DNA from: an uncultured Myxococcales bacterium
GTDB lineage: Bacteria; Myxococcota_A; UBA9042; DTJE01
Direction of reading: 5' to 3'
Length of the DNA stretch: 39,838 bases
NCBI GenBank assembly: GCA_903936705.1
Contig: CAIZWN010000006.1
Location: 1-39,838, forward strand
This document shows positions 1 through 39,838 of this stretch, piece after piece. Each line of letters opens with the position of its first letter. Within the stretch, counting starts at the first letter, position 1. The notes under the pieces were generated by a model. The model did no database searches and was not told the DNA's origin. It worked only from the letters and a program-made list of their open reading frames with translations. Position numbers and translations under genes: made by a program.

Positions 1-821
1 AGAAGTCCTGCCAGATCGGCACCGTCTGCCGGGCGACCTTCAGAGGCGCGGGACAGCGTACTCATCGTCAGGTTGGCAAGCGCAGTCGGGGTAAGAGCGG
101 CAAATTCGCGCACATCCGGCAGGCCTCGGTCAAGGCCACGGGCCACCGCCATGAAGACAGCCTGTATCGACGAATCCTCTTCCGGCATGTCATACGGCAG
201 GCGCCCTGCAAGCAAGCGATACAGAACAACGCCAAGACTGTAAATGTCCGACCGCGGAGAGGCCTTTCTACCTTCCAGCACTTCCGGTGCCATATATGCG
301 GGAGTGCCGACAGCCTTGCCAGTCCCGGTCATCGAATTGTCGCCAAGTGTCCGGGCAAGGCCAAAGTCCAGCACCTTCACGCCGCCATCGTCCAGCAACT
401 GAATATTGCCGGGTTTGATGTCACGGTGCAGCACGGCTGGCGACTGTCTATGTGCATATCCAAGGCCCGCAGCAACCTGGCGGATAATGTTCACAGCCCG
501 CTCTGCTGACCACAGGGTGCCGTCCGCCTTCAATATCTGTTCCAGCGACTGCCCGCTCAGATACTCCATTGGCAGGTAGATCTGGCCACCTTCCAGAAAC
601 GGCGTCTGGGTGGCAACTATGTTTGAATGCTGCATCCGCGCAAGTATTGATGCTTCCTGAAGAAACCTGAGCCGGGATTCTTTGTCTTCACTGAGCTCGG
701 GCCGAATCACCTTGACTGCCCACGCCCCTGTCAGGATTTCATGCGTGGCACTATAGACCACGCCCATTCCGCCGCGGCCGACCTCCTCCAACAACGTCCA
801 TTCTCGAACGACCCTGGCCAT
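1..821 (-). CDS. Ser/Thr protein kinase, Pkn type (partial, 3' end outside window)
   Basis: The translation shows a eukaryotic-like protein kinase catalytic domain beginning almost at residue 1. Visible are the glycine loop GRGGMGVV (about residues 16-23), the ATP lysine in WAVKV, the catalytic loop HRDIKPGN, the DFG motif in VLDFGLAR and the APE motif in YMAPEVLEG, followed by the SDIYSLGVVLYRLL helix. All catalytic residues are present, so the enzyme should be active. The ATG at 819-821 has AGGAG five bases upstream, which supports this start. The reading frame runs off the left edge of the window, so any C-terminal sensor or membrane segment cannot be seen. Such Hanks-type kinases phosphorylate regulators and cell-envelope proteins and are numerous in myxobacteria. 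No partner phosphatase or FHA protein is visible, so the target is unknown. Confidence 0.93.
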   Translation of the reverse strand, partial: MARVVREWTLLEEVGRGGMGVVYSATHEILTGAWAVKVIRPELSEDKESRLRFLQEASILARMQHSNIVATQTPFLEGGQIYLPMEYLSGQSLEQILKADGTLWSAERAVNIIRQVAAGLGYAHRQSPAVLHRDIKPGNIQLLDDGGVKVLDFGLARTLGDNSMTGTGKAVGTPAYMAPEVLEGRKASPRSDIYSLGVVLYRLLAGRLPYDMPEEDSSIQAVFMAVARGLDRGLPDVREFAALTPTALANLTMSTLSRASEGRPADGADLAGL

Positions 822-974
822 TTACGCTCCTAATTCACACTGGTCGGCTCGTGGCTGGCCTGTTTACCATATTCTGGACGGAACTGCCCGACAACTTTGA
901 GACACTTGGGGTAACCCATTTTGATGTCGCTCCTCATTGCCATCCGCCGACGGGTAAGGCGGGTTGCTCGGTAA

Positions 975-1142
975 CAGTCTTCCTGCGGATGCCCTATGGC
1001 GGGTGTCTCCTGGTCCGATCTCGAGCGCGGCCTGGCTCGCGCCGTGATGGAAGGACGGCTGGACAGAGACGCTCTCCGGCGGTGCGCGGCAGAGTACGGA
1101 ACCAAGGCGACACAGTCATTCGTCCAACGGGCCACGCACTGA
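975..1142 (+). pseudogene. Remnant of AbiEi-like antitoxin (C-terminal tail)
   Basis: An in-frame stop (TAA at 972-974) is followed by an open frame ending in TGA at 1140-1142. The first ATG (996) gives 48 residues with the pattern LERGLARAVMEGRLD, then LRRCAAEYGTKATQSFV. This resembles the helical C-terminal end of AbiEi/type IV antitoxins, in which a helix rich in Arg and Ala is followed by a Y-G-x-(K/R)-A motif. The N-terminal winged-helix part is missing: the sequence before it back to the kinase start does not continue in any frame. The tail sits 10 bases before an AbiEii-like toxin start, the usual antitoxin-toxin order, and this is what makes the call more than guesswork. The similarity is read by eye and needs an HMM test. 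Confidence 0.5.
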
Positions 1143-1152
1143 CGGGGACAGG

Positions 1153-1431
1153 ATGGCGTTCATCCATCAGGAACGGGACTTTGGCGACCTCGTGCGGATC
1201 GTCGCCACCGACACGGGACTTTCTCCAGGCCTGGTCGAAAAGGACTACTGGGTCACTCATGTCCTGTGGGCCTTGCACCAGGGTGGCCTGGAGATCTGGT
1301 TCAAGGGCGGCACTTCGCTGTCCAAGGGTTTCGGCCTGATCCGGCGCTTCTCCGAGGATCTCGACCTGCGCATCGAACCGGGTGCCGACGCAGACCGAAG
1401 CCGACCTGCGATGTCCAGGCCGGGCATGTGA
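1153..1431 (+). pseudogene. Truncated AbiEii-like nucleotidyltransferase toxin (N-terminal fragment)
   Basis: The first about 77 residues match the start of the AbiEii/DUF1814 toxin family. VEKDYWVTHVLWAL is the usual N-terminal helix, WFKGGTSLSKG is the nucleotidyltransferase GGTSLSK motif, and RRFSEDLDLRI carries the S-E-D-(I/L)-D-L metal-binding motif. The family is about 270-330 residues long, but here homology stops near position 1395 and the frame closes after 92 residues with a short Arg/Pro-rich tail. The catalytic core C-terminal to the SED motif, including the conserved lysine and aspartate of motifs III-IV, is gone, so the product should be inactive. The 3' end lies 12 bases from the convergent histidine kinase stop, so the break point is around 1395-1440. 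Known AbiE systems act as bacteriostatic toxin-antitoxin or phage-abortive pairs. Confidence 0.8.
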
Positions 1432-1443
1432 CCAGGCGTCCGC

Positions 1444-2265
1444 CTACGCCGCATACACCTCGCCGCGAACCAGCGCCCCCGGCAAAGTGAAGCGAAAACA
1501 CGCGCCGTGTCCCGGTCCCAGGGAGTCCACCCGGATGCATCCTCCGTTCGACTCCACAATCCGCTTGACGATGGCCAGGCCGATGCCAGTGCCCACGGAA
1601 GCGGCGTCAAGCTTCTCGAACACGTCGAAAATCCTCCCCGTGAATCGTGCGTCGATGCCGATGCCGTTGTCCCGCACGTAGAACATTGTTTCCGCGCCCT
1701 CGGGTTCCGCCCCCATTTCGACCCGGGGCTCCGACTGGTGGCCCATGAACTTGATCGCATTCTCGACCAGGTTCTGCAGGATCTCGGACAGGCGGAACCG
1801 GTCTCCGGACAGGGGAAAATCCGGTCCCACGATCTGGACCCACACCCCTCGCTCCGCGATCGGACCGGCCAGCGTTTCGACCACCTCTGCGGCCAGTTCG
1901 TGAAGCGTGAACCTGTCGGGTGGGGCCTCGGCGCGGCCGAGCCGAGAATAGTGCAACAGGTCGTCCAGCCGCGCGACCATTTTCTCGGCTGCGGCACGCA
2001 GGTGTTTCAGGTCGCTCCGGATCCGGACCGCGTCGCCGGACGCAAGGTCCCGTTCCAAGAAACCCAGGAACGACGTAAAGGTCACGGCCGGACTTCTCAA
2101 ATCGTGGGAAGCCGTATAGTGGAAGCGCTCCAGCTCGTCGTTCTTCTGCCGAAGCTCCGCGGAGACCCTCTGTTGTTCCGCCTCCGCCCGCTTGCACCGA
2201 GTGATGTCGGTCAATCGACACCTCCCTGTGTGGACAGCGTTCACCAGGACAACCGGTGCAGGCAC
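1444..2265 (-). CDS. Sensor histidine kinase, HisKA plus HATPase core, sensor part missing
   Basis: This 273-residue frame holds a complete kinase core. The start resembles the end of a PAC domain (LTDITRCKRAEAEQ), then come a coiled-coil linker, the phospho-acceptor His54 in TASHDLRSP, the N box NLVENAIKF, the G1 box DNGIGID, the F box and the G2 box GTGIGLAI. The ATP-binding and dimerisation parts therefore look intact. The upstream sensor (PAS or GAF) that normally precedes LTDIT is absent. The frame is closed by a TGA 13 codons before the GTG used here, and no PAS-like sequence appears in the other frames upstream. The GTG has no convincing ribosome binding site. It is best read as a 5'-truncated gene next to the toxin-antitoxin scar, although a short cytoplasmic kinase cannot be excluded. 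No response regulator is adjacent. Confidence 0.75.
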   Translation of the reverse strand: MPAPVVLVNAVHTGRCRLTDITRCKRAEAEQQRVSAELRQKNDELERFHYTASHDLRSPAVTFTSFLGFLERDLASGDAVRIRSDLKHLRAAAEKMVARLDDLLHYSRLGRAEAPPDRFTLHELAAEVVETLAGPIAERGVWVQIVGPDFPLSGDRFRLSEILQNLVENAIKFMGHQSEPRVEMGAEPEGAETMFYVRDNGIGIDARFTGRIFDVFEKLDAASVGTGIGLAIVKRIVESNGGCIRVDSLGPGHGACFRFTLPGALVRGEVYAA

Positions 2266-2588
2266 CCGACAGCATTGCCGCCGGTTGAGATCCCCTTGCG
2301 GTCAGTGGCTTTACTGCCCCACGTTGCCTTCGAGAGGGCCCCAGGCGTCGCATGGCTCCCCCTTCCTGGCAACTACCAAAGCCACCAGCCCGAGAAGAAC
2401 GCCCTGCACATCGTCGTCCGAAACAACCTCCAGACTTTCCTGGCACATGGCCGGGGTGTCGGGTTCAGCCCCCTTGATATCTGGCTAACGATGACGTTTT
2501 GTGGTTGATGTATCTTACACTCCAAGCGGGGCTGTGGCGTGATGAACGGATCAGAGGAGCGACTCGTGAAAACCAGGCAATCCACGAA
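2266..2588. other. 323-base gap without a convincing gene
   Basis: Lies between the truncated histidine kinase start and the stop of the small beta-barrel gene. The open frames here on both strands are short and Arg/Pro/Cys-rich with no recognisable domain. No strong hairpin followed by a T-run is visible for the gene ending at 2589. It may contain the debris of the missing kinase sensor region, but nothing in it can be identified. Confidence 0.5.
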
Positions 2589-3224
2589 TCAGAAGCGGTA
2601 GAAAGCACCGAAGTTCAGGGACATCTGGTTTGCAGTCCCTTCGATTTCGAGATTGTTTGGACCCTTGTTGTTGGTGTAGTGGAACACCCAACCCAAGTCG
2701 AAGAAGGCCCCAAGCCCCTTCCAGAACTGATAGTTGATACCTGTCACAAGGGACAGGTTCACGCCGGCACCAGTCTTCACCCCAGCGATGGCCCTGTTCT
2801 TGAAGTCCTTATTAGGGACGGAGATAGTCAAGCCGATCGGCATCGCCAGATAGATGTATAGCTTGTCGTTCAGAAAGCCGTACTTGCCACGCACAACGGC
2901 ATCAAACTCGATCCAGGCCATACGATCAATCGCGGCCTTCCTCATGTTGTCGGTCCGCCAGAATACGAAATTGAATTTCCCGCCGACGTCCAGGTACTTG
3001 AGAACCTCGTAAAGTGCATACAGGTTCAATCCAGCAGTGACATCCAGTTCCTGCCCAGCCTGCTTGGTCCCGTTGATCTTGCCCTCTAATTCACCTGCTA
3101 CGCCCAGCGCGATGTTTCCGCCAGTCTCCAGCTTTCCGCCCATCTGGGCGCTGGCGGCACCGGGACACAGCGTCAAGACGACCACCACAATGGGAATCTG
3201 CATCCACGCAACGAAGCGATTCAT
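2589..3224 (-). CDS. Secreted outer-membrane beta-barrel protein, function unknown
   Basis: The product has 211 residues from the ATG at 3222-3224, which is preceded by a strong GGAGG. The N-terminus is a signal peptide (MNRFVAWMQIPIVVVVL, then CPGAASA, with cleavage before QMGG). The mature part alternates polar and aromatic/hydrophobic residues in short strands (for example KYLDVGGKFNFVFW and SLVTGINYQFW) and ends in FGAFYRF. A terminal phenylalanine is the typical signal for insertion of beta-barrels by the Bam complex. About 8-10 strands fit the length. There is no catalytic motif, so it is probably a small structural or porin-like outer-membrane protein. An in-frame start 12 codons further upstream is less likely because it lacks a ribosome binding site and would precede the signal peptide. 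Confidence 0.8.
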   Translation of the reverse strand: MNRFVAWMQIPIVVVVLTLCPGAASAQMGGKLETGGNIALGVAGELEGKINGTKQAGQELDVTAGLNLYALYEVLKYLDVGGKFNFVFWRTDNMRKAAIDRMAWIEFDAVVRGKYGFLNDKLYIYLAMPIGLTISVPNKDFKNRAIAGVKTGAGVNLSLVTGINYQFWKGLGAFFDLGWVFHYTNNKGPNNLEIEGTANQMSLNFGAFYRF

Positions 3225-3259
3225 GGGCTGCCTCCTGCAAGAACCTCTGGGAACGGCCA

Positions 3260-3288
3260 AAAGTAACCCTCTTCCGGAATGCTGTCAA
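3260..3288 (-). promoter_or_regulatory. Predicted sigma-70 type promoter for the 2589-3224 gene
   Basis: On the minus strand a perfect -35 box TTGACA (3283-3288) is followed after exactly 17 bases by TACTTT (3260-3265) as a weaker -10 box. It lies 35 bases before the start codon, leaving a leader of about 28 bases that contains the GGAGG ribosome binding site. The match was found by eye; only the -35 and the spacing are strong. Confidence 0.5.
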
Positions 3289-3460
3289 AGTAACGGCTGG
3301 CGGGGACAGGACAAGAAAGTTGGGATTGTTACCGGCACGTCAATACATTAGACCATCTTCAATTGACCGAAGCCTCAGACAGATCTTTCGTCGATCTCAA
3401 CGCCACACAACTGACTACATATTGCGACGCTGTAATCGGGGCCACTTGCCACTGTCGAGG

Positions 3461-4882
3461 TCAAGGGATCTGGACTGGGTCAGGAGCAGCAGCCCCAGTC
3501 TTCCCGAACAATTCGTCCAAGGTAAAACCCTGGTAGGGGTTCATTGGTATCGGCAGGCTTCCCGTGGCCAGCCAGAAGGCGCGCCGCTTGGGGGCGAAAA
3601 CGATCGAATACACGCATCCGTTGTTGGCGATCGTGCCCTGGCCGTCGAACACGTCCAGTGGAGCCATGACCTGGGTGTAGGGATTCCAGCGATCCCTGAG
3701 GACTTTCACGGCGTTCTCGAGGTCCAACTTGCCGTAGAGCGTGTCCTTGCCATCCGGCAACAGCAGTTCCTGCAATCGCATGAAACGGGTCTTGGTCGAT
3801 TTGTCCTCCGGCACCTCGATCCCGTACTGGATCATGTCGGGGACCACATAGTGGTTCGTCGCGAAGACGACGCCCTGGTCGTCGATTGCCCGCTCGCCCA
3901 TGTGGAACGCAGTCAACTCGAACACGGCGCCGGTGTCATGGTCGCCGTCCGCAAATACCAGGTTGTTGCCTACCGAACGTTCCTCCTTCTGGAACAGCGC
4001 CCTGATGTCCTCAAGGCTGGTCGCGCTGGCCAGTACCTCGTTCATCATCTGGATTTCCGAGCGACCGGCTCGCTGGTTCTCCGATGGGGCGGCATGGTTC
4101 TGGTTGGACCCGCAAGAGATGCCAGCCGCATTGATGCCGTTGTAAGTGGCGACGTTGCCGGGGAAGCCTATGACGACGTAAGGGATCCGGCCCGTCGGGT
4201 GGCGCACGATGACAACCGGGTTCTCAAGCAGGAAATCGATCTTGTCCCAGTCGAGATTGCGCCCGTGGATCAGCTCGCCTCCGCCCGCAGCATCCTTCGT
4301 CGCCTTGCCAGTCGCGATGAACTGCGAGCACGCCGTAGGCATGCCGATGTTTTCGAGGACCACGTCGCCCCAGGCCAGCGCCATGCAGCGGTTGAAGGTC
4401 CAGCCTTCCTCGCCAACTATTTCCGCCATGCCACGGCACTCGTCCAGAATGTCCGGATAGGACTGCGCGACAGCTTCCTCGATATAGCCGTTATCGGCCG
4501 CAAGTGGCTCCAGCAGGCTGAGCAATGGGTCGGTGTCCAGGAACTGCCCTCCAAGAACCAGTTCATCGTGCAGGAACTGCCCGTGCTGCCGGCCCATCTC
4601 GTAGGCCGTGCCCTTCAGGCGCAGGATCTTGATGTTTCCTCGTGTCTCGATACCAGGCTGGTAGGACGTGGCGTCCGCCCAAGGATCGACTACATCGGCA
4701 GGATTGTCCCCGTCAATGTCCGGGGAACTGTCACCAAGCACATCGACAGGGATTTCACCCGGGTCAGTCGAGGTCTCGGGAGCCACGTCAACAACGTCCT
4801 GTGCGCCAGAGTCGTTCGTGGAGGACGAACCGGAACACGCCGTCATCAAGCCAACCAGGGCAATCACAAAAACGATACGCAT
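3461..4882 (-). CDS. Lipoprotein with C45-type (acyltransferase/Ntn-hydrolase) peptidase domain
   Basis: The protein has 473 residues from the ATG at 4880-4882, preceded by GAGAGGTGAG; the GTG five codons upstream lies inside that site. A lipoprotein signal ends at Cys16 (GLMTAC). An Asp/Pro/Val-rich flexible linker (about residues 20-70) follows. The rest resembles the C45 / acyl-CoA:6-aminopenicillanate acyltransferase family. MGRQHG near residue 96 is the usual N-terminal motif. Cys185 in MPTACSQF would be the N-terminal nucleophile exposed by autocleavage. GGELIHGRNLDWD and the AAGISCGSNQNH segment are typical of the fold. The family hydrolyses or transfers acyl groups on amide bonds. Here it is predicted to be tethered to a membrane facing the periplasm or outside. 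The natural substrate is unknown. The neighbouring genes on the same strand do not reveal a pathway. Confidence 0.85.
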   Translation of the reverse strand: MRIVFVIALVGLMTACSGSSSTNDSGAQDVVDVAPETSTDPGEIPVDVLGDSSPDIDGDNPADVVDPWADATSYQPGIETRGNIKILRLKGTAYEMGRQHGQFLHDELVLGGQFLDTDPLLSLLEPLAADNGYIEEAVAQSYPDILDECRGMAEIVGEEGWTFNRCMALAWGDVVLENIGMPTACSQFIATGKATKDAAGGGELIHGRNLDWDKIDFLLENPVVIVRHPTGRIPYVVIGFPGNVATYNGINAAGISCGSNQNHAAPSENQRAGRSEIQMMNEVLASATSLEDIRALFQKEERSVGNNLVFADGDHDTGAVFELTAFHMGERAIDDQGVVFATNHYVVPDMIQYGIEVPEDKSTKTRFMRLQELLLPDGKDTLYGKLDLENAVKVLRDRWNPYTQVMAPLDVFDGQGTIANNGCVYSIVFAPKRRAFWLATGSLPIPMNPYQGFTLDELFGKTGAAAPDPVQIP

Positions 4883-4941
4883 GAACTCACCTCTCACGGG
4901 TCATGGCAACACGAAAAGACGAACCTCATGTTCGCCCTAGT

Positions 4942-5532
4942 TCACATTGGCTGACAGGACTCCAGCAACTGGCGCCTGGTCGCAGGGCAACATGGATCCG
5001 GCCCAACGTAGGTTGACCACAGGGTTTCCAGCAACGACTTTCCTGGCAACACTGCACCCATCGGTCGGCCGTCCCTGGTCGCGGTCACCCCGGTCCCGGG
5101 AACATACAGCAGTTCGACAATCGTTTCCTTTGTCACGTCGAAATCGTACATGGCTATGAACGACTCGGACTGCTGCCGATCCGCGTCCGTGGCCGAAACT
5201 GGCAGTCTTGACGAGACCATCTTGCGGACTTCGGCCTGCAGACGCTTGGCAGGCACGCTGCGAACGAACTCCATGCGCAGCAGTTTGACCTCGTCGTCCT
5301 TGATCATTCGGGCAGGGTCGCACGTGCCGCTTTCGGTATAGGCGCCCAGAACGTAGATGTCGAAGTAGTACTTTTCGCGCAAACCCACGCCATTTAGTTT
5401 CAAGGCCTTGTCGGCCCGGGTGACAGTTTCGGCCAGTTCGCGCCCGGCAATCCCCCGAGCCTCGACCCTTCCTGTGGTTACGAAGACCAACAAAAAGGCC
5501 ATAATCCAGAATTGCGCCAGAATGCGTCCCAT
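4942..5532 (-). CDS. Periplasmic chalcone isomerase-like protein
   Basis: The 196-residue product starts with a signal peptide (FWIMAFLLVFVTTGRVEA, then cleavage before RGIAG). The mature part matches the bacterial chalcone-isomerase-like family (Chalcone_3). The pattern LKLNGVGLREKYYFDIYVLGAY is the hallmark first beta-hairpin. LRMEFVRSVPAKRLQAEVRKM and FDVTKETIVELLYVPGTGVTATRDG follow, then the KSLLETLW helix. Bacterial members are not shown to isomerise chalcones and are thought to bind fatty-acid-like or other hydrophobic ligands. A C-terminal tail with PCCPATRRQLLESC adds three cysteines that could form disulfides. The gene ends 59 bases before the C45 lipoprotein and is on the same strand, so the two may be co-transcribed from the promoter near 5567-5594. 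Confidence 0.85.
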   Translation of the reverse strand: MGRILAQFWIMAFLLVFVTTGRVEARGIAGRELAETVTRADKALKLNGVGLREKYYFDIYVLGAYTESGTCDPARMIKDDEVKLLRMEFVRSVPAKRLQAEVRKMVSSRLPVSATDADRQQSESFIAMYDFDVTKETIVELLYVPGTGVTATRDGRPMGAVLPGKSLLETLWSTYVGPDPCCPATRRQLLESCQPM

Positions 5533-5566
5533 CTTTCACCCAATCGGGAGTATTTCAACCGCACGG

Positions 5567-5594
5567 ATTCTAGCCGAAAACCTGAAGCTTTGAA
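5567..5594 (-). promoter_or_regulatory. Predicted promoter for the chalcone isomerase-like gene
   Basis: The minus strand reads TTCAAA (5589-5594), a 16-base spacer and TAGAAT (5567-5572, five of six matches to TATAAT). It lies 35 bases ahead of the start codon. The 162-base region 5533-5694 is divergent with the porin-like gene, so it should also hold a plus-strand promoter, which I could not place with confidence. Confidence 0.45.
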
Positions 5595-5694
5595 GAGGGT
5601 CAACTAAACTACATTGCCTGATTTGCCCCCCTTGAACCCTGGCGCCATCTGTTGGTATGGTCACAACGCTCGACGGAAACATGGGGGGACTTCA

Positions 5695-7350
5695 ATGTCT
5701 TCGGTCACGAACCGGTCGATTCTGTTTGCTCTGGCGGCTGGCACCTTGCTGTTCCCGACGGCTGCGCTGGCCGAGATCTCGATCTCGGACATGTTCTTTC
5801 TGGGGGCCGAGTACAGGGTCCAAACTGTGTTCGTCAAACCGCTGGAATTAAATGGAACAACGGCTGCCAAGGCCTCCTATACCGAGCAACGCCTGAGGGT
5901 TGACACCGGTATCCGCGTCCCGGCGTACGGAGTTTCCCTGATCACTCAGTTCGACTTCCTTGACGGTGTGCTTTTCGGCGACAACGGCGAATGGGGAAAG
6001 AACCCGTCGCCTTCGTCGGGCCTGGGACTCACAACCAAATGGCCCAACAACGCCGGCTGGACCGTTGGACTTCTGCCCGGCAAGGACCCCCTGGACCCGG
6101 ATTCCTACGGACCAGTCCTGCGCGGGCTGGAGCCGGTCCGTATCAACCGGGCCTACGGCAAGGTGGTCCTGCCTTTCGGATTGATCCAGGTCGGGCGTCA
6201 GCCATCGTCCGCGGGCCCGGGGATGAGCATCCACGATGGATCCCGCAGCAACCGCTGGGGCGTCAGCCGCTATGCCTACTCTTCCGATCGAGTTCTCTTT
6301 GCTACGAAGATTTCGGAACTCGCACGGATGATCGCGCTGAAGAAGGACTACAAGAAAGACGTCTCGATGGACGACGGCGTATTCCTGGCACTCGCGTACG
6401 ACTGGGTGGTCAACGACAATATCACCTTGACTGGGGACGATCTGCACCAGGTTGTTGGAATGCTGCAATTCAAGGACCGTCAGGCGAAGTGGCTGGGGTC
6501 CAAGGGCAAGCGATTCGCGGCACAGGTGGCGGTCGCCAACCGGTTTGGCAAGGAGTTCGATACCAGCGTCTGGATCCTGCCAATGTCACTTGAACTGGAG
6601 GCGGGTCCGGTGCGATTCCTGGGCGAATTTTCGACACAGTTCGGCCACACCCGCGAAATCAGCGAGGGCCTTGCCGCCCTGCGTGAAGCGGACCCGGCCC
6701 GACGCAAGGTTCGCAAGCAGACCATCAGGGCTTTCGGGGGACGAGCTGTTCTGGACGTTGATGCTGGGCCGGTAACGGCGACGTTGGAATTCGACTACGC
6801 CAGTGGCGATGCCGACCCCCGTGATGAAACCCCTCTGACGACCTTCAGTTTTGCGCATGACACCAACGTGGGTCTGCTGCTGTTCGAACATGTACTGGCG
6901 TTCGAGTCGGCCCGATCGGCTGCGGTAGGTATACAGAACCTGGCCCAATTGGGTGCGAAATCGTTCCCATTGACCGAACTGTCCAGCGAGGGCCGCTTCC
7001 AGAACGGCATCGTGCTGTTCCCCCAAGTAACTTACCGTCCCCTGACGTGGCTGTCGGGACGCCTGGGCCTCATGTTTGCGTGGTCGGCGGCACCGGTTGT
7101 TGACCCAATCATGACCCTTCTGGCCGAGGATGGCGCGCGGATCGACGACGACGCGGTGAACTGGAACGGCGGCCGGCCAGGGCGGTATTACGGTACCGAA
7201 GTGGACCTGCAACTGGAGTTCAACTGGAAGGACCACTTTCTTTGGACCCTTGAAGGGGCCGTGCTTTTCCCGGGATCGGCACTGCGGGACGAAAGCGGCG
7301 ATGCCGCAAACAGCTTCCTGGTGCAGAACCGGTTCACCTTCATGTTCTGA
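5695..7350 (+). CDS. Large outer-membrane beta-barrel (porin-like) protein
   Basis: The product has 551 residues from the ATG at 5695, which follows a GGGGGG run seven bases upstream and opens a clear signal peptide (ILFALAAGTLLFPTAALA, cleavage before EISISD). The mature protein is a succession of amphipathic strands with aromatic girdles, for example WTVGLLPGK, GRYYGTEVDLQLEFNW and DHFLWTLEGAVLF, and it ends in RFTFMF with a terminal Phe, as expected for a Bam-inserted barrel. A loop with FGLIQVGRQPSSAGPGM and DGSRSNRWG is conserved-looking and may face the pore. The overall look is like the large uncharacterised barrels of myxobacteria (I suspect the TIGR04551 type but cannot confirm). The next gene starts only 24 bases after it, so the two are probably one operon. 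Confidence 0.8.
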   Translation: MSSVTNRSILFALAAGTLLFPTAALAEISISDMFFLGAEYRVQTVFVKPLELNGTTAAKASYTEQRLRVDTGIRVPAYGVSLITQFDFLDGVLFGDNGEWGKNPSPSSGLGLTTKWPNNAGWTVGLLPGKDPLDPDSYGPVLRGLEPVRINRAYGKVVLPFGLIQVGRQPSSAGPGMSIHDGSRSNRWGVSRYAYSSDRVLFATKISELARMIALKKDYKKDVSMDDGVFLALAYDWVVNDNITLTGDDLHQVVGMLQFKDRQAKWLGSKGKRFAAQVAVANRFGKEFDTSVWILPMSLELEAGPVRFLGEFSTQFGHTREISEGLAALREADPARRKVRKQTIRAFGGRAVLDVDAGPVTATLEFDYASGDADPRDETPLTTFSFAHDTNVGLLLFEHVLAFESARSAAVGIQNLAQLGAKSFPLTELSSEGRFQNGIVLFPQVTYRPLTWLSGRLGLMFAWSAAPVVDPIMTLLAEDGARIDDDAVNWNGGRPGRYYGTEVDLQLEFNWKDHFLWTLEGAVLFPGSALRDESGDAANSFLVQNRFTFMF

Positions 7351-7374
7351 CCCGGTCGGGGAAAGGGGGGCGTC

Positions 7375-8502
7375 ATGGCTATTGCGCGTAGCAAGATAGT
7401 GTTGCTGATCACAGCGATAGGGTCCTTCTGGGGAGGTGGATGCACCTACGACCCGCCGCCCGAGGTGCGCCTGGTTGCGCCTGCGGGCAATCGTTTCCTG
7501 CTGGGAGATCCGATTGTCCTGGCGATGTCGGAACCGGTCCGAACCAAGTCCGTGGAAATCCGGGTTTGGCCTGGAAAGAAGGACCTGTATGACCTTGAAG
7601 GTGTGCGGCTGCCCGAAGTGCTGCCTTTGCTGGACAGGTGCACTCCCGGGACAGACCCGTGCAAGGACGGCGTCGTCCTGACGATGGCCGAGGACCGCAA
7701 AACGGCGTCCCTGGCTGTAGCCGATGGGGCTCTGGGTCCGGAGGGACAGCCTCTGGTCCTTGAAGTGACCGGCAAGTTGCAAGACGACAAGGGCCGTCAA
7801 AAGAATGTGTCGCGATTCTTCGACTTCCAGATCGTTCGCGACATCTGGAATCCAGCGCAGGATGTCATCGAAACCGACGCTGCCAACGATGCTGCCGAAG
7901 TTGGGCCGATTCCCGTTACGGTCGCCGAAGGTCCCCACTTCTTCTTTGCCCAGTTTACCAGCCCGATAGAACTGCCCCAGCAGTTCTGGTGCGACATCCA
8001 GGTACAACCCGAAACCGGGCGATTCCTGATGATCCTGACCGATGCCGACCCGATTGACGGGGCACCGCGAAATACCAGCGACCCGACTCAATGCGTGGTC
8101 GATACCGGAGTAGAGGGGTTCATTTTTACGGTCCAGGGGTCGCTGCACCAGGATTCTGCCGATGCGGACCCAACATTCGAAGGTGAGGCGTTCACGCTGT
8201 CGCTGATGATCGGGCCGATCCTGTTCGAGCTTAGAGACGTGGTCATGCGTGGAACCGTAAGCGTCGAGGAAGGCTTGTCCCGCTGGGATGGCACCATGGC
8301 CGTTCGCGAGGTGTACTACAAGGTTGAGGACATCGAGGAATTCTACCCCCCGGATCAGGCGAACTTCCAGATGCGACAATTGCAGGTCGCACAGACCCCG
8401 GCGGTCATGGCCAAGGTCTGCGATGCGACTCCGTGTGCAGTCGTGGGCGGCTCGTGCACTCTGCCAGACGGAACGTGGCCGCTTCCAGCCTTCTGCCCGT
8501 GA
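7375..8502 (+). CDS. Lipoprotein with Ig-like domain, function unknown
   Basis: The 375-residue product has a lipoprotein signal whose cysteine is Cys23 (FWGGGC). The first about 140 residues resemble a bacterial Ig-like fold of the SbsA/Big_5 kind: VRLVAPAGNRFLLGDPIVLAMSEPV is the usual start of such domains, and a later strand reads LVLEVTGKLQDDKG. The second half, from about residue 175, is not recognised. It contains several Asp-rich loops and six or more cysteines (CDIQV, TQCVVD, CDATPCAVVGGSC), which suggests disulfides and export across the inner membrane. It follows the porin-like gene by 24 bases, and a pairing as an outer-membrane barrel with an associated surface lipoprotein is plausible. 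The function is unknown. Confidence 0.75.
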   Translation: MAIARSKIVLLITAIGSFWGGGCTYDPPPEVRLVAPAGNRFLLGDPIVLAMSEPVRTKSVEIRVWPGKKDLYDLEGVRLPEVLPLLDRCTPGTDPCKDGVVLTMAEDRKTASLAVADGALGPEGQPLVLEVTGKLQDDKGRQKNVSRFFDFQIVRDIWNPAQDVIETDAANDAAEVGPIPVTVAEGPHFFFAQFTSPIELPQQFWCDIQVQPETGRFLMILTDADPIDGAPRNTSDPTQCVVDTGVEGFIFTVQGSLHQDSADADPTFEGEAFTLSLMIGPILFELRDVVMRGTVSVEEGLSRWDGTMAVREVYYKVEDIEEFYPPDQANFQMRQLQVAQTPAVMAKVCDATPCAVVGGSCTLPDGTWPLPAFCP

Positions 8503-8604
8503 ACCCGCCTGTTGGAACTGGATGTCAATCTTCGCGTGGTAACGGCAGTTCATCGCGCAGAAGTACGACGGCTGGAAAAAGCGCGGGCCAGGTCGTCCGT
8601 GTTT

Positions 8605-9921
8605 TCAGAACGCCAGGTGGCGAGCGTCCAGGAACCGCTGCGCCAGCGCGACGGCCCCGTTGAATCCCATCCAGGGCATCGGGTACAGAGCATGTTTACC
8701 CACGGCGGGATAACCCAACTGGACGACCGCTCTGGGCCGGGAAGTCGGCATGGGAAATGTTGTCTGGATCCCGGATCCCACCAGCAGGTCCACAGGGCCC
8801 TCGGCATCGGCTAGGGCCAGCGCTCGGACACCGCCGTCGCTGGACGCGCCGACGACCACGCGGGGAGGTCGAGTCCACTCCGCGCCCAGGCGCTCGGCCG
8901 TTTCCCGAAACCGGCCCTCGTCACCATCATCCCCGTCTGTCAGGACCACCAGAGGAATCTCGAGACCCATCTCGAACAAGCATGCCGCCACCGCCCCGGC
9001 CATGGCCGTGTCCAGGAAAAGCGCAACGGACGTACCCGCAAGGCGCCGGGCCGCATGCTCGACCAGCGGGACGGCACGCGACAGTTCCTTGTCAAGAATC
9101 GCCTCGATACGCGCGGCAGGTACGCCGGCGGCCGAGCCAAGCCGTCTCACAAAAGTCGCCGAGCCGGTCAGGCCGACCGGGAGGTCCACGTCCACCAGCA
9201 CTCTCGAGCCGGCACGTGCCTCCAGGACCGGGCGGATCCGCCGGGCATACGGCATCATGGCCACAGTTCCGGCCTCACCGGCCCGCCGAAGGGTCGCCAG
9301 GGGCTCGCCCGACAGCATCAGTGCAGGAATCGACAGGTCCATCGCGCGCAGCAAGCGACGAATCTCGGCCAAATTCGCGACATGATCCATCTCGTAGCGG
9401 TCAAACCGGTAGCCGGCCAGTGCCACCTTCGCGGGATCGGCGGCGGCATCCCAGTCGACCATTGCGGCGATGGCTTCAACCACCCGCTCGTAACCGCGCG
9501 CCATGCCGCCGTCATACCCTGGGGCCTTCAGCAGGATCACTGGACACGGCAGCTTCGAGCGCAGCGACTCGACGGCGGCTTCCACGTCGAAGGCCGACAG
9601 GTCGATCACCGCATTTGTCGCGACGAAGAAGACAGCAGGCTTGCGACGCTGATACCAGGTAGTAGCGAACTCCACCAAACGATCTCCCGAGCCCTGGATC
9701 AGGCGCAGGTCGTCGACACCCGTCCACAGACGCTGGTTATGCGATTCGCGAAACCAGTCGTGCTCGACCAGGTGCAACTGTGTCTTGAATTTACAGCCGA
9801 CCGTCGTGTGCAACAGCAGCAGCGCATCCGGGATCGCGTGGACCGCCAGGAAGATCCCGAACAGGTCGCCGTGATCAGAATCCTTCAGCTCGTAGCGGCT
9901 GGCACCGTCGTCTGGAATCAC
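8605..9921 (-). CDS. Nitrogenase component-1-like protein, subunit B1
   Basis: The 438-residue product starts at a GTG (9919-9921) that overlaps the TGA of the A1 gene (GTGA) and has GGAGAGGG just upstream, so the two are translationally coupled. It resembles the oxidoreductase/nitrogenase component 1 family (NifK, BchB and similar). The N-terminal pattern AVHAIPDALLLLHTTVGC places Cys43 at the position of the cluster ligand in the NifD/K HGxxGC motif. An HDW motif lies 11 residues later (54-56). Rossmann-like repeats follow: KVALAGYRFDR, the EIRRLLRAMDL helix and LVDVDLPVG, then PVDLLVGSGIQ near the end. It is clearly paralogous to B2, sharing GY..DR, the D-H..N pattern and FVRRLGSAAG. Only one conserved cluster cysteine is visible, so it probably supplies one ligand to an interface cluster in an A1/B1 dimer. 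Substrate unknown. Confidence 0.82.
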   Translation of the reverse strand: MIPDDGASRYELKDSDHGDLFGIFLAVHAIPDALLLLHTTVGCKFKTQLHLVEHDWFRESHNQRLWTGVDDLRLIQGSGDRLVEFATTWYQRRKPAVFFVATNAVIDLSAFDVEAAVESLRSKLPCPVILLKAPGYDGGMARGYERVVEAIAAMVDWDAAADPAKVALAGYRFDRYEMDHVANLAEIRRLLRAMDLSIPALMLSGEPLATLRRAGEAGTVAMMPYARRIRPVLEARAGSRVLVDVDLPVGLTGSATFVRRLGSAAGVPAARIEAILDKELSRAVPLVEHAARRLAGTSVALFLDTAMAGAVAACLFEMGLEIPLVVLTDGDDGDEGRFRETAERLGAEWTRPPRVVVGASSDGGVRALALADAEGPVDLLVGSGIQTTFPMPTSRPRAVVQLGYPAVGKHALYPMPWMGFNGAVALAQRFLDARHLAF

Positions 9922-11291
9922 GCGCCCTCTCCCTTGCGGCCACCCGACCAGCGACCGAAGCGCCGCTCGAACACAGGAGTTCCGGCGCGTTCCAGTATGC
10001 GGCAGGATTCAGACGCGCCCCGATATCCGCTGGGAAAGCGACCCATCTCGACCATCGGGATCCCCACCCGAACGGCCTGCCCGCGAAGGAAGGACGAAAG
10101 GTAGACCAGGTCGTATCCTCCAGCCTCCAGGACCGGGGCCAGTGCCGCAGGCTCAGCGAAAAACCGGTAGGGCAGGTCGACTGACATGGCGGCCAGGTTA
10201 CGCTGAATCCTCTGGTGGCCCTCGGAGGTGTCACGCTCCTGAATCACCAAGTCGATCCGGAACCCCAGTTCCAGCAGCAGCGGAAGGTCGGCCAATCCCT
10301 CCTGGGCCAGCTGGTCTGAACGAAAGTTGTGGTGGGACCCAATGCCGTAAGCCAGCCGCCGCCCAGCCCAGCGCATGCGCGCCCCAGCGGTAGCCAACAC
10401 CGCGGCCGCCCGGCCCTCGTACGCCTGAAGAATGTCAGTCGCGTCGCGGCCGGCCGCTCGCGCAAGGCCCAGGTAGAAGGCGTCGGTCGCCGAGATCCCC
10501 TTCGGCTGGGGCAGTTCAACCGACGCCTGGCCGGAGCTTTCAAGAAGGTCCATCAGGGACCCGAAGACCGCGCGGTCTGACACCGCAGTGAGGGCGGCAC
10601 GCGGCAACCCGGTCCAATCCGCCATCGTCGCGCCCGAGGGAGCGGCCGCATTAAGCCGCAGGCCCATACGGGCAAGGAGGTCCACCACCTCCTCCCGGAA
10701 GGCCATCCTCTCCTCAGTCCAGGGCACGTCCGCACCGGTCTGGTAGCCTACCAGGTTGACCCCGTCTGGATCCCGCACGCCGTCCTCGCCCAGTTCGGTC
10801 AGCAACGTACGGACCATCCAGTCGACCGTCTGTGCCTGCGTGCGTGGCTGCAACCCGCTGGTCGGCACCCAAACGATGCGGATTCCCGTCTCGTCCTGCA
10901 CCCGCCGGCAGGCAGGCTGCGGATCGGCCCCGATCATGTCCGAGAGGCACGTCCCCAGCACCAAGATCGCACGGGGCCGCCGCGAGATTGCGACAGCACG
11001 GAGACAGTCGGCCAGACGTTCCTCGGCGCTCCCTGCGACGGCGTCGATCTGGGACAGCGACACCGAGAACACATTCCAGGGCCGGCGCTTCGTGAATGGC
11101 ATGATGCGGGGGAAAGCGTTCGCACAGTCCCGCTCGCCGAAGACGACGACGGCGTGGTCTCCCTCGATCTCGGCCAGGAGAAACAGAAAACCCGTCATCG
11201 TGCAGCCGGGCTGCGCTATCTCGCCAGCGGTGCGCCTTTCCGGAAGGGTCCCGGCTTCACTCATTCGGTCGTCCCACGGTGGGAGGCCCAT
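9918..11291 (-). CDS. Nitrogenase component-1-like protein, subunit A1
   Basis: This is a NifD/E/BchN-like polypeptide. Numbered from the ATG at 11289-11291 it has 457 residues. Three cysteines stand in the order and spacing of the cluster ligands of component-1 proteins: Cys30 (AQPGC), Cys56 (FGERDCANAF, 26 residues later, the same distance as in NifD) and Cys115 (VLGTCLSDMIG, equivalent to the TTC/TECPxxLIG motif). NLVGYQ, a GLRLNA segment and AYGIGSHHNF follow in the Rossmann domains. I could not find the Cys and His that hold FeMo-cofactor in NifD. The frame is open to 11414, but that start has no ribosome binding site and adds a non-homologous Arg-rich stretch. ATG 11291 has GGGG four bases upstream, and ATG 11264 is also possible. 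It overlaps B1 and follows the CoA-transferase on the same strand. Confidence 0.83.
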   Translation of the reverse strand: MGLPPWDDRMSEAGTLPERRTAGEIAQPGCTMTGFLFLLAEIEGDHAVVVFGERDCANAFPRIMPFTKRRPWNVFSVSLSQIDAVAGSAEERLADCLRAVAISRRPRAILVLGTCLSDMIGADPQPACRRVQDETGIRIVWVPTSGLQPRTQAQTVDWMVRTLLTELGEDGVRDPDGVNLVGYQTGADVPWTEERMAFREEVVDLLARMGLRLNAAAPSGATMADWTGLPRAALTAVSDRAVFGSLMDLLESSGQASVELPQPKGISATDAFYLGLARAAGRDATDILQAYEGRAAAVLATAGARMRWAGRRLAYGIGSHHNFRSDQLAQEGLADLPLLLELGFRIDLVIQERDTSEGHQRIQRNLAAMSVDLPYRFFAEPAALAPVLEAGGYDLVYLSSFLRGQAVRVGIPMVEMGRFPSGYRGASESCRILERAGTPVFERRFGRWSGGRKGEGA

Positions 11292-11426
11292 GATACCCCA
11301 TTTCGCGCCCCGAACGCTGGACCGCCCACGGTCCGGCATGTCGCCCGAAGCATTGGACACCTTCCACCGGGACGCATCGGTCCCGTGCTCCCGACACCGG
11401 ACCGGCGGCTTCATGCTGAAATCGTT

Positions 11427-13889
11427 TTAGATGTTCCCAGACCGCCAGGCAAAAAATCCCCAACGAACCAGGCTGGCCAGCCACGGCAGGTATGGGGGAT
11501 CCTTGGGATATGGCGAGACGTTGTGTCCTTCGGGGACCTCTATTCCAACCCTGGCAAGTGCCTCGCGAGTGTTGGCGCCCCGCAGCGGTGGTGGGGCCAG
11601 GTTCACCAGCGGCGTTCGCGACAGGCGCAGCGGACTGCGCAGGACGGCCATGTCCATCGGGCATCCGGGATAGGTCTGTTTCCGCAGGGGCACGTCCAAA
11701 CCAAGGTTCAAGCCCTCCAGGTCCTTCAGCAACGTGCGAAGCTTCTGCGACGGCATCAGTACGACCCGGTCGGCAAGTCCTGCTGCCACCAGCCCGTTCT
11801 GCAGGGTTACAAGGGACTTCCAACGCAGCCGGTGCCCGACTTCCTGAAGCTGGCTTGCCTTGTCTTGCGAAAATTCGATGCCCAGGCCGGCCAGCCATGC
11901 CGACACGTCTCGTCGCGGACCGACGACACACACGTTACCATCCCTTGTCCTGACGATGTCGGCCAACACCTCGAGCCCTGCGTCGATTACCTGCGGAGTA
12001 CCCCGCTGGGCCGCCGCCCGCAGGCATGCGTCACGTTGCACCGCAGCAACCTGCCGTACTTGCAGCAGGACCGCTACCCAGGTCAGATGGGTCGTGACGA
12101 AGACGCCCTGTCCAGTGCGCCGCTGATGATACAGACCCAGCAGGGCAGCCATGGCCCCCGACAGGCCGGATCCGATGTCGATGACCGGGGTGGGCAGCAG
12201 CCGCGGCCGCCCCTCCTCGCCGTAGGTCATCTGAATACCGGAAACCGCCTGGACCACTTGTTCGAAGCCTGGGCGCTCCTGCCAGGTCCCCTTGTCCCCA
12301 TAGGCATTCAAGTGGGCGTATACGAGATCGGGGAACTTCGCACGCAGAGTCTCCGGACCAACGCCAACGACCCGGGCCACATCCAGATGACGGTAGTTCT
12401 GCAGCACGACGTGGGGTTCAATATCGCCCAGGACCGCCTGGATGGCCAGTTTCCCGGCGTCGTCAGCGGCGTCGATCGTCACCGACCGTTTACCGGCATT
12501 GAACATCAGGTGGAATGACAAGGCCCAGTCCAGACTGGTCGGGCTCTGGATCGAGGTGACTTCGGCCCCCAGCTCGGCCAGGACGCGCGCGGCACAAGGC
12601 CCGGCAATGATCCGGGACAGGTCGACCACCCTGATGCCAGCCAATGGCGGTTGGGGCTTGGACAGGACAGAAGATTCGTCCTCCGGCGTTGGGCTTGATC
12701 TGGGCACTGCCTCCCAGGCCTCCAGCCATTTCGGAAGAACCGAGGCATCCTGGATTCGCGGCCCGATAACCGCCGGCTGCTCGGGACAGACTACACCGGG
12801 GCCGGGCAGAATCATTGAACCGAAGACCGGGTCGTTAACCACGCTGGCGTCGGACATCCCGGCATCCAGCGAATCCCGCAGCCATTCGTCAATGGTGCGC
12901 ACCTTGATGCAGCAAAGTTCCTTGCCAAGGGACGCCTCCCATTCATCCGCGGTTCGCAACAAGAATATTCGTTTGAGTACCCGGACGATCTGGCGCGCCT
13001 CGGAAATGCTGCCCACCTGGCTGGGGTCACGCATCGTCTGTTCGGACAGAACCGCGCGCAGCTCTTCGGCCTGCTGGGCAAGGCCAGCGCCAATCAATAC
13101 GTCCAGCAGGCGTGCATTGTGGGATGGCAAGGTAACGTGCAGGTATGCCCACCGGCCGTCCCTGCATTCCCAGGACTTCATGAAAGGCGTGGCGACCAAC
13201 TTCAGCGGCAGGAACCCGCGCGGCACACCGGTCCGCATCAGCACCAGCAGGATTTGGGCAAAGAGACTGGACCCGAACAGGTTCGCCTCGACGTGCTGGC
13301 CCCTGCCCGAGTCCTGTCTGGCAACAAGGCCGGCAATGACGCCGCTGGCAGCAAACAGCGCCCCGAGAATCGAAGGCACAGGGAATAAGTGGAACCTGGG
13401 GCTGCCCAGCGCACGCTCGTAAAGGCATCCCGCCGCACCTGCCATCGCATCGCCAGCCTGCGAACGCGATCGTGGATCTGCTGTCGTGAAGGCAGGAATC
13501 GTGCAACTGATCAGACCAGGATTCACACCGGCCCGGATCCGGTCGAAATCCAGGCCCCATTTGACAAGAGTGTCCGCCGACAAATCAGTGACGACCACGT
13601 CAGCCGAAGCGACAAGACGATCAATGCTTGCCCGGCCCTCAGAGGTGCAGGGGTCGATTGCGACTTCCAGCTTGCCCCGACCCAGGATCGCGTCAAGCAC
13701 CGGGTCGACCGACGGGCACGCCAGATCAACCACGCCAACCACCTGGGCTCCCTGCTCGGCCAGCAGCATGCCCAGCACCCGGGCAGCAAGTCCGCCGCCC
13801 AGATCCACGACCCGCAGACCGGCCAGCAATCCCGCCGGCACTTCACTCGTCGCCTTGGAGGCTGTTGCCGCTTCCTGTTGAAAAGTCAT
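11427..13889 (-). CDS. Fused tandem class III (CaiB/BaiF) CoA-transferase
   Basis: The 820-residue protein is two family III CoA-transferase domains in one chain (about 21-390 and 415-820). Each half opens with the family signature: LAGLRVVDLGGGLAARVLGM, and LAGIRVVDLSRIIAGP followed by ARVLAELGAEV. The catalytic carboxylate that carries the CoA thioester in this family falls at Asp147 (QAGDAMAGA) in the first half and is a glutamate, Glu543 (RPGFEQVVQAVSGI), in the second. RRTGQGVFV and the DGRWAYLHV segment support the fold. Family members move CoA between carboxylic acids in the cytoplasm. Fused double forms are known, for example DddD, which also adds CoA to an organosulfur acid, but identity of substrate cannot be inferred. 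It is the first gene of the left arm, followed by A1 and B1. The start at 13889 follows GGACGGCGG; an upstream in-frame ATG at 13997 adds no homologous sequence. Confidence 0.9.
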   Translation of the reverse strand: MTFQQEAATASKATSEVPAGLLAGLRVVDLGGGLAARVLGMLLAEQGAQVVGVVDLACPSVDPVLDAILGRGKLEVAIDPCTSEGRASIDRLVASADVVVTDLSADTLVKWGLDFDRIRAGVNPGLISCTIPAFTTADPRSRSQAGDAMAGAAGCLYERALGSPRFHLFPVPSILGALFAASGVIAGLVARQDSGRGQHVEANLFGSSLFAQILLVLMRTGVPRGFLPLKLVATPFMKSWECRDGRWAYLHVTLPSHNARLLDVLIGAGLAQQAEELRAVLSEQTMRDPSQVGSISEARQIVRVLKRIFLLRTADEWEASLGKELCCIKVRTIDEWLRDSLDAGMSDASVVNDPVFGSMILPGPGVVCPEQPAVIGPRIQDASVLPKWLEAWEAVPRSSPTPEDESSVLSKPQPPLAGIRVVDLSRIIAGPCAARVLAELGAEVTSIQSPTSLDWALSFHLMFNAGKRSVTIDAADDAGKLAIQAVLGDIEPHVVLQNYRHLDVARVVGVGPETLRAKFPDLVYAHLNAYGDKGTWQERPGFEQVVQAVSGIQMTYGEEGRPRLLPTPVIDIGSGLSGAMAALLGLYHQRRTGQGVFVTTHLTWVAVLLQVRQVAAVQRDACLRAAAQRGTPQVIDAGLEVLADIVRTRDGNVCVVGPRRDVSAWLAGLGIEFSQDKASQLQEVGHRLRWKSLVTLQNGLVAAGLADRVVLMPSQKLRTLLKDLEGLNLGLDVPLRKQTYPGCPMDMAVLRSPLRLSRTPLVNLAPPPLRGANTREALARVGIEVPEGHNVSPYPKDPPYLPWLASLVRWGFFAWRSGNI

Positions 13890-13976
13890 CCGCCGTCCAC
13901 CATCTTGCGACTTTGAAAACCCTTCCCACACAACACCGGCGTTGTCCAGACAGTCTCCCCTTGAAACCGCCTTGCT

Positions 13977-14030
13977 TCCTGCAAACTTGCGCCCCAATAT
14001 GGCGTTTGCTAGATTCTATCGCTTGCAGGA
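13977..14030. repeat. Inverted repeat around the NifH-like operon promoter
   Basis: TCCTGCAA at 13977-13984 is matched by its exact reverse complement TTGCAGGA at 14023-14030. The two arms flank the predicted -35 and -10 boxes of the right arm and lie inside the 156-base divergent region. The arms are 38 bases apart, which is too long for a simple dimer operator, so two half-sites bound cooperatively or chance are both possible. The right arm overlaps the only purine-rich stretch that could serve as ribosome binding site. Confidence 0.35.
13987..14015 (+). promoter_or_regulatory. Predicted promoter of the NifH-like / A2 / B2 / radical SAM operon
   Basis: TTGCGC (13987-13992), a 17-base spacer and TAGATT (14010-14015) fit a sigma-70 type promoter with four of six matches in each box. 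No sigma-54 GG-N10-GC element was recognised. The start codon follows 30 bases later. The opposite-strand promoter for the CoA-transferase must lie in the same divergent region (13890-14045), but no good match is visible. Confidence 0.45.
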
Positions 14031-14045
14031 GTCGGAACCCACCGC

Positions 14046-14867
14046 ATGGAAAAGATCGCCATCTATGGAAAGGGCGGCATCGGAAAGTCGTTCATCGCGA
14101 CCAGTCTCAGCGTCAGCTATGCGATGTCGGGCCGCAAGGTCCTGCACGTGGGATGCGACCCAAAGCATGATTCTGCAATCCGCCTGATCGACGGGCAGGT
14201 CGAGGTCCGGACCGTTCTTGACGTGCTTGGGGACGACCCTACGGCCAACGCGACCGCTCAGATCCTGAACCGCGGTCGACACGGGATCGACGCCTGCGAG
14301 GCAGGCGGCCCCGAGGCAGGCCTGGGCTGCGGGGGGCGTGGCGTGGCTCGGATGATCGAGTACCTGGACGAGACCCGCCTGCTGGAGACCGGCGGCTATG
14401 ACGTCGCCATTTTCGACGTGCTGGGCGACGTGGTATGCGGCGGATTCGCGGCCCCGTTGCGCGAGGGTTTTGCCCGAAAGGTGCTGATCGTCGTTACCGA
14501 CCAGCCGATGGCGCTGTTCGCGGCCAACAATATCAGCCGGGCCGTCCTGGCGTACCAGCGGAACCACGTGGTGCTGGCCGGGCTGGTGCTGAACCAGGTG
14601 GATACCGGGACCGACCGCGGCATAATCGATCGGTTCGCCGCGCGCATCGGAACCCGGACCCTGGCCTCGCTGCAGCACGACACCAGGATCATGGACGGAG
14701 AGCGCCAGCAACGCACAATAGTCGAGCATGCGCCCGATTCGGTCCCGGCCCGTGCCATCGCGGAACTCGGCAACACCGTGATGGCGATCCGGCCAGATGA
14801 TGTTCCCCTGCCGACGCCCATGACCGATCAGGAATTCTTCGCGTTCCTGCGAGAAGGGAACGGGTGA
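14046..14867 (+). CDS. NifH/BchL/BchX-like ATP-dependent iron protein (reductase component)
   Basis: The 273-residue product is a complete Fe protein of the nitrogenase-like family. It has the P-loop GKGGIGKS (8-15), switch I/GCDPKHDSA (36-44), the first [4Fe-4S] cysteine Cys95 in GLGCGGRGV, switch II DVLGD (124-128) and the second cluster cysteine Cys131 in GDVVCGGFA. The homodimer is expected to bind one [4Fe-4S] cluster between subunits and pass electrons to component-1 proteins with ATP hydrolysis. GKSF instead of GKST recalls BchX, while GCDPKHDS recalls BchL, and no nif or bch genes are nearby. It is the only Fe protein in the window and heads the right arm. A2 starts 4 bases after its stop, so co-transcription is nearly certain. 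It may serve both A1/B1 and A2/B2. Confidence 0.93.
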   Translation: MEKIAIYGKGGIGKSFIATSLSVSYAMSGRKVLHVGCDPKHDSAIRLIDGQVEVRTVLDVLGDDPTANATAQILNRGRHGIDACEAGGPEAGLGCGGRGVARMIEYLDETRLLETGGYDVAIFDVLGDVVCGGFAAPLREGFARKVLIVVTDQPMALFAANNISRAVLAYQRNHVVLAGLVLNQVDTGTDRGIIDRFAARIGTRTLASLQHDTRIMDGERQQRTIVEHAPDSVPARAIAELGNTVMAIRPDDVPLPTPMTDQEFFAFLREGNG

Positions 14868-14871
14868 CTGC

Positions 14872-16722
14872 ATGAGCGAGGCAACCCGTGCGGCCGATCG
14901 CCTCGCCGGCAAGCGTTGGAGCGGGGGTGTCGCCAGTCGGGACCGCGTGGCCCACCTCCTTGGACTGGATTCGGCTCCCGAACCGTTCCGGGTGCAGTCC
15001 GTGGCCTGGGAGTCCGGGCGTCTGGAAGCCCACGTCGCAACGGGACAAACAAAGCCACTGATCATCGATATAGCGCCACGTGATTCGAACGGCAGCGCGT
15101 TCGTGCTGACCGACCACCTGATGGTCTCGTACCGGGGAAAGAACCTGCCCGTCGAGGTGGGGCGCGCCATTCACGACCACGCGCCCGATCGACTGGCGGT
15201 CCTGACGCCCGACGATCTGGCGGGCATGCTGCTGGACGATCCGGATTTCGTCGAGAGGCCAATGCCCGGGACAATTCGAATCAGACCCGCGGGCCAGCTG
15301 GACTCCTGGGGCAGCGAGGACGGTTGGGCCGACTTCTTTGCAGCCGGCGAGATCGCGCGCGCCAGGCTTGACTCCATCGACCCGACCAGGCTGTTCAAAT
15401 TCGTGCAGCACGGCGACACTGAGTGCTCGCAGGTCTCGCCCCACGGGATTGCTCCGGTCGTGATGATGGTCGAGTACCCGTGGGACGACCGGATCCGGAA
15501 CGCCGGCATGCCGCCCTACGTGCGGTGCCAACCGCGGCCGAAACCTGGCCCCCTGGAGGACGTCCTGATCACGACTGACCTGACCGAGCAGGACGTGATT
15601 CGAGGCAACCCGAAGAAGGTCGAGGACATCCTGGAGGACATCGTCCGTGATTCCGGTCCTGCGCCGCTATCGGTCTTCTTCAGCAACACCTGCGTCCCGT
15701 CCGTCACTGGGCAGGACGTCGAATCGGTCGTTCGCAGGCACGCTTCGAAAAGCCCTTTCCCGATCCTGTTCCTGGATGTGACACCCCGGTCGATGCTGGA
15801 CGTGTTCCGTAGCTTGCTTGTGGATCGACGCAAGGAGGCGGAGGCAGCCGCAGGCGCGCCCGACCCGGCAACAATCAACCTCGTCGGCTATCCCGACACA
15901 CGCGCTACCGCCGAAGTTGGACGGATGTTGGAGGCGTTCGGTGTCCACGTAAACTGCCGGTTCATACCGGACATTGGAGAGGAACTGATCGCGCGCCTTC
16001 CAAACGCCTCCCTGAACGTGGTGATGCCCAACCGAATCTGGCAGAACCTGTACGACCAGGTCGCCGAGGACACTCGTACCCCGTCGATTTCACCTACGGC
16101 GCCCTATGGTCGAGAAGGCTCGCTCCGATGGGCAGAAACGATCGTGCGCACGCTGGGACTGGACGTTGACGTCGCGGCCGCCTGGAGGGAATATTCTGCC
16201 CCCTTTGAACCGGCCTGGCAGCGCGCAATCGCCCGGGCCAGCGGGCACCGGTTGGGTTTCGCGATGCGTGGACGGGACGTTCACTACCTGACCGACCCGG
16301 CTGATACCTGGGGCATCCCGCTGGTTCAGACCATCCAGGAGGCAGGCTTCGGCATCGACGTGCTGCTGCGACTGACTAATCCGCAGGACGCCCGTTCCAA
16401 GGCGGGAGAGGTCGCCGCGTTGTTCCATACCCCCCACGACCACACCATCCTCGGATTCGACTCGTTGGAGATGATGCGTTCGCGACTGGCCAATTCGCGC
16501 TGCGAGGCTTTTCTGTCTCACCACTTCTTCGACTGGCGACTGGGTGAGGCCGGAAAGAACCGCTTCTCACTGCGGTACTTCGAAATAGGGCTTCCCGGCG
16601 CGATCCGTACCGCTGAACGGCTGACGACGGTCTGCGCAACGCCCTTCTATAGGAAGTATCGACGATTCCTGGCAAGGACCCCCGAAGGGCTGCGCGCGCC
16701 ACCAGGACAAGGTGTCGCATGA
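14872..16722 (+). CDS. Nitrogenase component-1-like protein, subunit A2, with N-terminal extension
   Basis: The 616-residue product is longer than usual for NifD/K-like proteins (about 420-520). The component-1 part starts near residue 170. Cys185 (GDTECSQVSPHG) resembles the first cluster cysteine region. Cys219 (YVRCQP) follows, and Cys274 lies in FFSNTCVPSVTGQDV, the typical C-V-P-x-x-x-G-x-D ligand motif. ITTDLTEQDVIRGNPKK is the T-D-L-x-E-x-D-V-I-x-G segment of NifK/E-like proteins. NLVGY and the AGFGIDVLL segment are shared with A1. Residues 1-165 have no family match that I know. They contain a beta-rich stretch (LIIDIAPRD, FVLT, MVSYRGKNLP) that resembles the start of the radical SAM protein. 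The stop overlaps the ATG of B2 (ATGA). It probably pairs with B2 and is reduced by the Fe protein. Confidence 0.86.
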   Translation: MSEATRAADRLAGKRWSGGVASRDRVAHLLGLDSAPEPFRVQSVAWESGRLEAHVATGQTKPLIIDIAPRDSNGSAFVLTDHLMVSYRGKNLPVEVGRAIHDHAPDRLAVLTPDDLAGMLLDDPDFVERPMPGTIRIRPAGQLDSWGSEDGWADFFAAGEIARARLDSIDPTRLFKFVQHGDTECSQVSPHGIAPVVMMVEYPWDDRIRNAGMPPYVRCQPRPKPGPLEDVLITTDLTEQDVIRGNPKKVEDILEDIVRDSGPAPLSVFFSNTCVPSVTGQDVESVVRRHASKSPFPILFLDVTPRSMLDVFRSLLVDRRKEAEAAAGAPDPATINLVGYPDTRATAEVGRMLEAFGVHVNCRFIPDIGEELIARLPNASLNVVMPNRIWQNLYDQVAEDTRTPSISPTAPYGREGSLRWAETIVRTLGLDVDVAAAWREYSAPFEPAWQRAIARASGHRLGFAMRGRDVHYLTDPADTWGIPLVQTIQEAGFGIDVLLRLTNPQDARSKAGEVAALFHTPHDHTILGFDSLEMMRSRLANSRCEAFLSHHFFDWRLGEAGKNRFSLRYFEIGLPGAIRTAERLTTVCATPFYRKYRRFLARTPEGLRAPPGQGVA

Positions 16723-18098
16723 AACCGAACGACCTGAAGCCGTCGGTTCCCGCAGAATCCCCTGGGCATCCGGCTGAACCAAGCCGAGACTGGTCTTCGC
16801 GCGTGACGTGGTCGTACGTCGTGGGCGTCTACACGGCTGTGAACGCCATTCGCGACGCCTGGGTACTGGTAGAAGGGCCGGATTGCGCACATCTAAAGAC
16901 GCAGTACCTGCAGGGCAACCACGACTGGAACTCGACCTTGACCAGCGTTTCCGGATTTCACCGAGTCGCCAACACGGCGTTGCACCCCGTACACATGACC
17001 CGATCACGCGAGAAGGCCATCCACGGCGCTCTGACGCAAATCGCTGGCCATCCCGCGACTTCAGGCCTCCTGATGACCTCGATGCCGATGGCGTCGGTCA
17101 CTGGTGCCGACTATGCCCGGCTGTGTGCCGAGGTAACGGAATCGTCGCACAAGCCAGTGGTGCACGTACCGGGTCGGTCGCTCAGCGGCGACTGGATGGA
17201 CGGCTATGCGGAAACGCTGTTCTCGCTGGCTCGCCGCCTGGACCTGACCGGCGGCACGCCAATACCGGACAAGGTCGCCATAGTCGGCTACCTGCACGAC
17301 CGAAACGAGGGGGATCACCGCGCCAACGTGCGCATGCTGCGAGAGATGCTGGCCGCAATCGACCTGGAAGTGACCTCGATCTGGCTGGAAGGCCAGGCGT
17401 TCGCCGATCTTTGCGCCGTTCGCGACGCTGGAACAATCCTGTCCTTCCCTTATGGCCGCAAGGCTGCTGCCTGGATCGCCCAGCGGACAGGCGCGCGCCT
17501 GATCGAATGCGAATTGCCATTCGGCCCGGCAGCGACCGAGCGATGGCTGCGGCAGGTCGGCAATGCCACGGGGCGCGAAGGCCAGGCCGAGGCCCTGATC
17601 GAACGTGAACTGGCCGAATGCATCCCTCCCCTGGAATGGGTCGTACCGCACGTCTTCCAGCACCGGCGGCTCGCCTGGATCGGCGATCCACACATGGTGA
17701 GAGGGTTCAAGGAGTTCACGGACCTCGTCGGAGCACGACTTGTTGCCGCCGTAATCACCAACCCGACGGCCCACTCGGCCGGCCTGGCCCAGTTCCTGGG
17801 GGAGGACGTCCGCCTGCTGGTCTGGCCGCGACTGCGCGAGATGCTGCGTTTCCTGTCTGATCTGGGCAGCGATGAACCGATCGACTTGCTGGTGACGAAC
17901 CAGGCTGGGGTCGGGCAGATGCCGGTCGCCACGGTCGAGTTCGGCTTCCCGACCCTGTACACGCATTGTCTTTACGAACGACCCTTCCTGGGCTTCCGTG
18001 GCTTCCTGGCCTTCGCGGACCAGCTGGCCAATGCGATCAGCCAGCGGGGAATCTTCGAGGCCGGGTCGACGCCTACCCGGACCTGGCACGGGGGCTGA
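16719..18098 (+). CDS. Nitrogenase component-1-like protein, subunit B2
   Basis: The 459-residue product is the partner of A2 and a paralogue of B1. After a Pro-rich 25-residue leader comes AVNAIRDAWVLVEGPDCAHLKTQ, with Cys56 at the cluster-ligand position of the HGxxGC motif and an HDW motif at 68-70, 12 residues later (11 in B1). KVAIVGYLHDRNEGDHRAN, the MLREMLAAIDLEV helix and WLRQVGNATG align with B1 residue by residue over long stretches, which shows that the two pairs come from one duplication. As in B1, a single conserved cysteine is visible. The gene overlaps A2 by four bases and is followed by the radical SAM gene after 7 bases. The function in the complex is inferred from NifK/BchB. 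The substrate is unknown. Confidence 0.85.
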   Translation: MKPNDLKPSVPAESPGHPAEPSRDWSSRVTWSYVVGVYTAVNAIRDAWVLVEGPDCAHLKTQYLQGNHDWNSTLTSVSGFHRVANTALHPVHMTRSREKAIHGALTQIAGHPATSGLLMTSMPMASVTGADYARLCAEVTESSHKPVVHVPGRSLSGDWMDGYAETLFSLARRLDLTGGTPIPDKVAIVGYLHDRNEGDHRANVRMLREMLAAIDLEVTSIWLEGQAFADLCAVRDAGTILSFPYGRKAAAWIAQRTGARLIECELPFGPAATERWLRQVGNATGREGQAEALIERELAECIPPLEWVVPHVFQHRRLAWIGDPHMVRGFKEFTDLVGARLVAAVITNPTAHSAGLAQFLGEDVRLLVWPRLREMLRFLSDLGSDEPIDLLVTNQAGVGQMPVATVEFGFPTLYTHCLYERPFLGFRGFLAFADQLANAISQRGIFEAGSTPTRTWHGG

Positions 18099-18105
18099 TG
18101 CCTGT

Positions 18106-21100
18106 ATGGACAAGCCAGCGCAAATAAAGCCCCTAAACGAGGAACCGCTCACCTGGGTGGACCGGCTGCTGGCACTGCTGCGCAAGGTGGACCTGCCCGT
18201 AATCCGGCTCATCGCCGTGGATGGAACCCTGGACATCGAAATGTCCGGTTCGGCCGGTTCGGTACTCCGGGTCGAAGTGCGCCCGCGTGGTACCTCTTTA
18301 CACCCTCTCGCGACCGGCGAACGCTTCGAGTACACCGACCGGGCGTCTGCGGACCTTCCAGCAGACGACCTCCGGAAGATCCACCTGCTTGTGGCCGTGC
18401 TGCAGCGTCTCGAGCCACGTCTGCCTGCATCGTGGCAGGGCGTCACTGTGGCGGGAGATCCCGGCCACGAACGACCCGACATCTTCAATCGCCGCTTCCC
18501 GTTTGCTACGCTGGATCGAGCCACCAGCGAAGGGACGACCGACACCGAAGTGCTGGTCCGCCTGACCCCGCGATGCAACCAGCGGTGCGAATTCTGTTCG
18601 GCCCCCTCGGTGGAACAGCCAACGCGCGCTCAGATCGTCGCCTGTCTGGATTGGGTCGCGGCCCACCTTCCAGGGGCGCACGTGACGTTGACGGGAGGCG
18701 AGCCGACCCTGTCGCGCGACTTTCGCCACGTCCTGCGGCACGCCCTGGCCAGCCCCGGCATCGCGGGCGTCCAGGTGCAGACGAACGCGGTCGGATTCGC
18801 CGCAGCGGGCCGTGTCGATGCGCTGCCCCTAGACGATCGGCTGGACTACTGGGTGTCCCTGCATGCTCTCAATCCCACGATCTACGACGAGTGTACTGGC
18901 ACGTCTGGCCAACTCCTTCCCGCTATCCGCGGCCTGCGCCGCCTGCTGTCGTCAGGGGCGCGGGTCGCCCTGAACATCGTCGTGTGCCGCTACAATCTCG
19001 CCCATCTCCCAACTCTGGTGCGCAATCTGCCGATCCGGCTGGCCGGGCTGCCCATGCCCGAGATCCATTTCTCCACGCTGATCTGCCCTGATGGCCGGCC
19101 CGACACCGCGGACCTGCTGGTCAGGTACACCGATCTGCTCCCCGTCGTGACGGCTGCGGCGGCAATAGCGACCCGACATGGCCTGGCCGTGCAACCGCTG
19201 GTCGGCAGCAGCCATGCGGCGATCCCACCGTGCCTGGTACCACCAAATGACCGCATTAGAATGGTCCACCGGCCGGAACCGATGGAAGGCGAGACGGGAT
19301 ACGAGGATCTGCGCAATCCGTGGGTCAAGGCCTTCTCCTGTCGGACGTGCGTGCACTCGGCCCGTTGCCTGGGCGTTCCCAGGGACTACGTTCGACGATT
19401 CGGCCTGGCCGAATTGCGGCCCATCCGGCAAGACGACAGCCTGGACGACGCCGGGCCGTTGCGAGCAGTGGTCCCGCTGGAACCCACGTTCGACCGGACC
19501 GGGCCGATCGACACAGACGGTTTGGCGGAAATCGCACTTTCGACGAAGACGGCACTGGATTTCACGTTCCGACTGACGCGAGACTCGATGGCCCGGGTGG
19601 GTGAACTGGTCCCGCTGGCCGCCCGCCTGGCCCTGAACCCGGGATGCAGAGCATCACTGGTTTTGGAATTACCGGACGCCGGGACGCGGCTTCCTGACGG
19701 GGATGCCCCGGTCCCTTACTCGGCGCTCGACACCCTGCCGGGACCGCTGAATGCCCTGCGCGGCGAAGTGGTACGGGTCCGCGTATACGGGGAACGCCCA
19801 CTCTGCCTCTTCAACGAAGCCCTGTCCATGGCACTGCCGGTTGTAACCGCAGACGGACGGACCGGCAAGGCGCCCGGAGGTTCAGTCCACGGCCCGCTGT
19901 GCGCGGATTGCGCGATGCTGCCCGCATGCCCTGGGGTCAGTTCATCGTATGCGACACTCTTCGGCACCCGGGAATTGAAGCCGTTTTTCAGGACCGGTCC
20001 GGATGGGTCCATCCCCGAATGGGAGCAACGGCTGCGCTGGCTGCTGCTGGACCGTCCAGCCATCAGCGTGACGCTGGGGGAGATCCTTCCTCCAGCTCTG
20101 CTGCCCCAAATACCCTGCGTACTGCCCTGGACACGCCTTGAACTGCATGACGGCGGGACCGTTGGTCCCTGCTGCTCAGACTGGATGTCAGTCCGCGAGG
20201 CCACATCCCGACCACTCGACCTGCATGCACTCTGGTCGGGCCAACTAATGGCGTCCTTCCGTGAATCCCTGCTCACCGCTGACCCATCCGCCACTTGCCG
20301 GGCGTCGTGCCCCGTGCTGGCGGGCGGAACCCACAAGCCAGCGGGATTACTGCTAACTGGTGGTCCGGCGGCCGTCGTTGAGAACCAGGTCCGTCTGGTT
20401 CGCGCCCTGGTAGAAGGGCGAGTCAAGGCCGACTGGGATCCGTTAACCTTCTGCTTCGCTGCGACCTCAAGCTGCAACTACGACTGCCTGATGTGCGACT
20501 GCGGCCAACGAGGGACGCTCTCGGACCAGATGCCGACGACGTTCTACCGCGACCTGGAACCCTGGGTAGAGCGGCAGGTGGAGATGGACGTGAACGGCGG
20601 AGAACCGCTGGCCTCCCCAACGTTTCGAACGTTCCTCGACCGGTTGGCCATCCCTGGGGCAGCTGCGCTGGTCGGGTTGGTCACCAACGGGTCGTACCTG
20701 ACGCCACGCCGCCTTGCCCGCTGGCAGCGGTTGCCATTCCGCGCAATCACCGTAAGCCTGAACGCCGCAACGCCCGACACATACCTCGCGGTGAACCGCG
20801 GCCTGACGTGGGATCGGATCCGCGTGAACCTTGAAGAGTTGCTGCGTTTACGCCGTAACGGACTGTGGCTGGGCGGGCTGACCTGGAGCATGGTGATCCT
20901 GCGCCGCAACGTACACGAGATTCGTACGTTTGCGGAAATGGCCCTGCATGACGACGTGGACGTGCGCTTCATGCTTCCTGCTCACGATCGTAACGGCCAG
21001 AGCATCATGACGGACGCCACTGTCATGGAATCGGCGCGAGCAGCGCTCACGGACGTTGCGAACAGGTTGGAAGCGCTCCATAGAAACCGCTCGGCGCGCG

Positions 21101-21165
21101 ACGCCCGGGCGCTGGTCGCAGTGCTGGCTGATCGACTGACTCGTAAAGTCCTGGACCCGCTTTGA
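18106..21165 (+). CDS. Twin radical SAM protein with extra Fe-S cysteine motifs
   Basis: The 1019-residue product starts at ATG 18106, 7 bases after the B2 stop. It has two complete radical SAM domains. The first has CNQRCEFC (Cys157, 161, 164) and GGEP (197-200). The second has CNYDCLMC (Cys790, 794, 797) and GGEP (831-834). Between them the motif C-x2-C-x5-C-x-G-V, then Tyr and FG-x2-EL-x-P, appears twice (from Cys412 and Cys599). These may be auxiliary Fe-S sites. A SPASM-like C-x2-PW segment ending in GPCC (671-690) leads into the second domain. The block at 440-630 looks like a partial copy of the C-terminal half of the first domain, without its own CxxxCxxC. Residues 1-120 resemble the A2 extension. 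Its position at the end of the operon suggests substrate activation or cofactor maturation for the nitrogenase-like pairs. It lacks the NifB arrangement, and the function is unknown. Confidence 0.9.
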   Translation: MDKPAQIKPLNEEPLTWVDRLLALLRKVDLPVIRLIAVDGTLDIEMSGSAGSVLRVEVRPRGTSLHPLATGERFEYTDRASADLPADDLRKIHLLVAVLQRLEPRLPASWQGVTVAGDPGHERPDIFNRRFPFATLDRATSEGTTDTEVLVRLTPRCNQRCEFCSAPSVEQPTRAQIVACLDWVAAHLPGAHVTLTGGEPTLSRDFRHVLRHALASPGIAGVQVQTNAVGFAAAGRVDALPLDDRLDYWVSLHALNPTIYDECTGTSGQLLPAIRGLRRLLSSGARVALNIVVCRYNLAHLPTLVRNLPIRLAGLPMPEIHFSTLICPDGRPDTADLLVRYTDLLPVVTAAAAIATRHGLAVQPLVGSSHAAIPPCLVPPNDRIRMVHRPEPMEGETGYEDLRNPWVKAFSCRTCVHSARCLGVPRDYVRRFGLAELRPIRQDDSLDDAGPLRAVVPLEPTFDRTGPIDTDGLAEIALSTKTALDFTFRLTRDSMARVGELVPLAARLALNPGCRASLVLELPDAGTRLPDGDAPVPYSALDTLPGPLNALRGEVVRVRVYGERPLCLFNEALSMALPVVTADGRTGKAPGGSVHGPLCADCAMLPACPGVSSSYATLFGTRELKPFFRTGPDGSIPEWEQRLRWLLLDRPAISVTLGEILPPALLPQIPCVLPWTRLELHDGGTVGPCCSDWMSVREATSRPLDLHALWSGQLMASFRESLLTADPSATCRASCPVLAGGTHKPAGLLLTGGPAAVVENQVRLVRALVEGRVKADWDPLTFCFAATSSCNYDCLMCDCGQRGTLSDQMPTTFYRDLEPWVERQVEMDVNGGEPLASPTFRTFLDRLAIPGAAALVGLVTNGSYLTPRRLARWQRLPFRAITVSLNAATPDTYLAVNRGLTWDRIRVNLEELLRLRRNGLWLGGLTWSMVILRRNVHEIRTFAEMALHDDVDVRFMLPAHDRNGQSIMTDATVMESARAALTDVANRLEALHRNRSARDARALVAVLADRLTRKVLDPL

Positions 21166-21203
21166 TGGAACCCGATGATCAGGGCGGACCAGGCAAGATG
21201 TTC

Positions 21204-23285
21204 CTACTCGAACTCCAGAGCGCCGTTCAGGCAATCGGTTTCCAGGGTCTCGGCCAGGACCGCATCGGCCGGGAGGTTCAAGATGACCGGGGTCGTCGCG
21301 TAGAAATAGGCATCGACCTTCCGGTCGTCGAGAATCCCGGAGGGGACGTGCGTCATGCGCAGCGAGCCGTGAACTTCGCCTTCCAGTTGGACCATCAAAG
21401 GCAGGGATGACCCGGAGGTCCTCTCGCGGTCGAGGATGGCACAACTGTGGAACTGAAGCGTGGCACCGCCAGGCAACGCCGATCCCGCCGACATCTTGCT
21501 GCCATCCACGAGGCTCCAACTGAACGCCACCGAGGTGGCATCAGACGAAAGATAAATGGTCCCCAGTTTGAACGGAAGCGTCGTACTGGCCGAGAACTGA
21601 ACATTCTCGAGTTCGTCGTTGCCAGACATCTGGATCATGCTGGTCCCGTTGCCCATGAATCCCGAAGCACCGCCCTGCTCATCCGGTTCGCCTCCGTCGA
21701 AAAAGCGAATGTCGAAGCCCTCGACTGAGTAGTTGCTCATGGAGCAAAGACGGCTGTCGATGAGACCACTGGGGTCGCCCATCCCGTTCCGATCACGGTC
21801 GAACCATTCAAGGCCCTTTCCCTGGTCCACCAGCAGTTGAACCACAGGCCCCGTCATGTCCAGGGACGCCCCGATGGCCATGGGATCAATCGGATTGTTG
21901 TGGGAGGGGAAGGAATTACGGAACAGGTAGTCCCGGATCTTCTCGGGCAACAACCCTGGCTGGATCGCCTTCATCACGGCTACGGTCGATGTCACCATGG
22001 GGGCTGCAAAGGAATTCCCGTTCAACAGAATCGGAGGACCGTCCGGGTTCCCGGAATCGATTACGGCAACCCCCTGTGCTGGCGCCGAGATGGCCACCAC
22101 GCCGCCGTATGCCGATTCCTCCCAGCGGGACTCGGGATCGCACGCCCGAATCCCAGCCACGACAAGTACGTTCGGCTTGCTCAGCCCCTGCGGAACGATG
22201 TTGTTCGCATTCATCTCGAAAGAAGCATTGGCCGCAGCCGCTATCAAGGTGACGGTCGGGTGACGGTCCAGGAAACGCGACCACTTCAGCGAAATGGTCT
22301 TGAACATCAATGTCTTGGTCATATCGGCGATCCGGGGCAGTCTCCATCCCAGGCTCAAGTTGATGACGCTGACCTTGGCCTTGGCCGCCGCCTGCTGCGC
22401 CAGGGCGACGACCGTGTCCCCGTCGATCAACTCGGATCCGCCGATGTACAGTTTCAGCTTGTCTCCCAGGACTTGAAGGGCCAGTCCTGCCACCGAGCCG
22501 TCCTTGTCGTCGGCCGCAATGACCGCGGCGACTATCGTGCCGTGATTGTCGTCATCAAGGTCAACGAAGTAGGTCTTGCCGTTGAGGTTCTTCATCGAAG
22601 CCTTTTCGAACTGGGATCCAGAATTGAGACCTGTGTCCAGGATCGCCACGCGCACCTCGGACAAGGTCGTCACCGATCGCGCATTGGCGACGATTGGCAC
22701 CAGGTTGAAATAGTTGACCGCAACCAGGGCACAGCGGTGCGTCGGGCCCAATTTCGCGTTGTCTCCGGCAGAGGCGCACGCCTGGGGGTCGGCTGCTGCA
22801 GCGATGGTGCCCAGCAGGTTATAGCCCGCCGAAACCACCTCCGGACGCGCCTGGGCAACAAGCGCCTTGGCGTCCAGTTCCGCCACCGTAGCGGTTTCAA
22901 GAAGCACCTGGTACGCGTCCAGATCGGGAATCCTGCCCACGATGGTCCCGCCCAGTTCCTTCGCAATCTGGTCAGCCACCAGCGGATCCGTCCCATCTGC
23001 CAGCAACATGGACAGTTGGTTTACCGGAAACCGGACCGACACAGTTTCTCCCGTGTCCAGATCGACGTGATCCTCGGTGACGATCTTCCCGACATCCGGG
23101 GCCAATGAAAAGATTGCAGGATCAGGTGTGAATGGCCCGTCGGTGGAATCGGACGCGTTGCAGCCGAGTGATCCTGATCCGGCCATCGCCACGATGCCCG
23201 CGGCAAAAATGCAGATGGTACCCGGGTCGATGTTGCAGGCCCTAAGCATCGCTCGCGCCTTGTGCGTCAAGATGACCTGTGGCAT
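21204..23285 (-). CDS. Subtilisin-like (S8) serine protease, probable lipoprotein
   Basis: The 693-residue product starts at an ATG preceded by GGAGG. The N-terminus has a hydrophobic segment (ICIFAAGIVAMAG) that ends at Cys42 (GSLGC), a plausible though imperfect lipobox. Residues about 76-155 look like an inhibitor-I9 type pro-domain. The catalytic domain carries Asp217 (VAILDTGL), His248 (DDDNHGT), oxyanion Asn353 (AAANAS) and Ser425 (NGNSFAAP), so the triad is complete. NHGTIVAAVIAA replaces the more common HGTHVAG. The last about 220 residues form a beta-rich domain with few cysteines that is not recognised. The protein should act at the cell surface or in the periplasm. It lies 36 bases downstream of purL on the same strand and may be read through from it. 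It faces the radical SAM gene tail to tail with a 38-base gap. Confidence 0.9.
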   Translation of the reverse strand: MPQVILTHKARAMLRACNIDPGTICIFAAGIVAMAGSGSLGCNASDSTDGPFTPDPAIFSLAPDVGKIVTEDHVDLDTGETVSVRFPVNQLSMLLADGTDPLVADQIAKELGGTIVGRIPDLDAYQVLLETATVAELDAKALVAQARPEVVSAGYNLLGTIAAAADPQACASAGDNAKLGPTHRCALVAVNYFNLVPIVANARSVTTLSEVRVAILDTGLNSGSQFEKASMKNLNGKTYFVDLDDDNHGTIVAAVIAADDKDGSVAGLALQVLGDKLKLYIGGSELIDGDTVVALAQQAAAKAKVSVINLSLGWRLPRIADMTKTLMFKTISLKWSRFLDRHPTVTLIAAAANASFEMNANNIVPQGLSKPNVLVVAGIRACDPESRWEESAYGGVVAISAPAQGVAVIDSGNPDGPPILLNGNSFAAPMVTSTVAVMKAIQPGLLPEKIRDYLFRNSFPSHNNPIDPMAIGASLDMTGPVVQLLVDQGKGLEWFDRDRNGMGDPSGLIDSRLCSMSNYSVEGFDIRFFDGGEPDEQGGASGFMGNGTSMIQMSGNDELENVQFSASTTLPFKLGTIYLSSDATSVAFSWSLVDGSKMSAGSALPGGATLQFHSCAILDRERTSGSSLPLMVQLEGEVHGSLRMTHVPSGILDDRKVDAYFYATTPVILNLPADAVLAETLETDCLNGALEFE

Positions 23286-23321
23286 CGGACAACCTCCATC
23301 CGCCAGTTGAACCTATCCTGG

Positions 23322-26300
23322 CTACCGCGACGCGCACGCAAACGCATAGGCGTTGCGGAACATCCGCATCCAGGGGCCGGATTCGCCGACAAATTGGTCC
23401 GCCGGTCGGTATGAAAGCTGGACGGAACGAAAACCTCGCTCGGGGTGCGGCATCAGGATCAACGCGCGGCCGTCAGCGGATGTGAAGCCGGTCAGGCCGC
23501 CCTCGGAACCGTTCGGGTTCAGGGGATATTGTTCAGCGGGACGGCCATGACCATCGACGAAACGCACCGAGGCCAGCCCGCCGGACATGATCGCCTGGCG
23601 ATCGGAAGGTTGATCGAACACCGCCAATCCCTCGCCGTGCGCCACGGCGATTGGCACCCGCGACCCAGCCATGCCGTCCAGAAGGACAGCGGGGGACGGC
23701 ATGATCTCGACCGTCGCGTATCGCGCCTCGAACTGCTCGCTGACATTGCGGCGAAACAGCGGCCAGTGGCCAGCGCCCGGGATGATCCCCTTCAGTTGCG
23801 ACACCATCTGACAGCCGTTGCAGACCCCCAGAGTGAATGTGTCGCGTCGGCCGAAGAAGGTTGCGAACATTTCGGCAAGGCGCTGGTTGTACAGAATTGA
23901 ACGCGCCCAGCCTGACCCGGCGCCAAGGACGTCACCGTACGAGAAACCGCCGCACGCCACGATCCCCGCGAAATCCCGCAAATCGACCAGCCCGGCATGC
24001 AGATCGGTCATGTGCACGTCGATGGACTCGAAGCCGGCCAGCGCAAAGGCAGCCGCCATTTCGACATGGCCGTTGATGCCCTGCTCACGCAGGATCGCTA
24101 CACGCGGCGGTCTGGCGACGGCACGCGCTGCCGGCACGTGGTCGGGATCGTATGTCAGCCGAAAGGTCATTGGTGCAGTGGTCGGGTCTGTCGCGCCGTC
24201 GTACTCCTGACGCGCACACGCCGGGTTGTCGCGCAGGGATTGCATGCTGTGGGTCAGCGACGACCACAGGCGGCGAAAGTCAGGTATCCCTGCATCGATG
24301 GCCATCAGCCTGCCAACGGCCATGCGTACGCGCTGGTCATCCCTGGCGGCACCGATGATTCGCACCAGATCAGACAGGTCATGTCGCGCAAGGATGGCCA
24401 GCACCTCGTCCATCCGGTCATCGGCGACCTGCAATACCGCCCCAAGTTCCTCGCAAAAAAGAGGCGGCAGAGGGACCTGGGGGTCGCCGGCCAGGTCCGC
24501 ATCAAGACCTCGCCCGCCAGCCATCGCCATCTCGGCCAGCGTCACCGCCAGGCCGCCATCCGACCGATCGTGGTAGGCAAGCAGCAGGCGCCGTTCAACC
24601 AGTTCCTGCATCGCCGCAAAGAACGCCACGAACCGCGCCGGATCATCCAGGTCCGGGGCCTCGTCGCCCACCTGGTTGTATACCTGTGCCAGCGCACTGC
24701 CGCCCAGCCGGTTCCTCCCGGCCCCCAGATCGATTGCCACCAGTGCCGACTTCCCTGGCTTCAGGTCTGGCGTCAAGGTTTTTCTGGCATCCCGAACAGC
24801 GGAAAAAGCACTGACGATCAAGCTCAGCGGCGCTGTCTGCCTGTGGGCTGCATCCCCGCCGGATTCCCACACCGTACGCATCGACAGCGAGTCCTTGCCC
24901 ACCGGGATCGAAACGCCCAGCAGGGGGCACAGGTCCAGGCCCACGGCCGCCACGGTGTCGAACAGCTTCGCGTCCTCGCCCGGCTCGCCGCACGCACACA
25001 TCCAATTGGCCGACAGCTTGACGTTGCCTATTGGTCCAACATTGGCGGCCGCCAGGTTGGTCAGCGCCTCGCCCACGGCCATGCGCCCCGAGGCCGGGGC
25101 ATCGATGACGGCGATTGGAGTGCGCTCGCCCGTGGCCATCGCCTCGCCCGTGGTCGACAGGTACCCCGTAGTCGTCACCGCGCAGTCTGCAACCGGCACC
25201 TGGAAGGGCCCGACCATTTGATCACGATGAACCATTCCCGTGACGGAGCGATCCGTGATGGTGATCAGGAAGGTCTTGTCCGATACCGCCGGCAATTGCA
25301 GGACCCTGGCCAGCGCCATGGGCGCCGTGACCCCCGCCAGATCCAGCGCCGGAGGCCGCGCCGGATCGCGAACCACGTCCCTCAGCATGCGCGGCGGCTT
25401 GCCCAGCAATACCCTGATGTCCATGTCGATCGGGCTGTCGCCGAAGTGGCTGTCCCTGACCACCAGGCGTTCGTCGCCGGTGGCCGTGCCTATGAAGGCA
25501 ACCGGGCATCGCTCGCGACGACAGATCGCCTCGAACAGGTCGCGTTCCTGCCCACCTACCGCCAGCACGTACCGTTCCTGCGCCTCGCAGCACCAGATCT
25601 CCATGGGGTTCATGGAGGGTTCCTCGTTCGGCACGTCGCGCAACTGGAAATGCGCCCCGGTCTTTTCCACCAGTTCGGGACAGCCGTTCGACAGGCCGCC
25701 GGCGCCGATATCGTGGATGCTGATGATGGGATTGTCGGCACCCATGGCGACGCAGGTATCGATGACTTCCTGGCAACGACGCTCCATCTCGGCGTTTCCG
25801 CGCTGCACCGAATCGAAATCCAGCATCTCGTCGTTGCTGCCGGTCGCCATCGATGACGCCGCGCCACCTCCAAGCCCGATGCGCATGGCCGGCCCTCCGA
25901 TCTGGACAATCCACGCACCCGGCACAAGGTCCTTCTTGTGGACCTGCCCGCGGCGGATGTTGCCCATGCCTCCGGCCAGCATGATGGGCTTGTGATACCC
26001 GCGATACTTCCCTTCGACTACTTCCTCGTACGTCCGGAAGAACCCGCACAACTGGGGCCGGCCGAACTCGTTTCCGAATGCTGCTCCGCCAATCGGGCCT
26101 TCCAGCATGATGTCCAGCGGCGTGGCCAGGCGCCTGGGATGCAGCGCGTGGTCGAGCTCCCAGGGCAGCCGGTGGCCTGGCAGGCGGAGGTTCGACACCA
26201 TGAACCCGCAGATGCCAGCCTTGGTCTTGCTGCCGGTACCTGTGGCAGCCTCGTCGCGAATCTCGCCGCCAACTCCCGTCGCCGCACCCGGGAACGGGGA

Positions 26301-27191
26301 AATTCCCGTGGGGTGATTGTGCGTTTCCACCTTCAGGATCACGTCGATCTGGTCCGGCTGGAACCCGTAGGCATGCGTTGCCGGATCGACCATGAATGCC
26401 TGGGCCTCGACTCCCTCAATGACCCCTGAATTGTCCTTGTACGCGACCAGTGTGCCTTCCGGATGGCAGGCGTGGGTATGCCTGATCATGTCGAACAGGG
26501 ACTGCGTCTGCGTAACGCCGTCAACACGCCACGAGGCGTTGAATATCTTGTGGCGACAGTGCTCGGAATTGACCTGCCCGAACATGACCAACTCGGTGTC
26601 GGTGGGGTTCCGACCCGCCTGGGTGTAGGCGTCGAACAGATACCGCATCTCGTCCTCGCTCAGCGCAAGGCCCATCGAGCGGTTCGCGCCCGCCAATGCC
26701 TCCAGACCGCCAGTCAGCACGTCGAAGACCCGGCCCGCTGCCGGCGGACGATGCTGGAAAAAATCGGATAGGTCCTCGTAAACGCCTTCCGTCATGCGGT
26801 CGTGCAGCACCTCGGCAGCCCGGCCCAGCGTCGCGAGGCTACATTCGCCGCCGTCCGACGATCGCAGGTGGAAGAGGATGCCGCGCTCGACTCTCCGCAC
26901 GTCGTTCTGACCGCAATTGTGGAAGATGTCGGTCGCCTTGGAAGACCAGGGCGATATCGTTCCCTTGCGAGGCGTGACGAAAAAGCCGCCAGCCGGCCCA
27001 AAAAATTGGCCGGCGTTCAGCAGGGCCAGGGTGCGGGTTTCCTGTTCGTTGTCCAATGGCCGCGCCAGGTCCAGCAGGTAGACCCAGGAGGCCTCGATTG
27101 TCCCTCCCTCCAGCGACACATGGCGCGCGGCAAGTGCCTGCAAAAGGGCTTCAAGACGGAAGGTCGAGAACGCCGACGAACCTTCCAGCAT
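23322..27191 (-). CDS. purL: Phosphoribosylformylglycinamidine synthase, large single-chain type
   Basis: The 1289-residue protein matches the long, proteobacterial-type PurL (about 1295 residues in E. coli) along its whole length. It converts FGAR, glutamine and ATP to FGAM in de novo purine synthesis. The N-terminal PurS-like part is followed by [12 protein letters not shown]. Then come [25 protein letters not shown], the [12 protein letters not shown] segment and the two AIRS-like halves. The C-terminal class I glutaminase has its nucleophile at about Cys1124 (GVCNGCQ) and the HPE motif MPHPERGF. Two starts are possible. ATG 27191 is the family-like start. A TTG at 27203 (LKPHMLEG) lies at better distance from GGAGGAG and overlaps the stop of a short upstream frame. 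Adjacent genes are not purine genes, which is common. Confidence 0.97.
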
Positions 27192-27199
27192 ATGCGGTT

Positions 27200-27370
27200 T
27201 CAAGGTCTCCTCCCCGGGTCGTTCGCCCCGCGCGCGAGGCTGTCGAAGGGTCCCTGATAGCGCGGAACGGCTGGATGCGCAACCCTGAACCTCCACCCGG
27301 TGAACTCGGCCACAGTCCGAGGGGCATGGCCCTTGGCGCGGTTGACGATCAGGTAGGCCGCCGATACCAT
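27200..27370 (-). CDS. Possible small ORF upstream of purL (56 residues)
   Basis: An ATG at 27368-27370 opens 56 codons ending in TGA at 27200-27202. The stop overlaps a TTG that could start purL (TTGA). About 79 percent of its codons end in G or C, as in real genes of this window, and the amino acid composition is ordinary ([20 protein letters not shown]). Against it, AGGAGG abuts the ATG with no spacer and I recognise no family. It could be a leader peptide or small protein coupled to purL, or just part of its 5' leader. The PAP2 gene starts divergently at 27396. Confidence 0.35.
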
Positions 27371-27395
27371 CCTCCTCGCCTTTCATGACAAGCCG

Positions 27396-28703
27396 ATGGC
27401 CTGGATGAGTGGGACGGCTAGCGAGCGTGGCGCAACACATGGTTCCCGCAGCCGGATAATCGACTGGAGGCGGCCTGGTCTGCTGCTCTGGATCGGCTTG
27501 GTCTCTCTCTTCGGCGGCCTCCTCCTCATGTTGGAGTTGCAGCTTCCCATCAGGTACACGTGGAAAGAGCCTTTTCGCGTCGTCATTCAGGACATTTTCA
27601 ATCAACCAGGAGCCTTGGTCTTTGTCGCGGGAATGTATCTGATCGGAGCGTACGGCCGACGTGGTGAGTGGGACCTGGACCAGGTCGTCAAACTGGCAAG
27701 GACACAGATTCTTCATGGAATCGATCGGTTTTGGATCCGGGTGGCAGCAGGCATCGCAGTGGAGTCCGCACAGTTGCTAGTGTTGCCCGGGGTCTCAGTT
27801 GTGGATTCCCTGGTGGCTTTCGGGGCTGGATTTTTCATAGCCGGCATTCGCTGGAATCGTCGATCGGCAACAGAAACGGCGGCATTTCTGGTCTTGTCGG
27901 CCCTGGTCTTCTCGACGGCGTCATATGCATCTACCGTCCTGAAGGCGGCCTCCCTGGTGCGTGGAGTCGAGTGGGACTACGAGATCCTGGCGCTCGACAT
28001 CAGCCTCACGGGCCTGGTTCCACACAGGCTGGCTGCCGCCTGGGTGGCCGATCATTCCAACATCGCAATGATCCTCGACTGGGTCTACTTCAAGCTCTTT
28101 GATCACATGATTTGGGTCACGGCAGTGCTGGTTGGTCTGCGCCAATTCAAGATGAGAACCGAGTTTCTGACGGCCATAGCGATTGGATATCTCATCGGAG
28201 GCATCTGGTACTACCTGATGCCGGCATGGGGACCGATCTACACGGACCCGGCTGCTTTCACCTACCTTGATGCCATCCCGGTCCGCACTCCGTCAATCAG
28301 AGACGCCTTGAAGATCTTCACCGTCGAGGTGATAGAAGGTCGGTCCCAGTTGCTGCGCAGCTGGGTATACGTCGCGGCAATGCCCAGTCTGCACATGGCC
28401 TTCGAGTTCATAATGGTCTGGTACTCGCGGCAATCGCCAATCGCGTTGCTGATTTCCCTGGCCCTCATGGTCCTGACATTCCTTTCCACGCTGGCTCTTG
28501 GATGGCACTACGCCGCTGATTCGCTCGGGGGGGCCATGGTCGCCGCGGTGTCGATTGCCCTGGCCAGCAGGTTCAGAAATTCGCTGCTGCCTTCATGGTT
28601 TCGGCTTGCCGAGGACGACCCGATTCCACCACCCAAGCCGTTGTTCAAGACCCTCTGGCGCGCGTGGCGTTCGGCCGCCGATGTGCGTGCCAGCCATTCA
28701 TGA
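27396..28703 (+). CDS. PAP2-family (PAP2_3/inositolphosphotransferase-like) membrane enzyme
   Basis: The 435-residue product has about ten hydrophobic segments. The C-terminal half carries two of the PAP2 superfamily motifs: SLH in [10 protein letters not shown] (His333) and the final His-x3-Asp in [11 protein letters not shown] (His371, Asp375). The spacing and the AMPSLH/GWHY form are those of the PAP2_3 group related to inositolphosphorylceramide synthase and Ipt1/Aur1. The first motif (KxxxxxxRP) of classical phosphatases is absent, as expected for that group. A second conserved-looking stretch, LMPAWGPIY (275-282), lies in the membrane half. It probably transfers or removes a lipid phosphate head group at the inner membrane. 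The N-terminal 25 residues are cytoplasmic and basic. The exact start is uncertain because no ribosome binding site stands out and a second ATG follows at 27405. Confidence 0.8.
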
Positions 28704-28799
28704 TATTTGTCCGTGCATCCTTGTCCATGTCGCACCCGCGGTCCACAATCGGCTTTCCTTGACCTGTTCCTGGTTCGGCGCCGTTGACCGGGAGGAGCC

Positions 28800-31700
28800 A
28801 TGCTGCACGTCTATCGTAGCCACAAGGCCGAGGTGCTTGCCAGGCGGCTGGCCGGAGTTCTTTCAACCGGAACCGGCGATCCGATGATCACGGACACTGT
28901 GGTTGTGGCTGGTCGCGGCATGGAACGCTGGCTTTCAATGGAACTGGCCCAGCGGATGTCAATCTGCATGAACGTGCACTTCGAGTTCCCGGCGCGTGTC
29001 GTCCGATCAATCATGACTTCGGCCCTGGGCAATTCGATCCCGCCAGCGGATCACGATGCCGAAATCGACCCCTGGGACGTAGATTCCCTTGGGTGGGCCA
29101 TCCTTGCGGAACTTCCCGCGCTGCTGCCGACCGAACCGTTTAGCCCGTTGCGCGAATATCTCCAGGGCCAGGGCCCCGAGATTCGACGTCGGGAACTGGA
29201 ACTGGTCAGAAGGATTGCTGACCTGTTCGACCGCTACGCGAACTTCCGTCCCGACTGGATCAGCCAGTGGGCAGCTTTCGACGACATGCCCACGGCATCC
29301 GGCGACTGGCAGCCGATCCTGTGGCGCGCAGTCGCAGCACGCATTTCACGGCCTCATCCTGCCGCCAGGCTCGAAGCTTCCCTGACCGCACTGCAGGCAG
29401 CCGATCTCAATATCGAGAATCTGCCGCCAAGGCTATGCCTTTTCGGGATCTCGACGCTGCCTCCGGCCTTCGTGAAGGTCCTGGTTGCCCTGTCCCGCAG
29501 GGTTCTTGTGCACGTGTTCGTCCTTAGCCCATCGGAAACCTATATAGGCGACATCCGGACTGCCCGCGAGCGTGCCAGGGATTCCATGCGCCATCCGGGA
29601 CGATCATCCGCCGACAGCCATGATGATGCCCACCCATTACTGGCTTCACTGGGACGCCAGGCCAGCGAATTCCAGGAGGTGCTGACTTCGATTGTCGAGG
29701 CTGCGGCCGAGGCCCAGGCCGTCGAATTGACCGAGGAGGAGGATTTTCCCGACCCGGTTTGCAACCCCCAGCACGCGGCCGCATCGATGCTGAACGTGCT
29801 GCAATCCGACATTGTCGCGAACCGCATTCGTGGCGATTCCCCCCGGGCCGAAGCGGACCGCCAGCCACTGGCACCCGATGATCATTCGATCCGTTTCCAC
29901 GCCTGCCATGGTGAGCTGCGACAGGTCGAGGTGCTGCGCGACGAACTCCTGTCGTTGTTTCGCGACGATCCCACATTGCAGCCCCGCGACGTGGCCATTT
30001 TGACACCGGACATCGAGACCTACTCCCCCCTTGTAGAGGCAGTGTTCACGGACGGCGACGATCCATTCGCACTGGCAGGCGGCGGTCCGGTCGAGGCCGG
30101 TTTTCCCAGGCTGATCTTCCGGGTGGCAGACCGATCATCGCGCGCAAGGAATCCGGTTGCCGAGGCCGTCTCTAGCGTGCTGGCACTGGCGGCCGGCCGG
30201 TTGCCTGCGTCCGCAGTGCTGGACCTCCTGGACATCGAGCCGGTTCGCAGGAAGTTCCGCATCGACGTCGAGGATCTGGAAGCCATTCGCGGATGGGTCG
30301 CCGCGTCGGGATCTCGCTGGGGACTGGATGAACGCCATCGAGCCGGCAACGGCCTTCCGCCAGACCGGCAGAACACGTGGCGATTCGGCCTGGACCGGCT
30401 GCTGCTGGGTATTGCGATGCCTGGGAACGGCATCAGGTCGTTCAACGAAGTCATGCCATTCGACGACATCGAGGGCAGCGCCACACAGGCCCTTGGCTTG
30501 TTCGCAAGGTACTGTCGAACCCTGTTCGAGACATGCGCGCTGATTCAAGGGACTGATGACGCGGTCGCATTCACCGAAAAGGGGCGCCCCCGAACCCCGG
30601 CCGAATGGACCGCCGTGATTGGTGGAATGCTGGACGACTTCATATACCTGCCACCCAGACAGGCATGGAAGGCACCCGAGGTGCTGGATGTGTTCGATAA
30701 CGCCACCAGGCGGGCAGGCGCCGACTTTTGCCGGATGATGGATCTGGACGCGGCCCGTCTTCTGATCGACGACGACCTCAAGGCATCCATGTCCTCGTCG
30801 GGCCTCCTGTCGGGTGGCATAAACGTTTGTGCACTGGTTCCCATGCGCAGTATTCCATTCCGCGTAATTGCCCTGATCGGCATGGACGACCGGGCCTTCC
30901 CCCGGATGGATCGCCGCCCCCGCTTTGACCTGATGACCGAAGAACGGCGTTCTGGCGACCGCAGCGCACGCGACGACGATCGTCAGCTTTTCCTGGAATC
31001 ACTGCTGGCTGCGCGCGAACACCTTGTGGTGACGTGGACCGGCCATGACATCCGCGACAACAGTCCCCTGCCTCCGGCTGTCCCGGTAGGCGAACTGATG
31101 GACGTTCTGGCGACCTCGTTCGTCCTGCCTGGCGAGGATCTGGAGGCCCAGCGCGACTCTCTGGTGGTTCATCATCCCCTGCAATCCTTCAGCCCTTTGT
31201 GCTTCCAGACCGTCGTTGGCCAGGATGTTCCCGCCAGTTTCGACCGCCGCCTGCTGGAGGGCGCCACCAGCCTGACTGGTCCCAAGAGCCCGCCCCAGCC
31301 GTTCTTCCAGAACCTTCTGCCGGACCCTGAAACATCCGGAGATGGCCTGGTGGTCTCGGTTGATGACTTGGCAAGGTTTTTCGAGAATCCCACTCGCCAC
31401 ATTCTGCGACGCAGCCTGGCGATCGAGGTCGAGGATCGGGACCCGGTCGTCGAGGACCGCGAGCCTCTGGTGATGGACAATCTGACCCGTGCACTGCTGG
31501 GCGCCGACGTGGTCAAGGACCTTCTGCGCGACCTTGCGCCCGACGACATACTGCGGCGCTTCCGTGGCGAGGGCCGGATCCCGGCCGGGCGCCCGGGGGA
31601 AATCCTGATGAAGGAAATCCTGGTCATCGCGCAAGAACTGGTCCGGCAGGGACAGGCCGTCGGGGTCGGAGCCCGCCGCCCCTGGCCCGTGGACCTCGAA

Positions 31701-32297
31701 ACTGGCGGCCTGCGAATAACCGGCACGATGGACATGGGAGACGACGACGGCCTGGTTCGCGTCCAGTACGGAACGCTTCAACCCAAGCACGTCGTTTCGA
31801 TGTGGGTTCGACACCTGATCGCGGCCGCCATCCGGCCGGACATCCGAGTCAGGACAGTGCTGATCGGGCGCAAGTCACAGAAGGATGCCTGGAAAGGGAT
31901 GGTTCGCTTCATGATGCCTGATTCCTCCGATGGCATTCCGGCTTTCGACCCATTGCTGCTGATTGAAGACCTGGCGGCCTTGTACAGGGTCGGGATGCGG
32001 GGGCCTCTGCCCTTCTTCCCGCGAACCTCGTTCGCCTGTTTCAAGGCACTGACGGCGGCTGGAAACGATGAGGCAAACGCCGACCTTGGCGTCGTGCGGG
32101 ATGAATGGCTGGGAGGTTACGTGTCCGGCGCCGAGAAGGACGACCCATGGTTCGCCCGCGTCTTCGGCGACGACGATGCGTGGCGGCCAGGCTACCAGAC
32201 GCGCGGGCTGCCCTCGCGACCAGGCATGACCTTGGGCGAACTTTCGGTACGTGTATGGAAACCCTTGATGGCCTGTTGCACCGGCAATGGCGGTTGA
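28800..32297 (+). CDS. recC: Exodeoxyribonuclease V subunit gamma
   Basis: The 1165-residue product (E. coli RecC has 1122) starts with the typical RecC sequence: MLHVYRSHKAEVLARRLA, then ERWLSMELAQRMSICMNVHFEFPA. The ATG follows GGGAGGAG at ideal spacing. VALIGMDDRAFPR and RQLFLESLLAAREHLVVTW from the inactive helicase-like core are visible near residues 685-750. The second half (RFFENPTRHILRRSL) corresponds to the nuclease-like fold that holds the Chi-recognition pocket in E. coli, whose residues I have not checked. RecC bridges RecB and RecD in the double-strand-break repair helicase-nuclease. It is first in a recC-recB-recD operon with 24 bases to recB. The 96 bases upstream hold no clear promoter. 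Confidence 0.93.
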   Translation: MLHVYRSHKAEVLARRLAGVLSTGTGDPMITDTVVVAGRGMERWLSMELAQRMSICMNVHFEFPARVVRSIMTSALGNSIPPADHDAEIDPWDVDSLGWAILAELPALLPTEPFSPLREYLQGQGPEIRRRELELVRRIADLFDRYANFRPDWISQWAAFDDMPTASGDWQPILWRAVAARISRPHPAARLEASLTALQAADLNIENLPPRLCLFGISTLPPAFVKVLVALSRRVLVHVFVLSPSETYIGDIRTARERARDSMRHPGRSSADSHDDAHPLLASLGRQASEFQEVLTSIVEAAAEAQAVELTEEEDFPDPVCNPQHAAASMLNVLQSDIVANRIRGDSPRAEADRQPLAPDDHSIRFHACHGELRQVEVLRDELLSLFRDDPTLQPRDVAILTPDIETYSPLVEAVFTDGDDPFALAGGGPVEAGFPRLIFRVADRSSRARNPVAEAVSSVLALAAGRLPASAVLDLLDIEPVRRKFRIDVEDLEAIRGWVAASGSRWGLDERHRAGNGLPPDRQNTWRFGLDRLLLGIAMPGNGIRSFNEVMPFDDIEGSATQALGLFARYCRTLFETCALIQGTDDAVAFTEKGRPRTPAEWTAVIGGMLDDFIYLPPRQAWKAPEVLDVFDNATRRAGADFCRMMDLDAARLLIDDDLKASMSSSGLLSGGINVCALVPMRSIPFRVIALIGMDDRAFPRMDRRPRFDLMTEERRSGDRSARDDDRQLFLESLLAAREHLVVTWTGHDIRDNSPLPPAVPVGELMDVLATSFVLPGEDLEAQRDSLVVHHPLQSFSPLCFQTVVGQDVPASFDRRLLEGATSLTGPKSPPQPFFQNLLPDPETSGDGLVVSVDDLARFFENPTRHILRRSLAIEVEDRDPVVEDREPLVMDNLTRALLGADVVKDLLRDLAPDDILRRFRGEGRIPAGRPGEILMKEILVIAQELVRQGQAVGVGARRPWPVDLETGGLRITGTMDMGDDDGLVRVQYGTLQPKHVVSMWVRHLIAAAIRPDIRVRTVLIGRKSQKDAWKGMVRFMMPDSSDGIPAFDPLLLIEDLAALYRVGMRGPLPFFPRTSFACFKALTAAGNDEANADLGVVRDEWLGGYVSGAEKDDPWFARVFGDDDAWRPGYQTRGLPSRPGMTLGELSVRVWKPLMACCTGNGG

Positions 32298-32321
32298 GTC
32301 ACAACCTCCAGGGAGGACATT

Positions 32322-35300
32322 ATGCGCACGCCGGGCAACCTGGCACCATTCATCCCCACCGAGGCGCTGAACGGCAAAGTCACCTTGCTGGAGGCCAGTG
32401 CAGGTACGGGAAAGACCCACAGCATCACGTGGCTGTTCCTGCGGCTGATCACCGAGCCGCAGGCAGATGGCATATCCAGGTTGCCGGCCTCGTCGATCCT
32501 GGTGGTCACCTTCACCGAGGCTGCCACCGCCGAGCTGCGCGACCGGATCCGCACCAGCCTGCGTGACGCCCGAACCCAGCTGGAACAAAGCCTTGACGAC
32601 GACAATCACCTGCCGTCGGATCCGGTCGTGCTGCACATCGTCCAGGAAGGGCGCGGGCATGGCGACCTGATCGACAGGCTCCAGGCGGTCAGAAACGCCC
32701 TTGATTCCTTCGACGAGGTGACCATCTCGACCATCCACGGTTTTTGCCAGCGGATGCTGAACCAGAATGCTTTCGAAAGCGGCGCCGAATTCGGGGCCCA
32801 GTTGATGGCCGATGGCGCAGCATTGCTGGACGAGGTGGTCCTGGATTTCTGGTCCAGGAAATCCCACGACCTGTCGATCGATCGTCTGGCTACACTGAAC
32901 AAATGCGGCTTTGATGCCATGAGGAAGCTGGCTGCAGCAACCACCAGCGACCCCGAAATAGGAATACTGCCCCCGCGGCGCCCACTGGTCATCGCCGATC
33001 CCGCAAGGCTTCTGGGCGCGGCTGCCGACTTCAAGGTCCTGTGGGACAAGCTGGCCGCACCGGCAAATGACGAGCTTCTGGACTATGTCAACTCCAGGAA
33101 ACTGAGCGGCACGAAATTCAAGACATCCAAAATTGCCGAGGCATTCCAGGCATTGACCGACTGGGTTGCAAGCCCTGATCCTGCGACGGCGGCTGCCACA
33201 CATCTTCGGTATCTGGGGTTCAGCAACCTGTCATCAAGCCTCAACATGATGAATTCGAAAACGAAGGAAAGGTACCCCCCGCCTGCGCAACAGAAGGAAC
33301 TGTACGAGGCGTGCGACAGGCTGGCAGACATCGCCGAGGATCACGACGCGGCCAGTAAGCAGGAAGAGTCGGCATGGCTTCTGGACACCAAGCACGAACT
33401 GGTCGAATTCGCCCGCCACGAAATCGAGAATCGCAAGGCCAGGCGGCACGTATTGTCCTTTGATGACCTGCTGCGAGACCTGCGGAAGGCCCTGGCCGGG
33501 GCCGGCAGCAACCGGTTGCGTCGGGCAATCGAGGCACAATTCCAGGTTGCCATCATCGACGAGTTCCAGGACACCGACCCGGTTCAGTGGGGCATCTTCC
33601 GGACAATCTTCGCCGATGCGAAAGAAGACGGCACCCCCGCGCCGGGGAGGATATTCCTGATTGGCGATCCCAAGCAGGCGATATACGCATTTCGCCAGGC
33701 CGACATTGCGACATACCTGGACGCCGGGCAAAACGCAGACGTGCGACGAACACTGAAACGCAATTGGCGATCCGATGGGAGGCTGGTCGATGCCCTGAAC
33801 CACCTGTACGACAATCGACGGCTGCCAGGGGCGTTCGCCGACCAGGAAATCGGATACATCGAAGTTGACGTGCACGAACGCCAGAAGGAGGACCGGCTTC
33901 GCTATTGCGACGGGGCGCCAGCGAATACCCCGATGCGCATCGCCTTCGTGCCACAAGGTGACCGGGCCAGACCGATCCCCAAGGATGAGGCCACCACGCT
34001 GATCGCTGGCTGGGTCGCGTCGGATGTGGCGTCATTCCTGGCCCGGCGCCCCGAGATTTTCGACGGCGACCCTGCCGCATGGAGACCGGCTCATCCGGGC
34101 GACCTGGCTGTTCTGGTCCGCACGCACAATCAGGGCGCGTCCGTCCAGCAGGCCATGCGCAGGCTTGGCATTCCGTCGATCCGAAAGGGCCAGGACCAGG
34201 TCATGCTGACCGACGAGGCGCGCGAACTGATTGATTTCCTGGAAGCCGTTCTTGGACCGGGGGACCGACGAACCGTCCACACGGCCCTTGCCACCCGATT
34301 CCTGGGCATGTCGGCAAATGAACTGGCCGCCCTGGAGGGCAACGACAACGAACTGGACGGCAGGATCAATCACCTGTCCGAATTGGCAAACGTCTGGCGC
34401 GAACACGGCTTCATCAGGATGTTCAGGATGGCCATGGGAAGGGCCAGGCTGGTTCAGCGGCTGCTGGGCCAGGACGACGGCGAGCGTCGCGTCACCAACT
34501 ATCTTCACGTGGCTGAACTATTGAACCAGGAGGCCGCCAGCTCGTTCCTGCGCCCCGAGGGACTGCTGTCGTGGCTGCGCCGGCAACGCACGGATGCCGC
34601 CGATTCGGACGAGGCCCGCGAGCGCGTGCTGCGGCTGGAAAGCGATGCAAAGGCGGTGCAAATAGTCACAATCCACGGGTGCAAGGGGTTGCAGTACCCG
34701 GTTACGTGGTGCCCGTTCCTGTGGGATGGCAAGCTGTTGCCTATGCATCCTAGCCAGCTGAAATTCCACGACAATACTGGTGTGTTTCTGGATATCGAAC
34801 CTGGCGGCATGGAATGGGACATGCACTTCCAGGCGGCCCAGGCCGAGACATTCGCCGAAAACCAGCGGCTGGCATACGTCGCCATGACCCGAGCTCGCCA
34901 CGCAACGACGATTGTAACCGGCGGCATCAGCTCGCTTGGTACGTCGCCGCTTGGACTGCTGTTTCACGCCCCCCACGGGATCCAGGGCAGCGCAGTCGAT
35001 GTTCTTGCCGGATTGAAGGAACCCATAGATTCCAGGTCCGACGAGGACCGGCGAAAGGACATTGGCGCAATTGTCGCGACCTCCAAGGGAACAATGGAGA
35101 TCCTGGAAGTCGCCGAAAACCGGGTGGCCAGATTCCACGAAATCACCGGCGATTCCAGTCCGCTGAAGGCAAGGGAATGGGGAACGTACCTGCTGGACCA
35201 CGAATGGAGGAAGGCGTCGTTCTCGACGTTGATGCGTCATGACAACGTGCCGCTTGCTATTGACGAGGACAACGAGCAGCAAAACCCCGAACGTTCGACG

Positions 35301-36230
35301 CCCGAAAGCGGCAAATCGGAAAAAGGCACCCCGGCCGGCAAGGTTGACAACGCCGGACTTTTGCCGACTGACGGCCTGGGCCATGCCCATCTGGCAAAGC
35401 TGCCAAAGGGCGAAGTGTCCGGGAACTGCCTGCACGACATCTTCGAACGGATCGACTTTTGTGCGCCGGACCCGCGCCAGTGGGATGCGGTGATCGATGC
35501 CCGCCTGCGATATCGTGGCCTCGATCCGTCCCTGCGCGATGATGTCAGGCTGGCAATCGAACGCATCCTGTCCACGCCGCTGGGACTTCCCGACGAGGGG
35601 GGGGTGGTTGCGACGGGAGGCCCGCGCCTGCGGGATACCACGACCAAGGACCGCTGGAACGAGATGGAATTCTTCCTGCCGGTATCGGGCGGATTCGATA
35701 CGACGTCCCGGAAGGATCACGTGACACGCAAGCGGATTGCCGAGGTATTTCGCGAGACGCAGGATGGACGTGTGGGAGAGGAATACGCAAGGCACCTCGA
35801 AGGCATCCGGCTGGACTCCTTCCGCGGGTTCCTGACAGGCAAGATCGACCTTGTGTTTCGTGCCTCGCAGGCGCAGGATCCGGCCGATGCCACGTGGTAT
35901 GTCGTTGATTACAAGTCGAATTTCCTGGGCGACTGGTTCGGGGACTATGCCCCGGATCGCCTGGCGACCTCCATGCAGAAATCCAATTATCACTTGCAGT
36001 ACCACTTCTACCTGGTGGCGTTGCACCGGTATCTGAAGTTGCGATTGGGGGCGTCCTACAGTGCCGATCGCCATCTGGGGGGCGTCTACTACCTGTTCCT
36101 GCGCGGCATGAGGGGGCATCAGGAACCGGGGGACTGCGGCGTCTTCCGATACCGCCCTCCGACCAGCAGGATCCAGGCACTGTCCGAAGTGTTCGAAAGC
36201 CGCATCGTCACGGGCTTGGTGGAAAAATGA
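32322..36230 (+). CDS. recB: Exodeoxyribonuclease V subunit beta, helicase-nuclease
   Basis: The 1302-residue UvrD-like protein starts after CCAGGGAGG. Helicase motifs: Walker A EASAGTGKT (24-32), DEFQDTDPVQWG (motif II), GDPKQAIYAFRQADI (motif III), VTIHGCKGLQYPV (motif V) and RLAYVAMTRAR (motif VI). The C-terminal nuclease domain shows DSFRGFLTGKIDLVFR, VDYKSNFLGDW (Asp and Lys of the D-x-K catalytic motif near residue 1195) and YHLQYHFYLVALHRYL. A polar linker of about 60 residues (Glu/Asn/Pro/Ser-rich, near residues 980-1020) sits between the two parts. The enzyme is the 3'-5' motor and the only nuclease of RecBCD. It is about 120 residues longer than E. coli RecB, mainly in that linker and in the 1B/2B regions. 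The stop overlaps the recD ATG. Confidence 0.96.
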   Translation: MRTPGNLAPFIPTEALNGKVTLLEASAGTGKTHSITWLFLRLITEPQADGISRLPASSILVVTFTEAATAELRDRIRTSLRDARTQLEQSLDDDNHLPSDPVVLHIVQEGRGHGDLIDRLQAVRNALDSFDEVTISTIHGFCQRMLNQNAFESGAEFGAQLMADGAALLDEVVLDFWSRKSHDLSIDRLATLNKCGFDAMRKLAAATTSDPEIGILPPRRPLVIADPARLLGAAADFKVLWDKLAAPANDELLDYVNSRKLSGTKFKTSKIAEAFQALTDWVASPDPATAAATHLRYLGFSNLSSSLNMMNSKTKERYPPPAQQKELYEACDRLADIAEDHDAASKQEESAWLLDTKHELVEFARHEIENRKARRHVLSFDDLLRDLRKALAGAGSNRLRRAIEAQFQVAIIDEFQDTDPVQWGIFRTIFADAKEDGTPAPGRIFLIGDPKQAIYAFRQADIATYLDAGQNADVRRTLKRNWRSDGRLVDALNHLYDNRRLPGAFADQEIGYIEVDVHERQKEDRLRYCDGAPANTPMRIAFVPQGDRARPIPKDEATTLIAGWVASDVASFLARRPEIFDGDPAAWRPAHPGDLAVLVRTHNQGASVQQAMRRLGIPSIRKGQDQVMLTDEARELIDFLEAVLGPGDRRTVHTALATRFLGMSANELAALEGNDNELDGRINHLSELANVWREHGFIRMFRMAMGRARLVQRLLGQDDGERRVTNYLHVAELLNQEAASSFLRPEGLLSWLRRQRTDAADSDEARERVLRLESDAKAVQIVTIHGCKGLQYPVTWCPFLWDGKLLPMHPSQLKFHDNTGVFLDIEPGGMEWDMHFQAAQAETFAENQRLAYVAMTRARHATTIVTGGISSLGTSPLGLLFHAPHGIQGSAVDVLAGLKEPIDSRSDEDRRKDIGAIVATSKGTMEILEVAENRVARFHEITGDSSPLKAREWGTYLLDHEWRKASFSTLMRHDNVPLAIDEDNEQQNPERSTPESGKSEKGTPAGKVDNAGLLPTDGLGHAHLAKLPKGEVSGNCLHDIFERIDFCAPDPRQWDAVIDARLRYRGLDPSLRDDVRLAIERILSTPLGLPDEGGVVATGGPRLRDTTTKDRWNEMEFFLPVSGGFDTTSRKDHVTRKRIAEVFRETQDGRVGEEYARHLEGIRLDSFRGFLTGKIDLVFRASQAQDPADATWYVVDYKSNFLGDWFGDYAPDRLATSMQKSNYHLQYHFYLVALHRYLKLRLGASYSADRHLGGVYYLFLRGMRGHQEPGDCGVFRYRPPTSRIQALSEVFESRIVTGLVEK

Positions 36231-38548
36231 TGCAGTCGCAAGACCTCCTGGCCGCCTTCGAGGCGGCTGGCATACTGGAACCACTTGACGTGGAACTGGC
36301 CCGCGCGCTGGATCGCATGGCATTCGAGGCGTCGCCCGGCTTGCCCGGCGACACGGCCCGCGAGTGGGTGATGCTGGGGGCGGCCCTGGCCAGCAGGGCG
36401 CCCAGGCACGGCCACATCTGCGTCGATCTTCGCCAGGTCCACCGGCTTCCAACAAAGTCGCCCGAAGGGAATGAACAGTCCCGCGACCCCACGACCGAAA
36501 GCCTGTCCGACGATGAAGAGACTGCCCCCGGCGAGGTAGTCGCGCAGCCGCAAGGCAGCGCCGAAGCCTGCTGGCCAGCCATCGACGCATGGATTAACGC
36601 GCTGAATACCAGCCCTCTGGTTCGAGTTGTCGATGGGAATACAGCAACGGAAGTGGAAAACACTCCCCTGGTGCTTCAGCAGGAACGCCTGTACCTGGAC
36701 CGTTACTGGCACTACGAGCAACGCCTGGCCGCCCAGGTGCGCAGCCGCGTGGCCGAACCTGCCGAGGACGTGGATGTCAGCCTGTTGCGCGACGGAATCC
36801 TTTGGCTGTTCCCGGACCCTCCAGCCGCGAAATGCGCCAGACTACCTGGCGTTCTGGGCCAGCGCATGGCCGCCATGCAGGCCGTGTCAAGGCGATTCCT
36901 GGTGCTGTCCGGCGGGCCTGGCACGGGCAAGACCAGCACCGTCGTGAACCTGCTGGTGCTGCTGTTGCAGCAGGAACGCGCCAGGCACCCCGACGTTCCC
37001 CTGCCACGGCTGGCAAGAATAATGCTGGTCGCCCCGACCGGGAAGGCCGCGGCCCGGCTGTCAGAAGCGGTGCGCGAGGCCTTGTCCAACCCTGCATGGC
37101 CTGCCGACACCAGCCAGTCCCCCGGATTGCTGCAACGGCTTGAGGACACAGGCCACACGTGCCGAGGCATCGACCGGGAACTTCTGGGTGTGCTGGACCT
37201 GCCGGCAACAACGATCCATCGCGCACTGGGAGGACGTCCCGATCAGCCCACGAAATTCCGGTACTCGGCAGAAAACCCCCTTCCGGCCGACGTTGTAATC
37301 GTTGACGAGGCGTCGATGATCGATTTCGCGCTGATGACGCACCTGGTTGAAGCCATCAGACCTGATGCCCGCCTGATCCTGCTGGGGGACAAGGACCAGT
37401 TGGCCTCGGTGGAAGCAGGTGCCGTGATGGGCGATCTGTGCGATGCGGGTGGCATGGCAAGGGGATTTTCCGCCAATCTGGCCGACAGGGCCAGAACAGT
37501 TCTGGGCCTTGGCACCCGTGCCCCCGATGCCGAATCACCTGCCGGCGAGTACCAGGTCCCCTTGTCCCACGATCAGCCAGCCATGGCCGATGCGGTGGCC
37601 CACCTGACATACCCGTTCCGCTTCGGCGCCGACAGCGGCATCATGGCATTTTCCCGGGCAATACTGGCCTCAGGGGCCATGGACCAGATGCAATCCGGGG
37701 TCGCCAGGTTGAAGGCGCTGGACATCATATGCGGCCGAAACAAGACCCAGGGTGAACGTGCATGCAAGGACCTGGAGTGGATCGGTCTGGACCCCGATGA
37801 ACTGCCGTCACGACCACGCACTGCTGCGGGCCCGGCCTGCAAGCAGGACACGGCCGTGGCAGGGCAGGACCGGGAAAAGATCCCTGCCAACACCCTGCTG
37901 CGCACGCGAGTCATCGACGGGTTCGGGACCAGTTTGAAAGGAGTTGTCGAGGCCATACTTGCATCCGACGACGACACGCGAGACACCAGAATCATCCAGG
38001 CACTCAAAGCGTTCGGGCAATTCCGGGTGCTGTGTTCCAACCGTCGCGGCCCCTGGGGAACGATTGCCCTGAACCATCATATTCGTGGCTGGCTGAAGCC
38101 GCAGCTTCCTGGCGACGACACCTGGTTTGCCGGCTGTCCGGTGATGGTGCTGCAAAACGACTACCACGTCCGTCTGTTCAACGGGGACGTCGGCCTGGTG
38201 CTGCCACAGCCGGTCACGATGACCGACGGTTCGACCGGCATGGAACTGCGCGCAGTTTTTCCAGGCGCCGACGACCAGAAACTGCGACTGTTTCCGCGCA
38301 GCAAGCTGCCGGCCCACGAGATGTGTTTCGCGATGACGGTACACAAGAGCCAGGGCAGCCAGTTCGACGAAATCCTGCTGGTCCTGCCCCCGACAGACTC
38401 GCCCTTCCTGACACGGGAATTGATTTACACCGGCATCACCCGCGCCAAAAATGTCGCCCGCGTCATGGCCAACGAGGACGTCCTTGGACAAGCCCTGGCC
38501 CGCGGCGTCCAGCGATTCTCGGGCCTGCGCGCGAAGGTGTGGGCCTAG
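36227..38548 (+). CDS. recD: Exodeoxyribonuclease V subunit alpha, 5'-3' helicase
   Basis: The 773-residue product (E. coli RecD 608) starts at ATGATG overlapping the recB stop, so the genes are translationally coupled; either ATG is possible. Motifs of an SF1B helicase are complete: Walker A GGPGTGKTS (about 226-234), VAPTGKAAARLSE (motif Ia), TIHRALGG, DEASMIDFALM (motif II), GDKDQLASVEAGAVMGD (motif III), VHKSQGSQFDEILLVLP (motif V) and LIYTGITRAKN (motif VI). Two acidic, low-complexity insertions raise the length: one near residues 80-115 (GNEQSRDPTTESLSDDEE) and one near 525-555. RecD is the 5'-3' motor and regulates Chi-dependent nuclease attenuation. Its stop is 59 bases from the convergent OmpA gene. 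Confidence 0.95.
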   Translation: MMQSQDLLAAFEAAGILEPLDVELARALDRMAFEASPGLPGDTAREWVMLGAALASRAPRHGHICVDLRQVHRLPTKSPEGNEQSRDPTTESLSDDEETAPGEVVAQPQGSAEACWPAIDAWINALNTSPLVRVVDGNTATEVENTPLVLQQERLYLDRYWHYEQRLAAQVRSRVAEPAEDVDVSLLRDGILWLFPDPPAAKCARLPGVLGQRMAAMQAVSRRFLVLSGGPGTGKTSTVVNLLVLLLQQERARHPDVPLPRLARIMLVAPTGKAAARLSEAVREALSNPAWPADTSQSPGLLQRLEDTGHTCRGIDRELLGVLDLPATTIHRALGGRPDQPTKFRYSAENPLPADVVIVDEASMIDFALMTHLVEAIRPDARLILLGDKDQLASVEAGAVMGDLCDAGGMARGFSANLADRARTVLGLGTRAPDAESPAGEYQVPLSHDQPAMADAVAHLTYPFRFGADSGIMAFSRAILASGAMDQMQSGVARLKALDIICGRNKTQGERACKDLEWIGLDPDELPSRPRTAAGPACKQDTAVAGQDREKIPANTLLRTRVIDGFGTSLKGVVEAILASDDDTRDTRIIQALKAFGQFRVLCSNRRGPWGTIALNHHIRGWLKPQLPGDDTWFAGCPVMVLQNDYHVRLFNGDVGLVLPQPVTMTDGSTGMELRAVFPGADDQKLRLFPRSKLPAHEMCFAMTVHKSQGSQFDEILLVLPPTDSPFLTRELIYTGITRAKNVARVMANEDVLGQALARGVQRFSGLRAKVWA

Positions 38549-38607
38549 CTGCCGCCGCTGGTGGAGGGCGCATAGGCGTCAAAAGACGGGGCGGACGGTG
38601 CGGGGCG

Positions 38608-39838
38608 CTACTTCATGCCGAGGGACGTGAACTCGGTGCGGCGGTTGGCGGCCCGGCCCGCGGACGTCTTGTTGTCCTGCACGGGCTTCGTTTCGCCATA
38701 GCCGACGGCCTCCAGGCGGTCCTCGACGATGCCCTTGCCAACCAGGTAGGTCCGGACCGAATCAGCCCGGTCCTGGGACAGTTTCTGGTTGAATTCGGGC
38801 TTGCCGACGTTGTCCGTGTGGCCCTCGATGCGCAGGCGCATCGTCGGGAACTCCTTCAACACCGCCACCGCGGCGTCCAGCACCTTGAAGGAGCTGGACA
38901 GAACCTTGGCGCTGCCCGTGGCGAAGTTGATGCCCTTGATGGCGCCGGTGAACGCCTTGGCCTTTTCCGGCAGGCAGCCCTGGTATTCCTTCAGGCCCGG
39001 AACGTCGGGGCACTTGTCGTCAATATCCGGAACGCCGTCCTTGTCCCGATCGGGGCAGCCCTGGAACTCGTTCGGGCCGGCCTGCTCGGGGCAGCGATCG
39101 TCCTTGTCGGCGATGCCGTCGCGGTCCTTGTCCGGGCAGCCCTGGGTGGCGGCGGGACCGGGCACGTCGGGGCACGCGTCCTTGCTGTCCACGATGCCGT
39201 CGCCGTCCTTGTCCGGGCAGCCCTGGGTGGCGGCAGGACCGGGCACGTCGGGACAGGCGTCCTTGCTGTCGATGATGCCGTCGCCATCCTTGTCCGGGCA
39301 GCCCTTGGTGGCAGCGGGACCGGGCACGTCGGGGCACGCGTCGTCGGCATCCAGGATGCCGTCGTGATCGCGGTCCAGGACCTTCGGTGCGGGCTTGTGG
39401 CGGCACACGAAGAAGTCCAGACCGGCCAGCAGTTCGATGTTGTTGGCGCCGCCCTTGTCGAGGCCGTCGCTGAGGACGTACCGCGCGTCCAGCCGGATCG
39501 CCATCCACGGCACGACCAGGCCACGGACACCCAGACCGATGTGGCCCCGCGGGTCGAACTTGTCCTTCCCGAGGTTGCCGCTGAGGTTGCTATAGCCGCC
39601 GAAGCCAGCCTCGACGACGGGCGTCCAGTTGCCCTTCAGGATGTGGACCAGGATGTTCAGGTCGTAGGTCAGCAGGTGGTTGGTCTGGTCGCGGTGGCTG
39701 AGGGGGACGTACCCCACCTCGGCTTCCAGGGCCAACTGCGGCAGGACGTGGACGCCCAGGCGCAACCCGACGTCACCGAAGGCGCGGTCCGACGGGTAGC
39801 CGTTATTCGCGGTTCCGAGGTCCCACCCCCGCAGGCGG
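38608..39838 (-). CDS. OmpA-family outer-membrane protein with TSP3 repeats (partial, 5' end outside window)
   Basis: The frame is open through the right window edge, so start and signal peptide are not seen. The visible part has an 8-strand-like beta-barrel segment (for example LALEAEVGYVPLSHRD and IRLDARYVLSDG), then five thrombospondin type-3 calcium-binding repeats of 27 residues, then a C-terminal OmpA/peptidoglycan-binding domain. The last carries INFATGSAKV, the IEGHTDNVGKPEFNQKLSQDRAD motif for diaminopimelate binding, and ANRRTEF near the end. The domain order barrel-TSP3-OmpA is common in myxobacteria and Bacteroidetes. The protein should anchor the outer membrane to the cell wall. 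The repeat linker is probably stiffened by calcium. Its stop faces the recD stop. Confidence 0.92.
   Translation of the reverse strand, partial: RLRGWDLGTANNGYPSDRAFGDVGLRLGVHVLPQLALEAEVGYVPLSHRDQTNHLLTYDLNILVHILKGNWTPVVEAGFGGYSNLSGNLGKDKFDPRGHIGLGVRGLVVPWMAIRLDARYVLSDGLDKGGANNIELLAGLDFFVCRHKPAPKVLDRDHDGILDADDACPDVPGPAATKGCPDKDGDGIIDSKDACPDVPGPAATQGCPDKDGDGIVDSKDACPDVPGPAATQGCPDKDRDGIADKDDRCPEQAGPNEFQGCPDRDKDGVPDIDDKCPDVPGLKEYQGCLPEKAKAFTGAIKGINFATGSAKVLSSSFKVLDAAVAVLKEFPTMRLRIEGHTDNVGKPEFNQKLSQDRADSVRTYLVGKGIVEDRLEAVGYGETKPVQDNKTSAGRAANRRTEFTSLGMK
38971..39375 (-). repeat. Five tandem 81-base units encoding TSP3 repeats
   Basis: Each unit encodes 27 residues of the form D-x-D-x-DG-(I/V)-x-D, then (A/R/K)CP, and ends GC(P/L). 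The Asp residues are calcium ligands. Units two and three differ at only a handful of bases and share SKDACPDVPGPAATQGC, which points to recent duplication. Units four and five are more diverged. Repeat number is a likely point of strain variation. Confidence 0.9.

Follow-up and report, generated by a model that had tools for sequence, protein, structure and literature searches.

Nitrogenase-like genes flanking a CoA-transferase in an uncultivated Myxococcota bacterium belong to separately conserved modules, one with a twin radical SAM protein

To our knowledge only a handful of nitrogenase-like reactions have been described, each of them chemically remarkable. In nitrogenase itself the FeMo-co ligands of NifD are Cys275 and His442. 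DPOR couples a NifH-type Fe protein to a heterotetrameric component 1 having a single interface [4Fe-4S] cluster and no large cofactor, its organic substrate being bound directly (PMC12552129). Mar has six P-cluster cysteines plus Cys270 for an [Fe8S9C] cofactor (PMC12552129). In the IsrBHDK (nflBHDK) system of Rhodobacter capsulatus, a radical SAM gene shares an operon with H-, D- and K-like genes and all four are required; IsrDK clusters with Mar/Nfa in Group IV (PMC11423573). How radical SAM chemistry couples with ATP-driven low-potential reduction outside nitrogen fixation is a point left open by the Isr and Mar work.

Here we consider a window (the whole stretch of DNA analysed, 39,838 nucleotides) from an uncultivated Myxococcota bacterium. 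An earlier note had described seven genes in it, and Pfam searches found all seven intact and with the domains assigned to them (PF00142, PF00148, PF02515 and PF04055), the matches to PF00142 and PF00148 lying above gathering scores. The features are as follows.

8605..9921, minus strand: B1, component-1 B-type subunit, 438 aa (PF00148, E = 3.7e-46)
9918..11264, minus strand: A1, component-1 A-type subunit, 448 aa from its likely start (PF00148, E = 1.7e-36)
11311..11415, plus strand: U32 peptidase gene relic of some 35 codons
11427..13889, minus strand: CoA-T, tandem class III CoA-transferase with two CoA_transf_3 halves (PF02515 twice, E = 1.5e-93)
13890..14045: divergent intergenic region, 156 bases
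14046..14867, plus strand: FeP, NifH-type ATP-dependent reductase, 273 aa (PF00142, E = 3e-72)
14872..16722, plus strand: A2, component-1 A-type subunit with an extra N-terminal domain, 616 aa (PF00148, E = 5.1e-27)
14914..15291, plus strand: extra domain at the A2 N terminus, with a homologous counterpart at the N terminus of rSAM (hhalign)
16719..18098, plus strand: B2, component-1 B-type subunit, 459 aa (PF00148, E = 3.1e-46)
18106..21165, plus strand: rSAM, twin radical SAM protein, 1019 aa (PF04055 twice, NF033640)

The tight divergent operons described earlier hold up for the right arm and for the 4-base overlap of A1 and B1. FeP and A2 are 4 bases apart, A2 and B2 overlap by 4, and a gap of 7 separates the B2 stop at 18098 from the rSAM ATG at 18106, the rSAM frame being open over 17998-21165 with both PF04055 stretches inside. 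The joint between CoA-T and A1 fares less well. The A1 frame is open to 11414 (498 aa) and, since orthologues can be aligned only from about residue 52-60 of that frame, translation probably begins at ATG 11264, which leaves about 160 bases up to the CoA-T stop; a tight joint is therefore doubtful, and the gap holds the U32 relic. The 156-base divergent region stands provided that CoA-T, whose frame is open over 11427-13997, starts at the assumed ATG 13889.

The locus falls in the nitrogenase superfamily (PF00142 with PF00148), with the P-loop, the two cluster cysteine motifs and a component-1 pair all present; in FeP these are GKGGIGKS and LGCGGRG and DVVCGGFA, respectively. The best NCBIfam profiles for FeP, CfbC (241.9 bits against a cut-off of 402) and NifH (238.4 bits), score it about equally, and its best match among solved structures is MarH (9fmg). 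In both the Fe-protein and the component-1 tree, which exclude CfbC, CfbD, BchX-type archaeal, Isr and experimentally proven full-length Mar sequences, FeP and the A and B subunits form supported clades separate from the known families tested. Mar was represented in the trees and in the ligand comparison by Mar-like proteins from the Chlorohelix plasmid, whose identity as Mar lacks experimental proof. Since NCBIfam scores are far under cut-off and the clades are separate, FeP and the component-1 proteins appear to belong to no Nif, Bch, Mar-like or CfbC family, as had been proposed. A1B1 and A2B2 are ancient paralogues, the A subunits sharing one new clade in the tree and the B subunits another. 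FeP is fused to an A gene in three other genomes.

The predicted cluster ligands differ between the two pairs. In alignments, A1 C21, C47 and C106 share columns with the cluster cysteines of NifE, and B1 has one conserved ligand cysteine, C43, invariant in the B1 alignment and aligned with a NifN cysteine. A2 has lost the first position and has C185 and C274, and B2 has C56. The resulting sets, 3+1 in A1B1 and 2+1 in A2B2, would fit one interface [4Fe-4S] cluster each. At the NifD C275 column, A1 and A2 have Asp, Gly or another residue rather than Cys, and at the H442 column they lack His. Neither pair contains a P-cluster or FeMo-co ligand set, or extra B-side P-cluster cysteines. No NifB exceeds the cut-off in any of the 13 family genomes (this one, 96% complete, and 12 relatives), whereas two control genomes pass; the only NifB-profile matches in the family are to the NifX-like end. 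The earlier claim that a metal-cofactor ligand set is lacking is thus borne out. Among solved structures, A1 is best matched by NifE and the B1 profile by MarK, and the A2 model matches NifD/NifE in fold with Foldseek and, over the A2 residues 197-605 to which its list is limited, with VIA-align; confidence in the models is modest (mean pLDDT 65 for A2, 73 for rSAM). Selenocysteine encoded by in-frame TGA in A-subunit matches was considered and rejected, the cases checked (two loci) being terminal stops within the match.

Across genomes, CoA-T, A1B1 and FeP-A2B2-rSAM are conserved independently of one another, as three modules, so that the idea of one conserved seven-gene system does not survive the neighbourhood survey. 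As far as linkage is concerned, the outcome that the earlier note named as refuting its proposal, absence of the seven-gene combination elsewhere, is what the survey gave: all three modules are present in 7 of the 13 family genomes, but they are adjacent in this genome only; in the other family genomes examined they lie far apart or on separate contigs. Other Myxococcota conserve the FeP-A2-B2-twin-rSAM operon, its order intact at three loci (L004, L035, L038) and its A2-B2-rSAM end retained at three more, with pieces of that end on two fragmentary contigs. A2B2-rSAM is found without A1B1 in G181, G203 and G191, and A1B1 without A2B2 in G079, G158 and family f3. Over the 13 family genomes, eight have both pairs, two have neither and one and two have a single pair, a co-occurrence too weak to argue for joint function. 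The A1B1 neighbours follow no pattern (GH123, CysRS, M16 peptidase, PLD, kinase, AIRS and others). Outside the conserved operon, none recurs at A2B2 loci either: L004 has CobW/HypB-type GTPases and an ABC ATPase, L031 an OPT transporter and an outer-membrane efflux protein, and L038 a DUF483 protein.

CoA-T is of class III, having the CoA_transf_3 domain and the catalytic Asp; this residue, in the GSG motif (VIDIGSG), is present only in the C-terminal half and absent from the N-terminal half. It was read earlier as revealing a CoA-bound substrate. However, it persists in G060, a genome of the same genus with no FeP, A1 or A2, where the order por578-lip375-CoA-T retains its left neighbours and exactly A1B1 is absent, and also in G200 and G078, which have no nitrogenase-like matches. 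G181 and G203 have A2B2-rSAM, and family f3 has A1B1-FeP, with no tandem CoA-transferase of this type. The relic between CoA-T and A1 has 60% amino acid identity to a U32 peptidase, of which an intact copy lies elsewhere in this genome (contig C20), and marks a rearranged junction. Because CoA-T is conserved alone and the relic points to rearrangement, the proposal of a CoA-bound substrate is unsupported; CoA-T is probably a bystander, a conserved metabolic enzyme beside nitrogenase-like genes.

The rSAM protein consists, in order, of an N-terminal domain, a first radical SAM domain (CNQRCEFC), two SPASM-like cysteine segments, a twitch segment and a second radical SAM domain (CNYDCLMC). Its model lies nearest to SPASM maturases and viperin, with NifB matched further down the list. 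Homology links its N-terminal domain with the one in A2 (hhalign probability 90.9, E = 1.1e-6; controls at most 2.3%), the two giving reciprocal HMM matches and similar models (helix, four strands, helix); this shared domain has no Pfam match. A search of this genome with the domain gave, beyond A2, weak matches only, one in the C44 fusion listed below and one unexplained. In three genomes a radical SAM domain is fused to an A subunit.

This genome, contig C44: radical SAM-A fusion, 897 aa
G206: radical SAM-A fusion, 889 aa
G203, another family: radical SAM-A fusion, 1148 aa

In the first two, the shared domain sits between the two halves. A radical SAM gene with this domain also occurs about 2 kb from CoA-T in genus g2 (two loci).

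The explanation that we favour, if by no means strongly, is that FeP-A2B2 and rSAM form a DPOR-like ATP-driven reductase with a radical SAM partner, acting on an organic substrate, with A1B1 paralogous and CoA-T a neighbour. FeP would hydrolyse MgATP and send electrons at low potential into one [4Fe-4S] cluster lying between A2 and B2, whose ligands would be A2 C185, A2 C274, B2 C56 and one more. The substrate would bind directly in the A2B2 cavity and be reduced without a FeMo-co-like cluster. The rSAM protein, tied in through the domain it has in common with A2, may act on the same substrate or carrier by radical chemistry, either ahead of the reduction or following it. A1B1 would be a second reductase pair which, lacking a dedicated Fe protein at this locus, presumably borrows one, and CoA-T would have joined both modules through rearrangement. 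It is odd, if CoA-T is irrelevant, that both nitrogenase-like modules directly flank it, and the genus g2 arrangement was also counted against this explanation.

It is unlikely, but deserves attention, that the substrate is a porphyrinoid, as in DPOR, COR and CfbCD, with the radical SAM protein modifying the same ring. The cofactor-less ligand pattern does resemble DPOR/CfbCD more than nitrogenase, CfbC is one of the two top profiles for FeP, and the GTPases at L004 would suit such a role. Yet every score is under its curated cut-off and the neighbourhoods examined contain no bch, cfb or cob genes. Somewhat less likely is a variant in which the shared domain lets a nitrogenase-type reductase and the twin radical SAM protein recognise one and the same substrate, borne by a carrier such as a peptide, and modify it sequentially.

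We doubt still more that the locus assembles a cofactor, with A1B1 as a NifEN-like scaffold and rSAM as a NifB-like maturase building a complex cluster for A2B2. The NifE match and 3+1 O-cluster cysteine set of A1, the NifEN/NifDK-like paralogy of the pairs and the lower-ranked NifB match of the rSAM model would agree with this, but both A subunits lack a cysteine at the large-cluster position of NifD/NifE, each pair occurs without the other, and NifB is missing. A single pathway of all seven genes, in which CoA-T loads or unloads CoA, seems improbable: the adjacency, the divergent region in common, the seven genomes with every module and the genus g2 gene speak for it, but linkage is confined to one genome, CoA-T and both nitrogenase-like modules each occur without the other, and the junction is rearranged. 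Finally, Mar- or Isr-like C-S bond cleavage by nitrogenase-type metalloclusters, with rSAM as the MarB/IsrB equivalent, is very improbable since, although a radical SAM gene, essential or linked, accompanies the HDK genes there too (PMC11423573) and MarH is the best structural match of FeP, the Mar cysteines (PMC12552129) are missing from both pairs and both trees place the locus proteins apart from Mar-like ones.

One bacterial phylum, the Myxococcota, holds a whole separate nitrogenase-like branch: its genomes have several paralogous systems each, ligands of FeMo-co type are absent, genes are fused to radical SAM and Fe-protein domains, and reductase and radical SAM protein have a domain in common. 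Together these features provide concrete, testable evidence of coupling between radical SAM chemistry and ATP-driven low-potential reduction outside nitrogen fixation. The carrier-substrate reading, if true, would be the first case of a nitrogenase-like enzyme taking part in the maturation of peptides or natural products, and would make it a founding member of a superfamily diversified within Myxococcota.

Comparison with known systems places the locus as follows. Both halves of CoA-T match the subunits of the benzylsuccinate CoA-transferase BbsEF, but here they are fused in one polypeptide, and in other genomes CoA-T is not linked to nitrogenase-like genes. FeP resembles CfbC of F430 biosynthesis as much as NifH, but CfbD is a single-subunit homodimer whereas A and B are distinct here. 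A1B1 shares its cysteine set with NifEN but has neither a cysteine for a large (precursor) cluster nor a partner system of NifB, NifX or NifDK, and its equivalog score is 49.8 bits against a cut-off of 505. NifDK needs six P-cluster cysteines (3+3), Cys275, His442 and a nifB gene in the genome; here the cysteine sets stop at 3+1 and 2+1, and the other three features are missing. MarHDK (9fmg, 9d9u) offers the closest solved structures to FeP and the B1 profile, yet its P-cluster and [Fe8S9C] ligands are missing here and the locus proteins fall outside the Mar-like ones. As in IsrBHDK, a radical SAM gene shares the operon, with the B2-rSAM adjacency conserved, but here the cofactor cysteines are absent, and the radical SAM protein has two such domains as well as the one in common with A2; in some genomes radical SAM is fused to A. 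Equivalog cut-offs, trees and context all argue against membership of DPOR (BchL-BchNB or ChlL-ChlNB) or COR (BchXYZ): scores are far under the BchL/N/B cut-offs, and A2 lacks the first cysteine, has an extra domain and adjoins a twin radical SAM gene. Nevertheless, the locus shares with DPOR an Fe protein and a component 1 with one predicted interface [4Fe-4S] cluster.

Pfam searches recovered all seven genes with the domains that an earlier note on this DNA had named, each intact: a NifH-type Fe protein (FeP), the component-1 subunits A2 and B2 and a twin radical SAM protein on the forward strand, and a CoA-transferase, A1 and B1 on the reverse strand. The P-loop and both cluster-cysteine motifs are kept in the FeP sequence. 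The gene junctions are as first described except for the joint between the CoA-transferase and A1. Although the open frame of A1 extends to 11414, its orthologues align only from residue ~52-60, so that ATG 11264 is the probable start, which leaves ~160 bases between A1 and the stop of the CoA-transferase. The host genome, G000, comprises 4.85 Mb in 84 contigs and is 96% complete, the window being its contig C6; a same-family relative, JAADHL010000255, carries the label Myxococcota in the tree.

The proposal that these proteins fit no known family is borne out, since none of the window's nitrogenase-like proteins reaches an NCBIfam equivalog cut-off and all fall in separate clades in both trees, from which CfbC and CfbD were absent. 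FeP scores 241.9 bits with CfbC (cut-off 402), 238.4 with NifH (394), 187 with BchL (345) and 166 with BchX (331); A1 scores 49.8 bits on NifE against a cut-off of 505, and B1 52.5 on the NifEN fusion model against 1229. In an IQ-TREE analysis of 54 Fe proteins, CfbC left out, FeP and the other A2B2-linked Fe proteins share a starred clade with ten members (97/89) that is separate from the NifH, Mar-like, BchL and BchX rows, the Bch rows being long branches of unsure exact position. Similarly, in a component-1 tree of 55 rows, CfbD left out, all A-type proteins of the group (A1, A2 and others) form a single clade (100/99), as do all B-type proteins (97/97), and neither clade includes NifD/K/E/N, Mar-like or Bch proteins. 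The A1B1 and A2B2 branches mirror each other across these clades, which marks an ancient duplication within the group.

Alignment shows A1 to have invariant C21, C47 and C106, aligning with the NifE cluster cysteines, and B1 a single invariant cysteine, C43. A2 keeps C185 and C274, the first cysteine being missing, and B2 keeps C56. The NifD C275 column holds no cysteine, and the H442 column no histidine, in either A1 or A2; B1 and B2 are without the two remaining P-cluster cysteines of NifK. Profile searches, whose positive controls passed, found no nifB over cut-off in G000 or its family. Compared with the descriptions of DPOR, nitrogenase and Mar in PMC12552129, the predicted ligand pattern of both pairs differs from those of nitrogenase and Mar and is the one seen in reductases that lack a large cofactor, DPOR among them.

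The earlier note had read the seven genes as one new ATP-driven reduction pathway acting on a CoA-bound substrate. They are not one conserved unit: a survey covering 379 genomes from the phylum and 13 from the family shows three modules, each conserved separately. FeP-A2-B2-twin radical SAM is complete at L004, L035 and L038, keeps its A2-B2-radical SAM end at L029, L031 and L036 and is partial on L032 and L063, which are fragmentary contigs; its flanks differ from locus to locus. A1-B1 is paired in 10 of the 13 family genomes, among unrelated flanks and without an adjoining Fe protein; in family f3 a more distant pair adjoins its own Fe protein, which belongs to another clade. Eight family genomes have a complete or almost complete tandem CoA-transferase and a ninth has a contig-edge fragment of it; the enzyme occurs also in G200, G093 and G078 at 46-51% identity. 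At no fetched locus outside the window do FeP, A or B genes stand beside it. Divergent from the first module at L004 (1241-4683) are two CobW/HypB-type GTPases, an ABC ATPase and extra radical SAM genes, to which a second radical SAM gene upstream of FeP at L035 is related.

The CoA-transferase gives no good grounds for assuming a CoA-bound substrate. G060, a 96%-complete genome from the same genus, has no Fe protein above cut-off, no A1 and no A2, but keeps a CoA-transferase 78% identical to the window's beside the same left-hand genes (lip375, 77%; por578, 86%; the gene at 4942-5532, 74%). There ~195 bases separate the CoA-transferase from lip375, A1B1 being exactly absent; this site (L081, 11949-12150), which A1B1 occupies in the window, holds repeated, REP-like GGTGTCTGTCCCCATTTT motifs in both orientations. 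The window itself carries a relic between the CoA-transferase and A1:

11311-11415, broken piece of a U32-peptidase gene

An intact copy lies on contig C20. Furthermore, in the tree the window's FeP has closer relatives in a different genus and a different family than in G191, a member of its own genus, which suggests acquisition of the right arm by horizontal transfer. From the G060 synteny, the relic and the position of FeP, we conclude that the neighbourhood was put together by rearrangement. By way of caution, it is striking that this same CoA-transferase is flanked on both sides by nitrogenase-like modules, and genus g2 has, ~2 kb from its CoA-transferase, a radical SAM gene that carries the N-terminal domain discussed next.

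With ~82 radical SAM matches over cut-off in the 4.85 Mb of G000, chance would not be expected to place a radical SAM gene beside the nitrogenase-like genes repeatedly while the other flanks change. Moreover, the N-terminal domains of A2 and the twin radical SAM protein are homologous (hhalign probability 90.9, E 1.1e-6; five control segments reached no more than 2.3%), match reciprocally in iterated HMM searches and, in separate AlphaFold models, share the order helix, four strands, helix. Fusions of radical SAM and A-subunit domains occur in G000 (contig C44, 897 aa), G206 (889 aa) and, in a different family, G203 (1148 aa), the shared domain sitting between both parts of the first two by iterated HMM; FeP is fused to A in other genomes. 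Together with genes for a B-type subunit and a twin radical SAM protein, the C44 fusion gives G000 a sister system (L102, 7814-13844). The window's twin protein contains a pair of CX3CX2C motifs as well as two SPASM-like cysteine segments, and its model most resembles SPASM peptide maturases and viperin. Large proteins lie near several Fe-protein loci (L038, with a DUF483 match, L039, L089, L043, L054 and L055), and the shared domain recurs at the C-terminus of some of them. A 46-kb stretch of contig C76 in G000 (~4-50 kb) contains ~16 radical SAM matches.

Beyond gene content, ligand pattern, conservation and the shared domain, we infer the following. Ferredoxin would reduce FeP and MgATP charge it, FeP would dock on A2B2 and pass electrons singly to an interface [4Fe-4S] cluster, and this would reduce an organic substrate in the A2B2 cavity. 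The radical SAM enzyme may work on the same substrate or carrier, brought in through the shared domain, and A1B1 may be a second reductase borrowing a Fe protein.

Other nitrogenase-like sets were also seen. A third FeP-A-B set of G000, on contig C68 (L007, 9255-13413), has no radical SAM neighbour. In genus g5 (L048, L051) three component-1 genes run A-B-A, accompanied by a U32 peptidase and by conserved neighbours from sugar metabolism (GH35, phosphofructokinase, glucosamine isomerase-like). In family f1 (L105-L107, L109, L110) a Fe protein precedes a single ~357-aa component-1 protein, grouping with B-type subunits in those tested; the L106 pair adjoins dapB, and no NCBIfam model matched its component-1 protein.

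We found no earlier description of this Myxococcota group in the open-access literature, subscription papers lying outside the search. Isr of Rhodobacter capsulatus requires a radical SAM protein together with HDK (PMC11423573), and Mar contains genuine nitrogenase clusters (PMC12552129); neither the ligand pattern nor the shared N-terminal domain of the window's system agrees with what either paper describes. CfbCD has the two-gene architecture of the family f1 loci. NifDK and NifEN are paralogous pairs within their own group, as A1B1 and A2B2 are within this one, and the ligand pattern of these pairs is of the cofactor-less kind known from DPOR.
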